DNA of 64,000 nt from Comamonas granuli NBRC 101663 (lineage in GTDB: Bacteria; Pseudomonadota; Gammaproteobacteria; Burkholderiales; Burkholderiaceae_C). The DNA lies in NCBI RefSeq assembly GCF_000739995.1, contig NZ_BBJX01000004.1, forward strand, positions 248,001-312,000, written 5' to 3'. The stretch's first letter is position 1; the number at the start of each line of letters is the position of its first letter. Below are positions 1 to 64,000 of this stretch, piece by piece. Position numbers and translations under genes: made by a program. Below the pieces are notes generated by a model. That model saw nothing but the letters and a program-made list of their open reading frames with translations, made no database searches and was not told the origin of the DNA.

Positions 1-159
1 CTGCTGCGCCGCCACAGCGCCTGGCTGCAGCGCCCGGTGCCCCGGGCCGCGCGTCCCCTGGCCGTGCTGGGGCGCTGGAGCCTGAGCTACTACATGCTGC
101 ACCAGCCGGTGATGATCGGCCTGCTGCTGGCCGTGGGCTGGCTGCTGGGCGCGCACTGA
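1..159 (+). CDS. DUF1624/HGSNAT-like membrane protein, C-terminal end (partial)
   Basis: Only the last 52 codons lie in the window; the gene begins upstream. The visible tail has the pattern LGRWSLSYYMLHQPV followed by a hydrophobic segment that runs almost to the stop. This matches the last two membrane helices of DUF1624 / heparan-alpha-glucosaminide N-acetyltransferase-like inner-membrane proteins, in which a conserved Leu-His-Gln-Pro lies near the end. The substrate is unknown. Identification rests on this short tail alone, so the family is likely but not certain. It is followed by a strong hairpin and converges on the foldase gene. Confidence 0.55.
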   Translation: MLRRHSAWLQRPVPRAARPLAVLGRWSLSYYMLHQPVMIGLLLAVGWLLGAH

Positions 160-168
160 CGCCGCAAC

Positions 169-198
169 GAAAAAACGCGGCACAGGCCGCGTTTTTTC
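169..198. terminator. Bidirectional intrinsic terminator
   Basis: A perfect 12-bp inverted repeat (169-180 and 187-198) encloses the 6-base loop cacagg. The stem has A-tracts on the left and T-tracts on the right, so it can terminate transcription from both sides. It lies between the convergent membrane-protein and foldase genes. Confidence 0.9.
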
Positions 199-216
199 GG
201 GGGGCACACGGGGTGC

Positions 217-999
217 TTACTCGACCTTGGCCTTGGCGCGCAGGTCTTCCTGGAACTTGGCGAGCTTTTGCTGCTGCAGCTGCTGCGACACCTGGGGCTT
301 GACGTCTTCGAGCTTGGGCAACTGGGCTTCGCGCACGTCGTCCAGGCGGATGATGTGCCAGCCGAACTGGCTCTTGACGGGCGCCGAGGTCTTGCCTTTC
401 TCGAGCTTGACCATGGCTTCGGTGAACTCGGGCACGTAGCTGCCAGGAGCTGCCCAGTCCAGGTTGCCGCCCTGGGCGCCCGATCCGGGGTCCTTGGACT
501 TCTTCTTGGCGATGTCCTCGAACTTGCCACCCTTCTTGATCTCGGCGAGGATGGCCTTGGCCTCGTCTTCCTTCTCGACCAGGATGTGGCTGGCCTTGTA
601 TTCCTTGCCGCTGTTGGCGGCGACGAACTTGTCGTACTCGGCCTTGATCTCCTCGTCGGAGACGGGGTTCTTCTTCTGTTCGTCGGCGAACAGCTCGCGG
701 ATCAGGATGGTCTGGCGGGCCAGTTCCATCTGGGCCTTGTAGTCGGGCGAGGCCTCCAGGCCGCGGCGCTGGGCTTCCTGCAGGAAGATTTCGCGTGCGA
801 TGACTTCTTCCTTGATCTGGCCTTCCATTTCGGGCGTGACCTTGCGGCCCGAGCGTTCGACCTGCTGCTTGAGCGTCTCGGCACGCTCCTTGGGAACGGG
901 TTTGCCGTTGACGATGGCGAGGTTCTGGGCGTGCACGGGCAGGGCCATGGCGCCGGTCAAGGCTGCGGCCACGAGGCCGGACAGGAGCTGTTTTTTCAT
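217..999 (-). CDS. Periplasmic peptidyl-prolyl cis-trans isomerase, PpiC/parvulin type
   Basis: A 260-residue exported foldase of the SurA/PrsA-like parvulin group, expected to assist folding of periplasmic and outer-membrane proteins. Residues 1-24 form a signal peptide ending PVHA. A SurA_N-like helical part follows, then a parvulin domain at about residues 132-223 with the typical SHIL start, the GGNLDW motif and the closing FGWHIIRLDD. The ATG at 999 is chosen because it begins the signal peptide; the open frame extends 60 codons further without any such feature. It lies 28 bp downstream of bolA and probably shares that transcript. Confidence 0.9.
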   Translation of the reverse strand: MKKQLLSGLVAAALTGAMALPVHAQNLAIVNGKPVPKERAETLKQQVERSGRKVTPEMEGQIKEEVIAREIFLQEAQRRGLEASPDYKAQMELARQTILIRELFADEQKKNPVSDEEIKAEYDKFVAANSGKEYKASHILVEKEDEAKAILAEIKKGGKFEDIAKKKSKDPGSGAQGGNLDWAAPGSYVPEFTEAMVKLEKGKTSAPVKSQFGWHIIRLDDVREAQLPKLEDVKPQVSQQLQQQKLAKFQEDLRAKAKVE

Positions 1000-1027
1000 T
1001 CGGTATCCGTGGACAAGAAAGAGGGGG

Positions 1028-1297
1028 TCAGAGAATCTCAATGGCAATGGCGTGCGCACCACGGTCAATGAAATCTTGCAGCGCATCATACACAAGCCGA
1101 TGCTGGCGCACGCGCGGCAAACCGGTAAACAAAGGTGACGCGATGCGCACGCGGAAATGCGTGCCAAAACCCGTTCCATTGGCGCCGGGATGGCCTTCGT
1201 GCTGCCAGCTTTCGTCGAGTACCTGCACGGCAGACGGTTGGAGCTTTTCCTGCAGTGCGCGTTCCATGGCGGGGGCGGTGACGGCGGGGTCGGTCAT
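1028..1297 (-). CDS. BolA family protein
   Basis: An 89-residue BolA-like protein. BolA proteins work with monothiol glutaredoxins in iron-sulfur cluster handling and can act as DNA-binding regulators. The sequence shows the family fold, with HFRVRI in the central strands and the RVRQHRLVYDAL helix containing the conserved His. Its ATG overlaps the TGA of yciB by 4 bases, so translation is probably coupled. It is the last gene of the overlapping chain before the foldase. Confidence 0.88.
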   Translation of the reverse strand: MTDPAVTAPAMERALQEKLQPSAVQVLDESWQHEGHPGANGTGFGTHFRVRIASPLFTGLPRVRQHRLVYDALQDFIDRGAHAIAIEIL

Positions 1298-1851
1298 GCC
1301 AGGGGGTCCTTTGCGTTGTCGGGGGTGTCCTTGATGTAGCGGCTCAGGTACAAGGCCTGGGCCACGACGAAGACCAGCATCAGCCCCAGGCCGCCGAACA
1401 GCTTGAAGTTGACCCAGGTATCGGTGTCGAACTCATAGGCCACCCAGAGGTTGAGCGCGCCCATGATGGAGAAGAACACGATCCAGCTCCAGTTCATGGC
1501 GCGCCAGGCGGGCTCGGGCAGCTCCATCTGGCCGCCCATGAGGCGCTGGATCAGGTTCTTGCGGAACACGAGCTGGCCCACGAGCAGGGCGCCGCCCATC
1601 AGCCAGTAGAGCACGGTGGGTTTCCATTTGATGAAGGCCTCGCTGTGCGCCAGCAGCGTGGCGCCGCCGAAGACCACGATCACCCCGAGGCTGAGCCACT
1701 GCATGGGTTCGATGCGGCCATGGTGCATGCGCAGCCAGACCATCTGCACCACCGTGGCGGCGATGGCCACGCCCGTGGCCACGTAAATGCCCCAGAACTT
1801 GAAGGCGATGAAGAACAGCAGGATGGGGAAGAAGTCGATCAGCAGTTTCAT
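1294..1851 (-). CDS. yciB: Inner membrane protein YciB / septation protein A
   Basis: A 185-residue polytopic membrane protein of the YciB (IspZ/septation protein A) family, linked in enterobacteria to cell-envelope integrity and septation. It starts [14 protein letters not shown], the usual family start, and has about five hydrophobic helices plus the GxxxxLMGG pattern near the middle. Its start codon overlaps the msrB stop by 4 bases, and its stop overlaps the bolA start by 4 bases. Length agrees with the family (about 180 residues). Confidence 0.92.
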
Positions 1852-2261
1852 GGGGTTTCCGGGGTGAAGTCCAGTGCAGCGGAGTTCATGCAGTAGCGCA
1901 GGCCCGTGGGGGCCGGGCCGTCGGGGAAGACATGCCCCAGGTGCGCGCCGCATTGTGCACATACGGTCTCGGTGCGCAGCATGCCATGGCTGCGGTCGGT
2001 GCGTTCGGCGATGGCGCCGGGCACGGCCTGCGAGAAGCTGGGCCAGCCGCAGCCGGCATCGAACTTGGTGGCGGAGTCGAACAGCTTGCTGCCGCAGCAG
2101 ATGCAGTGGTAGCTGCCGTGGGCCCAATGGGCCTCGTAGCGGCCGGTGAAGGGACGCTCGGTGGCGGCGCGGCGCGTGACCTCGAAGGCGCCGGGCTCGG
2201 CGTTCTTGCTGCGCAGAAGGGCTTGCCACTCGGCGTCGGATGCGGGAATGCCAGGGGTCAT
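1848..2261 (-). CDS. msrB: Peptide-methionine (R)-S-oxide reductase MsrB
   Basis: A 137-residue MsrB that reduces the R epimer of methionine sulfoxide in oxidised proteins. Two zinc-binding CxxC pairs are visible (Cys53/Cys56 and Cys101/Cys104). The catalytic cysteine is Cys124 in the motif RYCMNSAAL, and GCGWPSF (Cys71) supplies a possible resolving cysteine. No signal peptide, so it should be cytosolic. It overlaps selO upstream and yciB downstream by 4 bases each. Confidence 0.95.
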
Positions 2262-3760
2262 GATGAGCAACTGATGGACAGGTGGGCCGCCCAGTCGGGC
2301 GGAAAACCGGTGCGCGCCTCGTGGCCGGGGTGGTCCTCGCAGGGGCGCTGCAACAGGTGTTGGAGCGTGTGCAGTTCGGAAAAATCCCCTTGCTGCGCAG
2401 CGCGAATGGCCTGTTCCGCCAGGTGGTTGCGCAGCACGATGGCGGGGTTGTTCTTGAGCATCAAATCGGCATCTGGCGCCCTGCCAGAAAGCGCGGCGTG
2501 CTCCTCGAAAGATAGCAGCCAGCGGTCCAGGCGTGCGCGGTCGGCGAACAGGTCGCGCACGGGCTCGAAGTCTGCGTCCGCGACGGCGAGCGACAGGCGG
2601 CGCCAGAAGATGGGGTAGTCCACGGCCTGGTCGGCCAGCAGGTGCAGGATGCCGTCGATCACCGCGCTGTCGCCCGCGTGCGCGGCGCCCAGGCCCAGCT
2701 TGGCGCGCATGCGCTGCATGAAGTGCTGCGGGTACAGCGTGCGGTAGGACTCCAGCGCACCCATGGCGATGGCCGGGTCGCCGATCAGCGGCTGCAGGGC
2801 CTGGCCCAGGCGGTACAGGTTCCACAGCACCACGCCGGGTTGCTGCTCGTAGGCATAGCGCCCCTGGCGGTCGCTGTGGTTGCAGATGTGGCCCGGGTCG
2901 AAATGGTCGAGGAACTGGAAGGGCCCGTAGTCGATGGTCAGGCCCAGGATGCTCATATTGTCGGTGTTGAGCACGCCGTGGCAAAAGCCCACGGCCTGCC
3001 ACTGCGCCACCAGGGCAGCGCTGCGTTCGCTCACCGCCTGCAGCAGCGCCGCGTAGCGGTTGCCCGCGTGGCCGCCGCAGTCGGCCCCGTCCGCGCACTC
3101 GGGGTAGAAGCGCGCGATTACGTAGTCGGCCAGTTGCTGCAACGCGTCGAACTGGCTGCGCGCCGCGAAATGCTCGAAATGGCCGAAGCGGATGAAGCTG
3201 GGCGCCACGCGCGTGACCACGGCGGCGGTCTCCACGGCCTCGCGCTGCACCGGCTCGGGCGAACCGCAGAGGTACAGCGCCCGCGTGGTGGGGACGCCCA
3301 GTGCATGCATGGCCTCGCTGCAGAGGAACTCGCGGATGCTCGAGCGCAGCACTGCCCGCCCGTCGCCCATGCGCGAGTAGGGCGTGAGCCCGCTGCCCTT
3401 GAGCTGGATTTCCTGCGGTCCGTGCGCCGTCTGCGCCTCTCCCAGCAGCAGCGCCCGGCCGTCGCCGAGCTGGCCGGCCCAGACGCCGAACTGGTGCCCG
3501 CTGTAGACGCTGGCCAGCGGCTCGCCGCCCTGGGGCAGGGCGTTGCCGCTGAAAAGCCGCAGCGCATCCTCCGACTGCAGCCAGGCGGCAGGCAGCCCCA
3601 GCTGTTGCGCGACGTCGGGGCTGCTGGCCACGTGGCAGGGCGCGGGCAGGGGCCGGGGGGCCAGGCGCGTGTAGAACCCTGGCCCCAGGGCGGCAAAGCT
3701 GTTGCTCCAGGACAGGCCGGTGTCCACGGTGGGCAGCCGGGCGGCGGCGGGGGCATTCAT
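2258..3760 (-). CDS. selO: SelO family protein adenylyltransferase (YdiU)
   Basis: A 500-residue SelO/YdiU protein. SelO has a protein-kinase fold with inverted ATP binding and transfers AMP to protein Ser, Thr or Tyr, with links to the oxidative stress response. Typical segments are present: [51 protein letters not shown] and the conserved C-terminal CSS, where some eukaryotic homologues carry selenocysteine. Start ATG at 3760 gives the usual N-terminus. The stop overlaps the msrB start by 4 bases, tying protein AMPylation to methionine sulfoxide repair in one transcript. Confidence 0.95.
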
Positions 3761-3804
3761 CGCGGCATTGTCCCGCAGGGCCGCTATGCGCACGCACTGC
3801 AGGG

Positions 3805-4863
3805 CTATCCGGGGGGCGGGAGGGTGGCTGCGGCCGGCGCGGTCTCGGCCGGGGCGGCGAGCAGGCGCTGGCGGTACTGCCCCGGCGGCATGCCGAACCA
3901 GCGCTTGCAGGCGCGAAACAGGTTGCTCGTGTCGGAAAAGCCGAGGCGGTCGGCCACGTCGGCGATGCTGTGGCGCTCGTTGGCGAGGTACTGCAGGGCC
4001 AGCTCGCGGCGCGTGTCGTCCAGCAATTGCTGGTAGCACACGGATTCGGCCTGCAGGCGCCGCTGCAGGGTGCGGTCCGTCAGGTGCAGGCGGGCCGCCA
4101 CGTCTTCGCGGCGCGGCTCGCCCAGGTGCAGGATGCGGGCGATCTCGGAGCGCACGCGGGTGCTGGCCAGCGTCTGGCCCAGCAGATCCAGCTCGGTCTC
4201 CACCAGGCGTTCGTGCAGCGCCCAGAGACTGGGGTTGTGGGTGGGTATGGGGGCGCGCAGGTCGGCATCGGAGAGCAGGAAGCGGTTGGCCGGCTGGCCA
4301 AAGCGCGGTAGCAGGCCGAAGGCCTCGCGGTAGCGCGTCTCGTGCGCCACGGGGGGCGGGGTGACCAGCTCCACCGCCAGGGGCATGAACTCGCGGCGTG
4401 TGAGCCAGTTGCACAGCGTGAGCAGGGTGAGCACCGCGTATTCCACGCGCTGGCGCGGGATGGGCCGCGTGGCGCCGATGTGGCTCAGCACCAGCCAGTG
4501 GCCGCGCGGGTCGCTTTGCAGGGCAAACGTGGTGGCGTCCGAGATCACGGCCATCTGGCGCTCGAGCTGCCGAAAGCCCGTCAGCAGATCCGGGCTGGAC
4601 GCGAGCGCGTAGCCCACGAGATCGACGTTGCCAAAGCGCGCCGTGAGGTTCCGGTCTAGCCCCAGCGCGCCATGGCCGCAGCGGGCCACGGCCAGCTCCC
4701 ACAGCAGGCTCACGCGGTCCACGTCCACGCGGGTGTGGGCCTGCTGCAGGGCCTGCAGGTCGATGCCGGCCTCGGCGCACAGCTCTGCCGCGGGCAGGCC
4801 TTCAGCGGCAAACATGTCGGCGACGCCGCGCACCCAGGCGGCGGAACTCGTGCGCGGTGTCAC
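3805..4863 (-). CDS. AraC family transcriptional regulator, OruR-like
   Basis: A 352-residue regulator. Residues of about 20-210 match the arabinose-binding-like N-terminal domain common in OruR/ArgR-type AraC proteins, and about 235-335 form the paired helix-turn-helix domain, with the closing motif [24 protein letters not shown]. The last 15 residues are Ala/Pro rich. It lies 44 bp upstream of selO on the same strand and divergent from the esterase gene, which is a plausible target. No ligand can be read from the sequence. Confidence 0.9.
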
Positions 4864-5045
4864 GCAGGGCCTCCGGCATCAGGGAGAACACTAGGTTGGC
4901 GCTCTGAAGTCACTGTTTTGGCACTGTTGCGATAGCGGCAAATGGTAGAGGGGTTCGCACAATCGGCGGCGCGGCCGGACGCACAGCGCGTGCGGCCCCT
5001 CGGCAGGGGGCCGAGCATTCCACAAAAACCCCCAAGGAGACAAAC

Positions 5046-6758
5046 ATGGCTGATTATCTTTGGTGTGGGCGCCGCATGCTGGCCATGCTGGCCGCCGTTC
5101 TGGCCGCCGGGTGCGCGAGCACCGGCACGCCGCAGGCACAGCCCGAAGTGCGTGCCACCCGCTACGGTCTGGTGCGCGGCGTGGACGACAGCGCCGCCAG
5201 CGGCACCTATGCCTGGAAGGGCATCCCCTTTGCCCGGCCGCCTGTGGGCGATCTGCGCTGGCAGCCGCCCGTAGAGCCTGCGGCATGGCAGGGGGAGCGC
5301 GATGCCACGCGCTTTGGCAGCGCCTGCCTGCAGATGGGGCGCATCTACGGCCCAGGCGCGAACAACCGCTTCGACGACAGCATCGCCCAGACGCTTAACA
5401 CCCCCGTGGGCAGCGAGGACTGCCTGACGCTCAACATCTGGCGCCCGGCGAACGCGCAGGGCCGGCTGCCCGTGCTGCTGTTCCTGCACGGGGGCAGCGC
5501 CATCTCGGGCTACACCGCCGACCCCGTGTACGACGGCGCGGCGCTGGCGCGCACCGCCCAGGCAGTGGTGGTCACGGCCAACTACCGGCTCGATGTGCTG
5601 GGCTTTCTGCACCTGCCCGAGCTGCACGCGCACAACCAGCCGGCCACCGGCAACTATGCCCTGCTGGACCATCTCCAGGCGCTGCGCTTCATCCAGGGCA
5701 ATATCGAGCGCTTTGGCGGCGACCCGGGCAATGTGACGCTGATGGGGCAGTCCGCCGGCGCGATCAATGCCCTGGCGCTGCTGACCGCGCCCCAGGCCGC
5801 CGGGCTGTTCCACAAGCTCGTGGCCGTGAGCGGCGGCCTGTCGCTGCCGGGCAATCTGCCGCCGGGCAGCATTCCCACGCTGAGCCCCGCTGCCAAATAT
5901 GCGGCCCAGGCCGCGGGGCTGCTGGCCCACCTGGCGCTGGCCGACGCGCTGGCGAGCGACCTGGAGAAGGCCCAGGCCCTGGTCGCGGGCTGGACGCCCG
6001 CGCAAAAGGCCCGCTACCTGCGCAGCAAAGACGGGCGCGTGATCCTGCAGACGCTGGCGGCGCACAAGCTCACCGGCTCCGGGCCCATTCCCGACGGCGT
6101 GCTCGTGCCGGCCGACCCCATGGGCGCCATCGCCGCCGGCCGTTACCACAAGGTGCCGGTGCTCACGGGCTATACGAAGGAGGAGGGCAAGCTGTTCGCT
6201 CCTTTCCTGGCCCTGCTGGGCGGCAAACCGGGCATGAAGATCGGCGACGCCGAGCGCTTTGCCATGATGCAGCGCTTCGACCCTGATGCGCCCACCACGC
6301 TCACGGCGGGCGACATCCTCGACGGCTCCTACCTGCCGGTATCGGCGCCAGGCACGGGCTACGACGCACGCACGCGGCTGCTGGCCAGCCGTTTCTTCGA
6401 CGTCAGCCGCGACAACCTGCTCAACACGCTGCGCAGCCAGCAGAAGGAGGTGTGGAACTACCGCTTCGACTGGGCCCAGCAGCCCGCGCCCTGGAACGAG
6501 GTGTATGGCGCTGCGCATGCCTTTGATCTGCCCTTCCTGTTCGGCAACTTCGGCCCCTCGGTGTTTGCGCGCGCGAGCAACAGCCGGGCCAACGAGCCGG
6601 GCCGGCTGGCGCTGTCGCAGGCCATGATGCAAAGCCTGCGCGCCTTCGCGTACACCGGCCAGCCGGGCCACGCCGGCCTGGGCCAGGCCTGGGAGCCCTG
6701 GCCGCGGCTATGGGTGTTCGATGCGGGTCTGTCCGATCTGCGCCTGCGCGCGCAGTGA
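5046..6758 (+). CDS. Type B carboxylesterase lipoprotein
   Basis: A 570-residue carboxylesterase/lipase type B of the alpha/beta-hydrolase fold. The N-terminus has a short hydrophobic stretch ending AAGC at Cys23, a probable lipobox, so it is likely anchored in the cell envelope. The oxyanion-hole HGG and the nucleophile elbow GQSAG (Ser236) are visible; the family more often has GESAG. EDCLTLNIWRP is the second family signature. The ATG follows a good ribosome site (aaggag) 7 bases upstream. Substrate unknown. The adjacent divergent AraC regulator may control it. Confidence 0.88.
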   Translation: MADYLWCGRRMLAMLAAVLAAGCASTGTPQAQPEVRATRYGLVRGVDDSAASGTYAWKGIPFARPPVGDLRWQPPVEPAAWQGERDATRFGSACLQMGRIYGPGANNRFDDSIAQTLNTPVGSEDCLTLNIWRPANAQGRLPVLLFLHGGSAISGYTADPVYDGAALARTAQAVVVTANYRLDVLGFLHLPELHAHNQPATGNYALLDHLQALRFIQGNIERFGGDPGNVTLMGQSAGAINALALLTAPQAAGLFHKLVAVSGGLSLPGNLPPGSIPTLSPAAKYAAQAAGLLAHLALADALASDLEKAQALVAGWTPAQKARYLRSKDGRVILQTLAAHKLTGSGPIPDGVLVPADPMGAIAAGRYHKVPVLTGYTKEEGKLFAPFLALLGGKPGMKIGDAERFAMMQRFDPDAPTTLTAGDILDGSYLPVSAPGTGYDARTRLLASRFFDVSRDNLLNTLRSQQKEVWNYRFDWAQQPAPWNEVYGAAHAFDLPFLFGNFGPSVFARASNSRANEPGRLALSQAMMQSLRAFAYTGQPGHAGLGQAWEPWPRLWVFDAGLSDLRLRAQ

Positions 6759-6779
6759 GCCCGTGCAGCACGGCAAGGG

Positions 6780-7466
6780 TCAGGCAGTGGTCGTCGCCGC
6801 CAGGTGGGCGTTGAGCGCGGCGTCGTCCACGATGGCCACGCCGCCGAAGTCCAGCGTCACGATGCCCTGTGCCTCCAGGGCGCGCAGGGTGCGGTTGACC
6901 GTCTGGCGCGACAGCCCCGCCAGTTGCCCGAGCTCCTCCTGGGTCAGCTTGAGCCGGCGCGTGCTGCGCCAGAACAGGCGGCTCAAGGTCAGCGCGACGC
7001 GGTGCTCGGGCGTGCGGATGCGCCCGGCCTCGATGATGGCCATGGCCTGGCCCAGGCGCAGGTTCAGGTGCTGGGCCAGGTACTGGTTGAAGGCCAGGCT
7101 CTGGGCCTGCAGCGTGTTGAACAGCGGCAGCGGCAGGCACAGCAGCTGGGTGGGGCGCAGCGCCACCACCTCGTACCGCAACGCTTCGGCCTTCATGGCC
7201 GTGCCTTCGCCAAACCACTCGCCGGCAGGGATGCCGATGAAGGCCGAGGCGCGCGCCTTGCGCGCCGCGGTGCGCAGCATGACCAGGCCGCTGAGCACGG
7301 CATGCCAGCCTTGCGCGGGCGAGCCCAGGGGGAGTATGACCTCGCCCTTGGCCCCTTCGGTGACCTGCACCCCTGTGCGCACCGCGTGCTGCAGGGACTC
7401 GGGCAGGCTGGCAAACCAGGCTTGGGTGCTGATGAAGCGCTCGGCAGGATCGGATACGCAGAACAT
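6780..7466 (-). CDS. Crp/Fnr family transcriptional regulator
   Basis: A protein of about 228 residues with an N-terminal cyclic-nucleotide-binding-like beta roll and a C-terminal winged helix (LTQEELGQLAGLSRQTVNRTLRALEAQGI). No cysteine cluster of the Fnr type is seen, so it is not an oxygen-sensing iron-sulfur protein. The start is uncertain: an in-frame ATG at 7496 would add 10 residues, and neither has a strong ribosome site. It is divergent from the HAAT binding protein at 7605, which it may regulate. Confidence 0.85.
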   Translation of the reverse strand: MFCVSDPAERFISTQAWFASLPESLQHAVRTGVQVTEGAKGEVILPLGSPAQGWHAVLSGLVMLRTAARKARASAFIGIPAGEWFGEGTAMKAEALRYEVVALRPTQLLCLPLPLFNTLQAQSLAFNQYLAQHLNLRLGQAMAIIEAGRIRTPEHRVALTLSRLFWRSTRRLKLTQEELGQLAGLSRQTVNRTLRALEAQGIVTLDFGGVAIVDDAALNAHLAATTTA

Positions 7467-7604
7467 GGGCCGATTTTGCAATGCCGCCGCGCGCATTTCC
7501 GGGATAACCCGCGCTAAATGTCCGGTGGACGACAGGAGTTGGCAGGCCGCTGGCGTGCCGGGACACTTCGGGCTCCCCCCTGCACAGGAGCCGACAGGAA
7601 AGCA

Positions 7605-8759
7605 ATGATGATGTGGAACAAAAGGACATTCTTGGGTGGCTTGGGCGCGGTGGCGCTGGCGCCGTGGTCCCCGGCCCGAGCGGCGCAAGGCGTGAGCGAC
7701 AGTGAGATCGTGCTCGGCCAGTCGCTGGACCTGAGCGGGCCGCTGGCCGCCATGGCGCCCGACATCGTGAACGCCACCCAGGTGTTTTTCGACGCGGTGA
7801 ATGCCCAGGGCGGCATCCAGGGCCGGCGCGTGCGCCTGGTGACGCTCGACGACGGCTACAAGCCCGACAACACGGTGAAGAACGTGGAGCGCATGATCGC
7901 CGAGACCGACGTGTTTGCGCTGTGCAATCTCACGGGAACGGCCAACGTGGCGGCCATACTGCCCCGGCTGGCCCAGGAAAGCCCGCCCGTGCCGCTGATC
8001 GCACCGTTCACGGGCGCCGGTCTGCTGCGCGAGCCCGCCCTGGACCATGTCTTCCATCTGCGCGCCAGCTATGGCGACGAGGTGGACAAGCTGGTGGAGC
8101 ACCTCACGACCATCGGCGTGCCGCGCATCTCCGTGCTCTGGACGGCCAACGCCTTCGGCAAGGACGGGCTGGAGGGCGCGCGCCAGGCCATGGGCAAGCG
8201 CGGGCAGAAGCTGCATTCCGACGCCTCGCTGCAGGCGGACTCCTCGGATGTGCAGCAGGCCGTGGCCAAGCTGGCCGCTACCGAACCCGACTCCATCATC
8301 ATGATCACCGCCGGCGCGCCCACGGTGTCGTTCATCAAGGCCTACCGCCAGATCAACCGGGGGACGCGCTTCTACACGCTCTCGGTCATGGGCACCCAGG
8401 CCACGCTGCGCGCCCTGGGCGAGGACGGCGTGGGGGTGGTGGTGACCTCGGTGGTGCCCTTTCCCTGGAGCCAGGGCCTGCCGTTGGCGCGCGAATACCG
8501 CCGTGCGCTGGAGAAGGCGGGCATGCAGCGCCATGTCTCGTTCCTGGGCCTGGAGGCCTACATGAACGCCAAGGTGATTGCCGAGGGCCTGCGCCGCGCG
8601 GGCCGGGACCTCACGCGCACGCGCTTCGTGCAGGCGCTGGAGTCGCTGCGCCATTTCGACATCGGCGGCTTCACCGTTGACTACGGCAAGGGCGTGCGCC
8701 AGGGATCGCGGTTTGTGGATTTGACCATCATCGGCAAGGGCGAGAAGTTCACCCGTTAG
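7605..8759 (+). CDS. HAAT-type ABC transporter substrate-binding protein
   Basis: A 384-residue periplasmic binding protein of the branched-chain amino acid (Peripla_BP_6) type. It starts with three consecutive ATG codons after a good ribosome site (acaggaa) and a signal peptide ending near PARAAQ; KRTFLGG resembles a Tat motif but lacks the full twin arginine. The mature part begins GVSDSEIVLGQSLDLSGP, typical of this family. It is followed 41 bp later by an acyl-CoA synthetase, suggesting that the ligand is a carboxylic acid rather than an amino acid (inference). Confidence 0.88.
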   Translation: MMMWNKRTFLGGLGAVALAPWSPARAAQGVSDSEIVLGQSLDLSGPLAAMAPDIVNATQVFFDAVNAQGGIQGRRVRLVTLDDGYKPDNTVKNVERMIAETDVFALCNLTGTANVAAILPRLAQESPPVPLIAPFTGAGLLREPALDHVFHLRASYGDEVDKLVEHLTTIGVPRISVLWTANAFGKDGLEGARQAMGKRGQKLHSDASLQADSSDVQQAVAKLAATEPDSIIMITAGAPTVSFIKAYRQINRGTRFYTLSVMGTQATLRALGEDGVGVVVTSVVPFPWSQGLPLAREYRRALEKAGMQRHVSFLGLEAYMNAKVIAEGLRRAGRDLTRTRFVQALESLRHFDIGGFTVDYGKGVRQGSRFVDLTIIGKGEKFTR

Positions 8760-8800
8760 GATGGTGCGTGGTCGCACTTTTTGTTTCTAAAGGAGTACAC

Positions 8801-10438
<1,638 letters not shown>

Positions 10439-10567
10439 GCTGACGGCTGCCGCGGCATCAGCATGCCGCGGCAGTCGCGTGGGTGATAGGGGCTAGGGAC
10501 AATCCCTGAGCTTTGATGCACCGCAAAACGGTACGCTGCAATTGTTGAACCACACTGGAGACTGAAT

Positions 10568-11803
10568 ATGAAATTTGCTATCAAAGCAGTAGCTGCTTCC
10601 GTAATCTTGGTAAGCGCTGGCGGCGCATTTGCCCAAAAAGGTGAAACCGTCAAGATTGCCTGGATGGATCCGCTGTCGGGCCTCATGGCCGCGGTGGGCA
10701 CGAACCAGCTCAAGAGCTGGCAGTTTCTGGCGGAAGAGTTCAACAAGAAGAACGTTGCGGGCGTGAAGTTCGAGATCATCGGCATCGACAACAAGCTCAG
10801 CCCGCAGGAGACCAGCAGCGCCCTGCGCTCGGCCATCGACCAGGGCGTGCGCTACGTGGTGCAGGGCAACGGCTCCGGCCCGGCCCTGGCCATCATGGAC
10901 GCGCTGGAGAAGCACAACGCCCGCAACCCCGGCAAGGAGGTGCTGTACCTCAACTACGCAGCCGTGGACCCCGACCTGACCAACAGCAAGTGCAGCTACT
11001 GGCACTTCCGCCTCGATGCCGACACCTCCATGAAGATGGAGGCCTTGACCACCTACATGAAGGACATTCCCGAGGTCAAGAAGGTCTACCTGATCAATCA
11101 GAACTACTCGCACGGTCACCAGGTTTCCAAGTACGCCAAGGAAATGCTCAAGCGCAAGCGCCCGGACGTGCAGATCGTGGGCGACGACCTGGCGCCTCTG
11201 GCCCAGGTGCGTGACTTCTCGCCCTACATCGCCAAGATCAAGGCCTCGGGCGCCGATACCGTGATCACCGGCAACTGGGGCTCCGACCTGGCCCTGCTGA
11301 TCAAGGCGGCCAACGATGCGGGCCTGAACAACGTCAACTTCTACACCTACTACGGCTCCGTCTCGGGCACGCCCACGGCCATGGGCGCCAACGCCGCAGG
11401 GCGTGTGTACATGGTGGCCTATTCGCACATGAACCTGCCTGGCCCGCTGAACCAGATCGTCGTGGACTACAAGAAGAAGTTCAACGACGACATGTACACC
11501 GGCGCCGTGTACCACGGCTTTGCCATGCTGTCCGAAGCCTTTGCCAAGGCCAAGTCCACCGAGCCGGCCAAGGTGGCTCCCGTGCTCGAGGGCATGAAGT
11601 TCAAGAGCTTCAACGGCGAGGTCGAGATGCGCAAGACCGACCACCAGCTCCAGCAGGGCCTGTTCATCTCCAAGTGGGAGAAGGCCGGCGGCAAGTACCC
11701 GCTCGACTCCGAGAACACCGGCTACACCTTCGTACCGGTGAAGTACTACGAGCCCTATGTGGCGAGCACGCCGACTTCGTGCCAGATGAAGCGTCCCTCC
11801 TGA
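10568..11803 (+). CDS. HAAT-type ABC transporter substrate-binding protein
   Basis: A 411-residue periplasmic binding protein with a signal peptide ending GGAFA-QKG. The fold is Peripla_BP_6 (WMDPLSGLMAAVG at the start of the mature part). It stands directly upstream of livH and is likely the dedicated binding protein of that transporter. The 5-prime end of the gene is less GC-rich than its surroundings. A terminator follows at 11827, so expression of the binding protein may exceed that of the membrane parts. Confidence 0.9.
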   Translation: MKFAIKAVAASVILVSAGGAFAQKGETVKIAWMDPLSGLMAAVGTNQLKSWQFLAEEFNKKNVAGVKFEIIGIDNKLSPQETSSALRSAIDQGVRYVVQGNGSGPALAIMDALEKHNARNPGKEVLYLNYAAVDPDLTNSKCSYWHFRLDADTSMKMEALTTYMKDIPEVKKVYLINQNYSHGHQVSKYAKEMLKRKRPDVQIVGDDLAPLAQVRDFSPYIAKIKASGADTVITGNWGSDLALLIKAANDAGLNNVNFYTYYGSVSGTPTAMGANAAGRVYMVAYSHMNLPGPLNQIVVDYKKKFNDDMYTGAVYHGFAMLSEAFAKAKSTEPAKVAPVLEGMKFKSFNGEVEMRKTDHQLQQGLFISKWEKAGGKYPLDSENTGYTFVPVKYYEPYVASTPTSCQMKRPS

Positions 11804-11826
11804 TCGGGGTCTCCAGCTTGGCCAGG

Positions 11827-11854
11827 GGCCCGAGGAGTTCGGGCCTCTTTTTTT
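11827..11854 (+). terminator. Intrinsic terminator after binding-protein gene
   Basis: The stem ggcccga / tcgggcc (11827-11833 and 11839-11845) has a 5-base loop and is followed by a run of seven T. It lies between the binding-protein gene and livH, which fits partial termination so that the soluble component is made in excess. Confidence 0.85.
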
Positions 11855-11878
11855 GACCTTGTAGCGTGCTTTTTTCCG

Positions 11879-12832
11879 ATGAATCTTGAATTTTTTGTCA
11901 TCTCCATGCTCAACGGCGTGAGCTATGGGCTGCTGCTGTTCATGCTCAGCTCGGGGCTTACGCTGATCTTCAGCATGATGGGTGTGCTCAATTTCGCGCA
12001 CACGAGTTTTTACATGCTGGGCGCGTACTTCGCCTACACGCTCTCGGGGCTCGTCGGTTTCTGGCCCGCACTGGTCATTGCGCCCCTGCTCGTCGGAGCC
12101 ATGGGGGCGCTGTTCGAGCGCTACAGCCTGCGCCGCGTGCACAAGTTCGGCCATGTGCCCGAGCTGCTCGTGACCTTCGGCCTGTCCTACCTGGTGCTGG
12201 AGGTCGTGCAGCTCGTGTGGGGGCGCTCCACGGTGCCCTACGGCCTGCCCGAGCAACTGCAGGGGCCGCTGTTCACGCTGTTCAACACGCAGTTCCCCAA
12301 GTCGCGCTCCTTCATCATGCTGGTGGCGCTGCTCATGCTGCTGGCCGTCTGGCTGCTGCTGACGCGCACGCGCATCGGCCTGGTGATCCAGGCGGCGCTC
12401 AAGCACCCGCAGATGACCGAGGCCCTGGGCCACAACGTGCCGCGCGTGTTCATGCTGGTGTTCGGTGGCGGCTGTGCGCTCGCCGGGCTGGCGGGGGTCA
12501 TCGGCGGCAACACCTACGTCACCGAGCCGGCCATGGCGGCCTCGGTGGGCTCCATCATCTTCGTGGTCGTCGTCGTCGGCGGCATGGGGTCGCTGGCCGG
12601 GGCCTTTCTGGCGTCGCTGCTTATCGGCGTCGTGCAGACCTTTGCCGTGGCCATCGACGAGTCGCTCGCCAGCGGCCTGCAGGCCCTGGGCGTGATGGTT
12701 TCCGAGGAAACCTTCGGCTGGCCCGTGCTCAAGCTCACCGTGTCCCAGGTGGCTCCCATCTTGCCGTACCTGTTCCTGGTACTGATCCTGATCTTCCGCC
12801 CCAAGGGCCTGCTGGGCACGCGGGAGGACTGA
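11879..12832 (+). CDS. livH: HAAT ABC transporter permease LivH-like
   Basis: A 317-residue inner-membrane permease of the LivH family with about eight hydrophobic helices. NGVSYGLLLFMLSSGLTL and VVVGGMGSLAGAF are characteristic segments. It pairs with LivM in the next gene (4-base gap) to form the channel. The ATG at 11879 comes only 25 bases after the preceding terminator, with no strong ribosome site. Confidence 0.92.
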   Translation: MNLEFFVISMLNGVSYGLLLFMLSSGLTLIFSMMGVLNFAHTSFYMLGAYFAYTLSGLVGFWPALVIAPLLVGAMGALFERYSLRRVHKFGHVPELLVTFGLSYLVLEVVQLVWGRSTVPYGLPEQLQGPLFTLFNTQFPKSRSFIMLVALLMLLAVWLLLTRTRIGLVIQAALKHPQMTEALGHNVPRVFMLVFGGGCALAGLAGVIGGNTYVTEPAMAASVGSIIFVVVVVGGMGSLAGAFLASLLIGVVQTFAVAIDESLASGLQALGVMVSEETFGWPVLKLTVSQVAPILPYLFLVLILIFRPKGLLGTRED

Positions 12833-12836
12833 CCCC

Positions 12837-14153
12837 ATGACTACCACTACTGCATCCACTCCCGGTTCCTACTACCGCTTCAAGCCCTGGAACGTCGGCC
12901 GTCTCCTCGTCTGGGGCCTGTTCGCGCTGCTGCTCATCGTCGCACCGCTGCTGTTCACCAGCAGCCTGGCGCTGACCATGCTGTCGCAGATCGGCTACCT
13001 CATCATCATCTGCCTGAGCTACAACATGCTGCTGGGGCAGGGCGGCATGCTGTCCTTCGGCCACGCCGTGTACACCGGCCTGGGCTCGTTCATCGCCATC
13101 CATGCCATGAACCTGGCCGGCAAGGGCGCGCTGCCGATCCCGCTGGTGTTCATCCCCCTGGTGGGCGGGCTGGCGGGCATGCTGTTTGCCGTGCTGCTGG
13201 GCTACGTCACGACCAAGAAGGCGGGCACCACCTTCGCCATGATCACGCTGGGCATCGGCGAGCTCGTGGCGTCCATGGCGCTGATGTTCCCCGAGTTCTT
13301 CGGCGGCGAGGGCGGCATCACCACCGACCGCGTCTATGGCGGCTCCTTCCTGGGCATCACGTTCGGCCCGGCCATCCAGGTGTACTACCTGATCGCCGTC
13401 TACTGCTTCGTCTGCACGGCCGCCATGTTCGCCTTCACGGGCACGCCGCTGGGGCGCATCCTCAATGCGGTGCGCGACAACCCCGAGCGCGTGGAGTTCA
13501 TCGGCTACAACACGCAGCGCGTGCGCTACTTCGCCTTCATCATCGCGGGCTTCTTCGCGGGCATCGGCGGCGGGCTGGCGGCCATCAACTTCGAGATCAT
13601 CACCGCCGTGGACAGCGTGAGCATCCTGCGCTCGGGCGGCTACCTGCTGTTCACCTTCCTGGGCGGCGCGACGTTCTTCTTCGGCCCCATCATCGGCGCG
13701 GTGCTGCTGGTGTTTGCCTCGGTGCTGCTGTCCGAGCTGACCAAGGCCTGGCTGCTCTACCTGGGCCTGGTGTTCCTGTTCATGGTGATGTACGCGCCCG
13801 GCGGCGTGGCCAGCCTGATCATGATGAACCTGCGCGTGGCCAAGTACGGCAAGCTGCGCGCGCTGTTGCCGTCCTACCTGGGCCTGGCGGGCACGGGGCT
13901 GGTGGCCATGCTGGGCGCCGCCTGCATGGTCGAGATGACCTACCACCTGCAGCTCAACGCCGCCCTCGGCCCGGAGATGACCTTCCTGGGCGCCACGCTC
14001 AACGCCAAGGCGCTGGCGAGCTGGTTTGGTTCGGGTTTTGTGCTGCTCACGGGCCTGGGCCTGTTCGAGCTGTGCCGGCGCGAGTACGTGCGCCAGTGGG
14101 GCCGCATCCAGGAAGAGATCGAACACGAAATCAAGCGCGGGGAGGCGCTGTAA
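12837..14153 (+). CDS. livM: HAAT ABC transporter permease LivM-like
   Basis: A 438-residue permease, LivM family, with about ten hydrophobic helices and the segment GQGGMLSFGHAVYTGLGSF that is typical of the family. It is longer than many LivM proteins; the C-terminal hundred residues contain two extra hydrophobic stretches and a charged tail. It forms the membrane channel with LivH. The next gene, livG, starts 3 bases after its stop. Confidence 0.92.
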   Translation: MTTTTASTPGSYYRFKPWNVGRLLVWGLFALLLIVAPLLFTSSLALTMLSQIGYLIIICLSYNMLLGQGGMLSFGHAVYTGLGSFIAIHAMNLAGKGALPIPLVFIPLVGGLAGMLFAVLLGYVTTKKAGTTFAMITLGIGELVASMALMFPEFFGGEGGITTDRVYGGSFLGITFGPAIQVYYLIAVYCFVCTAAMFAFTGTPLGRILNAVRDNPERVEFIGYNTQRVRYFAFIIAGFFAGIGGGLAAINFEIITAVDSVSILRSGGYLLFTFLGGATFFFGPIIGAVLLVFASVLLSELTKAWLLYLGLVFLFMVMYAPGGVASLIMMNLRVAKYGKLRALLPSYLGLAGTGLVAMLGAACMVEMTYHLQLNAALGPEMTFLGATLNAKALASWFGSGFVLLTGLGLFELCRREYVRQWGRIQEEIEHEIKRGEAL

Positions 14154-14156
14154 TCC

Positions 14157-14942
14157 ATGGCGCAAGACGCAACGACCTATTCGCTGGAGCTGCGCGACCT
14201 GCGCAAGAGCTTCGGCAAGACCGAGATCATCCGCGGCGCCAACCTGGCCGTGAAGGCCGGCGAGCGCGTGGCCATCATCGGCCCCAATGGCGCGGGCAAG
14301 TCCACGCTGTTCAACCTGATCAGCGGGCGCTTCGCCCCCACCAGCGGCGAAGTGCTGCTGCACGGCCAGCGCATCGACGGCAAGAAGCCCTTCGAGATCA
14401 ACCGCATGGGCCTCTCGCGCAGCTTCCAGATCACGAACATCTTTCCCAACCTCAGCGTGTTCGAGAACCTGCGCTGCGGGGTGCTCTGGAGCATGGGCTA
14501 CAAGTACACCTTCCTGCGCTTTCTCTCGGGGCTGCACGACGCCAACGAGCGTGCCCGCCAGCTCATGGAGATGATCAAGCTGGAGAAAAAGCGCGACACG
14601 CTGGCGGTGAACCTCACCTACGCCGAGCAGCGCGCGCTGGAGATCGGCATCACCATCGCCGGCGGTGCCAGCTGCATCCTGCTCGACGAGCCCACCGCCG
14701 GCATGAGCCGCAGCGAGACGGCACGCTTCATCCACCTCATCAAGGAGGTGACCGAAGGCCGCACCCTGCTGACCGTGGAGCACGACATGGGCGTGGTCTT
14801 CGGCCTGGCCGACAAGATCGCCGTGGTGGTGTACGGCGAGGTGATTGCCTTCGACACACCGGAGAACGTGCGCGCCAACCAGCGCGTGCAAGAGGCCTAC
14901 CTGGGCTCGGCCATTGCGGATGCGCAAGCGGAAGGGCATTGA
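14157..14942 (+). CDS. livG: HAAT ABC transporter ATP-binding protein LivG-like
   Basis: A 261-residue ATPase. Walker A is GPNGAGKST, Walker B is CILLDEPT, and the switch histidine is in VEHDM. The ABC signature reads LTYAEQ, so the usual central Gly is Ala. Proteins of this subfamily normally have SYGDQ or SYGEQ at this position. It forms the nucleotide-binding dimer with LivF, encoded 5 bp downstream. Confidence 0.93.
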   Translation: MAQDATTYSLELRDLRKSFGKTEIIRGANLAVKAGERVAIIGPNGAGKSTLFNLISGRFAPTSGEVLLHGQRIDGKKPFEINRMGLSRSFQITNIFPNLSVFENLRCGVLWSMGYKYTFLRFLSGLHDANERARQLMEMIKLEKKRDTLAVNLTYAEQRALEIGITIAGGASCILLDEPTAGMSRSETARFIHLIKEVTEGRTLLTVEHDMGVVFGLADKIAVVVYGEVIAFDTPENVRANQRVQEAYLGSAIADAQAEGH

Positions 14943-14947
14943 CTGAC

Positions 14948-15643
14948 ATGCTGAAAATCGACAATCTGCACGCCTACTACGGCAAAAGCCATGTGCTGCA
15001 TGGCGTGAACCTTGAAGTGCAGCCGGGCGAGATCGTCGCCCTGCTGGGGCGCAACGGCTCGGGGCGCTCGACCACGGCCAAGGCCATCATGGGCCTGGTG
15101 GACTGGGAGGGCGCGCTGCACTGGAAGGGCCAGAGCCTGGCGGGCAAGAAGGCCTACGAAGTGGCCCACCTGGGCATCGGCTACGTGCCCGAGAGCCGCG
15201 ACGTGTTCCCCAACCTCACGGTGCACCAGAACCTGATGCTGGGCCAGAAGGGCAGTGGCAAGGGCAGCCGCTGGTCGTTTGACGACATGTACGCCATGTT
15301 CCCGCGCCTGCACGAGCGGCGCAACATCGAGGCGGGCGTGATGTCCGGCGGCGAGCAGCAGATGCTCACGCTGTGCCGCACGCTCATGGGCGACCCGGAC
15401 CTGATCATCATCGACGAACCCACCGAGGGCCTGGCGCCCAAGATCGTCGAACTGGTGGGCCAGTACCTGCGCAAGATCAAGGAGCGCGGCGTATCGGTGC
15501 TGCTCATCGAGCAAAAGCTCACCATCGCCATGACGATTTCCGACCGCGCGCTGGTCATGGGCCACGGCAGCATCGTGTTCACGGGCACGCCCGACGAGCT
15601 GCGCGCCAACAGCTACGTGCGCAAGGAGTGGCTGGAGGTCTGA
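14948..15643 (+). CDS. livF: HAAT ABC transporter ATP-binding protein LivF-like
   Basis: A 231-residue ATPase of the LivF family. The signature MSGGEQQ and Walker B LIIIDEPTEG are intact. Walker A reads GRNGSGRST: position 40, normally the invariant lysine that holds the nucleotide phosphates, is Arg (codon cgc at 15065-15067). The rest of the protein is well preserved, so this is not obvious decay; I recall that arginine also occurs here in some betaproteobacterial LivF proteins. A terminator-like hairpin follows. Confidence 0.92.
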   Translation: MLKIDNLHAYYGKSHVLHGVNLEVQPGEIVALLGRNGSGRSTTAKAIMGLVDWEGALHWKGQSLAGKKAYEVAHLGIGYVPESRDVFPNLTVHQNLMLGQKGSGKGSRWSFDDMYAMFPRLHERRNIEAGVMSGGEQQMLTLCRTLMGDPDLIIIDEPTEGLAPKIVELVGQYLRKIKERGVSVLLIEQKLTIAMTISDRALVMGHGSIVFTGTPDELRANSYVRKEWLEV

Positions 15644-15665
15644 CGGGCAGCGTTCGGACCTCTCG

Positions 15666-15700
15666 GGCGCCTCGCGCAAACGTGCCGGGCGCCTTTTTTT
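15666..15700 (+). terminator. Probable terminator after livF
   Basis: Two self-complementary ggcgcc blocks (15666-15671 and 15688-15693) can pair across a 16-base loop and are followed directly by seven T. The stem is short, so this is a moderate-quality terminator. Confidence 0.55.
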
Positions 15701-15730
15701 GCCTTTGTCCCAGGCGAGACAAAGCCCCGC

Positions 15731-15778
15731 TGGCAAAGCGGGCAGAACTCTCTACAATCAAAATCGCACGATCGTTCT
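15731..15778 (+). promoter_or_regulatory. Putative promoter and palindromic operator of the fadB-like gene
   Basis: A -10-like tacaat at 15753-15758 lies 16 bases after tggcaa (15731-15736), a poor -35. Just downstream, acgatcgt (15768-15775) is a perfect 8-bp palindrome placed near the expected transcription start, a usual operator position. The binding protein is unknown; a TetR-type fatty-acid regulator is a reasonable guess. Confidence 0.35.
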
Positions 15779-15803
15779 TTTTTACTTTCCAAGGAACAAC
15801 AGC

Positions 15804-17903
15804 ATGACCGCTGAATACAAAGTCCACGGCAACGTCGCCGTGATCACGCTGGCCAACCCGCCTGTGAACGGCCTGGGCCTCTCCACCCGCCAGGGCATCG
15901 TGGACGGCCTGGAAAAGGCGCAGCAGGATGCCGCCGTCAAGTCCATCGTCATCACCGGCGCCGGGGGCGCGTTCTCGGGCGGCGCGGACATCAAGGAGTT
16001 CGGCACCGACAAGGCCATGCAGGAGCCCAACCTGAACTCCGTGATCGCGGCCATCGAGAACTCGGACAAGCCCGTCGTGGCAGCGATCCACAGCGTGGCC
16101 ATGGGCGGCGGCCTGGAGCTAGCCCTGGGTTGCCACTACCGCGTCGCGGCCCCCGGCTGCAGCGTGGCCCTGCCTGAAGTGAAGCTGGGCATCCTACCCG
16201 GTGCCGGCGGCACGCAGCGCCTGCCGCGCGTGCTCGGCGTGGAGCCCGCCCTGAACATGATCGTGAGCGGCGAAGCCATCAAGAGCGAAATGCTCGCCAT
16301 GCTGCCCGGCCAGAAGCTGTTCGACAAGCTGGTGGCCTCGCCCGAGGCGCTGGCCGCCGAGGCCCTGGCCTTTGCCCAGAGCGTGGCCGACGTGCGCCCG
16401 CTGCCCCTGGTGCGCAACCTGCCGTGCAAGCATCCCCAGGGCGACGCGTACTTCCAGTTCGCGCGCAACATGGTCAAGGGCATGAGCAAGAACTTCCCGG
16501 CCCCCGCCAAGTGCGTGGATGCCGTCGAGGCCGCCACCAAGGGCAAGTTCGCCGATGGCCTGGCCGCCGAGCGCGAGATTTTCATCCACCTGATGTGGAC
16601 CCCCGAGTCACGCTCGCTGCGCCACCTGTTCCTGGCCGAGCGCGCCGCGAGCAAGATCCCCGACGTGCCCGCCGACACCCCCAAGCGCGAGATCAAGTCC
16701 GTGGCCGTGATCGGTGCCGGCACCATGGGCGGCGGCATCTCCATGAACTTCCTGAACGCCGGCATCCCCGTCAAGATCCTGGAAATGAAGCAGGAGGCGC
16801 TGGACCGCGGCATCGCCACCATCCGCAAGAACTATGAAGCCCAGGTCAAGAAGGGCAAGCTGAAGGCAGACAAGTACGAGCAGCGCATGGCCCTGCTGTC
16901 CACCACGCTGTCGTATGACGACCTGAAGGACGCCGACCTCGTGATCGAGGCCGTGTTCGAGGAAATCGGCGTCAAGGAGGCCGTGTTCAAGCAGCTCGAC
17001 GCCGTGATGAAGCCCGGCGCCATCCTGGCCTCCAACACCTCCACGCTGGACGTGAACAAGATCGCCCACTTCACCCAGCGTCCGCAGGACGTGGTGGGCC
17101 TGCACTTCTTCAGCCCCGCCAACGTGATGAAGCTGCTCGAAGTGGTGCGCGGCGACGCCACCGCCAAGGACGTGCTGGCCACCGTGATGCAGCTTGCCAA
17201 GAAGATCAAGAAGACCGCCGTGGTCTCCGGCGTGTGCGACGGCTTCATCGGCAACCGCATGATCGAGCAGTACAGCCGCCAGGCCGGCTTCCTGCTGGAC
17301 GAAGGCTGCACCCCTGCGCAGGTGGACAAGGCCATCGAGAAGTTCGGCTTCGCCATGGGCCCGTTCCGCATGGGCGACCTGGCCGGCAACGACATCGGCT
17401 GGGCCATCCGCAAGCGCCGCGCCGTCGAGCACCCCGACATGAAGTACAGCAAGACCGCCGACCTGCTGTGCGAGAAGGGGCGCTTTGGCCAGAAGACCGG
17501 CGCGGGCTGGTACGACTACGTGCCCGGCAAGCGCGACGCCATCCCGAATGCCGAAGTGGTGCAGATGATCGAAGAGCACCGCAAGTCCCTGGGCATCACG
17601 CCGCGCAAGATCTCCGACGAGGAAATCGTGCAGCGCCTGGTGTTCAGCCTGGTCAACGAGGCCGCCCACATCCTCGAAGAAGGCATTGCCAACAAGGCCA
17701 GCGACATCGATGTGGTCTACATCTTCGGCTACGGCTTCCCCGTGCACCGCGGCGGTCCGCTGAACTACGCCAACGAGGTCGGCCTGTTCAACGTGGTCCA
17801 GGCCATGAAGCGCTTCGCCAAGAACCCGCTGGACGACGCCCAGTTCTGGCAGCCCGCGCCCCTGCTGGCGCGCCTGGCGGCCGAAGGCAAGACCTTCCAG
17901 TGA
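15804..17903 (+). CDS. Multifunctional enoyl-CoA hydratase / 3-hydroxyacyl-CoA dehydrogenase
   Basis: A 699-residue beta-oxidation enzyme of the FadB/EHHADH type. Residues of about 5-190 are the crotonase domain, with GGGLELAL and PEVKLGILPGAGGTQRL supplying both catalytic glutamates. Residues of about 295-470 are the NAD-binding domain (VIGAGTMGGG), and two C-terminal dehydrogenase domains follow (FIGNRM and YGFPVHRGGP). It hydrates enoyl-CoA and oxidises 3-hydroxyacyl-CoA. ATG at 15804 follows aaggaa. The thiolase gene 33 bp downstream completes the cycle. Confidence 0.95.
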   Translation: MTAEYKVHGNVAVITLANPPVNGLGLSTRQGIVDGLEKAQQDAAVKSIVITGAGGAFSGGADIKEFGTDKAMQEPNLNSVIAAIENSDKPVVAAIHSVAMGGGLELALGCHYRVAAPGCSVALPEVKLGILPGAGGTQRLPRVLGVEPALNMIVSGEAIKSEMLAMLPGQKLFDKLVASPEALAAEALAFAQSVADVRPLPLVRNLPCKHPQGDAYFQFARNMVKGMSKNFPAPAKCVDAVEAATKGKFADGLAAEREIFIHLMWTPESRSLRHLFLAERAASKIPDVPADTPKREIKSVAVIGAGTMGGGISMNFLNAGIPVKILEMKQEALDRGIATIRKNYEAQVKKGKLKADKYEQRMALLSTTLSYDDLKDADLVIEAVFEEIGVKEAVFKQLDAVMKPGAILASNTSTLDVNKIAHFTQRPQDVVGLHFFSPANVMKLLEVVRGDATAKDVLATVMQLAKKIKKTAVVSGVCDGFIGNRMIEQYSRQAGFLLDEGCTPAQVDKAIEKFGFAMGPFRMGDLAGNDIGWAIRKRRAVEHPDMKYSKTADLLCEKGRFGQKTGAGWYDYVPGKRDAIPNAEVVQMIEEHRKSLGITPRKISDEEIVQRLVFSLVNEAAHILEEGIANKASDIDVVYIFGYGFPVHRGGPLNYANEVGLFNVVQAMKRFAKNPLDDAQFWQPAPLLARLAAEGKTFQ

Positions 17904-17936
17904 GCGAGCCCTTCTTCACCGAACAAAGGATTTGAC

Positions 17937-19106
<1,170 letters not shown>

Positions 19107-19127
19107 GCGCGGATCTGCCCACCAACG

Positions 19128-19165
19128 AACGCCCCGCGCAGGCCGCAAGGCCTGCGCGGGGCGTT
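19128..19165. terminator. Strong hairpin between convergent genes
   Basis: A 15-bp perfect GC-rich stem (19130-19144 and 19149-19163) with a gcaa tetraloop, extended by A-T pairs at both ends. It lies between the thiolase and the convergent acetyltransferase-Rnk gene and probably serves both. T-runs are short, so termination may depend mainly on stem stability. Confidence 0.75.
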
Positions 19166-19216
19166 GGCTTTGTGTTCTGGCGAGCGCGATCTGCGCCAGC
19201 CGCGCAGCGTGCGAGC

Positions 19217-20128
19217 CTACAGGTGGAAATCGCCCGCGGCTTCCGGCTGGTACAGCACTTTCCGGATGCGGATATGGCAGGTGCGGTGCGGAATCCGCCA
19301 GTTGAAGGCATCGCCCTCCTTGTAGCCCAGGATCGCGGTGCCGATGCCCGAGCAAACCGACAGCTTTCCGGCATGGTCGTCCGCATCCTCCGGGTACACC
19401 AGCGCCACTTCCACCTCCTCGTTGTCCACCTGCAGCAAGGCCTTGGAGTTCATGGTGACCACGTCCTCCGCCACTTGCCGCGGATCGACGACGATGGCGC
19501 GCGCGATCTCGTGCTCCAGCTCGAAAATGTCCGCGCCCTGTTCGAGCGCGACCAGACTCCCGAGCCGGGCCTTGTCGATTTCGGTGATGTGGATGTCGGC
19601 GGTGTGGGCCGCAGGGCTTTCGCGCAGGAGCCGCAGATAGCGCTCCGCGTGCATGGCAAAGGACTTCATCCCGGGCGTCTCGCTTTCCAGCAGGAAGCCG
19701 CTGCGCAGGAAGGCCTGCAGCGATCGTGCGTTGTCCGGGTGGATCTTGGCGACGAGCTTCTCGGCCCGCATGTCGAAGAAGGCGAGCTTCATGCCTTCGC
19801 GGATCGCGCTGGCTCCGAGCCTGCGGCCCCAGTTGTCGCGGTTGCCGATGACCAGGACCATTTCGCAGTCCGGGCCCTTCTTGACGAGGCGCACGAAGCC
19901 GACGGGCACGTCATGCCGGTCGTAGGCCATGAAGAACCGCCCGCCCTGGTTGAACAAATGGGTCAGGATCGGCAACTGGACACGGCCGATGACCTGCTCG
20001 ATAAAGCGGGAGACATGGCGCGAATCGCTCAGATAGCGCGTCACGCTCTCATCTTCCAACCAGTCCATCAGCGTATGCGCGTTGGCCCGAGTGATTTCGG
20101 GACACAGGGAAATGAAAGGCTTGTTCAT
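19217..20128 (-). CDS. GNAT acetyltransferase fused to Rnk/GreA-like domain
   Basis: A 303-residue two-domain protein. Residues of about 1-165 form a GNAT acetyltransferase (acetyl-CoA loop around RDNWGRRLGASAIREG). Residues of about 178-303 match the regulator of nucleoside diphosphate kinase, Rnk, whose fold is that of the GreA/GreB C-terminal domain (VTMNSKALL, LVYPEDAD, the closing VLYQPEAAGDFHL). Rnk binds RNA polymerase near the secondary channel. The ATG at 20128 is preferred over a TTG at 20149 because ggggtga precedes it. The fusion could bring acetylation to RNA polymerase (inference). Confidence 0.85.
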   Translation of the reverse strand: MNKPFISLCPEITRANAHTLMDWLEDESVTRYLSDSRHVSRFIEQVIGRVQLPILTHLFNQGGRFFMAYDRHDVPVGFVRLVKKGPDCEMVLVIGNRDNWGRRLGASAIREGMKLAFFDMRAEKLVAKIHPDNARSLQAFLRSGFLLESETPGMKSFAMHAERYLRLLRESPAAHTADIHITEIDKARLGSLVALEQGADIFELEHEIARAIVVDPRQVAEDVVTMNSKALLQVDNEEVEVALVYPEDADDHAGKLSVCSGIGTAILGYKEGDAFNWRIPHRTCHIRIRKVLYQPEAAGDFHL

Positions 20129-20326
20129 CTTCACCCCGTTGGGTTTCAAGAATGAAAGCCTTTCAGGGCCTCGGCCATGACGGTTCTTTCGGCAGGGCGC
20201 CTATTTTAAGGCAATGCCGTATCCGCTCCGGCGCGAGCGTGGCGCCCTCGCGCGCACTCGCGGTCCGCTTTCGCGCGTCACGCACAAGACATGCCCGTGC
20301 GGCCCGGCGCTCCGATAATTTGCCGC

Positions 20327-22192
20327 ATGACGACCTCCCTCCGCTCCACCCTCGATTTCCTGCTCTACGACTGGCTCCAGGCCGAGTCGCTCACCGCGCG
20401 CGCGCGCTTTGCCGACCATTCGCGCGAGACCTTCGATGCCGTGATGGACACCTGCGAGCGCATCGCGCGCGAGAAGTACGCGCCCTTCAACCGCACGGTG
20501 GACGTGCAGGAGCCGCATTTCGACGGCGAGCAGGTCATCCTGCCGCAATGCACCTACGAGGCGCGCCAGGCCTTCGCCGACAGCGGCATGCTCAGCGCCG
20601 CGCAGGATTACGAACTGGGCGGCATGCAGTTGCCCTATGTGGTGGAGTCGGCGGCGGGCAGCTTCTTTGGCTGCGCGTCGATCAGCATCGGCTCCAACCT
20701 GCTGACCACGGGCAACGCCAACGCCATCCTGGTGCACGGCACGCCCCTGCAGCAGCAGGTGTTCGCCGCCAACGAGTTCAACGGCCGCTGGGCGGGCACC
20801 ATGTGCCTGTCGGAGCCGCAGGCGGGCTCGTCCTTGAGCGACATCACCACCCGCGCCGTACCTGACGAGGCCCCTTCGGAAGCCGCCGATGGCTCGGTGC
20901 CTTGGGAGCAAGACCCGCTGGGCCCGCGCTACCGCCTGCGCGGCAACAAGATGTGGATCAGCTCGGGCGACCATGAGCTGACCGAGAACATCGTGCACCT
21001 GGTGCTGGCCAAGATCCCGGGGCCGGACGGCAAGCTGGTGCCGGGCGTGAAGGGTATCTCGCTGTTCATCGTGCCCAAGAAGCTGGTGGACACCGAGGGC
21101 AACCTCACCGGCGAGCGCAACGACGTGGCGCTGGCCGGGCTGAACCACAAGCTGGGCTGGCGCGGCACCACCAACACGCTGCTGAACTTCGGCGAGGGCA
21201 AGTACCCGGTGCGCGGCGGCGCGGGCGCCATCGGCTACCTGGTGGGCCAGCCGGGCGAGGGCCTCAAGTGCATGTTCCACATGATGAACGAGGCACGCAT
21301 CGCCATCGGCATGGCCGCCACCATGCTGGGCCTGGCGGGCTACTACGCCAGCCTGGACTACGCCAAGACGCGCCTGCAGGGCCGCCCCGTCGGCGAGGGC
21401 GGCAAGGACGCGAGCAGCCCCCAGGTGCGCCTGATCGAGCATGCCGACGTCAAGCGCATGCTGCTGGCACAAAAGAGCTACAGCGAAGGCGCGCTGGCGC
21501 TCAACCTGTACTGCGCCAGGCTGGTGGACGAGGGCCGCACGGGTAGCCCCGAGGCCGCCGCCCAGGCCAGGCTGCTGCTGGAGGTGCTCACCCCCATCGC
21601 CAAGAGCTGGCCCAGCGAGTTCTGCCTGGAGGCCAACTCGCTGGCCATCCAGATCCATGGCGGCTACGGCTACACGCGCGACTTCCCGGTGGAGCAGTAC
21701 TGGCGCGACAACCGCCTGAACATGATCCACGAGGGCACGCACGGCATCCAGGCCGCCGACCTGCTGGGGCGCAAGGTCATCATGCAGGGCGGGGCGGGGC
21801 TGCAACTGCTGGCGCGCACCGTCGAAGCCACCATCGCCCAGGCCCGCGCGGTGCCCGCGCTGTCGGGCTATGCCGACCAGCTTGCCCAGGCCCTGCAGGA
21901 CGTGACTGCCGCCACCCAGGCCGCCTGGTCCACGGGCAAGCCCCACGAGGCCCTGGCCAACGCCGTGCCCTACATGCAGGCCTTTGGCCACATGGTGCTG
22001 GCCTGGATGTGGCTGGACGTGGCGTGCAAGGTGCTGGCCCAGGATGCTTCGCTTTCCATAGCTGCCAACGCAGGCCGGATGGGCGCTGCACGCTATTTCT
22101 TCCACTACGAGCTGCCCAGGATCGGCGCCTGGCTGGGCGTGGTTTGCACGCGCGACGCCACCTGCGCCAGCCTGGCCGAAGACGCCTTCTGA
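20327..22192 (+). CDS. Acyl-CoA dehydrogenase, long form with C-terminal domain
   Basis: A 621-residue FAD-dependent acyl-CoA dehydrogenase. It shows GTMCLSEPQAGSSLSDI (substrate/FAD site), the region of the catalytic Glu near QYWRDNRLNMIHEGT, and a C-terminal extension typical of the roughly 600-residue class seen in beta- and gammaproteobacteria. It should introduce the first double bond in beta-oxidation. An in-frame ATG 36 bases upstream (20291) is less likely. Residues of about 570-585, a variable part, coincide with a partial copy of the dispersed repeat (22045-22072). Confidence 0.93.
   Translation: MTTSLRSTLDFLLYDWLQAESLTARARFADHSRETFDAVMDTCERIAREKYAPFNRTVDVQEPHFDGEQVILPQCTYEARQAFADSGMLSAAQDYELGGMQLPYVVESAAGSFFGCASISIGSNLLTTGNANAILVHGTPLQQQVFAANEFNGRWAGTMCLSEPQAGSSLSDITTRAVPDEAPSEAADGSVPWEQDPLGPRYRLRGNKMWISSGDHELTENIVHLVLAKIPGPDGKLVPGVKGISLFIVPKKLVDTEGNLTGERNDVALAGLNHKLGWRGTTNTLLNFGEGKYPVRGGAGAIGYLVGQPGEGLKCMFHMMNEARIAIGMAATMLGLAGYYASLDYAKTRLQGRPVGEGGKDASSPQVRLIEHADVKRMLLAQKSYSEGALALNLYCARLVDEGRTGSPEAAAQARLLLEVLTPIAKSWPSEFCLEANSLAIQIHGGYGYTRDFPVEQYWRDNRLNMIHEGTHGIQAADLLGRKVIMQGGAGLQLLARTVEATIAQARAVPALSGYADQLAQALQDVTAATQAAWSTGKPHEALANAVPYMQAFGHMVLAWMWLDVACKVLAQDASLSIAANAGRMGAARYFFHYELPRIGAWLGVVCTRDATCASLAEDAF
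22045..22072 (-). repeat. Partial copy of dispersed AAGCGC/AGCTAT repeat
   Basis: Reading the minus strand, the segment contains gcgttggcagctatggaaag, matching the right half of the dispersed repeat (GCGCTGGCAGCTAT). It lies inside the acyl-CoA dehydrogenase gene. It is a weak copy without the left hairpin arm. Confidence 0.35.
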
Positions 22193-22214
22193 GGCCCCGC
22201 GCGGGCCGGGCGGT

Positions 22215-23780
22215 TCACCCCATGCGCCGGCGCAGCGCTGCGCTGGCCGCGTCCACGGCCATCGACAGCGCCAGCATCGCCAGGATGACCGTGCCCGCCT
22301 GGGCGTGGTGGAACAGCGACAGCTCCACATACAAGAGCTGCCCCAGCCCGCCCGCGCCCACAAAGCCGAGGATGGCCGCCATGCGGATGTTCATTTCCCA
22401 GCGGTACAGCGTGTAGGCCAGCAGTTGCGGCGCGGCGCCGGGCAGCGTGCCGTACAGGAAGGCCATGGCGCCGCCGCTGCCCGCCTGGCGCAGCGCGCGC
22501 GCGGCCGTGGGCGGGGTGTTCTGCAGCGCCTCGGCGTACAGCCGCCCCAGCACGCCCGTGGTGTGCAGGGCCAGGGCCAGGGCGCCGGCAAACGGCCCCA
22601 GGCCCACGGCCAGGGCGGTGAGCGTGGCCCATACCAGCTCGGGCACGGAGCGCAGCAGGTTCAGCAGCAGGTTCCAGGGCGCGCGCCCGCGCGGCAGGGC
22701 CAGCAGCAGCGCCAGCAGCGCGGCCAGCAGCGTGCCCACGATGGAGATGGCCAGTGTCTCCCACACGCCGCGCGCCACCTGCCGCAGCCATGGCTGCGCC
22801 AGCTCGGGCGGGAAGAAGCCGCCGGCAAACTCGGCCATGCTGCGCGCCGCCTCGGCGGTGAAGAGCGCGGGCAGGTCCATGTCCAGCAGCCACAGGCTAG
22901 CCGCCAGGGCGGCCAGCACGGCCAGGGTCAGGGTGCCGCTGCGCCAGCCCAGCGGTGCGGCGCGTGCGGCCGGGGGCGCGTCCAGCGCGCGGCGCAGCCC
23001 GCCCGACAGGGCATCGGCCGCCAGCACCAGCAGCATGAAGGTCCCGAGGATGGTGCTGGCCTCGCCGCCGTTGAGCATCTTCATGGCCTGGTCCATGAGC
23101 TGGCCCAGCCCGCCCGCGCCCACGAAGCCCATCACCACCGAGGCGCGCACCGCGCATTCCCAGCGGTACACGGTGTAGGAGCTGAGCTCGCGCGCCGCCT
23201 GCGGCAGCAGGCCGTAGAGCAGGGCGACGGGCCGGCGCGCGCCGCTGCGCACCAGCGCCTGGGCGGGCGCGGCGGGCACGGATTCGAGGATCTCGGCATA
23301 CACCTTGCCCAGCATGCCGCCGTAGGCCAGCCCGAGCGCCAGCACGCCCGCCGCTGGCCCCAGGCCGAACACGCGCACGAACACCAGCGCCCACACCAGC
23401 TCCGGGATGCCGCGCAACACCGTGAGCAGGCCGCGCGCCACCGGGTTCCACCGGGGGCGCTCACGCGCGGCGTTGCTGGCCCCATAGGCCAGCGGCGCGG
23501 CCAGCACGAAGGCCAGGGCCAGCCCCGCGGTGGCAATGGCCAGCGTCTCCAGCGTGGCGCGCGCCAGCAGGGCCAGGAAGTCGGCGCCCGTTTCGGGCGG
23601 CAGGAACTGGCGCAGAAAACCGCCCAGCACGCGCAGGTTCTCGGGCGCCAGCAGCGCGGCCAGGTCAAAGCCCGCCGCCTGCAGCAGGGGCCACAGCAGC
23701 ACGGCGGCCAGCAGTGCGCCGCCCAGCCGCCCGCGTGCGGCCGGGTCGCGCAGGTGCGGGGCGGGCGCGCTCAGCGGCAT
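22215..23780 (-). CDS. Fused PhnE-PhnE type ABC transporter permease
   Basis: A 521-residue permease made of two tandem PhnE-like halves (roughly 1-265 and 270-521), each with its own ATPase-contact loop (YAEILESVP and YAEALQNTP) and a closing [11 protein letters not shown] motif. PhnE permeases usually form from separate chains; here both are on one chain. The ATG at 23780 lies within the end of the upstream ATPase gene (10-base overlap). Together with the ATPase and binding protein it forms an importer for an oxyanion such as phosphonate, phosphite or possibly selenate. Confidence 0.88.
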
Positions 23781-24592
23781 GCGGCGTAGCCGTCCGGCGG
23801 CAGGGGCTGCGGGGGCGCTCCAGCGGGAGCGGGCGCGGCGCCGTCGGGTGGGGCGTACAGCGCCTGCAGCAGCTCGGGCGTGACCGCGCCGGCCGGCAGG
23901 TCGAAGACAATGCGCCCCGCGCGCAGGCCCACCACGCGCGCAAAGCAGGCCAGCGCCAGGTCCACCGCGTGCAGGCTGGCGACCAGCGTGGCGCCGCGCG
24001 CGGCGGCGTCCTGCACCAGCAGTTGCACGGTGGCCAGGGCCAGCGTGGGGTCGAGGGCGGAGACGGGTTCGTCGGCCAGCAGCAGCTCCGGCTGCTGGTA
24101 GAGCACGCGGGCAATGCCCACGCGCTGCAGTTGCCCGCCCGAGAGCTGGTCGCAGCGCGCGAACAGCTTGTCCTGCAATTGCACGCGCTGCAGTGCGGCG
24201 TGCGCGCCGGGCAGGTCGGCCGGGTACAGCAGCGAGGCCAGCGCCTTCCATGCGGGCCATTGGCCCAGGCGCCCGGCCAGCACGGCGGTCACCACGCGCT
24301 GGCGCGGCGGCAGGGGCGGGGCCTGGTGCACGGTGCCGATGCGCGCGCGCAGCGCCCGCGGCGGGGGCCAGGGGGCGCCCGGTGCCGGGCCCAGGGGGCT
24401 GCCCAGCACGCGCACACGGCCGCTGCTGGCGCCCAGGGCCGTGCCCAGGATGTTCAGCAGCGTGGTCTTGCCGGCGCCCGAGGGGCCGATCAGCGCCACA
24501 TGCTCGCCCTGGCGTGCGGCCAGGGTGATGCCGTGCAGCGCCGCAGGGCCGCCGGGGTGGCACAGGCCCACGCCGTCCAGCTCGAAGCTCAT
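23771..24592 (-). CDS. PhnC-like ABC transporter ATP-binding protein
   Basis: A 273-residue ATPase. Walker A is GPSGAGKTT, the signature is LSGGQLQRV, Walker B is [13 protein letters not shown], and the switch His lies in SLHAVDLAL. It is closest to the PhnC group of phosphonate importers. The Pro/Ala-rich C-terminal tail of about 35 residues is unusual. It overlaps the fused permease by 10 bases and follows the binding-protein gene after a 73-bp gap occupied by a dispersed repeat. Confidence 0.9.
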
Positions 24593-24600
24593 GGGTGCTC

Positions 24601-24660
24601 TTGTTTCAATAGCTGCTGGCGCTTGCCCTGTAAGCGCCAGAGGCCGATTTGGCTACAAAT
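24601..24660 (-). repeat. Dispersed AAGCGC/AGCTAT repeat, full copy
   Basis: On the minus strand the copy runs from ATTTGTAGCCAAATCGGCC to CAGCAGCTATTGAAACAA. It contains a hairpin with arms TGGCGCTT and AAGCGCCA (7-base loop). It fills almost the whole gap between the binding-protein and ATPase genes, without an obvious T-run after the stem. Confidence 0.8.
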
Positions 24661-24665
24661 GGGGC

Positions 24666-25556
24666 TTACTTGAGCAGGCCGGCGGCCTTGGCCGCGTCCT
24701 CGATACCGTCGTAGTTGCGCGGCTCGGTGGCGATGAAGCGCGTGGCGCGCTGCAGCTCCAGGATGGCCTGGTGCCCGGGCTTGGCCGGGTCCAGCGCCAG
24801 GAAGGCGGCCTTGATCTTCTGCACCACGGCGGGGTCGAGGTCGCCGCGCACCGTCCAGTTGTAGTCGTAGTAGGGCGGGGTGGTGGCGAACACGCGCACC
24901 TTCGCCGGGTCCACCTTCTTCGCCTCGACCAGCTTGTCCCAGACGGAGGCGTTGAGCACGCCGGCCTGCGCCTTGCCCGCAGCCACGAAGGCCACGGTGG
25001 CGTCGTGCGCGCCGGAGTAGGCCACGGTCTTGAAGTCGCGCTCGGGCTGGAGGCCCGCCTGCTGCAGGTAGTAGCGCGGCATCAGGCTGCCCGAGGTGGA
25101 CGAGGGCGCGCCGAAGGCGAAGGTCTTGCCCTTGAGGTCGGCCAGGCCCTGGATGGCGGGGTCGGCGGTGATGAAGCGCGAGGTAAAGCGCGCGTCCTCC
25201 TCGCGCTGTACCAGCGGGATGGCCGTGCCGCCCGTGCGGATGCGCGCCTGCACATAGGTGAAGCCGCCCAGCCAGGCCAGGTCCAGCTTGCGCGTGGCCA
25301 GCGACTCGACCACGGCGGCGTAGTCCGATACGGGGGTGAACACCACCTTCAGGCCCGTGGCCTGCGACAGGTATTCGCCCAGGGGCTTGAACTTGCGCTG
25401 CAGCTCGGTGGGCGCCTCGTCCGGGATGGCGGAGACGCGCAGCACCTGCGGCTCGGCCGCCAGGGCCATGGAGGAAAGAAGGGGGGTGAAGGCAGCGGCA
25501 GCGGCAAGGCCCAAACCGCGCAGCGCCGCGCGGCGTGCAGTCCTGGAAGCAATCAT
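24666..25556 (-). CDS. PhnD-like substrate-binding protein (phosphonate/phosphite or selenate type)
   Basis: A 296-residue periplasmic binding protein. The N-terminus (MIASRTARRAALRG followed by a hydrophobic run to ALAAEP) looks like a Tat-type signal. The mature part has LRVSAIPDEAPTE, the FGAPSSTSG ligand loop and PPYYDYNWTVRGDLD. These features belong to the PhnD superfamily; from memory they resemble the branch annotated as putative selenate binding proteins more than classical PhnD. No phosphonate-breakdown or selenium genes lie in the window to settle this. Confidence 0.85.
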   Translation of the reverse strand: MIASRTARRAALRGLGLAAAAAFTPLLSSMALAAEPQVLRVSAIPDEAPTELQRKFKPLGEYLSQATGLKVVFTPVSDYAAVVESLATRKLDLAWLGGFTYVQARIRTGGTAIPLVQREEDARFTSRFITADPAIQGLADLKGKTFAFGAPSSTSGSLMPRYYLQQAGLQPERDFKTVAYSGAHDATVAFVAAGKAQAGVLNASVWDKLVEAKKVDPAKVRVFATTPPYYDYNWTVRGDLDPAVVQKIKAAFLALDPAKPGHQAILELQRATRFIATEPRNYDGIEDAAKAAGLLK

Positions 25557-25722
25557 GGTGGTGGGCAAGGGGTAGGTGGAATGGGCGCCGGGCCCGGAGC
25601 GGGCGGCGCGCACGGGTTTTCATTGTGGCGCAAGGCGGCCCCAGCCGCCTGCGCCCGCGGTGGCGCCAGGCGCCCGGCGGGCGTCAGGGTGCGTCGCCCG
25701 GCCAGGGGGCGTCGCCGTAGAG

Positions 25723-26151
25723 CTACTCGGCGGTGATGCCCACCGCCAGCCGCTCGAGCGGCAGCGGGGGCGGCTCCAGCGGCAGGCGCAGGCGCTGGTA
25801 GGCGCCTTCGCTGGACAGGCCGTAGGGTGCGGCGTCACGGTTGTCGAAGGCGTAGACCACGCGGTCGGCGCCGGCCATGACCAGCGCTGCCAGGCACATG
25901 GGGCAGGGGTGGCCGCTGGCGTAGACGGTGCAGCCCGCCAGGCTGGGGTGGGCCTGCTGGCGCGTGCCGGCGCGCAGCGCCTGCATCTCGGCATGGGTGC
26001 TGGGGTCGTGGCTGTGCACGATGTCGTTCACGCCGGTGGCGATCACCTCGCCACCGCGTGCCAGCACGGCGCCGAAGGGGCGGCCGCCGCGGCGGCGGTT
26101 GTCGTGGGCCAGTTGCACGGCCTGGCGCAGCAGGGCGGTATCGGTGGGCAT
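25723..26151 (-). CDS. Nucleoside/guanine deaminase (CDA fold)
   Basis: A 142-residue zinc-dependent deaminase. The zinc site and catalytic Glu are visible in THAEMQAL, and the second half of the site in GHPCPMCLAAL. Bacterial relatives include guanine deaminase, tRNA adenosine deaminase and cytosine deaminase; the C-terminal segment after FDNRDAAPYG favours a guanine-deaminase-like or unassigned nucleoside deaminase. ATG at 26151 follows a good ribosome site (aggag). The 166 bp after it hold no feature I recognise. Confidence 0.85.
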   Translation of the reverse strand: MPTDTALLRQAVQLAHDNRRRGGRPFGAVLARGGEVIATGVNDIVHSHDPSTHAEMQALRAGTRQQAHPSLAGCTVYASGHPCPMCLAALVMAGADRVVYAFDNRDAAPYGLSSEGAYQRLRLPLEPPPLPLERLAVGITAE

Positions 26152-26368
26152 GGAGGACTCCTGAAACATGAGCTTGGTGCGCGGGTCTGGTGCGCTGGGG
26201 CGCCCGATTTTCTGTGCAATGCAATGACCTTGCTGGCGAATCGCGCATGTGACACACAGGCGGGCGCCGCCTCGCCACAATAGCTGGTCACCATCCTGCC
26301 GCTTTCTGCCGCCAGCACGCCTGCGGTGCAAGGGCAGGCCCCGCCACAGAATATTGGGAGAGCACCTC

Positions 26369-27160
26369 ATGACACGCACCGTCCAGCAACTTTTCGACCT
26401 TTCGGGCAAGACCGCCCTCGTCACCGGCGGCTCGCGCGGCCTGGGCCTGCAGATGGCCCATGCGCTGGGCGAGGCCGGCGCGCGCATCATGCTCAGCTCG
26501 CGCAAGGCCGGCGACCTGGAGGAGGCCGCCGCCGAACTGCAGGCCGCCGGCATCGACGCGCGCTGGATCGCCGCCGACTGCGCCCAGGAGGCCGACATCG
26601 AGCGCCTGGCGCGCGAGACCATGGAGCGCATGGGCGACATCGACATCCTGGTGAACAACGCCGGCGCCACCTGGGGCGCGCCGGCCGAGGACCACCCCCT
26701 GGCCGCCTGGGACAAGGTCATGAACCTCAACGTGCGCGGCTACTTCCTGCTGAGCCAGTACGTGGCCAAGCACAGCATGATCGGGCGCAAGAGCGGGCGC
26801 ATCATCAATATCGCGTCCATCGCGGGCCTGGGCGGCAACCCGGTGGGCATGAAGACCATTGCCTACAACACCTCCAAGGGCGCAGTCCTCAACTTCACGC
26901 GCGCGCTGGCCGGGGAGTGGGGCGAGCACGGCATCACCGTCAACGCCATCTGCCCCGGGTTTTTCAAGACCAAGATGGCCACCGTGCTCATTGAATCGCT
27001 GGGGGAGGACGCCATGAAGGCCCATGCCCCGCTGCGCCGCCTGGGCGACGACGAAGACCTCAAGGGCATCACCCTGCTGTACGCCAGCGATGCGGGCAAG
27101 CACATCACCGGCCAGTGGATGGCGGTCGACGGCGGCGTCAGCGCCCTGGTCGGGGGCTGA
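26369..27160 (+). CDS. SDR family oxidoreductase
   Basis: A 263-residue classical short-chain dehydrogenase. The NAD(P) loop is TGGSRGLG, the NNAG motif is present, and the active-site Tyr and Lys lie in YNTSKGA. It resembles gluconate-5-dehydrogenase/3-oxoacyl-ACP reductase-like enzymes, but the substrate cannot be assigned. ATG follows gggag. It begins a rightward set of five genes ending at 30611, with the thioesterase gene starting 4 bases after its stop. Confidence 0.92.
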   Translation: MTRTVQQLFDLSGKTALVTGGSRGLGLQMAHALGEAGARIMLSSRKAGDLEEAAAELQAAGIDARWIAADCAQEADIERLARETMERMGDIDILVNNAGATWGAPAEDHPLAAWDKVMNLNVRGYFLLSQYVAKHSMIGRKSGRIINIASIAGLGGNPVGMKTIAYNTSKGAVLNFTRALAGEWGEHGITVNAICPGFFKTKMATVLIESLGEDAMKAHAPLRRLGDDEDLKGITLLYASDAGKHITGQWMAVDGGVSALVGG

Positions 27161-27164
27161 GGCC

Positions 27165-27605
27165 ATGGCCCAGGGCAATGGCTTTGGCGTGCACATCCCG
27201 TTCGTGGAGCACCTGGGCTTTGCCCTGCACCGCATGGAGGGGGGGGAATCGGAGCTGCGCTATGCGGCGCGTCCTGAGCACCACAACTCGTTCGACGTGA
27301 CCCACGGCGGCGCCCTGATGACGCTGCTGGACGTGGCCATGGCCACCGCCGCGCGCAGCCAGACGCCCGAGATGGGCGTGGTCACCATCGAGATGAAGAC
27401 CAGCTTCATGCAGCCCGCGCGCGGGCCGCTGGTGGCCCATGGCAAGCTTCTGCAGCGCACCGCCACCCTGGCCTTCACCGAGGCGCGGGTGCTCGATGCC
27501 CAGGGCAAGCTCTGCTGCCACGCCACGGGCACCTTCAAGTACGTGCGCCGCCTGCCGGTGGACGGGCGCCAGGTGCACGCGCTGCAGTCCGTGCCCACGG
27601 ACTGA
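27165..27605 (+). CDS. PaaI-family hotdog thioesterase
   Basis: A 146-residue hotdog-fold thioesterase. The catalytic-type segment HNSFDVTHGGALMTLLDVAMA matches the PaaI group, which hydrolyses acyl- or aryl-CoA esters. It starts 4 bases after the SDR gene and is likely cotranscribed with it. A copy of the dispersed repeat follows. Confidence 0.88.
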   Translation: MAQGNGFGVHIPFVEHLGFALHRMEGGESELRYAARPEHHNSFDVTHGGALMTLLDVAMATAARSQTPEMGVVTIEMKTSFMQPARGPLVAHGKLLQRTATLAFTEARVLDAQGKLCCHATGTFKYVRRLPVDGRQVHALQSVPTD

Positions 27606-27617
27606 GAGAATTTTTCC

Positions 27618-27677
27618 ATCAAATCCGGCTCTAACGTCCTGTTAGCAAGCGCTAGCAGCTATCAATTTAGTAGCAAA
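27618..27677 (+). repeat. Dispersed AAGCGC/AGCTAT repeat, full copy
   Basis: The copy runs from ATCAAATCCGGCTCTAACG to CAGCTATCAATTTAGTAGCA. The right core AAGCGCTAGCAGCTATCAA is intact; the left arm is diverged (CTAACGTCC). It fills the gap before the reductase gene, and its 3-prime A-run merges into that gene's ribosome site (aaaaggag). Confidence 0.8.
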
Positions 27678-27688
27678 AGGAGCTTTCC

Positions 27689-28705
27689 ATGCCACGCAAC
27701 CAGCAAATCCTGCTCGACAACCGCCCGCAGGGCGAAGCCACGGCGGAGAACTTCCGCCTCGTCGCCACCGACACCCCCGCCCTGCAGGACGGCCAGGTGC
27801 TGGTGCGCCACCACTACCTGAGCCTGGACCCGTACATGCGCGGGCGCATGAACGACAGCAAGAGCTACGCCGCCTCCCAGCCCCTGGGCGAGGTGATGAT
27901 CGGCGGCACCGCGGGCGAGGTGGTGGAGAGCCGCCACCCCAAGTACGCCGTGGGCGACAAGGTGGTGGGCATGGGCGGCTGGCAGGAGTACAGCGTGGTC
28001 GACGGCAACGCGCCCGGCATGCTGCGCAAGGTCGATACCACGCACGTGCCGCTGTCGCACTACCTGGGCGCCGTGGGCATGCCCGGCGTGACGGCCTGGT
28101 ACGGCCTGGTGAAGATCATTGCCCCCAAGGCGGGCGAGACCCTGGTGGTGAGCGCCGCCACGGGCGCCGTGGGCAGCGCCTTCGCGGCCCTGGCCAAGGC
28201 GCGCGGCTGCCGCGTGGTGGGCATTGCCGGCGGCCCGGACAAATGCCGCTACGCCACCGAGGAGCTGGGCTTTGACGCCTGCATAGACCACCGCGCGCAT
28301 GGCGACGTCAAGAGCATGTCACGCGCGCTCAAGGAGGCCTGCCCGAACGGCATCGACGGCTTCTTCGAGAACGTGGGCGGCTACATCCTGGACGCCGTGC
28401 TGCTGCGCGCCAACGCCTTCGCGCGCGTGGCCGTGTGCGGCATGATCGCGGGCTACGACGGCCAGCCCCTGCCGCTGCAGAATCCGGCGCTCATCCTCAT
28501 CAACCGCATGAAGGTCGAGGGCTTCATCGTCAGCGAGCACATGGAAGTGTGGCCCGAGGCGCTCAAGGAGCTGGGCACGCTGGTGGCCACCGGCAAGCTG
28601 CGCCCGCGCGAGAGCGTCGCCCAGGGCCTGGCCGCGGCGCCCGAGGCCTTCCTGGGCATGCTCAAGGGCAAGAACTTCGGCAAGCAGCTCGTCAAGCTGG
28701 TATGA
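27689..28705 (+). CDS. NADP-dependent MDR oxidoreductase (CurA/LTB4DH-like)
   Basis: A 338-residue zinc-independent medium-chain reductase, similar to CurA and leukotriene B4 dehydrogenases, which reduce alkenals and alkenones with NADPH. SLDPYMRGRM near the N-terminus and the nucleotide-binding SAATGAVGS are visible, and no zinc-ligand cysteine set is present. It has a strong ribosome site (aaaaggag) at the end of the repeat copy. Confidence 0.92.
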   Translation: MPRNQQILLDNRPQGEATAENFRLVATDTPALQDGQVLVRHHYLSLDPYMRGRMNDSKSYAASQPLGEVMIGGTAGEVVESRHPKYAVGDKVVGMGGWQEYSVVDGNAPGMLRKVDTTHVPLSHYLGAVGMPGVTAWYGLVKIIAPKAGETLVVSAATGAVGSAFAALAKARGCRVVGIAGGPDKCRYATEELGFDACIDHRAHGDVKSMSRALKEACPNGIDGFFENVGGYILDAVLLRANAFARVAVCGMIAGYDGQPLPLQNPALILINRMKVEGFIVSEHMEVWPEALKELGTLVATGKLRPRESVAQGLAAAPEAFLGMLKGKNFGKQLVKLV

Positions 28706-28776
28706 AGCACCCCTGACCCACACCAGCGGCATCCCCACCATCGAAATGCTGTGGGAAGCACCTTGAGGAACATGGC

Positions 28777-29712
28777 ATGACCCATCTGATCCTGCACCAC
28801 TATCCGATGTCACCGTTCGCCGAGAAGATCCGCTGCGTGCTGGGCTTCAAGAACCTGGCCTGGAAGTCGGTCATCATCCCCAGCGTGGCGCCCAAGCCCG
28901 ACGTGGTGGCCCTCACCGGCGGCTACCGCAAGACGCCCATCCTGCAGATCGGCGCCGACATCTATTGCGACACGGCGCTGATCTGCCAGGTGCTGGAGCA
29001 CGAGCAGCCCGAGCCCGCGCTGTTCCCGCCGCACCTCCAGGGCGTCTCGCGCGTGTTCGCGCAGTGGGCCGACAGCACGCTGTTCTGGGCCGCCATGGCC
29101 TACAGCCTGCAGCCGCGCGGCGCGGCCGAGCTGTTCGCCAGCGTGCCGCCCGAGGCGGGCAAGGCCTTCGCCGAGGACCGCCGCGAGATGAGCACGGGCA
29201 TGCTGCGCCTGCGCCCGGCGGATGCCACGGCGGCCTACCGCTCCTACCTGCGGCGCATCGCCCACATGGTGGAGGAGCACGACTTCCTGTTCGGCGCCGA
29301 GCCCTGCGTGGCCGACTTCGCCGCCTACCACCCGCTGTGGTTCACGCGCACGCGCGTGCCCTCCCTGGCCGGCATCTTCGAGCCCGTGCCCGCCGTGCTG
29401 GAGTGGATGGACCGCATCGCCGCCCTGGGCCAAGGCCGCATGGAGAAGTTCAGCTCCGGCGACGCCATCGCCGTGGCCGCCAGCGCCGAGCCCGCGCCGC
29501 TGCAGGGCGAGGTGTTCCAGGACGAGCACGGCATTCCGCTGGGCAGCCCCGTTACCGTGGCGGCCGAGAGCTTTGGCCAGGAGCCCACGGCGGGTGAACT
29601 GGTGGCCGCCACGCGCACGCGCTACACGCTGCGCCGCACCGACCCGCGCGCGGGCACGGTGCATGTTCACTTCCCCCGGATTGGCTACGTATTGAGAAAG
29701 GCAGAGCAATGA
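28777..29712 (+). CDS. Glutathione S-transferase family protein
   Basis: A 311-residue protein with an N-terminal thioredoxin-like GST domain (YPMSPFAEKIRCVLGFKNL, then GGYRKTPILQIGADIYCDT) and an all-helical second domain. At 311 residues it exceeds the usual 200-230; about 70 extra residues at the C-terminus are of unknown role. It overlaps the next SDR gene by 4 bases. Detoxification of electrophiles formed or handled by the neighbouring reductases would fit the context. Confidence 0.88.
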   Translation: MTHLILHHYPMSPFAEKIRCVLGFKNLAWKSVIIPSVAPKPDVVALTGGYRKTPILQIGADIYCDTALICQVLEHEQPEPALFPPHLQGVSRVFAQWADSTLFWAAMAYSLQPRGAAELFASVPPEAGKAFAEDRREMSTGMLRLRPADATAAYRSYLRRIAHMVEEHDFLFGAEPCVADFAAYHPLWFTRTRVPSLAGIFEPVPAVLEWMDRIAALGQGRMEKFSSGDAIAVAASAEPAPLQGEVFQDEHGIPLGSPVTVAAESFGQEPTAGELVAATRTRYTLRRTDPRAGTVHVHFPRIGYVLRKAEQ

Positions 29713-30611
29713 TCGACGACTTCAAGGGCAAGACCGCGGTGCTGACGGGCGCGGGCTCGGGTTTCGGGCTGGAGTGCGCGCGCATCGGCGCGCGCCTGGG
29801 CATGAACCTGGTGCTGGTGGACGTGCAGCAGGACGCGCTGGACGCCGCCGCCGCCGAGGCGCAGGCCGCGGGCAGCGCGGTGCTGGCGCGGCGCGTCGAT
29901 GTCTCCAGCGCGGCGCAGATGGAGCAACTGGCCCAGGACGTGGCCCAGCGCTTTGGCGCGCCGCACCTGGTGTTCAACAACGCGGGCGTGGGCTCGGGCG
30001 GCCTGGTCTGGGAAAACAGCGTGCGCGACTGGGAGTGGGTGCTGGGCGTGAACCTGTGGGGCGTGATCCACGGCGTGCGCCTGTTCACCCCCCTGATGCT
30101 GGCCGCCGCCCAGGCCGATCCGTCCTGGCGCGGCCACATCGTCAACACCGCCAGCATGGCGGGCCTGCTCACGCCGCCCAACATGGGCGTGTACAACGTG
30201 ACCAAGCACGCCGTGGTCAGCCTGTCGGAGACGCTGTACCAGGACCTGCGCCTGGTGAGCGACCAGATCGGCGCCAGCGTGCTGTGCCCGTACTTCGTGC
30301 CCACGGGCATCAGCCACAGCGAGCGCAACCGCCCGTCCAGCATGGCCGACGAGAAGCCCACCAAGAGCCAGCTCATCGGCCAGGCCATGACGGACAAGGC
30401 CGTCACCAGCGGCAAGGTGACGGCGGCCGAGGTGGCGCAGAAGGTGTTCGACGCCGTCGCGGCAGACCAGTTCTACATCTTCAGCCACCCCAAGGCGCTG
30501 GGCAATGTGCAAAGCCGCATGGAGAGCATCCTGCGCGCCGAGAACCCGGCCGACCCCTTCCTCGAGCGCCCCGAGGTGGGCGCGCAACTGCGCGCGGCAC
30601 TGCGCAGCTAA
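29709..30611 (+). CDS. SDR family oxidoreductase
   Basis: A 300-residue short-chain dehydrogenase with TGAGSGFG (cofactor loop), NNAG, and YNVTKHA (active site). Its sequence suits the group with longer C-termini that act on bulky alcohols or ketones. ATG overlaps the GST stop by 4 bases. Its TAA overlaps the TAG of the convergent Sel1-like gene by two bases, so the genes end inside each other. Confidence 0.92.
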   Translation: MIDDFKGKTAVLTGAGSGFGLECARIGARLGMNLVLVDVQQDALDAAAAEAQAAGSAVLARRVDVSSAAQMEQLAQDVAQRFGAPHLVFNNAGVGSGGLVWENSVRDWEWVLGVNLWGVIHGVRLFTPLMLAAAQADPSWRGHIVNTASMAGLLTPPNMGVYNVTKHAVVSLSETLYQDLRLVSDQIGASVLCPYFVPTGISHSERNRPSSMADEKPTKSQLIGQAMTDKAVTSGKVTAAEVAQKVFDAVAADQFYIFSHPKALGNVQSRMESILRAENPADPFLERPEVGAQLRAALRS

Positions 30612-31867
30612 TCCCTGCCCGCAGCGCGCCAGCGCGCGGGCAGCAGGTCGTACAGCGGCGTGGGGTCGCGCACATAGAGCTGCGGGCTCACCGCGGGCAG
30701 CGTGGGCAGCGGCGCGACCAGGGCCTTGCTGCCGTCCTCGCGTTCCACGTCCAGGGCGGCCAGTTGCTGCATCCAGGCGATGTCCACGCCCCCTGCCGGG
30801 CCGGGGTGGGCGTAGATCAGGCCCAGCATGTGCTGCGCGGGCCGGCTGCCCGCGGCCGCGGCGACCTGGTAGAGCCGGATGGCCTCGGCGTAGTTGGCGG
30901 GCACGCCGTCGCCCCGGTGGTAGCGGCGCGCAAGCAGGAACCAGTCCTGCGCCGTGCGCGCCGCGGGCGGGCGGCGCTCGCTGTCCATGCTTTGCAGGCG
31001 CTCGGCAAGCCGCTGGGCATTGACCGCGGCGGCGGGCGAGCGCGCCTGCGCACGGCGAAACAGCTCCAGCGCCTCGGGCAGGCGCCCCTGCGACACGCTT
31101 TCCAGCCCGAGTTCGACCAGGGCCTGCGCATCCCCAGCCTGGGCGGCGCGCGCGAGCAAGGCATGGGCTGGCAGGCCCGGGGCGGCGGGGGAAGCACCCG
31201 GGGGCTGCGGCTGGGCGATCTGCAGAGGTGTCTGGCGCGCCTGCACCAGCCATTCCAGGTAGAGCGCGCGCCCGGCATCGGCGCTGCGCAACTGCGCGAT
31301 GAAGGGGCGTGCTGCCGCCGGGTTGGGCGGCGGGGTGCAGCCGTCGATGCGGCACCAGGCAAGCCCGGCGGGGGCCAGGGGCTCGCCCAGCGCACGGGCG
31401 CGCTCAAACCATTGTTCGGCCTGGGGCGCATCCACCGGGCCGCCCCTGCCGTGCAGGGCCAGCAGGCCCAGCGTCCAGGCGGCGCGGGCTGCCTGGCGCT
31501 CGCTGGCGCTGCCGCGCTTGCCCGGGCGGCTGGCGCTGGCGCGCAACTGGGCGATGTCCCTGGCCAGGGTCGGATCCTGCTCCGGCAGCACCGACAGGGG
31601 TTCGGGCTGCAATGCGCCGGCGGGTTCGAGCGCGGGTGCCGGACCGGCGCCGGGGGCTTGCAGCGGCTCGGGCCGGGGCAGCTCCAGGGGTGGCAGGGCA
31701 GGCGGGCGCGGCGGGGGCATTTCCAGCCGCGGCATTTCCTGCGCGGCGGCACGGGCGGGCGTGGCGCCGGGCGCCCAGGCCAGCAGCAGCCCACAGCAGG
31801 CCGCTAGCCAGGCTGCGGTGGCGCCGCGTGCGCAGGCCGGCGCGGGGACGGCAAAAGGGCAGGGCAT
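30608..31867 (-). CDS. Secreted Sel1/TPR-like repeat protein of the amyloid-like locus
   Basis: A 419-residue exported protein. Residues of about 1-41 are a signal peptide (cleavage near PARAAA), followed by a Pro-rich linker of about 60 residues. Helical repeats of Sel1/TPR type cover about 110-400; clearest are LGLLALHGRGGPVDAPQAE and ARRYHRGDGVPANYAEAIRLY. ATG at 31867 follows aaggaaaag. It is the last gene of the leftward set containing the CsgG-like protein, so a periplasmic chaperone or scaffold for export is plausible. No exact family recognised. Confidence 0.8.
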   Translation of the reverse strand: MPCPFAVPAPACARGATAAWLAACCGLLLAWAPGATPARAAAQEMPRLEMPPPRPPALPPLELPRPEPLQAPGAGPAPALEPAGALQPEPLSVLPEQDPTLARDIAQLRASASRPGKRGSASERQAARAAWTLGLLALHGRGGPVDAPQAEQWFERARALGEPLAPAGLAWCRIDGCTPPPNPAAARPFIAQLRSADAGRALYLEWLVQARQTPLQIAQPQPPGASPAAPGLPAHALLARAAQAGDAQALVELGLESVSQGRLPEALELFRRAQARSPAAAVNAQRLAERLQSMDSERRPPAARTAQDWFLLARRYHRGDGVPANYAEAIRLYQVAAAAGSRPAQHMLGLIYAHPGPAGGVDIAWMQQLAALDVEREDGSKALVAPLPTLPAVSPQLYVRDPTPLYDLLPARWRAAGRD

Positions 31868-31978
31868 GGGCTTTTCCTTCGGTGCGGTGGCGCGGTGCAA
31901 GGGGGCGCCCTGCCGCCCCGCGCCGCATGCCGAGCGGGGGCGTGGCAGGGCATGCGGTTGGGAGCGGCAGGGACGCCG

Positions 31979-33712
31979 TCATCGCGTCTTGGCCGGAGTG
32001 GCGGGAGCGGCTGCGGGAGCAGGAGCGGCGGGCGGCGGTGCGCGCTTGGCCACGACCTGCCAGTGGACGCTGCCGCGCGCAAAGCCCTGGGGCCCCAGGC
32101 CCTGGCTGAATCCCTGGGCCACGTCGTCGAGCGAGCGGTAGCCCTGGAGCTGGGTGAGGGCGGCGCCCTGCAGCGGTGCGGGCAGGCGGGTGTACGGGTC
32201 GGTCTCGCTGGCGAAGCAGCCGACCTGCTCCGTGCCGGGCTTGCCGGTGTCGAGGATGAATGCCGGGTTGGGCGTCATCCAGTCAGGAATGCGCACGGCG
32301 AGGTGGGCCGACACCAGGGCCTTGGGGTTGACGGAGTTGGGCAGCAGGCGCATCACATTGCCCTGTGCGTCCTGGAAGTAGCAGTACAGGTAGGACGTGC
32401 GCGAGACGGTGGCGGAGAGGAACACCTGGTCGCCCTCCTCGAAGGCCGGGCGCTCGCCCGCGGGCAGGGGGTTCTCGATCTGCAGCTCGACGCGCGTGGT
32501 GCTGTCCGCTGCCGCCACGGCCGGCAGGGGCGCGGCGCCCGGGGGCGTGGTTCCCGGGGCGTCGAGCTGCTGGCTGTTCCAGCCCACGCGCGAGAGCGTG
32601 CCCGAGGGCGAGAGCGTGACGAAGTTGCGCAGCGCGCGCTCGTAGGTGGTGAAGTCCAGCACGCCCGAGACGACGATGCCGCGGTCGGCCTGGAAGCGCG
32701 CCAGCGCAGTGCGCAGCTCCGGGCTTTCGGTGCTCAGGGCCTCGGTGTCGGGCGGCAGGTAGCCCTGGCGGGCCAGCGCGCTTTGCACCAGGCGCATCTG
32801 CCCCTCGGGGCCGCTTTCGTCGTACCACTCGCGCATCTGGCGCTGGAAGTCGGGGTGCGTCTGGTCCAGGGTCAGGCACTGCCAGTAGGGCACGCGCGCC
32901 CACTTGCCCACGAGCTCGATGGTGCCCAGGTCGATCAGCGTGCGCATGGCGCCGCCTGCGCCCTGGGTGTAGTCCCGCCCGACGTTGAACTTGACGCCGT
33001 AGCTGCCGATGCGCCCGGCCACGTCCAGCCCCTGGCCCGCGCCGCCGATGATGACCTCGTTGGCCGAGTCCAGCCCCGGGATCAGCGTGCGCGTGCGAAA
33101 GTCTCCCAGGTGCAGCTCCAGCCCGATGACGGTGGCATTGCGGCTGGCGCTGTAGCCCGTGTCGAGGCGGCTCGCGGAGGTGCCCACGTCGAAGCGGCTG
33201 CCGATGACGTTCTGGTCCACATACGCAACGGCGCCCGAGAAGTACAGCGCCGGGCGCTGCAACTGCATCTGGTTGTTGTTGAGCAGGATGGTGGTGAGGT
33301 TTTGCACCGTGTCCTGGCGCGCGATGTCCACCTCGTAATCCACGAAGCGGAAGGCGTTGGACAGGCGCGACATCTGCGACAGCGCGGTGACGATCATGTC
33401 CTTGGAGGCGACCGGCACGCGGCTGGAGTAGTCGGGGATCTGCTTGCTCGTGATCAGCGTGGGCGGCAGTTGCGCCTCGCGCAGCATGTGGTCCATGCAC
33501 ATCAGCGAGTCGGAAAAGCTGGAGATGGAGCGTGTGGGACGCACCACGGGGCGGTCCGACTGCGTGGCATAGGACTGGAATTTCGCGTCCTTGCGCACGT
33601 CCATGGGCGTGCTGCAGCCCTGCAGGGCGAGCAGGCCCGCCAGGCCCAGCCCGGCGCACAGCCTGCGCGCCGGGTGGGCGAGCAGGCGCTGGAATACGGC
33701 AGTGTGTGTCAT
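31979..33712 (-). CDS. CsgG/HfaB-like outer-membrane lipoprotein fused to peptidoglycan-binding and DUF4384-like domains
   Basis: A 577-residue lipoprotein. The signal ends ALQGC, with Cys33 as lipidated residue. Residues of about 44-281 resemble CsgG/HfaB curli-type export pores (a strand-rich stretch with YFSGAVAYVDQNV, closing GKWARVPYWQCL). Residues of about 302-366 look like a PG_binding_1 domain (RLVQSALARQGYLP, then ALARFQADRGI). Residues of about 406-505 match DUF4384 (FEEGDQVFLSATVSR, NVMRLLPNS). E. coli CsgG is about 277 residues, so this protein is about twice as long. It should form the outer-membrane export channel and hold it to the wall. Confidence 0.8.
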   Translation of the reverse strand: MTHTAVFQRLLAHPARRLCAGLGLAGLLALQGCSTPMDVRKDAKFQSYATQSDRPVVRPTRSISSFSDSLMCMDHMLREAQLPPTLITSKQIPDYSSRVPVASKDMIVTALSQMSRLSNAFRFVDYEVDIARQDTVQNLTTILLNNNQMQLQRPALYFSGAVAYVDQNVIGSRFDVGTSASRLDTGYSASRNATVIGLELHLGDFRTRTLIPGLDSANEVIIGGAGQGLDVAGRIGSYGVKFNVGRDYTQGAGGAMRTLIDLGTIELVGKWARVPYWQCLTLDQTHPDFQRQMREWYDESGPEGQMRLVQSALARQGYLPPDTEALSTESPELRTALARFQADRGIVVSGVLDFTTYERALRNFVTLSPSGTLSRVGWNSQQLDAPGTTPPGAAPLPAVAAADSTTRVELQIENPLPAGERPAFEEGDQVFLSATVSRTSYLYCYFQDAQGNVMRLLPNSVNPKALVSAHLAVRIPDWMTPNPAFILDTGKPGTEQVGCFASETDPYTRLPAPLQGAALTQLQGYRSLDDVAQGFSQGLGPQGFARGSVHWQVVAKRAPPPAAPAPAAAPATPAKTR

Positions 33713-33802
33713 GGTGTGCCCCCTTGGTCCCTTCGTGTCGTGGCTCTGTGTCTCAGGGCCCTGTGCTGGCGCGTGCCGGGCGCCGGCCCGTGTGCAGTGG
33801 TG

Positions 33803-34213
33803 CTAGTTGCAGACGTTCACGAGATCGCCGCGCAGCACGACGATCTGCTCCTTGGGCGAGCCGGCGGGCGTGGTGGCGGCCGTGGTGCTGCCTATGGTTT
33901 GCGTGCAGGTGGTCTTGAATCCGTCCGAGGTGGCGGTCGAGACGACGTCCTTGTTCGTCAGGATGTCACCGGGATCGCCCGAGAATGCCTTGGCCTCGTA
34001 GCGGGCGACGCGGGCCTTTTGCCACGCGGGCATGTCTGCCGGCGGGCTGATGTAGCCCGAGCGCGGTGCGGCGCCGTTGGGCAGCATCTGAATGGAGATC
34101 TTGCGGTCGAGGACCACCGGGTCCTCGCCAGGCGCGTTCTGCGCAAGGGCCCCCTGCAGGCAGGCCAATGCGCCCAGCGCGGTGCAGATCCAGGTTCGTG
34201 TGCGTGTGAGCAT
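33803..34213 (-). CDS. Small secreted protein of the amyloid-like locus
   Basis: A 136-residue protein with a signal peptide (residues 1-24, ending ALAQ) and two cysteines in the mature part, Cys103 and Cys135, that could form a disulfide. I do not recognise a family. ATG at 34213 follows an excellent ribosome site (aaggagg). Its position between the repeat protein and the CsgG-like pore, and its size, suggest an accessory part analogous to CsgE, CsgF or HfaD, but no sequence similarity was seen. Confidence 0.72.
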   Translation of the reverse strand: MLTRTRTWICTALGALACLQGALAQNAPGEDPVVLDRKISIQMLPNGAAPRSGYISPPADMPAWQKARVARYEAKAFSGDPGDILTNKDVVSTATSDGFKTTCTQTIGSTTAATTPAGSPKEQIVVLRGDLVNVCN

Positions 34214-34288
34214 GGCGAGACCTCCTTGATCCATGGGGAGCCGAAGCCCGGCCGCCAGGCGGCTGCAGGCTCCGGCACGGCGAGCCCA

Positions 34289-35008
34289 TCACCAGTGCGG
34301 GCGCTGGCAGCGTCCGTCGGCGCAGGGGTCGCGCGGTTCGTTGCAGGCATCGTTGGAGGCGATGTTCTGCGCGGCATGGCTGTTGGCGCCCAGAGCCTGG
34401 TTGGTCACCGTGGCATTGGTCAGGTAGGTGGCCTGCGAGGAATAGCCCGAGATCGTCACGTCGCCAAAATTCGACGAGAGATTCTGGGTTGCCAGTGCAT
34501 TGCTGCCATTGGCCAGGTTGGACACGCTGCTGTTGGTGGAGCCCACGTACTGGTTGGAATAGCCGGAGATCATGACCTTGCCGTTGTTGCTGGCCAGGTT
34601 CTGCAGGGCGTCGGCGTTGCCACCCATGGCCTTGTTTTCCACGTTGGTGTTGGTCAGGGCGCTGGTCTGGTAGGACTGGCCACGCGTATCGACGGTCACC
34701 TCGCCGGCGTTCGACGAGATGTTCTGGTTGGCAAAATCATCGCGGTTCACGGCTTCATTCCTGATGCTGCCGCCCACGGTGGTGGCCGACTGCTCGGAGT
34801 AGCCCTTGATCAAGATCTTGCCGGAGTTGCTGGCCACGTTCTGCAGCGCGTCGTTGTTCTCGTGCGAGGTGTTGGCCACCACGGTGCCGGAGATCGAGGC
34901 CATCTGCTTGGAGGTGCCGCTGATGGTGATGGATGCCGGACTCGTCGGCTGGGCTGCCATGGCAGCGGCGGCGATGGTGCTGAGAGCGAAAAGTGCAAGG
35001 GATTTCAT
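34289..35008 (-). CDS. Secreted repeat protein, candidate functional amyloid subunit
   Basis: A 239-residue protein with a signal peptide (about 1-19) and five tandem repeats of about 39 residues. The repeat reads roughly V-x-I-S-G-Y-S-x-Q, a short variable part, T-N-x-x-V-x-N-x-A-x-G-x-N-A, then A-x-Q-N-(L/I)-A-S-N-x-G. The Gln-Asn pairs fall at 56, 95, 136, 175 and 214, so the spacing is 39, 41, 39 and 39. Regular Asn, Gln and Gly resemble curlin repeats. The tail after residue 220 has three cysteines (222, 229, 234). Codons and composition are less GC-rich than neighbours. ATG follows gaagga. Confidence 0.82.
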   Translation of the reverse strand: MKSLALFALSTIAAAAMAAQPTSPASITISGTSKQMASISGTVVANTSHENNDALQNVASNSGKILIKGYSEQSATTVGGSIRNEAVNRDDFANQNISSNAGEVTVDTRGQSYQTSALTNTNVENKAMGGNADALQNLASNNGKVMISGYSNQYVGSTNSSVSNLANGSNALATQNLSSNFGDVTISGYSSQATYLTNATVTNQALGANSHAAQNIASNDACNEPRDPCADGRCQRPHW

Positions 35009-35406
35009 GGCGATTCCTTCAATGGTGAAGATCAAGGTCTGGCCGCATGCCGCCGGGGCGGCACGGGGCCCATCCGACGCCGCCGCAGGTGCCCTCACTG
35101 GCAGGACGTTCCATGCGGTTTCGTCTGGGAGTCAGTGTCGGCGCGGCGCGGACCCGCGCCAATGGCCTGTATGCGCTACCTCATGCATGCCTGCGGCGGG
35201 ACCGTGCAGGCCCGTGCGCCGGGGTCTGTGCGCACGGTTTGCCTGTGGCGCGTGGGTGGAATGGGCGTGCAGATTGGCCCCGCCAGAACGCGGTAGTTAC
35301 CGAATGCGAGCGATGTAACGTTTGATGTTTTGCGCTGTATCGCGTAGCAAAGGGGGGCAATTTCTTGTAACGTGGAACCAGACAGGTGGTTTTCGGAGAT
35401 AGCGCG
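35009..35406. promoter_or_regulatory. Divergent promoter region of amyloid-like and two-component genes
   Basis: This 398-bp gap separates the repeat-protein gene from the response regulator. It holds two exact direct copies of tgtaacgt (35314-35321 and 35366-35373), 52 bp apart, about five helical turns. A palindrome, ggtagttacc, lies at 35292-35301. The part next to the regulator is clearly lower in GC. These are candidate binding sites for the response regulator; no -10/-35 pair is convincing. No gene is seen in it. Confidence 0.5.
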
Positions 35407-36186
35407 ATGTCGATACCGCACACAGGGGCGCCAGACGCAGGCCCATTAGGTTCGAGCGAGGAAGGGCACATCGGAGCCTTTGCCTCGTACAGCAATCCAC
35501 CGTCCATCTGGCCGGACTTCCTCGTGGGGCAAGCGCAGGCCCCGGTGCGGGTGCTGGTGGTCGATGACGATGCCCACATGCGCACGGTCATCGCCCAGGA
35601 GCTGATGGCCGACCCGCGCACCCTGCTGGTGGCGCAGGCCGGCTCGCTGCGCGAAGCCCGGCGCCTGCTGCGCCAGCAGGAGGTGGATGTCCTGCTCGTG
35701 GACCTGAACCTGTGCGATGGCTCGGGCCTGGAGCTCATCCGCTACGCCAAGACCGTGCGGCCCAGCGTCGAGATCATCGTCATCTCCGTCATGGACACGG
35801 AGCAGGAGGCGATCCGCGCCTTCGAGCTCGGCGCCACCGGCTACCTGGTGAAGAACTCCTGGTTCGGCAACTTTGCGCAGGCCGTGCTGCAGGTGGCCAA
35901 TGGCGGGGCGTCCATCACGCCCGGCCTGGCGCGGCGCCTGCTGCATTCCTTCGACCGCGTGCGCACAGACGGCGGCGCGCGCGGCATGGAGGGCGAAAAG
36001 CTCTCTGACCGCGAGAAGGAAGTGCTGCGCATGGTGGCCAATGGCTACGTCAGCGCCGAGATCGGCCAGCGCCTGGCCATCAGCAGCATGACGGTCAACA
36101 CCCACATCCGGAACATCTACCGCAAGCTGCACGTCCGCACCCGCGCCCAGGCCGTGAGCTTCGCCTCGCTGTGGGGTTTGCTGTAG
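35407..36186 (+). CDS. NarL/FixJ family response regulator
   Basis: A 259-residue regulator. A 45-residue N-terminal extension precedes the receiver domain (acidic residues in VVDDDAH, phospho-acceptor Asp99 in LLVDLNL, Ser in VISV, Lys in YLVKN). A LuxR-type helix-turn-helix lies near 195-255 (LSDREKEVLRMVANGY, TVNTHIRNIYRKL). ATG at 35407 follows cggag; a GTG at 35386 is less likely. It is divergent from the repeat-protein operon, which is the obvious target, and is followed after 10 bp by its kinase. Confidence 0.93.
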   Translation: MSIPHTGAPDAGPLGSSEEGHIGAFASYSNPPSIWPDFLVGQAQAPVRVLVVDDDAHMRTVIAQELMADPRTLLVAQAGSLREARRLLRQQEVDVLLVDLNLCDGSGLELIRYAKTVRPSVEIIVISVMDTEQEAIRAFELGATGYLVKNSWFGNFAQAVLQVANGGASITPGLARRLLHSFDRVRTDGGARGMEGEKLSDREKEVLRMVANGYVSAEIGQRLAISSMTVNTHIRNIYRKLHVRTRAQAVSFASLWGLL

Positions 36187-36196
36187 CGGCTGCGCC

Positions 36197-37162
36197 ATGG
36201 CCCCGGTGCATGTGCTCAAGCGCCGCCTGTGGCTTGCCGGGCTGGTGTGCTGCCTGCTGATCGTGCTGGAGCTGTGGCTGGACCGGCCGTCCCCGGTGGG
36301 CGGTCTGGTGCCTGCCCCGGCAGCCTGGCTGCTGCGGCTGGAGGTCAAGACCCTGCTGTCCCTGATCCTGCTGGGCATGGTGCTCTACGGTCTGTGGTAC
36401 GTGTACCGGCAGCAGGTGTTCATCGATCAGGCGCTGGAGGAAGAGCGCCGCCGCATTGCCCTGGAGCTGCATGACGGCGTGGGCTTTCAGCTCGTGCAGG
36501 CCCTGGCGCAGTTCAAGGGTCCGGAGGATGACGTGCGGGACATGCGCCTGGCCCTTGAGCAGGCCCTGATCGAGCTGCACGCCGCGGTGGACCTCATGCA
36601 GCCCGAGTCCTTCAACCTAATCGAACGTATGGCCGTGCTGCGCTACCGCATCCAGCCGACCTTCGAGCGCCAGGGCATCGAACTGGTCTGGCGCGTGGCA
36701 GGTGATCTCGATACCTCGTGGCTGCCGCCGCAAAGCACGGTGCACGTGCTCAAGATCGTGCAGGAGGCGCTGGGTAATGTGCTGCGCCATGCCCAGGCCA
36801 GCCGCGTGGAGGTGCTGTTGCACCCTTTGCCCGGTCCCTGCGGATTGCTGCTGGACGTGCGCGACAACGGGCGCGGCACCGGCACGGTCCCGGCGAACGC
36901 GGCGGCGGGCCATGGTCTGATGGGTATGCGCAGGCGCGCCCAATGGCTGGGGGGTACGCTGCAAATCATCAGCCGACCGGCCGTGCAGGGCACCTGTATC
37001 CGCCTGGCCGTCACGCGCCAGGGCTTGCCCGAGCTGCGGCGCAAACTCCTTCCGCTGCCTGCGGCCATGCGCGCGGTGTCGCCCCGCAGGGCGGCGCAGG
37101 GGCTGCGCGCCATCCGGTCGCGGGCGCGCTCCTGGCCTACCCGGCCGCCCGCCGCGGGGTGA
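36197..37162 (+). CDS. Sensor histidine kinase, NarX/DegS-type (HisKA_3)
   Basis: A 321-residue inner-membrane kinase. Two hydrophobic helices (about 11-28 and 52-70) bracket a periplasmic loop of only some 20 residues, so it may sense within the membrane or depend on a partner. The phospho-acceptor is His92 in RRRIALELHDGVG. The ATPase domain shows EALGNVLRHA, VRDNGRG and GHGLMGMRRRA. A basic tail of about 50 residues follows. It partners the response regulator encoded 10 bp upstream. Confidence 0.92.
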   Translation: MAPVHVLKRRLWLAGLVCCLLIVLELWLDRPSPVGGLVPAPAAWLLRLEVKTLLSLILLGMVLYGLWYVYRQQVFIDQALEEERRRIALELHDGVGFQLVQALAQFKGPEDDVRDMRLALEQALIELHAAVDLMQPESFNLIERMAVLRYRIQPTFERQGIELVWRVAGDLDTSWLPPQSTVHVLKIVQEALGNVLRHAQASRVEVLLHPLPGPCGLLLDVRDNGRGTGTVPANAAAGHGLMGMRRRAQWLGGTLQIISRPAVQGTCIRLAVTRQGLPELRRKLLPLPAAMRAVSPRRAAQGLRAIRSRARSWPTRPPAAG

Positions 37163-37224
37163 ATGCCGCCCTGGCCGGCGGCTCGCAGTGGCGGCTGGAG
37201 TTCACCGGTATACCGCGGGTTTTC

Positions 37225-37285
37225 ATCAAAAAATGGCTGCAGCGCTTATCCATCAAGCGCAAGCAGCTATCAATAAGATAGCAAT
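37225..37285 (+). repeat. Dispersed AAGCGC/AGCTAT repeat, full copy
   Basis: The copy runs from ATCAAAAAATGGCTGCAGCG through GCGCTTATCCATCAAGCGC to AGCAGCTATCAATAAGATAG. The hairpin arms GCGCTT and AAGCGC flank a 7-base loop. It lies between the kinase gene and the convergent DUF1566 gene and ends at that gene's stop codon. Confidence 0.85.
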
Positions 37286-37926
37286 CAAGGGTAGGGGCGT
37301 ATGAGCCGCAGCGGCAGGCGGCTGTCCTTGTGCACGGGGCTGGACTCGCCGCTGCCCATGTCCACGGCCCAGCCCTGGCGCGTGCCGATGCGGCTGGTCA
37401 CGCCGCCCACGCTGCCGTGCTGCACGCTGCCGTAGTCGTACATATTGACGGCGCCGGTGTGGATGCGCGAGGTGCCCGACCAATGCCAGGTGCCGGGCGC
37501 GGCCGGGAACAGCGCCGGGTCCACCCCCGGCGGCGTGGCACGGCGCTGCACCAGGTGGCGCAGCTCCAGCGCGCGCGGCAGGCGCCAGGCCACGCCCTCG
37601 GCTTCGCTGCGCGCACGCGCGGCGGCCAGGGCTTCGGCGCGGTCGAACAGCAGCGGCAGCCCGGCGCAGGTCTTGCCGTTCCAGTGCGTGCCTTCCAGGC
37701 AGCGCGCCCAGGCCACCTTGGCGCGCGCATCCAGCACCAGCGTGCCGTCGGCCGACACCTCCAGGCGCTCCGCGGCGGCGGGTGCGGGGCGGTCGCCGTC
37801 GGCATCGTCCTCGGGTTCGCGCGGCTGGGGCAGGGCCAGGGTGCTGGCCAGCAGCAGCGCGCCGGCCAGCAGCAGATGCCGGGCCCGCCGGGGCGGGGCA
37901 GGGCGCAGGGGAGCGGGTGCGGGCAT
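37285..37926 (-). CDS. Exported DUF1566 (Lcl C-terminal) domain protein
   Basis: A 213-residue protein with a signal sequence (hydrophobic run to about residue 33) and a DUF1566-type domain, marked by the opening VAWARCLEGTHWNGKTCAG, the central WRLPRALELRHLV and the closing WAVDMGSG. Such domains occur in surface and adhesion proteins of many bacteria; the role is unknown. ATG at 37926 has a very good ribosome site (gaggagg). It is divergent from tex. Confidence 0.75.
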   Translation of the reverse strand: MPAPAPLRPAPPRRARHLLLAGALLLASTLALPQPREPEDDADGDRPAPAAAERLEVSADGTLVLDARAKVAWARCLEGTHWNGKTCAGLPLLFDRAEALAAARARSEAEGVAWRLPRALELRHLVQRRATPPGVDPALFPAAPGTWHWSGTSRIHTGAVNMYDYGSVQHGSVGGVTSRIGTRQGWAVDMGSGESSPVHKDSRLPLRLIRPYP

Positions 37927-37944
37927 GGCGGCCTCCTCGGTATG

Positions 37945-37966
37945 CGCGCTGGCAGCTATGGCAAAC
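37945..37966 (+). repeat. Partial copy of dispersed repeat
   Basis: The segment gcgctggcagctatggcaaa matches the right half of the dispersed repeat. It lies in the short gap between the DUF1566 gene and tex. The left hairpin arm is missing. Confidence 0.5.
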
Positions 37967-37996
37967 TCGCGCGCTTCGTGTTTCAGACGACGGTCC

Positions 37997-40381
<2,385 letters not shown>

Positions 40382-40422
40382 TCAGGCCACAGCCCACTTC
40401 ACGCCGCTGCTGCGCCACCTCC

Positions 40423-41298
40423 ATGGATCTGAATGCCCTGCTGGCCACGCCTGCCGTCCTGCCCAGCATGCCCAAGGCGGTGGCCCTGCTCATGAGCGAG
40501 CTGGCGCACCACGAGCCCAGCCTGCGGCGCGTGAACCAGCTCTTCGGCACCGATCCGGCGCTGGCGGCGCGCCTGCTCGAGCGCGCCAATTCCGACGCGT
40601 TCGATGCGCCGCGCAGTGTCGCCGGCATCGCCGAGGCCCTGGCCCTGCTTGGCACGGCGCAGTTGCGCGAGTTGGTGGGAACGGCGCCGCTGGGCACGAC
40701 CTCGCGCTCCGTCCCGGGCATGAATCTGCAGCAGTTCTGGCGCTACAGCCTGGCCACGGCCAAGTACGCCCGCTCGCTTGCCGGCAGCGTGCTGCAAAGC
40801 CAGCCCGCGGCCTACACCGCCGGGCTGTTGCACGGCATGGGCGAACTGCTCATCCACCTGGCCGACCCCGAGCGCGTGCAGTCGCTCAACACACTGGTGG
40901 GGCCGCTGGACCTGCGCCGCTGCAAGCTGGAGACGCGCATCTTCGGCTACTGCTACAGCCAGGTCAGCGCGCAACTGGCCCAGCGCTGGCAATTGCCCGA
41001 GTCCGTGGTCGATGCGCTCAAGTACCTGCACGCCCCCTTCGACAACCGCGCCTACGAGCCGCTGGCGGGCGTGGTGCACCTGGCCGTGTGGCGTGTGCGC
41101 GCGCACGAGGCGGGCATGGGCGAGAAGGAAATGGTCGTCAGCTTCCCCGACCAGGTGGGCCTGCCCCTGGGGCTGGACATCGACATGGTGCTGCGCCAGG
41201 ACCCCATCGACTGGACCCCCAAGCCCGATGTGGACGATGGTAATGGCGACGATGGCTCCGGCAGCGACGCCGACTCACTGAACGTCTACCTGGTCTGA
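40423..41298 (+). CDS. HDOD domain protein
   Basis: A 291-residue HDOD-domain protein. The domain covers about residues 8-205 (LPSMPKAVALLMSEL at the start, then HGMGELLIHLADP). HDOD proteins act in signalling and motility control in proteobacteria, usually without catalytic residues. The acidic C-terminal stretch (DVDDGNGDDGSGSDADS) is low-complexity. It begins 42 bp after tex and converges on the alcohol dehydrogenase gene. Confidence 0.88.
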   Translation: MDLNALLATPAVLPSMPKAVALLMSELAHHEPSLRRVNQLFGTDPALAARLLERANSDAFDAPRSVAGIAEALALLGTAQLRELVGTAPLGTTSRSVPGMNLQQFWRYSLATAKYARSLAGSVLQSQPAAYTAGLLHGMGELLIHLADPERVQSLNTLVGPLDLRRCKLETRIFGYCYSQVSAQLAQRWQLPESVVDALKYLHAPFDNRAYEPLAGVVHLAVWRVRAHEAGMGEKEMVVSFPDQVGLPLGLDIDMVLRQDPIDWTPKPDVDDGNGDDGSGSDADSLNVYLV

Positions 41299-41326
41299 GA
41301 GGTGGAGCTGGCGCTGGTCGGCGCCG

Positions 41327-42463
41327 TTACATCGACGCCGCCAGCAGTTCGCGGTATTCCTCGGCCGTGGCCACACGCGGGTTGGTCTTGTGGCAGTGGT
41401 CGGCCAGCGCGCCCTTGATCACGTCGTCGAACAGCGCCTCGGTCACGCCCATGGCGGCCAGGCCCGTGGGCAGGCCCAGGCGCGCGTTCATGTCGCGGAT
41501 GGCCTCGGGGATGTCGGTGGCGCTGGCCAGGCCCATGGCGTGGGCCATGCGCTCCAGGCGCCGGTCCTTGCGCACCGATTCGCATTCGGCGTTGAAGCGC
41601 ACCACGGCCGGCAGGAACATGGCATTGAGCGTGCCGTGGTGCAGGCGCGGGTTCACGCCGCCCAGGCTGTGGCTCAGGCTGTGCACGGCGCCCAGGCCCT
41701 TCTGGAAGGCCATGGCGCCCTGCATGCTGGCGCTCATCATGTTCAGGCGCGCCTCGCGGTCGCTGCCGTCGCGCGTGGCGCGCTCGATGGCAGCCCAGCC
41801 GCGCTCCAGCCCGTCCAGCGCGATGCCGTCGGCCGGCGGGTTGAAGGCGGCGGACATGAAGGTCTCCATGCAGTGCGCGATGGCGTCCATGCCGGTGGCG
41901 GCCGTGAGCAGCGGCGGCAGGCCCAGCGTCAGCCCGGGGTCGCAGATGGCCGCCTTGGGCACCAGGTTCCAGGAGTGGAAGCCCAGCTTGCGGTGGTCAT
42001 CCACGATGATGATGGCGCCGCGCGCCACCTCGCTGCCCGTGCCGCTGGTGGTGGGCACGGCGATGAGCGGCGCTGCGGCGGCAGTGATGCGCGGCGAGCC
42101 GCCCTCGATGGTGGCGTAGTGCGTGAGCGGCCCCTCGTGCGTGGCGGCGATGGCAATGCCCTTGGCGCAGTCGATGGCCGAGCCGCCGCCCACGGCGATC
42201 AGGCCGTCGCAGCCCTGGGCCTGGTAGACCGCGACGGCGGCGCGCACGGCGGCCTCGGTGGGGTTGGAGGGCGTCTGGTCGAACACCGCCACGGCCATGC
42301 CGGGCAGGGCGTCCAGCGCCTTTTGCAGCACGCCGGCGGCCTTCACGCCGGGGTCGGTGACGACCAGCGGGCGCGTGATGCCCACGCGCTCGCACTCCTG
42401 CTTCAGCAGCTGGATGGCGCCGTACTCGAACTGGATCTGGGTGACGTAGTAGATGAATGCCAT
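41327..42463 (-). CDS. Iron-containing alcohol dehydrogenase
   Basis: A 378-residue group III alcohol dehydrogenase. NAD-binding GGGSAIDCAKG and the metal-binding signature with His residues (GMDAIAHCMETF, SLSHSLGGVNPRLHHG) are clear. It oxidises an alcohol or reduces an aldehyde; the substrate cannot be read. ATG at 42463 begins the typical MAFIYYVTQIQFEYGA. It is divergent from the exported hydratase-like gene, 75 bp away. Confidence 0.93.
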   Translation of the reverse strand: MAFIYYVTQIQFEYGAIQLLKQECERVGITRPLVVTDPGVKAAGVLQKALDALPGMAVAVFDQTPSNPTEAAVRAAVAVYQAQGCDGLIAVGGGSAIDCAKGIAIAATHEGPLTHYATIEGGSPRITAAAAPLIAVPTTSGTGSEVARGAIIIVDDHRKLGFHSWNLVPKAAICDPGLTLGLPPLLTAATGMDAIAHCMETFMSAAFNPPADGIALDGLERGWAAIERATRDGSDREARLNMMSASMQGAMAFQKGLGAVHSLSHSLGGVNPRLHHGTLNAMFLPAVVRFNAECESVRKDRRLERMAHAMGLASATDIPEAIRDMNARLGLPTGLAAMGVTEALFDDVIKGALADHCHKTNPRVATAEEYRELLAASM

Positions 42464-42538
42464 GGCCTGTGGGAGACAGCCGCCGCTGCCCGCTTGCGGA
42501 TAGGATTGGGTCAAACAACTTTAACCCCGGAGACCCGC

Positions 42539-43408
42539 ATGACCAAGACCCGCACCCTTGTCCCCCTGGCGCTGTCCGTCGCTTTTGCGACAAATGCTGG
42601 CGCGGCCTGCCTGAGCGATGCGCAGGCCGCCGACCTGGTGGCCAACTACCTCTCGCGCCAGCCCGCGGCCAACCCCGAGGGCCTGAGCGACGCCGACGGC
42701 GCCTGCACGCGCGCCAAGGTCAACGCGCTGCTGGCGCCGCGCCTGGGCAAGGTGGTGGGCTACAAGGCCGGCCTGACCAACCCGGCCGTGCAAAAGCGCT
42801 TTGGCACGGACAAGCCCGTGTGGGGCAAGCTCTACGAAGGCATGGTGCTGCAGAGCGGCGCCAGCGTGGAGGCCGCCTTTGGCGCCCGGCCCCTGTACGA
42901 GGCCGACATGCTGGTGCGCGTCAAGAGCGCGGCCATCAACCAGGCCCGCACGCCCCTGGAGGTGCTCGAAGCCATCGACCAGGTCATTCCCTTCGTCGAG
43001 CTGCCCGACCTCATGGTGCAGGCGCCTCCGAAGCTCAACGGTGCGGGCGTGGCCGCCATCAACGTGGGCGCGCGCCTGGGTGTGGCCGGCGCCCCGCTGC
43101 CGGTGCCCGTGCTGCGCGCCGAACGCTATGCCCTGCTCGACGCCCTGCGCGACATGAAGGTCACCCTCACCGACGCCAGCGGCGCGGCGCTGGGCGGCGG
43201 CAAGGGCAGCGACATCCTGGAGCACCCGCTCAATGCCGTGGTCTGGCTGGCCCAGGCGCTGGCGCAGGAAGGCCTGGCCATGCAGCCGGGCGAGCTCATC
43301 AGCCTGGGGTCGTTCTCGCCCCTGCTGCCGCCCAAGCCCGGCCTGGCGGTCACCGCCACCTATGACGGCCTGCCCGGCGCACAGCCCGTGCGCCTGCAGT
43401 TCAAGTGA
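42539..43408 (+). CDS. Exported MhpD/FAH-like hydratase family protein
   Basis: A 289-residue protein with the fold of 2-keto-4-pentenoate hydratase / 2-oxohepta-3-enedioate hydratase (GYKAGLTNPAVQKRFG, YEADMLVRV, FVELPDLMVQ, HPLNAVVWLAQAL, SLGSFSPLL). These enzymes are normally cytosolic. Here the first 22 residues form a clear Sec signal peptide (basic start, hydrophobic core, ATNAGA-A). It is therefore probably periplasmic. Whether it retains hydratase activity is unknown. The esterase gene follows, 14 bases after its stop. Confidence 0.85.
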   Translation: MTKTRTLVPLALSVAFATNAGAACLSDAQAADLVANYLSRQPAANPEGLSDADGACTRAKVNALLAPRLGKVVGYKAGLTNPAVQKRFGTDKPVWGKLYEGMVLQSGASVEAAFGARPLYEADMLVRVKSAAINQARTPLEVLEAIDQVIPFVELPDLMVQAPPKLNGAGVAAINVGARLGVAGAPLPVPVLRAERYALLDALRDMKVTLTDASGAALGGGKGSDILEHPLNAVVWLAQALAQEGLAMQPGELISLGSFSPLLPPKPGLAVTATYDGLPGAQPVRLQFK

Positions 43409-43422
43409 AGGAGGCGCCGTCC

Positions 43423-44394
43423 GTGGATTCCCATTCGCAGTTGCACCTCCACCACGCCCGCCTGACGCCGCAGATGCGCGGCGTGCTCGAGCGCATGCAC
43501 CGAGCCCGCCGTCCGCCGCTGCACAGCCTGAGCCCGGAGCAGGCGCGCGCCGCCTATGCCGCGGGGGCCGACGTGCTCGAAGTGCCGCGCGCCGTGCTGG
43601 CGCGGGTGGAGGACCTGCACATTCCTGCCCGCGACGGCCATGCCTTGCCCGCACGCCTGTACGCCCCGCGCACGGGCGCGGGCCTGCCCCTGCTGCTGTA
43701 CCTGCACGGCGGCGGGTTCACCATCGGCAGCATTGCCACGCACGACGTGCTGTGCCGCGAGCTGGCGCGCCTGGCGGACTGCATGGTGGTGTCGCTGGAC
43801 TACCGCCTGGCGCCCGAGCACCCGTTCCCCACAGCCAGCAACGACGCCTGGGACGCCCTGGCCTGGCTGGCCGCGCACGCCGATCGCCTGGGCGGCGACC
43901 GCACCCGCCTGGCCGTGGGCGGTGACAGCGCCGGAGGTACGCTGGCGGCGGTGAACGCCATCCTGGCGCGCGATGCCGGCCTGGGCCTGGCGCTGCAACT
44001 GCTGATCTACCCCGGCACCACGGCCCACCAGGACACAGCCTCGCACCAGACCTTTGCCCGCGACCTGGTCCTGGAGGCCGAAGCCATCGCCTGGTTTTTT
44101 GGCCACTACGTACCCGCACGCGCCGAGCGCGAAGACTGGCGCTTCGCCCCGCTGCTGGCCCCCGACCTGGAGGGCGTGGCCCCCGCCTGGATCGGGCTGG
44201 CCGAGTGCGATCCGCTGGTGGACGAGGGCATTGAGTACGCCGACAAGCTGCGTGCGGCCGGCGTGGCGGTGGACCTGGAGATCTACCGCGGCGTGACGCA
44301 CGAATTCATCAAGATGGGCCGCGTGATCCCCGAAGCGCGCCAGGCCCACCAACATGCCGCGAGCGCGCTGCGCCGCGCCTTTGATCTGGAGTGA
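43423..44394 (+). CDS. Alpha/beta hydrolase, HSL (hormone-sensitive lipase) family
   Basis: A 323-residue esterase. The HGGGF oxyanion motif, the nucleophile elbow GGDSAGG, and the Asp (ECDPLVDEG) and His (GVTHEF) of the triad are visible. It hydrolyses short or medium acyl esters. The start is a GTG at 43423, 8 bases after the ribosome site aaggagg; an earlier GTG at 43405 lies inside the upstream stop and is less likely. The next gene starts 7 bases downstream. Confidence 0.9.
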   Translation: MDSHSQLHLHHARLTPQMRGVLERMHRARRPPLHSLSPEQARAAYAAGADVLEVPRAVLARVEDLHIPARDGHALPARLYAPRTGAGLPLLLYLHGGGFTIGSIATHDVLCRELARLADCMVVSLDYRLAPEHPFPTASNDAWDALAWLAAHADRLGGDRTRLAVGGDSAGGTLAAVNAILARDAGLGLALQLLIYPGTTAHQDTASHQTFARDLVLEAEAIAWFFGHYVPARAEREDWRFAPLLAPDLEGVAPAWIGLAECDPLVDEGIEYADKLRAAGVAVDLEIYRGVTHEFIKMGRVIPEARQAHQHAASALRRAFDLE

Positions 44395-44401
44395 CCCACC
44401 G

Positions 44402-45259
44402 ATGCAACGTTCGGATTTCCGCTGCTTCCACCGCCTGCGCGTGCGCTGGGCCGAGGTGGACATGCAGAAAATCGTCTTCAACGCCCACTACCTGATGTAC
44501 GTGGACACCGCCATGATGGACTACTGGCGCGCCCTGGCCTTGCCCTACGAGGCCAGCATGGTGGCCCTGGGCGGCGACATGTACGTCAAGAAGGCGACGC
44601 TGGAGTACCACGCCTCGGCGCAGCTCGACGACCTGCTGGACATCGGCGTGCGCTGCGCGCGCGTGGGCAATTCCTCGGTGCTGTTCGAGGCGGGCATCTT
44701 CCGCGGGGAGCAGTTGCTGGTCTCGGGCGAACTGGTCTATGTCTTTGCCGACCCGGCCACGCAGACCTCCAAGCCCGTGCCGCAGGCCTTGCGCGCGGTG
44801 TTTGCGGCCTTCGAGGCGGGCGAGCCCATGGTGCAGGTGCGTTGCGGCGCCTGGCAGGACCTGGGCCCGGAGGCTGCGCAACTGCGCGAGGCGGTGTTCG
44901 TCGCGGAGCAGCGCATCGCCCCCGACATCGAGCGCGATGCGCTCGACCCGGACGCCGTGCACGTGCTGATCGCCAACCGCCTGGGCATGCCCATCGCCAC
45001 GGGCCGGCTGCTGGTGCAGGCCCCGGGCGTCGGGCGCATCGGCCGCATGGCCGTCGACCGGCTGCTGCGCGGCGGCGGCTGGGGCTTGCAGGCGCTGCGC
45101 GCGCTCGAAGACGCCGCCCGTGCGCGCGGCGACCGGCAGGTGCTGCTGCACGCCCAGGTGCAGGCACGCGGCTTCTATGAGGGGGCGGGCTACCAGGTCC
45201 AGGGCGAGCCCTGGCAGGAAGCAGGCATCGCCCACCTGGCGATGCTGCGGTCCCTGTGA
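44402..45259 (+). CDS. YbgC/FadM-type thioesterase fused to GNAT acetyltransferase
   Basis: A 285-residue protein of two domains. Residues of about 8-135 form a hotdog thioesterase with the catalytic-type motif RVRWAEVDMQKIVFNAHYLMYVD (Asp20). Residues of about 142-285 form a GNAT acetyltransferase of ElaA-like type (LREAVFVAEQ, ATGRLL, RIGRMAV, YEGAGYQ). A thioesterase and an acetyl-CoA-using transferase on one chain is a less usual architecture. It ends one base before the stop of the convergent aminotransferase gene. Confidence 0.86.
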   Translation: MQRSDFRCFHRLRVRWAEVDMQKIVFNAHYLMYVDTAMMDYWRALALPYEASMVALGGDMYVKKATLEYHASAQLDDLLDIGVRCARVGNSSVLFEAGIFRGEQLLVSGELVYVFADPATQTSKPVPQALRAVFAAFEAGEPMVQVRCGAWQDLGPEAAQLREAVFVAEQRIAPDIERDALDPDAVHVLIANRLGMPIATGRLLVQAPGVGRIGRMAVDRLLRGGGWGLQALRALEDAARARGDRQVLLHAQVQARGFYEGAGYQVQGEPWQEAGIAHLAMLRSL

Positions 45260-45260
45260 G

Positions 45261-46418
45261 TCAGAGCCGGCGCAGGCGTGCAAGGGCCGCGCGCAGGGTC
45301 TCGTCCTTCTTGGCGTAGCAAAAGCGCACCACGCGCTGGTCGAAGCCGTCGCCGTAGAAGGCCGACAGCGGAATGGCCGCCACGCCGATCTCGCGCGTGA
45401 GCCACTGGCAGAAGTCGGCTTCGCTCAGATCGCTCACGGCCGAGATGTCCACGCACTGGAAGTAGCTGCCGCTGCTGGGCAGCAGCTTGAGGCGCGATCC
45501 CTCCAGCCCCTGGCGGAACAGGTCGCGCTTGGCCTGGTAGAAGGCGGGCAACTGCTGCCAGGGCGTGGGGTCCTGCAGGTAGGCGGCCAGGCCGTGCTGC
45601 ATGGGCGTGTTCACCGTGAACACGTTGAACTGGTGCACCTTGCGGAATTCGGCCGTGAGCGGCGCAGGCGCGGCCACGGTGCCCACCTTCCAGCCCGTGA
45701 CGTGGAAGGTCTTGCCGAAGCTCGAGACGATGAAGGCGCGCGCCGCCAGGCCGGCAAAGCGTGCGGCGCTCTGGTGCAGCGCGCCGTCGTACACCATGTG
45801 CTCGTACACCTCGTCGCTGATGAGCAGCACGTCGGTGGGCGCCAGCAGCTCCTGCAGCGCCAGCATGTCGGCCTCGCTCCAGACGCTGGCGCTGGGGTTG
45901 TGCGGGCTGTTGATGATGAGGGCGCGCGTGCGCGGGCCGATGGCGGCGGCGATTTTGGTGAAGTCGGGCCGAAAGCTCCCGGGCGTGAGCGGCACGCGCA
46001 CCGCCTTGCCGCCGGCCAGCGCGATGTTGGGCACATAGCTGTCGTAACAGGGGTCGAGCACGATGACCTCGTCGCCCGGGTGCACGATGGCCAGGATGGC
46101 CGTGAGAATCGCCTGGGTGGCCCCGGCGGTAATGGTGATTTCGTTATCTGGGCAATACCGGCGTGCGCTGGCAGCTTCGATTTTTGTAGCAACCGCCTGG
46201 CGCAATGCAGGCACGCCGGGCATGGGCGGGTACTGGTTGTGGCCTGCACGCATGGCCTGGTGCACGGCGTCGACGAGGGCGCTGTCACAGTCGAAGTCCG
46301 GGAAGCCCTGGCCCAGGTTGACCGCGCCGTGCTTGGCGGCCAGGGCCGACATGACGCTGAAGATGGTGGTGCCCACGGTGGGCAGGCGGCTGGTGAGGAC
46401 GGGGGTGCGTTCGGTCAT
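45261..46418 (-). CDS. Pyridoxal phosphate-dependent aminotransferase (YbdL-like)
   Basis: A 385-residue class I/II aminotransferase. The PLP lysine lies in SSFGKTFHVTGWKVG; NLGQGFPDF, NSPHNPSA and the C-terminal RFCYAKKDETL are characteristic of the methionine/kynurenine aminotransferase (YbdL) group. It converts an amino acid such as methionine to its 2-oxo acid. Residues of about 85-93 (ATKIEAASA) coincide with a weak match to the dispersed repeat. Confidence 0.92.
   Translation of the reverse strand: MTERTPVLTSRLPTVGTTIFSVMSALAAKHGAVNLGQGFPDFDCDSALVDAVHQAMRAGHNQYPPMPGVPALRQAVATKIEAASARRYCPDNEITITAGATQAILTAILAIVHPGDEVIVLDPCYDSYVPNIALAGGKAVRVPLTPGSFRPDFTKIAAAIGPRTRALIINSPHNPSASVWSEADMLALQELLAPTDVLLISDEVYEHMVYDGALHQSAARFAGLAARAFIVSSFGKTFHVTGWKVGTVAAPAPLTAEFRKVHQFNVFTVNTPMQHGLAAYLQDPTPWQQLPAFYQAKRDLFRQGLEGSRLKLLPSSGSYFQCVDISAVSDLSEADFCQWLTREIGVAAIPLSAFYGDGFDQRVVRFCYAKKDETLRAALARLRRL
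46165..46192 (+). repeat. Weak partial copy of dispersed repeat
   Basis: The segment gcgctggcagcttcgatttt, followed by tgtagcaa, matches the right half of the dispersed repeat. It lies in the aminotransferase gene. The encoded protein has normal length here, so either only the right half remains or the match is by chance. Confidence 0.35.
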
Positions 46419-46433
46419 GGCGCAAAAAAGGAT

Positions 46434-47375
46434 TCAAAGCTCGTAGTCATGGACATGCCCGCTCATGGCACGGGCCACCAGGTCGCGGCTCAGGCGGTCG
46501 CTCAGCAGCTCGGCAAAGCGGAACACGAAGTGGCGCAGGTAGGCGCCGCGCTTCAAGGCCACGCGCGCCACGCTCTGGCCGAACAGGTGGCCCAGCGGGC
46601 GCACCTGCAGGTCGCCGATGGGGTCCTCGCGCATGGCCATCTCGGCCACGATGCCAATGCCCAGCCCCAGGCGCACATAGGTCTTGATCACGTCCGAGTC
46701 GATGGCTTCGAGCACGATGCGCGGCTGCAGGCGGCGCGCGGCAAAGGCGGCGTCGATCTTGCCGCGGCCGGTGAACGAGGGGTGGTAGGTGATGAGCGGC
46801 TCGTGGGCGATGTCGTCCAGGTTCACGCGCTCCTTCTGCGCCAGCGGGTGGCTGTGGGGCAGCACCAGCACGTGCTGCCATTCGTAGCAGGGCAGGGTGA
46901 CGAGCTCGGGGTAGTCGGCCAGCGACTCCGTGGCCACGCCGATTTCGGCCACCTCGTCGATCACCATGCGCGCCACCTCGTGCGGCGTGGCCTGGTGCAG
47001 GCTGATGTTGACCTTGGGGTAGGCCTCGCGCAGCCGGGCCACGGGCAGGGGCAGCACGTAGCGCGCCTGGGTGTGCGTGGTGGCGATGGACAGCGTGCCC
47101 GTGTCCTGGGCGCTGTACTGCTCGCCGATGCGCTTCAAGTTGCCCACCTCGCGCATGATGAGCTCGATGCTCTTGAGCACATGCTGCCCGGGCTCGGTGA
47201 TGCGCTTGAGGCGCTTGCCGTGGCGCGCGAAGATCTCCACGCCCAGCTCGCCCTCCAGCTCGATGATGGCCTTGGAGACCCCGGGCTGCGAAGTGTGCAG
47301 CGCCTTGGCGGCTTCGGTCAGGTTCAGGTTGCGGCGCGCGGCTTCCTGGACGAAGCGGAATTGGTGCAGATTCAT
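46434..47375 (-). CDS. CysB-type LysR family transcriptional regulator
   Basis: A 313-residue LysR-type regulator close to CysB/Cbl. The N-terminal helix-turn-helix (NLTEAAKALHTSQPGVSKAI) is the CysB type, and the effector domain starts LSIATTHTQARYVLP, as in CysB. It should control sulfur assimilation in response to O-acetylserine or sulfate. The upstream 40 bp contain ATGCAG/CTGCAT repeats, a candidate self-regulatory site. cbiX, encoding a siroheme-pathway enzyme for sulfite reduction, lies directly upstream. Confidence 0.92.
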   Translation of the reverse strand: MNLHQFRFVQEAARRNLNLTEAAKALHTSQPGVSKAIIELEGELGVEIFARHGKRLKRITEPGQHVLKSIELIMREVGNLKRIGEQYSAQDTGTLSIATTHTQARYVLPLPVARLREAYPKVNISLHQATPHEVARMVIDEVAEIGVATESLADYPELVTLPCYEWQHVLVLPHSHPLAQKERVNLDDIAHEPLITYHPSFTGRGKIDAAFAARRLQPRIVLEAIDSDVIKTYVRLGLGIGIVAEMAMREDPIGDLQVRPLGHLFGQSVARVALKRGAYLRHFVFRFAELLSDRLSRDLVARAMSGHVHDYEL

Positions 47376-47381
47376 ATCCAG

Positions 47382-47414
47382 ATGCAGCTAAAGAACTGCA
47401 TCATTATGCTGCAT
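47382..47414 (-). promoter_or_regulatory. Candidate CysB operator
   Basis: An inverted repeat atgcag (47382-47387) and ctgcat (47396-47401), plus a second ctgcat (47409-47414), lies 7-39 bp before the regulator's start. A -10-like cataat (minus strand) falls within it. The position fits autorepression. The assignment is by location and symmetry, not by comparison with known sites. Confidence 0.45.
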
Positions 47415-47423
47415 TTATCTAAG

Positions 47424-47810
47424 TCACTGGGGTTCGCAGGCAATCGACGCCATCAGGGCCACCATGCGCGGGTCTTCGCCAATGGCGCTTTGCACCTGGA
47501 TGTCGGTGTCCGGGTGGGCCGTGCGCAGCGCCTGCACCAGGGCCGGCAGGTCTTCGCGCGCGTGCCGGCCGACGCCCAGGAACATGGGGCAGATGGTGAT
47601 CTGTCGTATGCCGCCATCGACCAGGTCCTGCACCGCGCTGGGCAGGTCGGGGGCCGTGAGCTCCAGGTAGGCGCAGCGCACGGCAATGGCGGTGCCGTGG
47701 TGCTGCTGGATGTAGCGGCCTACGGCCTCGATGGGTGCGCTCCAGAGCGGATCGCGCGAGCCATGGGCAAACAGGATGACGCCGCGGGGGGCGGAGGTGG
47801 TGGTGTGCAT
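47424..47810 (-). CDS. cbiX: Sirohydrochlorin chelatase CbiX
   Basis: A 128-residue short-form CbiX/SirB chelatase, which inserts ferrous iron or cobalt into sirohydrochlorin for siroheme or cobalamin. It begins the family strand LFAHGSRDP with the metal-site His, and ITICPMFLGVGRHAREDLP carries the second His. Next to a CysB-type regulator, a role in siroheme for sulfite reductase is likely. Its stop lies 48 bp upstream of the regulator's start. Confidence 0.92.
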   Translation of the reverse strand: MHTTTSAPRGVILFAHGSRDPLWSAPIEAVGRYIQQHHGTAIAVRCAYLELTAPDLPSAVQDLVDGGIRQITICPMFLGVGRHAREDLPALVQALRTAHPDTDIQVQSAIGEDPRMVALMASIACEPQ

Positions 47811-47813
47811 AGG

Positions 47814-48923
47814 TCAGCGCCGCAAGACCAGCCAGGTGAATGCGGCCAGTGAAGCAAGGGAGTAGATGATGCCCGGCGCCGCCGCCGTGAGCCACGGCGA
47901 CCACTTCTGCAGGTTGCCTGCAAAGCCGAACAGGTTGTTGAGCAGGAAGAAGCTGATGCCCGCCATGACGCCGCCGAACACGTAGGCGGCAATCGACCCC
48001 GAGCGGAAATGCAGGTAGGCAAAGGGCAGGGCCAGGACCACCATGACCAGGCAGCTCAAGGGGTAGAACACCTTGCGCCAGAACTCGATTTCGTACTTCT
48101 GCGCCGCCTGGCCGTTGTTCTTGAGGTGGTTGATGTACTGGAACAGGTCGATGGTGGCCATGCGGTCGGGTTTGAGCACGGCGGCCGCCACCATGTCGGC
48201 GCTGATGCTGGTGGGCCAGGCCGTCTCGGCCCATTGCTCCTGCACGACGGCCGGCGCCTGTTCGCCGCCCGGAGTGAGGAAGCTGCTGCGCCGCGCCTGC
48301 AGCAGCGTCCAGTGGCCGGTGGGGCCGAACTGTGCACGCTCGGCGTGGATCTGCGCGGCCAGATGCCCTTGGCGGTCGAATTCGATGATGCGCACGTCCT
48401 GCATGGTGCCATCGTTAGCCAGGGCGCGCACGTTCACGGCATAGGAGTGGTCCTCGCGGCGCTCCTTGAGCCATGCGCCGGTGGCCCCCGTCGTGAGCCG
48501 CCCCTGCGCGCGCGCCTTGACGAACTGCGCCGCCCTGTCGCTCAGCGGGGCGATGTAGTCGCCCACGGCAAAGGTGAGCAGCACGAAGCCCAGGCCCAGG
48601 GTGAGCAGCATCTTGAGGGCGCGGCCCGGCCCCAGGCCGCTGGTGCGCATGATGGTGAACTCGGAGCTCTGCGCCAGCCGCGCCATGACGAAGATGGTGC
48701 CGATCAGCACCGTGATGGGCAGCAGCTCGTAGAGGTGGCTGGGAATGCTCAGGCCCACGTAGAGCACCGCCAGCGAGATGCCGTAGCCCGGCGAGGCGCT
48801 GCGGCCGACCCAGCGCAGCTCATCGACCAGGTCGAAGAAAAAGAACAGTGCCAGGAACCCCAGGGTGACGAAGGCCACCGCACCCAGCACTTCGCGGTGC
48901 ACGAATCGGCGCAGCGTCTTCAT
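47814..48923 (-). CDS. lptG: LPS export ABC transporter permease LptG
   Basis: A 369-residue inner-membrane protein, LptG. With LptF and the ATPase LptB it extracts lipopolysaccharide from the inner membrane. Three N-terminal and three C-terminal helices flank a periplasmic beta-jellyroll domain (about 120-265). The conserved start LRRFVHREVLGAV and EFWRKVFYPLSCLVMVVLALPFAY are seen. Its ATG overlaps the lptF stop by 4 bases. Confidence 0.95.
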   Translation of the reverse strand: MKTLRRFVHREVLGAVAFVTLGFLALFFFFDLVDELRWVGRSASPGYGISLAVLYVGLSIPSHLYELLPITVLIGTIFVMARLAQSSEFTIMRTSGLGPGRALKMLLTLGLGFVLLTFAVGDYIAPLSDRAAQFVKARAQGRLTTGATGAWLKERREDHSYAVNVRALANDGTMQDVRIIEFDRQGHLAAQIHAERAQFGPTGHWTLLQARRSSFLTPGGEQAPAVVQEQWAETAWPTSISADMVAAAVLKPDRMATIDLFQYINHLKNNGQAAQKYEIEFWRKVFYPLSCLVMVVLALPFAYLHFRSGSIAAYVFGGVMAGISFFLLNNLFGFAGNLQKWSPWLTAAAPGIIYSLASLAAFTWLVLRR

Positions 48924-50017
48924 GCCCCGGCCCCCCGCGTGCGCAGCAGCCCGGCCAGGCTCCACTGGTTGTGGCGCGCCGCCAGCACGCAGGCGCCCAG
49001 CAGCAGCATGCTGCCATGCAGCAGGCCCATGTAGGTGCCCAGGCCCAGCCTGCCGGAGGCCACCCAGCCCTGGCCCAGGGTCATGAAGTTGTAGTACACG
49101 ATGAAGGTGAACAGTGCGAGCATGAGGTTGCCGCTGCGGCTGGCGCGCGGGTTCACGCTCACCAGGCCCAGTGCCAGCAGCACCAGGTTGAAGGCGGCCA
49201 GCGCCAGGCCCAGGCGCCAGCCCAGTTCCGCCAGGTAGACGGGCTGCGGGTCTTCGAGCAGGCGCAGCGTGCTGCGCGTCTTGGCCTGGGACTCGTCGGT
49301 CGCTCCCGCCGGCGCATCGCCGATGCGCGTGCTGTATTCGTCGAACTGGCTCAGCCGCGTGCCCGTGCGGTCGTGCCGTGTCTCCAGGCGCTGGCCCTGG
49401 CTGAGCAGCAGCATACGCTCGCCCCCGCGCACCTCCAAGCGTGCGCTGCGCGCCGAGGTCACGGTTTCGCCCTGCTCGTCGGTGGTCATGATGAACACAT
49501 TGCTCGCCGATTGCGGGTCGGGGCTGTCCTTGTCGATGAAGAACACCCGGCGGCCGTTGGCCGATTCCTGGAATTCGCCGGGGCTGATGCGGTCTATGTC
49601 GCTGCGCTGCTCGTACTGCACGCGCAGCTCCAGGATCTGCCGATTGGCCCAGGGCCACACGCCCACGGACAGCACGGCCACGGCCAGCATCACCGGCCAG
49701 CCAAAGCGCAGCAGGGGTGGCAGCAGGCTGGAGAGCCCGCGCCCGCTAGCGAACCAGATGACCATTTCGCTGTCGCGGTACATGCGCGAGAGCGTGCCCA
49801 CGATGGCGACGAACAGGCTCAGGCTCAGGATGGTGGGCAACTGCCCGAGCACCGTGAAACCCATGACCAGCATCACGTCCGAGGGGCTCACATTGCCGCG
49901 CGCGGCCTGGCCCATGGTGCGGATGAGCATCATGGTCATGACCACGGTGACGAGCACGACCAGGGTGGCGCCGAAGCTGCGCGCAAGCTCTTTGCGGATG
50001 GACGAATCGAATAACAT
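48920..50017 (-). CDS. lptF: LPS export ABC transporter permease LptF
   Basis: A 365-residue partner of LptG with the same plan of three plus three helices around a periplasmic domain (about 115-265). It starts MLFDSSIRKELARSFGATL, typical of LptF, and has the NVSPSDVMLVMGF segment. It is divergent from pepA across 79 bp, the usual arrangement in many proteobacteria. Confidence 0.95.
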   Translation of the reverse strand: MLFDSSIRKELARSFGATLVVLVTVVMTMMLIRTMGQAARGNVSPSDVMLVMGFTVLGQLPTILSLSLFVAIVGTLSRMYRDSEMVIWFASGRGLSSLLPPLLRFGWPVMLAVAVLSVGVWPWANRQILELRVQYEQRSDIDRISPGEFQESANGRRVFFIDKDSPDPQSASNVFIMTTDEQGETVTSARSARLEVRGGERMLLLSQGQRLETRHDRTGTRLSQFDEYSTRIGDAPAGATDESQAKTRSTLRLLEDPQPVYLAELGWRLGLALAAFNLVLLALGLVSVNPRASRSGNLMLALFTFIVYYNFMTLGQGWVASGRLGLGTYMGLLHGSMLLLGACVLAARHNQWSLAGLLRTRGAGA

Positions 50018-50096
50018 CGGCTGAACCCGGCAGGCCCGGGGGCTGGCCGGCAAGGCGCGCCCCGCGGGCATTCCAGGCCGGAACAAAAGGCCGATT

Positions 50097-51605
50097 ATGA
50101 ACTTTGATCTCAAGAGCATGGACCTGGCGCGCGCCGCGCGCGAAAAATGTGACCTGCTGGTGGTGCTGCTGCCCGAGGGCTTTGCGCCGGGCGAGGACGC
50201 ACTGGGCAGCCTGGCCGCGCAGGCCCTGCGCGCCAAGGACGTGCAAACCCAGCCCGGCAAGAGCCTGCACCTGTACCAGGTGCCCGGCGTGGCCGCGCGG
50301 CGCGTGGTGCTGGCGGGTGTGGGCAAGGCCGATGCGCGCGCCGTGCGCCAGGCCCTGGCGGCACTGGCCCCGGTGCTGCGCCAGGGCGCGCCGCGGCATG
50401 CCGTGGTGTGCTTTGCCGGCCCCGCACCGGGCGAGGCCGTCGAGGCCGCCGTGCGTGGCATGACCCACGCCAGCTACGTGTACACCGCCACCAAATCCAA
50501 GCCCGAGGCGCGCACCCTCGCCCGGGTGGTGCTGGGCGTGCCCGATGCGCCCGCGCTGGCCGGCGCGGTCGAGCGCGCGGCCGCGGTGGCCCAGGGCGTG
50601 GAGCTGGCGCGCGAGTGGGGCAACCGCCCGGCCAACCATGCCACGCCCACGCTGCTGGCGCAGGCGGCCAAGGCGCTGGCCAAGCACAAGGGCATCACCT
50701 GCAAGGCGTTGGGCCCGGCGGAGGTGGAGCGCCTGGGCATGCATGCCTTTCTGGCCGTGGCCCAGGGCTCGGCAGAGCCTTTGCGCTTCATCGAATTGCG
50801 GTACAACGGCGCGCCGCGCGCGCAGGCGCCCGTGGTGCTGGTAGGCAAGGGCATCACCTTCGACACCGGGGGCATCTCCATCAAGCCCGCGGCCGAGATG
50901 GACGAAATGAAGTTCGACATGTGCGGCGCCGCCAGCGTGCTGGGGGTGTTCCGTGCCCTGGCCGAGCTGCAGCCGCCGATCAATGTGGTCGGGCTCATTC
51001 CTGCCTGCGAGAACATGCCCGACGGCCGCTCGGTCAAACCTGGCGACGTGGTGCGCAGCATGAGCGGCCAGACCATCGAGATCCTGAACACCGATGCCGA
51101 AGGGCGCCTCGTGCTGTGCGACGCCCTGAGCTATGCGCAGCGCTTCAAGCCGGCGGCCATCATCGACATCGCCACGCTCACCGGGGCCTGCGTCATCGCC
51201 CTGGGCGGGGTGCACAGCGGCCTGTTTGCCAGTGACGACGCCCTGGCCGCGGACCTGCAAGCGGCCGGACAGGCGAGCGACGACCTGTGCTGGCGCATGC
51301 CGCTGGACGAAGATTACGCCGAGGGGCTCAAGACGAATTTCGCCGACGTGGCCAACGTCGCCGGCCGGCCCGCAGGCGCGGTCACGGCCGCCAAGTTCCT
51401 GCAGCGCTTTGCGGGCACGCAGCCCTGGGCGCACCTGGACATCGCCGGCACGGCCTGGAAGGGCGGTGCGGCCAAGGGCGCCACCGGGCGGCCCGTGGGC
51501 CTGCTCGTGCACTACCTGCTGGCGCGCTCCGGTGCAGGCGCCGAGGCCCCGGCCCCGGCCCCGGCCCGCCGGGCGCGCAAGGCGGCCGCCGCGGCCAAGC
51601 CATGA
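50097..51605 (+). CDS. pepA: Leucyl aminopeptidase PepA
   Basis: A 502-residue M17 aminopeptidase. Metal-binding and catalytic motifs are present: GKGITFDTGGISIKP, MKFDMCGAASVLG and NTDAEGRLVLCDAL. It removes N-terminal residues from peptides and can act as a DNA-binding protein in enterobacteria. The last 20 residues are Ala/Pro rich. It overlaps holC by 4 bases, a frequent pairing. Confidence 0.96.
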   Translation: MNFDLKSMDLARAAREKCDLLVVLLPEGFAPGEDALGSLAAQALRAKDVQTQPGKSLHLYQVPGVAARRVVLAGVGKADARAVRQALAALAPVLRQGAPRHAVVCFAGPAPGEAVEAAVRGMTHASYVYTATKSKPEARTLARVVLGVPDAPALAGAVERAAAVAQGVELAREWGNRPANHATPTLLAQAAKALAKHKGITCKALGPAEVERLGMHAFLAVAQGSAEPLRFIELRYNGAPRAQAPVVLVGKGITFDTGGISIKPAAEMDEMKFDMCGAASVLGVFRALAELQPPINVVGLIPACENMPDGRSVKPGDVVRSMSGQTIEILNTDAEGRLVLCDALSYAQRFKPAAIIDIATLTGACVIALGGVHSGLFASDDALAADLQAAGQASDDLCWRMPLDEDYAEGLKTNFADVANVAGRPAGAVTAAKFLQRFAGTQPWAHLDIAGTAWKGGAAKGATGRPVGLLVHYLLARSGAGAEAPAPAPARRARKAAAAAKP

Positions 51606-52036
51606 CGCAGATCGACTTCCATACCGGCGTGCCAGACCGCCTGGCCCATGCCTGCCGCGTGGCCCGCAAGGCCCTGCGCAGCGGCCGGCACCTGGTCATC
51701 AGCGCTCCGGAGGCGCTCTTGCGGGACATGGACCGCATGCTCTGGAACATGGCGCCGCACGACTTTGTTGCCCATTGCCGCGCCGACGCCGCCGCGCAGA
51801 TGCTGGAGGTCTCGCCCATCGTGCTGGCGCTGCCCGGCCAGGAGGTGGCGCGGCACGAGGTGCTGCTCAACCTCGACGACGAAATTGCGCCGGGCTACGC
51901 GGCCTACGGCCAGGTGGTCGAAGTCGTCAGTGCCCACGACCCGGCCGACCTGCACCATGCCCGCCAGCGCTGGAAGCGCTACCGGGAGCTGGGGCATGAC
52001 CCCGTGCGCCACGACCTGCACCAGGAGTCCGGATGA
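51602..52036 (+). CDS. holC: DNA polymerase III subunit chi
   Basis: A 144-residue HolC protein, which links the clamp loader to single-strand binding protein. The start TQIDFHTGVPDRLAHACRVARKAL and VLLNL-like strand before the C-terminal RWKRYRELGHDPVRHDL are family features. It overlaps pepA and the next gene by 4 bases each. Confidence 0.93.
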   Translation: MTQIDFHTGVPDRLAHACRVARKALRSGRHLVISAPEALLRDMDRMLWNMAPHDFVAHCRADAAAQMLEVSPIVLALPGQEVARHEVLLNLDDEIAPGYAAYGQVVEVVSAHDPADLHHARQRWKRYRELGHDPVRHDLHQESG

Positions 52037-52506
52037 CCATGCCTCCACCGGGCGGCGCAGCGCGCACGCCGCCGCGCTTTGTTCCCACCCTGACCGAGGT
52101 GGTGGCCGAGGGTTCCGGTGCGCCGCCGGCCCCGCCCGGCCCGGCACCTGCGCCCGCAGCCGCGCCGCGGCCCGTGGCGCCCCCGCAACAGCCCGCAGCC
52201 GTGTCCGGCGTCTCGCGCGGCACCTCCGTGCTGCCGCCGCCGGCCGCGGCGGTACGCGCCCTGCAGCCGGGTGGCGTAGCGGTTCGGCCGGTGCCCGAGG
52301 GTTTCGAGGAAATGATGGTGCACCGCGTGATGCAGCGCGTCGATGTGCTCCTGGAAAAGCGCCTGCGCGAGGCCATCGCCCAGGTGGTGCAGGAGCAGAC
52401 GCGCTCCATCCTGCCGCGGCTGCGCGAGGAGGTCGAATCCGTCGTGCGCCAGTCGGTCTACGAGGCCGTGGCCGATGAGCTGGCCAGCCACACGGGCGCG
52501 CCTTGA
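52033..52506 (+). CDS. Hypothetical protein downstream of holC
   Basis: A 157-residue protein of unknown function. The first 95 residues are rich in Pro and Ala; the last 60 form a probable amphipathic helical region (MMVHRVMQRVDVLLEKRLRE, then VEQ-like heptads to the end). No signal peptide. ATG overlaps holC by 4 bases and follows aggag, so it is very probably translated with the replication gene. It might act with the polymerase, but only the location supports that. Confidence 0.7.
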   Translation: MTMPPPGGAARTPPRFVPTLTEVVAEGSGAPPAPPGPAPAPAAAPRPVAPPQQPAAVSGVSRGTSVLPPPAAAVRALQPGGVAVRPVPEGFEEMMVHRVMQRVDVLLEKRLREAIAQVVQEQTRSILPRLREEVESVVRQSVYEAVADELASHTGAP

Positions 52507-52653
52507 GCCAGGCGCCTTGCCGCCCTTGCCACGCTTAATTTTTTCTTATGCTTATCGTGTTCCCTAGTATTTCGGGTCCCGAATCTGCGGTAACTTCGCG
52601 CCCGTTGAGAAAAACATAATCATCTCAGCGTCCATTCTTTACTGGAGAATCCT

Positions 52654-53781
52654 ATGCAATTGAAGTTGAAACTGACCGTAGCGGCTGCTATCGCGGCTGT
52701 GGCTGGCATGGCCTTTGCACAAGAACAGGTCGTCAAGATCGGTCACGTGGCACCCGTGTCCGGTGCCCAGGCCCACTACGGCAAGGACAACGAAAACGGC
52801 GCACGCATGGCCATTGAAGATCTCAATGCCCAGGGCGTGACGATCGGTGGCAAGAAGATCAAGTTCGAGCTGCAGGCCGAAGACGATGCTTCCGATCCCA
52901 AGCAGGGTACGGCAGCCGCCCAGAAGCTGTGCGACTCCAAGGTCGCTGGCGTGGTGGGCCACCTGAACTCGGGCACCACCATCCCCGCGTCCAAGGTGTA
53001 CCACGATTGCGGCGTTCCCATGATCACGGGCGCAGCCACCAACCCCGGCCTGATGAAGCCCGGCTACAAGAACGTGTTCCGCATCATCGCCAACGACAAC
53101 GCCCTGGGCGCTGCGCTGGCCGTGTATGCCGCCGACACGCTCAAGCTCAAGACTGTGGCTGTGGTCGACGACCGCACGGCCTACGGCCAGGGCCTGGCTG
53201 CCGTGTTCAAGAAGGTGGCCCAGGAAAAGGGCATGAAGGTGGTGGATGACCAGTTCACCAACGACAAGGCCACCGACTTCATGGCCATCCTGACCTCCAT
53301 CAAGTCCAAGAACCCGGACGCCATCTTCTTCGGCGGCATGGACCCCCAGGCCGGCCCGATGCTGCGCCAGATGGAACAGCTTGGCATGGGCAAGGTCAAG
53401 TATTTCGGCGGCGACGGCGTCTGCACGTCCGAGATCGCCAAGCTGGCTGCCGGTGCCAAGACCCTGGAAAACGTGGTCTGCGCCGAGGGCGGTGCCTCGC
53501 TGGCCAAGATGCCCGGCGGCACGGAGTGGAAGAAGCGCTACGACGCCAAGTACCCTGGCCAGTTCCAGGTCTACAGCCCCTACACCTATGACGCCACGAT
53601 GCTGATCGCGGACGCCATGAAGCGTGCCAACTCCGTCGATCCCAAGGTCTACCTGCCCGAGCTGGCCAAGTCCAGCTACAACGGCGTGACCGCCAAGATC
53701 TCCTTCGAGCCCACTGGCGAGATGAAGAACCCCGCCTACACCCTGTACGTGTACAAGGAAGGCAAGAAGGTCCCCCTCTGA
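52654..53781 (+). CDS. HAAT-type ABC transporter substrate-binding protein (LivK-like)
   Basis: A 375-residue periplasmic binding protein with a signal ending GMAFA-QEQ. The mature part (VKIGHVAPVSGAQAHYGKD, GHLNSGTTIPASKVY) is typical of true branched-chain amino acid binding proteins of the LIV type. Codon use favours the high-expression pattern, and a strong terminator follows. No permease genes are adjacent, so it probably works with a transporter elsewhere. The 147-bp leader is AT-rich (tta-rich) and should hold its promoter. Confidence 0.92.
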   Translation: MQLKLKLTVAAAIAAVAGMAFAQEQVVKIGHVAPVSGAQAHYGKDNENGARMAIEDLNAQGVTIGGKKIKFELQAEDDASDPKQGTAAAQKLCDSKVAGVVGHLNSGTTIPASKVYHDCGVPMITGAATNPGLMKPGYKNVFRIIANDNALGAALAVYAADTLKLKTVAVVDDRTAYGQGLAAVFKKVAQEKGMKVVDDQFTNDKATDFMAILTSIKSKNPDAIFFGGMDPQAGPMLRQMEQLGMGKVKYFGGDGVCTSEIAKLAAGAKTLENVVCAEGGASLAKMPGGTEWKKRYDAKYPGQFQVYSPYTYDATMLIADAMKRANSVDPKVYLPELAKSSYNGVTAKISFEPTGEMKNPAYTLYVYKEGKKVPL

Positions 53782-53825
53782 TCTGAGAAGGGGATGGCAC
53801 GCCGGCAGCCCTGCCGGTGTGCGCC

Positions 53826-53863
53826 AAAACAGCAAGGCCTCCCGCGGGAGGCCTTGCTGTTTT
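53826..53863 (+). terminator. Strong intrinsic terminator
   Basis: A near-perfect stem of about 17 bp (53826-53842 and 53847-53863) with a 4-base loop. It has four A at its left base and four T at its right, so it can serve both directions: the binding-protein gene and the convergent dehydrogenase. Confidence 0.92.
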
Positions 53864-53883
53864 CCGGGAGGCAGCGTGACGGA

Positions 53884-54900
53884 TCAGCGCCGCACCTGCA
53901 GCGCCCCCGGGTTGATGATGTTGGTCGGCGTGCCCTTGAGGAAATTCACCACGTTGTCGAAGGCGGCACCGAAGAACAGCTCGTAGTTGTCCTGCTCCAC
54001 ATAGCCGATGTGCGGCGTGCAGATGCAGTTTTCCAGCCGCAGCAGGGCATGCCCCTGCAGGATGGGTTCGCTCTCGAAGACATCGACCGCCGCCATGCCC
54101 GGGCGGCCGCGGTTGAGCGCCGCGATCAGGGCGTCGGGCTCGATGAGCTCGGCGCGCGAGGTGTTCACCAGCAGCGCCGTGGGCTTCATGCACGAGAGCG
54201 TCTCCAGCGTGAGGATGCCGCGCGTGGCCTCGGACAGGCGCAGGTGCAGCGAGAGCACGTCGCATTGCGAGAAAAAGTCGGCGCAGGTGCTGGCGACCTG
54301 GTAGCCGTCGGTCAGAGCGCGCGCGCGCGAGGCCTCGCTGCCCCAGATGCGCACGTTCATGCCGAACGCCCTGCCGTAGGTGGCCACGATCTGGCCGATC
54401 TGGCCGTAGCCCCAGATGCCCAGGGTCTTGCCGCGCAGCACGCTGCCGATGCCGAAGTTGGGCGGCATGCCCGCAGCCTTCAGGCCCGATTGCTGCCAGG
54501 CTCCGTGCTTGAGGTTGGCGATGTACTGCGGCAGGCGCCGCATGGCCGCCATGATCAGGGCCCAGGTGAGCTCCGCCGTGGCCACGGGCGAGCCCACGCC
54601 TTCGGCCACGGCAATGCCGCGCTCGGTGCAGGCGGCGATGTCGATGTGCGGCCCGGCCCGGCCGGTCTGGGAGATGAGCTTGAGCCGGGGAAGCTTTTCG
54701 ATGAGCTGGCGCGTGATCTGCGTGCGCTCGCGGATCAGCACGATGACGTCGGCGTCGCGCAGGCGCACGGAGAGTTGCCCCAGCCCCTTGACTGTATTGG
54801 TGTAGACCTTGGCGGAATAGGCGTCGAGACGAGAGGCGCAATGCAGCTTGCGCACTGCGTCCTGATAGTCATCGAGGATCACAATGTTCATGGCCGCCAT
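53884..54900 (-). CDS. D-isomer-specific 2-hydroxyacid dehydrogenase family protein
   Basis: A 338-residue NAD-dependent enzyme. The Rossmann motif GIWGYGQIGQ, the catalytic Arg in NTSRAELI, the Glu in DVFESEP, and the His in TPHIGYV are present. It reduces a 2-oxo acid or oxidises a 2-hydroxy acid. The start could be ATG 54900 or 54891; the second gives the more common MNIVILDDYQDAV. Genes upstream and downstream do not suggest a substrate. Confidence 0.9.
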   Translation of the reverse strand: MAAMNIVILDDYQDAVRKLHCASRLDAYSAKVYTNTVKGLGQLSVRLRDADVIVLIRERTQITRQLIEKLPRLKLISQTGRAGPHIDIAACTERGIAVAEGVGSPVATAELTWALIMAAMRRLPQYIANLKHGAWQQSGLKAAGMPPNFGIGSVLRGKTLGIWGYGQIGQIVATYGRAFGMNVRIWGSEASRARALTDGYQVASTCADFFSQCDVLSLHLRLSEATRGILTLETLSCMKPTALLVNTSRAELIEPDALIAALNRGRPGMAAVDVFESEPILQGHALLRLENCICTPHIGYVEQDNYELFFGAAFDNVVNFLKGTPTNIINPGALQVRR

Positions 54901-55018
54901 TGTGCCTTGGGTGCGCTGCCCGGCCTATGCAACCAGCGGTAAACGCAGGCCTTGCAGGTCGGGCTTGCAGGGGGGCAGAGCCCCGGCCACGGGTGCCGGC
55001 GGCCCCTTCAGCCGCCCT

Positions 55019-55360
55019 TCAGAGGCGCTGCTCGTGCGCGGCCAGGCGCTCGAGCTCCGCACACACGTCGGCCATGCGCCCGGCGATCACCATGCGGCCG
55101 CTCGGGCCCGTGTGGCAGCGCAGGGCGCGTTGGCGGCCAGGGGCGCTGGGCAGGCTCTCGCGCGGCGCCTGCACCGGCCCCTGCCAGACGCGTGCCGCGC
55201 GCGGCAGGGCGCCGTGTGCCAGGGGCGCTGGCCCGGGCATGGGCCGGTGGGGCGGGCGCAGGGGCTCGCGGGCGGGGTGGGTTTGCAGGCCCTTCCACCA
55301 GCGCTGCAGGCCCAGCAGGCGGCGGGGCAGGACGGACGATGCCAGCAGGATGATTCCCAT
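55019..55360 (-). CDS. Hypothetical protein, basic and Pro/Arg rich
   Basis: A 113-residue protein. It starts with a hydrophobic segment (MGIILLASSVLPRRLLGL), continues with a Pro/Arg-rich middle, and ends with a more regular helical part (MVIAGRMADVCAELERLAAHE). ATG at 55360 follows ggag. No family recognised. It is near lexA on the same strand, 122 bp downstream of the lexA stop. The high-GC sequence allows many open frames, so it needs expression evidence. Confidence 0.5.
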   Translation of the reverse strand: MGIILLASSVLPRRLLGLQRWWKGLQTHPAREPLRPPHRPMPGPAPLAHGALPRAARVWQGPVQAPRESLPSAPGRQRALRCHTGPSGRMVIAGRMADVCAELERLAAHEQRL

Positions 55361-55482
55361 ACGAAAACTCCAGAGATCAAGGTTGAACACTGGCAGGATT
55401 GCAGGGAAGGCGCTGCCCCAGGGCCGTGGGCCATAGGAGGCCGCACGAGCGCCCGCCACCTGGGGCCGCGCAGGATGCCAGG

Positions 55483-56157
55483 CTACATGAGCATGGTGTT
55501 GCGGATCAGGCCCACCGCCAGGCCTTCGATGGCGAAGGACTCGCCGGGCTGCACCACGATGACGGGGTAGTCGGGATTTTCGGGCAGCAATTCGATGCCC
55601 TGGGCCGTGCGGCGCAGGCGCTTGACGGTCACGTCATCGCCCAGGCGGGCGACGACGATCTGGCCGTTGCGCGCCTCGTGGGCGACTTTCACGGCGAGCA
55701 GGTCGCCGTCCATGATGCCGGCGTCGCGCATGGACATGCCGCGCACCTTGAGCAGGTAGTCAGGTTTGTGCTGGAACAGGCTTTCTTCCACGCAGTAGGA
55801 CTGCTCCACGTGTTCCTGGGCGAGAATCGGGGAGCCTGCCGCCACCCGGCCCACCAGGGGCAGCACCAGTTGCGTGAGCCCGGGGATGGGCAGGTGGTAC
55901 TGGGTGCCGCGCGCGGCATTGATGGAGCGCACCGTCTCGCCGCGCAGGCGGATGCCGCGCGAGGTGCCGCTGACCAGTTCGATCACGCCCTTGCGCGCCA
56001 GGGCCTGCAGATGCTCTTCGGCGGCGTTGGCGGATTTGAAGCCCAGTTCGGCCGCGATCTCGGCGCGCGTGGGCGGTGCGCCGGTGCGGGCGATGGCGTT
56101 CTGGATCAGGTCCAGGATCTGCTGTTGGCGGGCGGTGAGCTTGGGACTGTTGAGCAT
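55483..56157 (-). CDS. lexA: SOS response repressor LexA
   Basis: A 224-residue LexA. The N-terminal winged helix (residues 1-75, [14 protein letters not shown]) binds the SOS box; the C-terminal S24 domain has the cleavage site Ala107-Gly108, the nucleophile Ser142 and Lys179. The 37-residue spacing between these equals that in E. coli LexA. A CTG-N10-CAG box lies 42 bp upstream of the ATG, fitting autoregulation. Confidence 0.97.
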
Positions 56158-56199
56158 GAGGGGCTCCGGCGCTTTCGGGGCTGTCGTTTAATACAGTAT

Positions 56200-56215
56200 C
56201 TGTATTTTTAACCAG
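56200..56215. promoter_or_regulatory. LexA binding site (SOS box)
   Basis: The sequence ctgtatttttaaccag fits CTG-N10-CAG exactly. It lies between lexA (starting at 56157, leftward) and the asparaginase gene (56227, rightward). An overlapping palindrome, atacagtatctgtat (56191-56205), adds symmetry. The site is 11 bp before the asparaginase start, so it could also affect that gene. Confidence 0.85.
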
Positions 56216-56226
56216 TTTCTCGGGGG

Positions 56227-57195
56227 ATGCAAGTGGACACGCAAAAAATCGTCGTGCTGGGCACGGGAGGCACGATCGCCGGACGCGCCCAGGCGGCGGG
56301 CGACAACGTGGGCTATGTGGCGGGGGAGGTCGGGGTGCAGGCGCTGGTCGATGCCGTGCCCGGGCTGGCACAGGCGGCCGGCGGTGCCCTCGCGGCCGAG
56401 CAGGTCGCGCAGATCGACAGCAAGGACATGGACGGCGCCGTGTGGCTGGCGCTGGCGCAGCGCGTGCAGGCGCATCTGGGCGACCCGGCGGTGCGCGCCG
56501 TGGTGGTGACGCATGGCACGGACACCGTGGAGGAGACGGCGTGGTTTTTGCACTGCGTGCTCGCCGCACACAAGCCGGTGGTGCTGACCTGCGCCATGCG
56601 GCCGGCCACGGCCGTGACACCCGACGGCCCGCAGAACCTGCTCGACGCCATGGCCGTGGCGCGTGCGCCCGGCGCACGCGGTGTGCTGGTGGTCTGCGCC
56701 GGCGCGCTGCATGGCGCGCGTGCGGTGCAGAAGGTGCATCCCTACCGTGTCGATGCGTTTGCTTCGGGCGAGGCCGGGCCGCTGGGCTGGGTCGAGGAGG
56801 GGCAGGTGCGTTTGGCCCAGGATTGGCCATCAGCGCCCGATGGGTGGGCGCAAGCAGCTCTCGAAAAGATAGCAAATGGCGCGCCCTGGCCGCGCGTGGA
56901 GATTCTGACCAGCCACGCCGGGGCCACGGGGGCGGTGGCCGATGCGCTGGTGCGCGACGGGGTGCAGGGCCTGGTGGTGGCGGCGACGGGCAACGGCACT
57001 GTGCACCATGCGCTGGAGGCCGCGCTGCTGCGCGCCCAGCAGGCCGGCGTGGCCGTGCGCCTGACCACGCGCTGCGCGCTGGGGCAGGTGGTGCCGCGCG
57101 CCGGTGCCCCGCTGCCGCTGGCCCGGGGGCTCAGCCCGGTCAAGGCCCGCATCGCCCTGCTGCTCGAACTGCTGGGCGCGCCGGCGCCGCAGTGA
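56227..57195 (+). CDS. Asparaginase
   Basis: A 322-residue L-asparaginase-type amidohydrolase. GTGGTIAG at the N-terminus holds the first nucleophile Thr, and THGTDTVEETA the second Thr and catalytic Asp. No signal peptide is present, so it should act in the cytosol. Residues of about 199-217 (WPSAPDGWAQAALEKIANG) are encoded by a copy of the dispersed repeat, in a loop between strand segments. It is divergent from lexA and shares its upstream region. Confidence 0.93.
   Translation: MQVDTQKIVVLGTGGTIAGRAQAAGDNVGYVAGEVGVQALVDAVPGLAQAAGGALAAEQVAQIDSKDMDGAVWLALAQRVQAHLGDPAVRAVVVTHGTDTVEETAWFLHCVLAAHKPVVLTCAMRPATAVTPDGPQNLLDAMAVARAPGARGVLVVCAGALHGARAVQKVHPYRVDAFASGEAGPLGWVEEGQVRLAQDWPSAPDGWAQAALEKIANGAPWPRVEILTSHAGATGAVADALVRDGVQGLVVAATGNGTVHHALEAALLRAQQAGVAVRLTTRCALGQVVPRAGAPLPLARGLSPVKARIALLLELLGAPAPQ
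56822..56875 (+). repeat. Dispersed repeat copy inside the asparaginase gene, in frame
   Basis: The segment has cagcgc, then gcgcaagcagctctcgaaaa and gatagcaaa; it aligns over its full length to the copy at 37225. The reading frame through aagcagct-to-agata is the same as in the tex copy, giving A-(I/L)-E-K-I in both proteins. Confidence 0.75.
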
Positions 57196-57224
57196 TGCGG
57201 CGTGCCCGCGGCGGCGCTGGCGGC

Positions 57225-57253
57225 AAAAAAAGAAAGCCCCGCAGGTGCGGGGC
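57225..57253 (-). terminator. Intrinsic terminator for adk
   Basis: On the minus strand the hairpin gccccgc / gcggggc (57236-57242 and 57247-57253) has a 4-base loop and is followed by a T-rich run (tttcttttttt). It lies just past the adk stop and also falls after the convergent asparaginase stop. Confidence 0.88.
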
Positions 57254-57275
57254 GCTGGGGTGGGCAGGCGCTTTC

Positions 57276-59043
<1,768 letters not shown>

Positions 59044-59064
59044 GGCAGCGCGCGGGGGGAAGGA

Positions 59065-60114
59065 TCAGGAGCGCGATGATAGCGAGCCCGCGCGGGCGAG
59101 CCGTGTATCGAGCGCGGCAAAAAACGCCGCATCGATGTCCACCTGCAGCGGCACGGCCAGCGCATCGGGGTGGCGCGGCCAGAGCTTGGTGGCGTCTTTT
59201 TCAGTACAAATCAGCGTGTAGGGTTTGTCAACAGGGCGCTGCCAGCTATCGAAATCATAGTGATCGGGTAGGGCCTGCATGCGCTCGGGGGCCAGCCCCT
59301 GCTGGCGCAGCAGGGCAAAAAAATCCTCCGGCCGGGCGATGCCTGCCACGGCCAGCAGCGGCTGGCCTTGCAGGTGCTGCAGGGGAACGGGCGTGCCGTC
59401 GCTGCGCAGGGCGTGGGCGGCCAGGCGGCGCTGCATGGCGAACGCGGGGGCGCTGCCCGCCGGGGCGGCGCCCGCGTGCACGACCAGGTCCACCGGGCGC
59501 GGCCAGGGCTCGCGCAGCGGGCCCGCGGGCAGCAGCCAGCCATTGCCCGTGCCCTGGTCGCTGAAGACGCAGACCTCGATGTCGCGCGCCAGCGCCAGGT
59601 GCTGCAGGCCGTCGTCGCAGACGATGACGTCGGTCCGGGGGTGGCGCGTACGCAGCGCCTGCGCGGCGGCCACGCGCTGGCGGGCCACGAAGACGGGCAC
59701 CTGGCAGCCGCGGGCGATCAACAGCGGCTCGTCGCCCACGTCCGCGGCCGGGCTGTGGGCCTGCACCTCGCGGCAATCGGCCGTGCGCCGCCCGTAGCCG
59801 CGCGCGACCACGCCCGGGTGCCAGCCGCGCGCCTGCAGGTGGCGCACCACGGCCATGACCACGGGGGTCTTGCCCGCGCCGCCGGCCACCACGTTGCCGA
59901 TCACGATGACGGGCAGGCCCGGGTGCTGCGCGCGCAGCACGCCCGCGCCGTACAGCCCGCGGCGCAGCCGCACCAGCAGGCCCATGGCCAGCGCCAGCGG
60001 CCACAGCAGCCAGGCCAGCGGGCCGCGCCGCTGCCAGGCGCGCTGCAGCAGCGGGCCAGCGGCGGTGGAGTCCGGGGGCGCGGGGGAGGGCGGCTGCGGC
60101 GCGGCGGCAGCCAT
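59065..60114 (-). CDS. lpxK: Tetraacyldisaccharide 4-prime-kinase LpxK
   Basis: A 349-residue membrane-associated kinase that phosphorylates lipid A disaccharide. The P-loop is [11 protein letters not shown], followed by [17 protein letters not shown] and [12 protein letters not shown] hydrophobic helix near residues 30-55 suits membrane contact. Residues of about 284-303 ([20 protein letters not shown]) are encoded by a copy of the dispersed repeat in the opposite orientation. The Trm112-like gene follows 21 bp later. Confidence 0.95.
59204..59262 (+). repeat. Dispersed repeat copy inside lpxK
   Basis: The plus strand reads gtacaaatcagcgtgtaggg, then caacagggcgctgccagcta and tcgaaatcatagtg. 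The core and both ends match the family. It is antisense to lpxK and is read through without stops. Confidence 0.65.
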
Positions 60115-60121
60115 GGTGGCG

Positions 60122-60556
60122 TCAGGAACGGCCCGCGCCCGCCCGGGCGGAGGACTGGGTGGCGAAGGTGATTTGCGTGAGGCCCACGCGGCGGGCGGCC
60201 TCCATCACCGAGATCACGGACTGGTGCGGCGCCATGGCGTCGGCGCTGATGATGACCACCGTGCCCTGGCCCGCGCGCGCAGCCTCGCGCAGCGCGGCAG
60301 CGAGCTGGTCCACGCCCTTGCCGTCCAGCCCCGTCTTGTTGATGGCGTAGCGCCCGTCGGCGGCCACGGCCACGATCACCTCCTTGGGGTGGTCGCGCTG
60401 CTGCTCGGCGTCGGCCACGGGCAGGGTGAGCTGCAGCTCGGTGAACTTGCTGTAGGTGGTGGTGAGCATCAGGAAGATGAGGATCACCAGCAGCACGTCG
60501 ATGAAGGGGATCAGGTTGATCTCCGGCTCTTCCTTGGTGCGGGGGCGGAAGTTCAT
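60122..60556 (-). CDS. ExbD/TolR family biopolymer transport protein
   Basis: A 144-residue protein with one N-terminal membrane helix ([19 protein letters not shown]) carrying the conserved Asp in FIDV, and a periplasmic domain. With the ExbB-like protein encoded just upstream it forms a proton-driven motor that powers TonB or Tol systems. It lies 7 bp upstream of lpxK, a gene order seen in other betaproteobacteria. Confidence 0.93.
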
Positions 60557-60575
60557 GGGGTGCGGCCCTTGGCGG

Positions 60576-61208
60576 TCACTTCTTGTGGCGCAGCAGGTGG
60601 CGCAGGAACTGCTCGGAGGCCAGCTCCAGCGTCAGCAGGTAGGCATCGACCCGGCCGCGGAAGTAGCGCCAGAAGATCAGCGCCGGGATGGCGATGATGA
60701 GGCCGAAGGCCGTGTTGTAGAGCGCCACCGAGATGCCGTGCGCGAGCTGCGCCGGGTTGCCGCTGCCCATGCCGGCCGCGCTGCTGCCCTGCGAGCCGAA
60801 GATCTCGATCATGCCCACCACCGTGCCCAGCAGGCCCAGCAGCGGCGCCGCCGAGGCGATGGTGGCCAGCGCGCTGAGGTATTTTTCCAGGCGGTGCGCG
60901 ACGACGCGGCCCGTGCCCTCCATGGCGGCGCGCAGGTCCGATTCGGTGCAGCGCGGCTGGCTGTTGAGCGTGCGCAGGCCCGTGGCCAGCACCTCACCCA
61001 GGGCGGAGTTCTGTGCCAGCTTGGCCACCACGTCCGGGCCGGGAATGGCCTGGGACGAGACGGAGATGGCTTCGTCGAGCAGCTTCGGGGGGGCGATGCG
61101 CGCGGTCTTGAGGGAGAGAAAGCGCTCGAAAATCAGCGCCAATGCAAGAACCGAGCAGGCGATCAGCGGCCAGATGGGCCAGCCTGCGGCTTGTATGATG
61201 GACAGCAA
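60576..61208 (-). CDS. MotA/TolQ/ExbB proton channel family protein
   Basis: A 210-residue membrane protein of three helices with the conserved stretch APLLGLLGTVVGMIEIF and the final YNTAFGLIIAIPALIFW. It is the partner of the ExbD-like protein. The start is probably a TTG at 61208 (LLSIIQAAGWPIWPL) with ggag 9 bases upstream; the longer frame starting at 61310 adds 34 residues without family similarity. Confidence 0.9.
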   Translation of the reverse strand: MLSIIQAAGWPIWPLIACSVLALALIFERFLSLKTARIAPPKLLDEAISVSSQAIPGPDVVAKLAQNSALGEVLATGLRTLNSQPRCTESDLRAAMEGTGRVVAHRLEKYLSALATIASAAPLLGLLGTVVGMIEIFGSQGSSAAGMGSGNPAQLAHGISVALYNTAFGLIIAIPALIFWRYFRGRVDAYLLTLELASEQFLRHLLRHKK

Positions 61209-61562
61209 TTGTCTGGTCTCCGCACGGATGGGCAAAAGGCGATTATGGCCCAGCTTTGCCGCCCCCCGGCGCGCATGGCAGGCGCCGCCCGGGCCTGCAT
61301 TTGTATGCATCTGTCACCCACAGAAATTGTGGATAACTTTGTGGAGAAGCTTGCGAACAAAGCCCGCTGGGCAGCGCCAATGCGTGACTGCAACAGATTG
61401 CTTATTTTTTGACCGGCAAAAAATCATTCAAAATCATGGGCTTGCACTTGATTGCGTGGTTTGCGGCGTATCCCGCAGGACAATTGCTTACAAAGCCCCG
61501 CTGGCTGCGGCCTGTGGAATACTGCAATGCAGCACGCCCGCTGCGGCGCATGGACAAAGACG
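61209..61562. other. Intergenic region with DnaA-box-like pair
   Basis: This 354-bp gap separates the ExbB-like gene and xseA, which are divergent. It includes tgtggataa (61328-61336), the exact complement of a consensus DnaA box, and tgtggagaa (61340-61348), one mismatch from it, in the same orientation 12 bp apart. The surrounding sequence is AT-rich relative to the window. It should hold both promoters. I see no coding frame or RNA gene in it. Confidence 0.45.
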
Positions 61563-62858
61563 ATGACCAGTGAAAACCCCGTCCTGGCGCCGCGCGTGTG
61601 GGACGTTGGCGCGCTGTGCCGCGCCGTTGCTGACACTCTGCAGGCGCGCTTCAATCCGGTGGCCGTGCGCGGCGAGATCACGGGCTTTGCGCGCGCATCC
61701 AGCGGGCACTGCTACTTCGCCCTCAAGGATGCGCAAGGCCAGATCCGCTGCGCCATGTTCCGGCGCGCCGCCGAGGGGCTGGGGTTCCTGCCGCGCGATG
61801 GCGAACTCGTCGAGGTGCGCGGCCGCCTGGGCGTGTACGAGCCGCGCGGCGATCTGCAGCTCGTCGTCGAGCACCTGCAGCGCGCGGGCCAGGGGGCCTT
61901 GTTCGAGCAGTTCCTGCGCCTGAAGGCGCGGCTGGAGGCCGAGGGCCTGTTCGACGCCGGCCGCAAGCGCGCCTTGCCCGCCATGCCGCGCGGCATCGGC
62001 CTGGTCACCTCGCCCGGGGCGGCCGCTTTGCACGACGTGGTGACGGCGCTGCGCCGGCGCGTGCCGCACATCCCCGTCGTGCTGGTGCCTGCGCTGGTGC
62101 AGGGGGCGGACGCAGGCGCGAGCATGTGCGCGGCCCTGGACGCGCTCTACGCCATGGCCCGGGCGGGCACGCCGCCCATCGACGTGATCCTGCTCGTGCG
62201 CGGCGGCGGCTCCATGGAAGACCTCTGGGCCTTCAACGACGAGCGGCTGGCGCGCACCATCGTGCAAAGCCCCGTGCCCGTGGTGAGCGGCGTGGGGCAC
62301 GAGACGGACTTCACCATCGCCGATTTCTGCGCCGACCTGCGCGCGCCCACGCCGACGGCGGCGGCCGAGCTCGTGGCCCCGCCGCAGGCGCAGTCGCTGG
62401 CCGCGCTCGAGCGCCTGGCCCAGCGCCTGCAGGAGGGCCTGCAGCGCCAGCTCGACGTGCGCGGCCAGCGCCTGGACCAGATCGGCGCGCGCCTGGGCCG
62501 CCCCTCGGGCCTGGTACAGCGCGAACAGCAGCGCCAGGCCCGGCTGGCCGGGCGCATGCGCCATGCCATGCTATTGAAGTTGCAGCAGCTTGCGCACGCC
62601 CAGCAAGCGCTGGAGGCCGATTTGCCGCTGACCATCGCGCACAGCCTGCAGGCGAGGGCCGAGCGCCTGGAGCGCTGCGCCCTGCGGCTGGACCTGCTGG
62701 CGCCGCAGCGCGTGCTGCAGCGCGGCTACGCCATGCTGGCCGACAGCGAGGGCCGCATCGTGAGCCATGTACGGCAGGCCCGGCCGGGCGATACGCTGCA
62801 GGCCACGCTGGCCGACGGGCAGCTCGCGCTGCACGTGCAGGCCGTGGCCCCGCGCTGA
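61563..62858 (+). CDS. xseA: Exodeoxyribonuclease VII large subunit
   Basis: A 431-residue XseA, the large subunit of the exonuclease that degrades single-stranded DNA from both ends. The OB-fold (about 18-110, RGEITGFARASSGHCYFALKD) and the nuclease core (GLVTSPGAAALHDV, LVRGGGSMEDLWAFNDE, VGHETDFTIAD) are visible, then a long coiled-coil region. ATG at 61563 begins MTSENPV; the frame extends upstream without support. Residues of about 337-354 are encoded by a repeat copy. Confidence 0.95.
   Translation: MTSENPVLAPRVWDVGALCRAVADTLQARFNPVAVRGEITGFARASSGHCYFALKDAQGQIRCAMFRRAAEGLGFLPRDGELVEVRGRLGVYEPRGDLQLVVEHLQRAGQGALFEQFLRLKARLEAEGLFDAGRKRALPAMPRGIGLVTSPGAAALHDVVTALRRRVPHIPVVLVPALVQGADAGASMCAALDALYAMARAGTPPIDVILLVRGGGSMEDLWAFNDERLARTIVQSPVPVVSGVGHETDFTIADFCADLRAPTPTAAAELVAPPQAQSLAALERLAQRLQEGLQRQLDVRGQRLDQIGARLGRPSGLVQREQQRQARLAGRMRHAMLLKLQQLAHAQQALEADLPLTIAHSLQARAERLERCALRLDLLAPQRVLQRGYAMLADSEGRIVSHVRQARPGDTLQATLADGQLALHVQAVAPR
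62571..62625 (-). repeat. Dispersed repeat copy inside xseA
   Basis: On the minus strand the copy reads gcaaatcggcctccagcgct and continues to caagctgctgcaacttcaat. It matches copy 24601-24660 at both ends. It encodes part of the coiled-coil region of XseA, in frame with it. Confidence 0.7.
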
Positions 62859-62990
62859 ACCACGGGGGCGGCAGGGCCATATCCCCAGGCCAGCAGGATC
62901 GGGGGCTTGTTCCTACAATGGAGGGCTGCACATGCACCGCCCGCGCGCACCGCGCACGGCGGCACCCACCACTACAGAAAGGACTGCCCC

Positions 62991-63572
62991 ATGGAACACA
63001 CCCTGCCCGCGCTGCCCTATGCGATCGATGCCCTGGCCCCGCACTACAGCAAGGAAACCCTGGAGTACCACCACGGCAAGCACCACAACGCCTACGTCGT
63101 CAACCTCAACAACCTGCAAAAGGGCACCGAGTTCGAGGCCATGACGCTCGAAGAGATCGTCAAGAAGTCCAGCGGCGGCATCTACAACAACGCCGCCCAG
63201 ATCTGGAACCACACCTTCTTCTGGAACTGCATGGCCCCCAACGGCGGCGGTGAGCCCACGGGCGCGCTGGCCGCGGCCATCACCGCCAAGTGGGGCAGCT
63301 ATGCCGCCTTCAAGGACGCCTTCGTCAAGAGCGCCGTGGGCAACTTCGGCTCCGGCTGGACCTGGCTGGTGAAGAAGGCCGACGGCAGCGTGGACATCGT
63401 CAACACCGGCGCTGCCGGCACGCCGCTGACCACCGCCGACAAGGCCCTGCTGACCGTGGACGTGTGGGAGCACGCCTACTACATCGACTACCGCAACCTG
63501 CGCCAGAAGTTCGTCGAGACCTTCCTCGACAAGCTGGTGAACTGGAAGTTCGCCGAGGCCAACTTCGCCTGA
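62991..63572 (+). CDS. sodB: Superoxide dismutase (Fe)
   Basis: A 193-residue iron-type superoxide dismutase, which converts superoxide to peroxide and oxygen. Metal ligands are seen in [20 protein letters not shown] and [14 protein letters not shown]. Iron form is favoured by [13 protein letters not shown] and the FGSGWTWLV segment. No signal peptide, so cytosolic. A -10-like tacaat lies at 62914-62919, and a terminator follows. Confidence 0.96.
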
Positions 63573-63596
63573 GCGCCGCGCACGCGCGCACCCCGC

Positions 63597-63619
63597 ACGG
63601 CCCGCAAGGGCCGTTTTTT
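63597..63619 (+). terminator. Intrinsic terminator after sodB
   Basis: Stem acggccc / gggccgt (63597-63603 and 63608-63614) with a gcaa loop, then T-run to 63619. An overlapping alternative hairpin (ggccgttttt with aaaaacggcc, 63610-63633) could serve the convergent DUF192 gene. Confidence 0.88.
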
Positions 63620-63625
63620 ATGGGA

Positions 63626-63674
63626 AAAACGGCCCCCAGGCTTATGGGGGCTGCGCAAGCAGCTATGAAAGAAG
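63626..63674 (+). repeat. Dispersed repeat copy between sodB and DUF192 gene
   Basis: The segment aaaacggcccccaggcttat is followed by gggggctgcgcaagcagcta and tgaaag. The right core GCGCAAGCAGCTAT is exact and the left arm CAGGCTTAT is close to the CAGCGCTTAT of other copies. It overlaps the end of the terminator region. Confidence 0.7.
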
Positions 63675-63681
63675 GAGCGCC

Positions 63682-64000
63682 TTAAGGCTTGCGGAACGGC
63701 GTGCCCTGCAGCTTGAACCCGGGCTTGATGCCGCGCTGGGCGAACCAGCCCTGGTTCATCTCCAGCACGAAGCGCACGGGCTTGGCCGAGCAGTGCGAAT
63801 CGAGCGACTGCGGCTTCATGTCGGCGAGGTTGACGATGCTGCCGTCGTCGGCCACGAAGGCCGCGGTCAGCGGCAGCAGCGTGTTCTTCATCCAGAAGCA
63901 CTGCTGGGCCGGCTGCTCGAACACGAACAGCATGCCCTCGTGCGCAGGCATGTCGCGCCGGTGCATCAGGCCGGTGGCCCGCTCCGCATCGGACAGGGCC
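63682..64000 (-). CDS. DUF192 family protein (partial, N-terminus beyond window)
   Basis: The window contains the last 105 codons. The visible part, ATGLMHRRDMPAHEGMLFVFE, then QQCFWMKNTLLPLTAAFV and QRGIKPGF, is typical of DUF192 proteins, which are small, often exported, with unknown function. The open frame continues past 64000 at the same reading frame, so the ATG at 63966 is internal. It converges on sodB. Confidence 0.88.
   Translation of the reverse strand, partial: ALSDAERATGLMHRRDMPAHEGMLFVFEQPAQQCFWMKNTLLPLTAAFVADDGSIVNLADMKPQSLDSHCSAKPVRFVLEMNQGWFAQRGIKPGFKLQGTPFRKP

Follow-up and report, generated by a model that had tools for sequence, protein, structure and literature searches.

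The window, a stretch of 64,000 nucleotides from Comamonas granuli NBRC 101663, contains a cassette of six neighbouring genes at positions 30608-37162, four of them leftward (minus strand) and two divergent (plus strand), just where a first-pass annotation of this DNA had placed four leftward genes with a NarL-type regulator and kinase diverging from them. The leftward genes encode a putatively secreted repeat protein of 239 residues (34289-35008), a small, likewise putatively secreted two-cysteine protein of 136 residues (33803-34213), a lipoprotein of 577 residues (31979-33712) and, as the last of the group, a secreted Sel1/TPR-like protein (30608-31867; Pfam Sel1, E 1.6e-9); signal-peptide-like N-termini were judged by eye. 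The divergent genes encode a NarL/LuxR-type response regulator (approximately 35407-36186; Pfam Response_reg, E 4.9e-20, and GerE, E 3.7e-19), whose start is uncertain and is set at 35524 by our own gene caller, and a histidine kinase of the NarL/UhpB-partner type (36197-37162), in which HATPase_c (E 1.3e-9) reaches 38.9 bits against a Pfam cut-off of 26.4 and HisKA_3 (E 2.7e-4) falls just under its cut-off with 21.8 bits against 24. We do not count as part of the cassette an Lcl_C gene at 37285-38010 or the SDR and tex-like genes that flank it, although all of these were considered.

The cassette was compared with 80 related loci, which are the best 80 of 262 and for that reason biased to close relatives; genes outside the window were called with our own codon-usage script. 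The genes for the repeat protein and the two-cysteine protein precede the lipoprotein gene in all 71 loci with enough sequence, the Sel1 gene follows it in 74 of 74 eligible loci, and among 63 eligible loci the regulator is divergent in 56 and regulator and kinase both diverge in 51, with the reservations that the HMMs for Sel1, regulator and kinase are less specific than those for the other three genes and that the counts are not independent events because the loci are mutually related. From these counts the grouping of the six genes is not due to chance, and the cassette is thus kept together in relatives, a point on which the first-pass annotation had asked for a check. The best 80 of 262 loci include representatives of Acidovorax, Delftia, Polaromonas, Comamonas and Hydrogenophaga, and looser versions of the cassette occur in Azospirillum and other proteobacteria. 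One of our alignments (A4) includes rows from loci L171 and L020, so that matches to those two loci arise by construction.

Two conserved elements lie upstream of the repeat gene on the minus strand. GTTAC-N-ACTACC (35292-35319, approximately 290-310 bp before the gene) is a candidate site for the regulator, and ACTG[AG]N(1-4)[CT]CAGAC (35123-35136, approximately 130 bp before the gene) may likewise be functional. Among 75 upstream regions, which are mutually related and so do not give independent counts, ACTACC is found in 34 (shuffle mean 4.5, maximum 7), GTTAC-N(5-30)-ACTACC in 12 (shuffle mean 0.1) and ACTG[AG]N(1-4)[CT]CAGAC in 12 (shuffle mean 0.03, maximum 1).

The repeat protein contains five Q-N-x-x-S-N cores at spacings of 39, 41, 39 and 39 residues, and its self-identity at lag 39 is 0.302, a value above anything that the best lag gave in 1000 shuffles of its residues (maximum 0.242); the regular repeats noted earlier exceed what shuffling produces. 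AlphaFold predicts a beta-solenoid of 20 regularly arranged strands, with a pLDDT of 85 for the best model and 89-96 in its core, two of the five models lying at pLDDT 84-85 and three at 69-72. AlphaFold is sometimes overconfident on repeats. A Foldseek search with the solenoid model returned nothing at E 1e-3 or better, amyloid folds included; FapC of the Pseudomonas Fap system was the second match but a weak one (E 3.8e-3, probability 0.12), and CsgA had E 0.62. The Fap system exports through FapF, a pore different from the one proposed here. When the repeat family (39-member alignment) was compared with Pfam and NCBIfam, with 25 of the 49 families in the Pfam scan examined, only weak matches and no convincing family were found. 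The most frequent match, DIM, was rejected as the repeat family: it was found in 11 of 39 members with a best E of 0.0013, and in the row from the window it covers the signal peptide. The number of repeats differs among species and the length of the lipoprotein varies little, which corresponds to the pattern of variable repeat number and little-varying pore length reported for CsgA and CsgG (PMC3521004).

The two-cysteine protein, also recognised as small and secreted in the first-pass annotation, carries a C-terminal signature, C-x-Q-x-[VI]-G...QIVVLRGDLVNVC, that is conserved in 76 of 79 family members; both cysteines are invariant in the 26 chosen rows. This family (26-member alignment) gave only weak matches and no known family in Pfam and NCBIfam. 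Among the families listed in the scans of the two-cysteine and repeat proteins, the other matches below E 0.01 were SPV1_VP4, BRANT and YqgE, each in 1 to 4 members.

The lipoprotein has a lipobox cysteine at residue 33, which does not vary among the 60 rows aligned out of 78 found, followed by a CsgG-like domain (residues approximately 34-280; 32873-33613), a PG_binding_1 domain (residues 305-358; 32639-32800; E 3.1e-7, 30.9 bits against a Pfam cut-off of 23) and a DUF4384 domain (residues 424-504; 32201-32443; E 1.7e-13, 50.9 bits against 27), all on the minus strand. Its description in the first-pass annotation as a CsgG/HfaB-like lipoprotein with extra domains is borne out by the Pfam matches for the extra domains and by hhalign and Foldseek for the CsgG relationship, which Pfam misses. 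In hhalign with 67 family members the lipoprotein was matched to HfaB at 97.6% (E 4e-12) and to CsgG at 96.6% (E 5e-10), and local and global modes gave 96.6-99.1% across runs. When the profile was built from just the 60 close relatives (Neff 1.7), the values were only 83.5% for HfaB and 11% for CsgG, i.e. the signal became strong only once distant members had joined the profile. The family HMM directly matched two of four HfaB proteins (E 7.6e-8 and 1.3e-7; the sets are very small) and did not match the other two at E 1e-3. The lipoprotein scores 12.8 bits (E 0.05) against the NCBIfam HfaB model NF037935, whose equivalog cut-off is 300 bits, and neither NF037935 nor the CsgG profile PF03783 matches anything in the genome at E 1e-3, the PF03783 control being positive in E. 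coli and three other genomes; PDB sequences searched with the single sequence of either the lipoprotein or the repeat protein showed no match below E 0.1. The resemblance to CsgG and HfaB lies below every curated cut-off in single-sequence searches and becomes visible only by profiles or structure.

The AlphaFold model of the lipoprotein is of moderate quality (pLDDT 71, pTM 0.50), and its putative membrane hairpins (168-191 and 224-241) are below pLDDT 50. In Foldseek the first 17 matches are all to CsgG (E 9.9e-7 to 3.1e-4; target-normalised TM-score 0.37-0.53, rmsd 8.4-14.5) and rank 18 is an unrelated enzyme (E 7.2e-4); the lack of a CsgG structural match, which would have spoken against the earlier reading, did not come about. 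Together, the profile and model comparisons support that the lipoprotein belongs to the CsgG superfamily by homology and fold. Using what we take to be the residue numbers of the constriction and hairpins in E. coli CsgG, the stretches aligned with the two membrane hairpins are of similar length in the cassette pores and the loop aligned with the constriction is absent, and the function of the channel may for this reason differ from that of CsgG.

These features also bear on an alternative in which the lipoprotein would resemble PelC, FlgT or LpoB and form a ring or scaffold but no protein channel of its own, and the repeat and two-cysteine proteins would be periplasmic envelope-coat or peptidoglycan-associated proteins. 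The core fold is common to PelC (E 2.5e-3, rmsd 5.6), a shorter chain whose target TM-score of 0.59 is above that of CsgG, and to FlgT (E 8.2e-3); moreover, the peptidoglycan-binding domain, the missing constriction loop and the proximity of distant relatives to OmpA-family genes (some annotated, some identified by eye) would fit a scaffold. Against this, the E-value for CsgG is better than that for PelC by approximately three orders of magnitude, the hairpin-aligned stretches are present at similar length, and the neighbourhood of the secreted repeat and two-cysteine genes, seen in 71 of 71 eligible loci, is comparable to that in curli and hfa loci. PelC is not known to have membrane hairpins. 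We consider a scaffold without a channel unlikely, yet the most serious of the alternatives.

A pore of the CsgG type could also serve a holdfast-type anchor, in which the exported proteins would tether a polysaccharide to the cell, the role that HfaA and HfaD have alongside HfaB in Caulobacterales. By profile, no described pore is closer than HfaB, which matches slightly better than CsgG and is in part hit directly by the family HMM, and both systems have two surface substrates per pore, putative ones in the cassette. On the other hand, the kinship of the substrates with HfaA and HfaD for which a profile check had been proposed was not found, the hhalign probability being at most 1.3% in all four pairs with two reference sequences each for HfaA and HfaD, named by their place beside hfaB; the genome has no HfaB match, as described above; and of the gene families common to 8 or more of the 80 loci, namely the six and four others, none of the four was recognised as a polysaccharide gene on unsystematic annotation. 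A comparison of the substrates with the small proteins of a second system also gave no match, the best being 13% over 28 residues in the N-terminal signal-peptide region. In a midpoint-rooted tree of a chosen subset of 43 rows, HfaB groups with CsgG, and the cassette pores form a branch apart from both (support 100/98), where the 14 rows labelled CsgG were so named for matching the CsgG or HfaB profile and are not proven curli pores. A holdfast-type role thus appears quite improbable. One of these CsgG rows (L144) seems by eye to have a C-terminal peptidoglycan-binding stretch as well, so that this domain is apparently not unique to the cassette branch.

The cassette and curli have in common the superfamily and fold of the pore lipoprotein, a secreted substrate with repeats rich in N, Q, G and S, and a LuxR-type regulator nearby. 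They differ in that the cassette repeats are approximately 40 residues, compared with approximately 22 in CsgA, that the cassette pore has the two extra domains and lacks the constriction-aligned loop, and that the cassette includes the two-cysteine and Sel1 proteins and a full two-component pair; scanning the cassette proteins with Pfam gave no CsgC match. Burkholderiales and Burkholderiaceae are reported to include true curli operons (PMC3521004, PMC12822426), but a diverged curli (csg) operon is already disfavoured and very improbable, given that profiles for CsgE (PF10627), CsgF (PF10614) and curlin repeats (PF07012 or X6QXGX2NX10) match nothing in the genome at E 1e-3 with positive controls in E. 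coli, extending genome-wide the earlier failure to recognise CsgE or CsgF, that 78 repeat proteins contain 3 copies of the minimal curli repeat, fewer than shuffles do (mean 7.5), and that the tree places the cassette pore apart from the CsgG plus HfaB side.

We favour as moderately probable that the six genes constitute a CsgG-type outer-membrane export cassette of new gene composition that exports a beta-solenoid fibre or coat protein. The first-pass annotation had proposed a regulated pathway for amyloid export; of this proposal the CsgG-superfamily pore protein, the repeats, now predicted to form a solenoid, the lack of CsgE and CsgF and the conserved gene set stand, whereas a match to an amyloid fold was not obtained at E 1e-3, and fibre and amyloid are putative labels for the repeat protein. 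In this model, the NarL-type two-component pair would turn on the leftward group, and the repeat and two-cysteine proteins would reach the periplasm via Sec. The lipoprotein would be sorted to the outer membrane and oligomerise into a CsgG-like channel, with the extra binding domain as its likely tether to peptidoglycan, and the DUF4384 domain and the Sel1 protein would work from within the periplasm. The repeat protein would exit unfolded and take up its beta-solenoid form of 40-residue repeats outside the cell, where the folded solenoids may stack to give a fibre or coat, with the two-cysteine protein as a minor subunit, a nucleator or a pore adaptor.

According to the literature consulted (PMC3521004, PMC6707917, PMC12822426 and PMC12520557), pores of the CsgG superfamily act in curli export and in the holdfast anchor; among the open-licence PMC titles listed, 20 of 124 for one search, none describes the present cassette, which is not proof of absence. 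In our judgement the chances are even that the cassette represents one version of an undescribed third branch within the CsgG superfamily, which parallels curli and holdfast and recurs in Beta- and Alphaproteobacteria. The core of this branch would combine a lipoprotein with CsgG and peptidoglycan-binding domains, in many cases also DUF4384, with solenoid repeat proteins and, in several versions, a two-cysteine partner, and the branch would have at least three gene compositions in the family of the window itself. Having lost the constriction loop, the pore would be a clampless channel exporting a new class of surface solenoid fibres. If so, the CsgG secretion route would extend to common environmental genera with substrates of their own, and the repeat proteins with their variable repeat number would be new candidates for self-assembly. 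The cassette would also offer a natural test of the purpose of the CsgG constriction, and it provides a testable function for proteins so far named only 'DUF4384 domain-containing protein', as in two annotated plasmid records.

The six genes that the first-pass annotation had placed in the window were borne out on re-examination, and we suggest that they most likely constitute a regulated CsgG-type export pathway in which the repeat protein would be the main substrate and the two-Cys protein its partner. Four genes are read leftward (minus strand), in the order repeat protein (34289-35008), two-Cys protein (33803-34213), pore lipoprotein (31979-33712) and Sel1 protein (30608-31867), and the NarL-type regulator and histidine kinase genes are read rightward (plus strand). 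In a contig scan, 262 relatives were confirmed, and the best 80 of the 262 were used for locus counts, restricted to loci whose contig extends far enough. Among these best 80, the repeat and two-Cys genes lie upstream of the pore gene on the same strand in 71/71 eligible loci, the Sel1 gene lies downstream of it in 74/74, and the regulator and kinase genes are divergent in 51 of 63 (regulator, 56 of 63), so that the genes are largely retained as a unit in these relatives; the exceptions include four Limnohabitans loci with a regulator downstream of the Sel1 gene.

By BLAST clustering of the same best 80 loci, the families common to at least eight loci were the six cassette genes (35-65 loci each) and four others (22, 16, 12 and 10 loci), the first two being tex-like and SDR, respectively, by likeness to window genes. 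In the window, an SDR gene (29709-30611) and a gene that we take to be tex-like (37997-40381) flank the cassette. Because these two families recur beside it (tex-like in 22/80, SDR-like in 16/80), the position between them suggests an old chromosomal site in part of the family. A gene for an Lcl_C-domain protein (37285-38010; Pfam E 3.3e-14) adjoins the kinase gene; a homologue lies close to the cassette in one relative (L019), and the Lcl_C family is absent from those common to at least eight of the 80 loci. The C. granuli genome (3.5 Mb, 100% complete by computation) holds a single match to the pore protein. Distribution within the genus is patchy, since among 25 other genomes of the genus a close pore (62-66% identity) is found in five and a distant one (29-30%) in three. 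The pore profile matches 80/200 family genomes at E 1e-3, many via the C-terminal domains alone, and 41/200 at E 1e-50 or better, counting the own genome and all pore types; the two-Cys profile matches 10/398 phylum and 7/300 order genomes in overlapping samples.

The claim that the pore protein is CsgG-like with extra domains gained support from profile comparison and fold prediction. Searches with the single sequence gave only PG_binding_1 and DUF4384 in Pfam and HfaB at E 0.05 in NCBIfam, and PF03783 had no match anywhere in the own genome at E 1e-3. With 60 close relatives alone, hhalign was weak, at 83.5% against four HfaB sequences and 11% against 14 CsgG-profile sequences; with 67 sequences, five distant members included, local mode gave 97.6% (HfaB), 96.6% (CsgG) and 98.0% (both combined), and the five distant members by themselves gave 97.7-98.7%. 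The cassette pore HMM matched two of four HfaB proteins (E 7.6e-8 and 1.3e-7) and gave no match to the other two at E 1e-3. A moderate AlphaFold2 model from 60 rows (pLDDT 71.3, pTM 0.50), in which the membrane part is poorly defined, has a predicted CsgG-like fold: in Foldseek against the PDB, CsgG fills ranks 1-17 (E 9.9e-7 to 3.1e-4), followed at rank 18 by a chitin-active enzyme (E 7.2e-4). The main rival explanation is that the protein forms a periplasmic ring or scaffold similar to PelC or LpoB and exports no protein; PelC matches the model at E 2.5e-3, with a target TM-score of 0.59 versus 0.37-0.53 for CsgG, the PelC chain being shorter.

A midpoint-rooted tree of 43 rows (14 CsgG-profile, four HfaB, 11 cassette pores, six other DUF4384 forms, five second-system and three third-type) separates CsgG-profile and HfaB rows from all others (support 100/98) and unites the cassette pores in a single group (100/100). 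In a 25-row alignment, the stretches that make up the pair of membrane hairpins in CsgG keep a similar length. The stretch that comes after the DxTGQ motif in CsgG, where we take the E. coli constriction residues Tyr51, Asn55 and Phe56 to lie, is missing from every one of the 11 cassette, DUF4384-trio and third-type rows; it is shortened in the single second-system row and in the four rows of HfaB. With this stretch missing, the cassette protein, if it forms a channel, should be without the aromatic clamp.

Returning to the export pathway, the putative main substrate has five cores in the window (spacing 39, 41, 39, 39) and a lag-39 self-identity of 0.302, against a maximum of 0.242 in 1000 shuffles. 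By a strict pattern, the 78 repeat proteins, the window's own included, have three cores in 44 cases, five in 12, seven in five, four in six, two in six, one in four and none in one, with spacing peaking at 38-41; the alignment consensus reads I-x-G-x-S-x-Q, then N-x-[AS], then A-x-Q-N-x-[AS]-S-N-x-G. Five AlphaFold2 models had mean pLDDT 85, 84, 72, 70 and 69, the best (85.2; core 89-96) having 20 regularly patterned strands; Foldseek found no confident match for it (tapirin E 3.4e-3, FapC 3.8e-3 at probability 0.12, CsgA 0.62). The curli minimal repeat does not occur in the window protein and is rarer across the family than in shuffles (3 vs 7.5). In the two-Cys protein, for which no Pfam or NCBIfam family was found, both Cys are invariant in 26/26 rows (24 chosen from 79 found plus two distant); the signature is present in 76/79 proteins, and a Cys lies at most one residue from the C-terminus in 79/79. 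Since repeat proteins too have conserved Cys (two C-terminal columns invariant in 39/39 aligned rows; at least two Cys after residue 20 in 75/78), the two predicted exported proteins may pair via disulfides, the candidates being those of the window (33803-34213 and 34289-35008) and of loci L026-L105.

Upstream of the repeat gene, ACTACC is present in 34/75 regions (shuffle mean 4.5, maximum 7), with position quartiles of 277 and 299 bp ahead of the start, and GTTAC-N(5-30)-ACTACC in 12/75 (shuffle mean 0.1). A second element, ACTG[AG]N(1-4)[CT]CAGAC, is present in 12/75 (shuffle mean 0.03), its quartiles lying at 128 and 139 bp. All these counts are inflated by the relatedness of the regions. 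The elements are candidates for operator and promoter sites.

Similar compositions occur more widely. Plasmid AZO_p4 of Azospirillum lipoferum (L171) encodes a repeat protein (repeat-protein HMM E 5.4e-8, small set) and a two-Cys homologue upstream of a DUF4384 pore, which is followed by an OmpA gene. Loci L192 and L194 (genomes G303 and G346) have a pore, a two-Cys protein, HMM-matched repeat proteins and, by eye, an OmpA-like gene; L195 (G055) has a pore, a two-Cys protein and repeats recognised by eye that the HMM does not match; and in L193 (G401) the two-Cys profile site is flanked by a small repeat protein (by eye) and a pore. The profile also matches G687 and G912, and neither substrate family was found adjoining the pore of A. 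ramasamyi (L170). Four genomes from the same family as the window carry a second CsgG-like cluster (pore at 4785-5927 in L172, 4189-5241 in L173, 4783-5961 in L174, 4820-6019 in L175). Its proteins, named by eye except the pore, are one small and one ~1050-1180 aa repeat protein, a ~130-140 aa protein with a terminal VENITV strand, the CsgG-like pore, which lacks the DUF4384 part, a Sel1-like protein, a second small repeat protein, one more small protein and an OmpA-like protein, with a zinc-ribbon protein in 3/4 clusters. In a third type (L024 6954-8549, L176 5692-7236, L177 4965-6716), a CsgG/DUF4384-type pore is preceded by a secreted protein of ~205-273 aa, with sigma-factor-like and anti-sigma-like genes next in L024 and L177 (all by eye).

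No description of the cassette was found by title in the open-licence literature searched, in part among the matches listed. The cassette differs from curli loci in that PF03783, curlin repeats, CsgE and CsgF were not found, and from the holdfast HfaABD system in that its pore falls short of the HfaB cut-off and HfaA/HfaD-like substrates were not found, the two-Cys protein aligning with neither HfaA nor HfaD. Computation bears out the conservation and the fold; beyond these, we infer that the cassette products would form a pore, be exported, assemble outside the cell and be amyloid in character; if the pore inference holds, the cassette works like the curli and holdfast systems.
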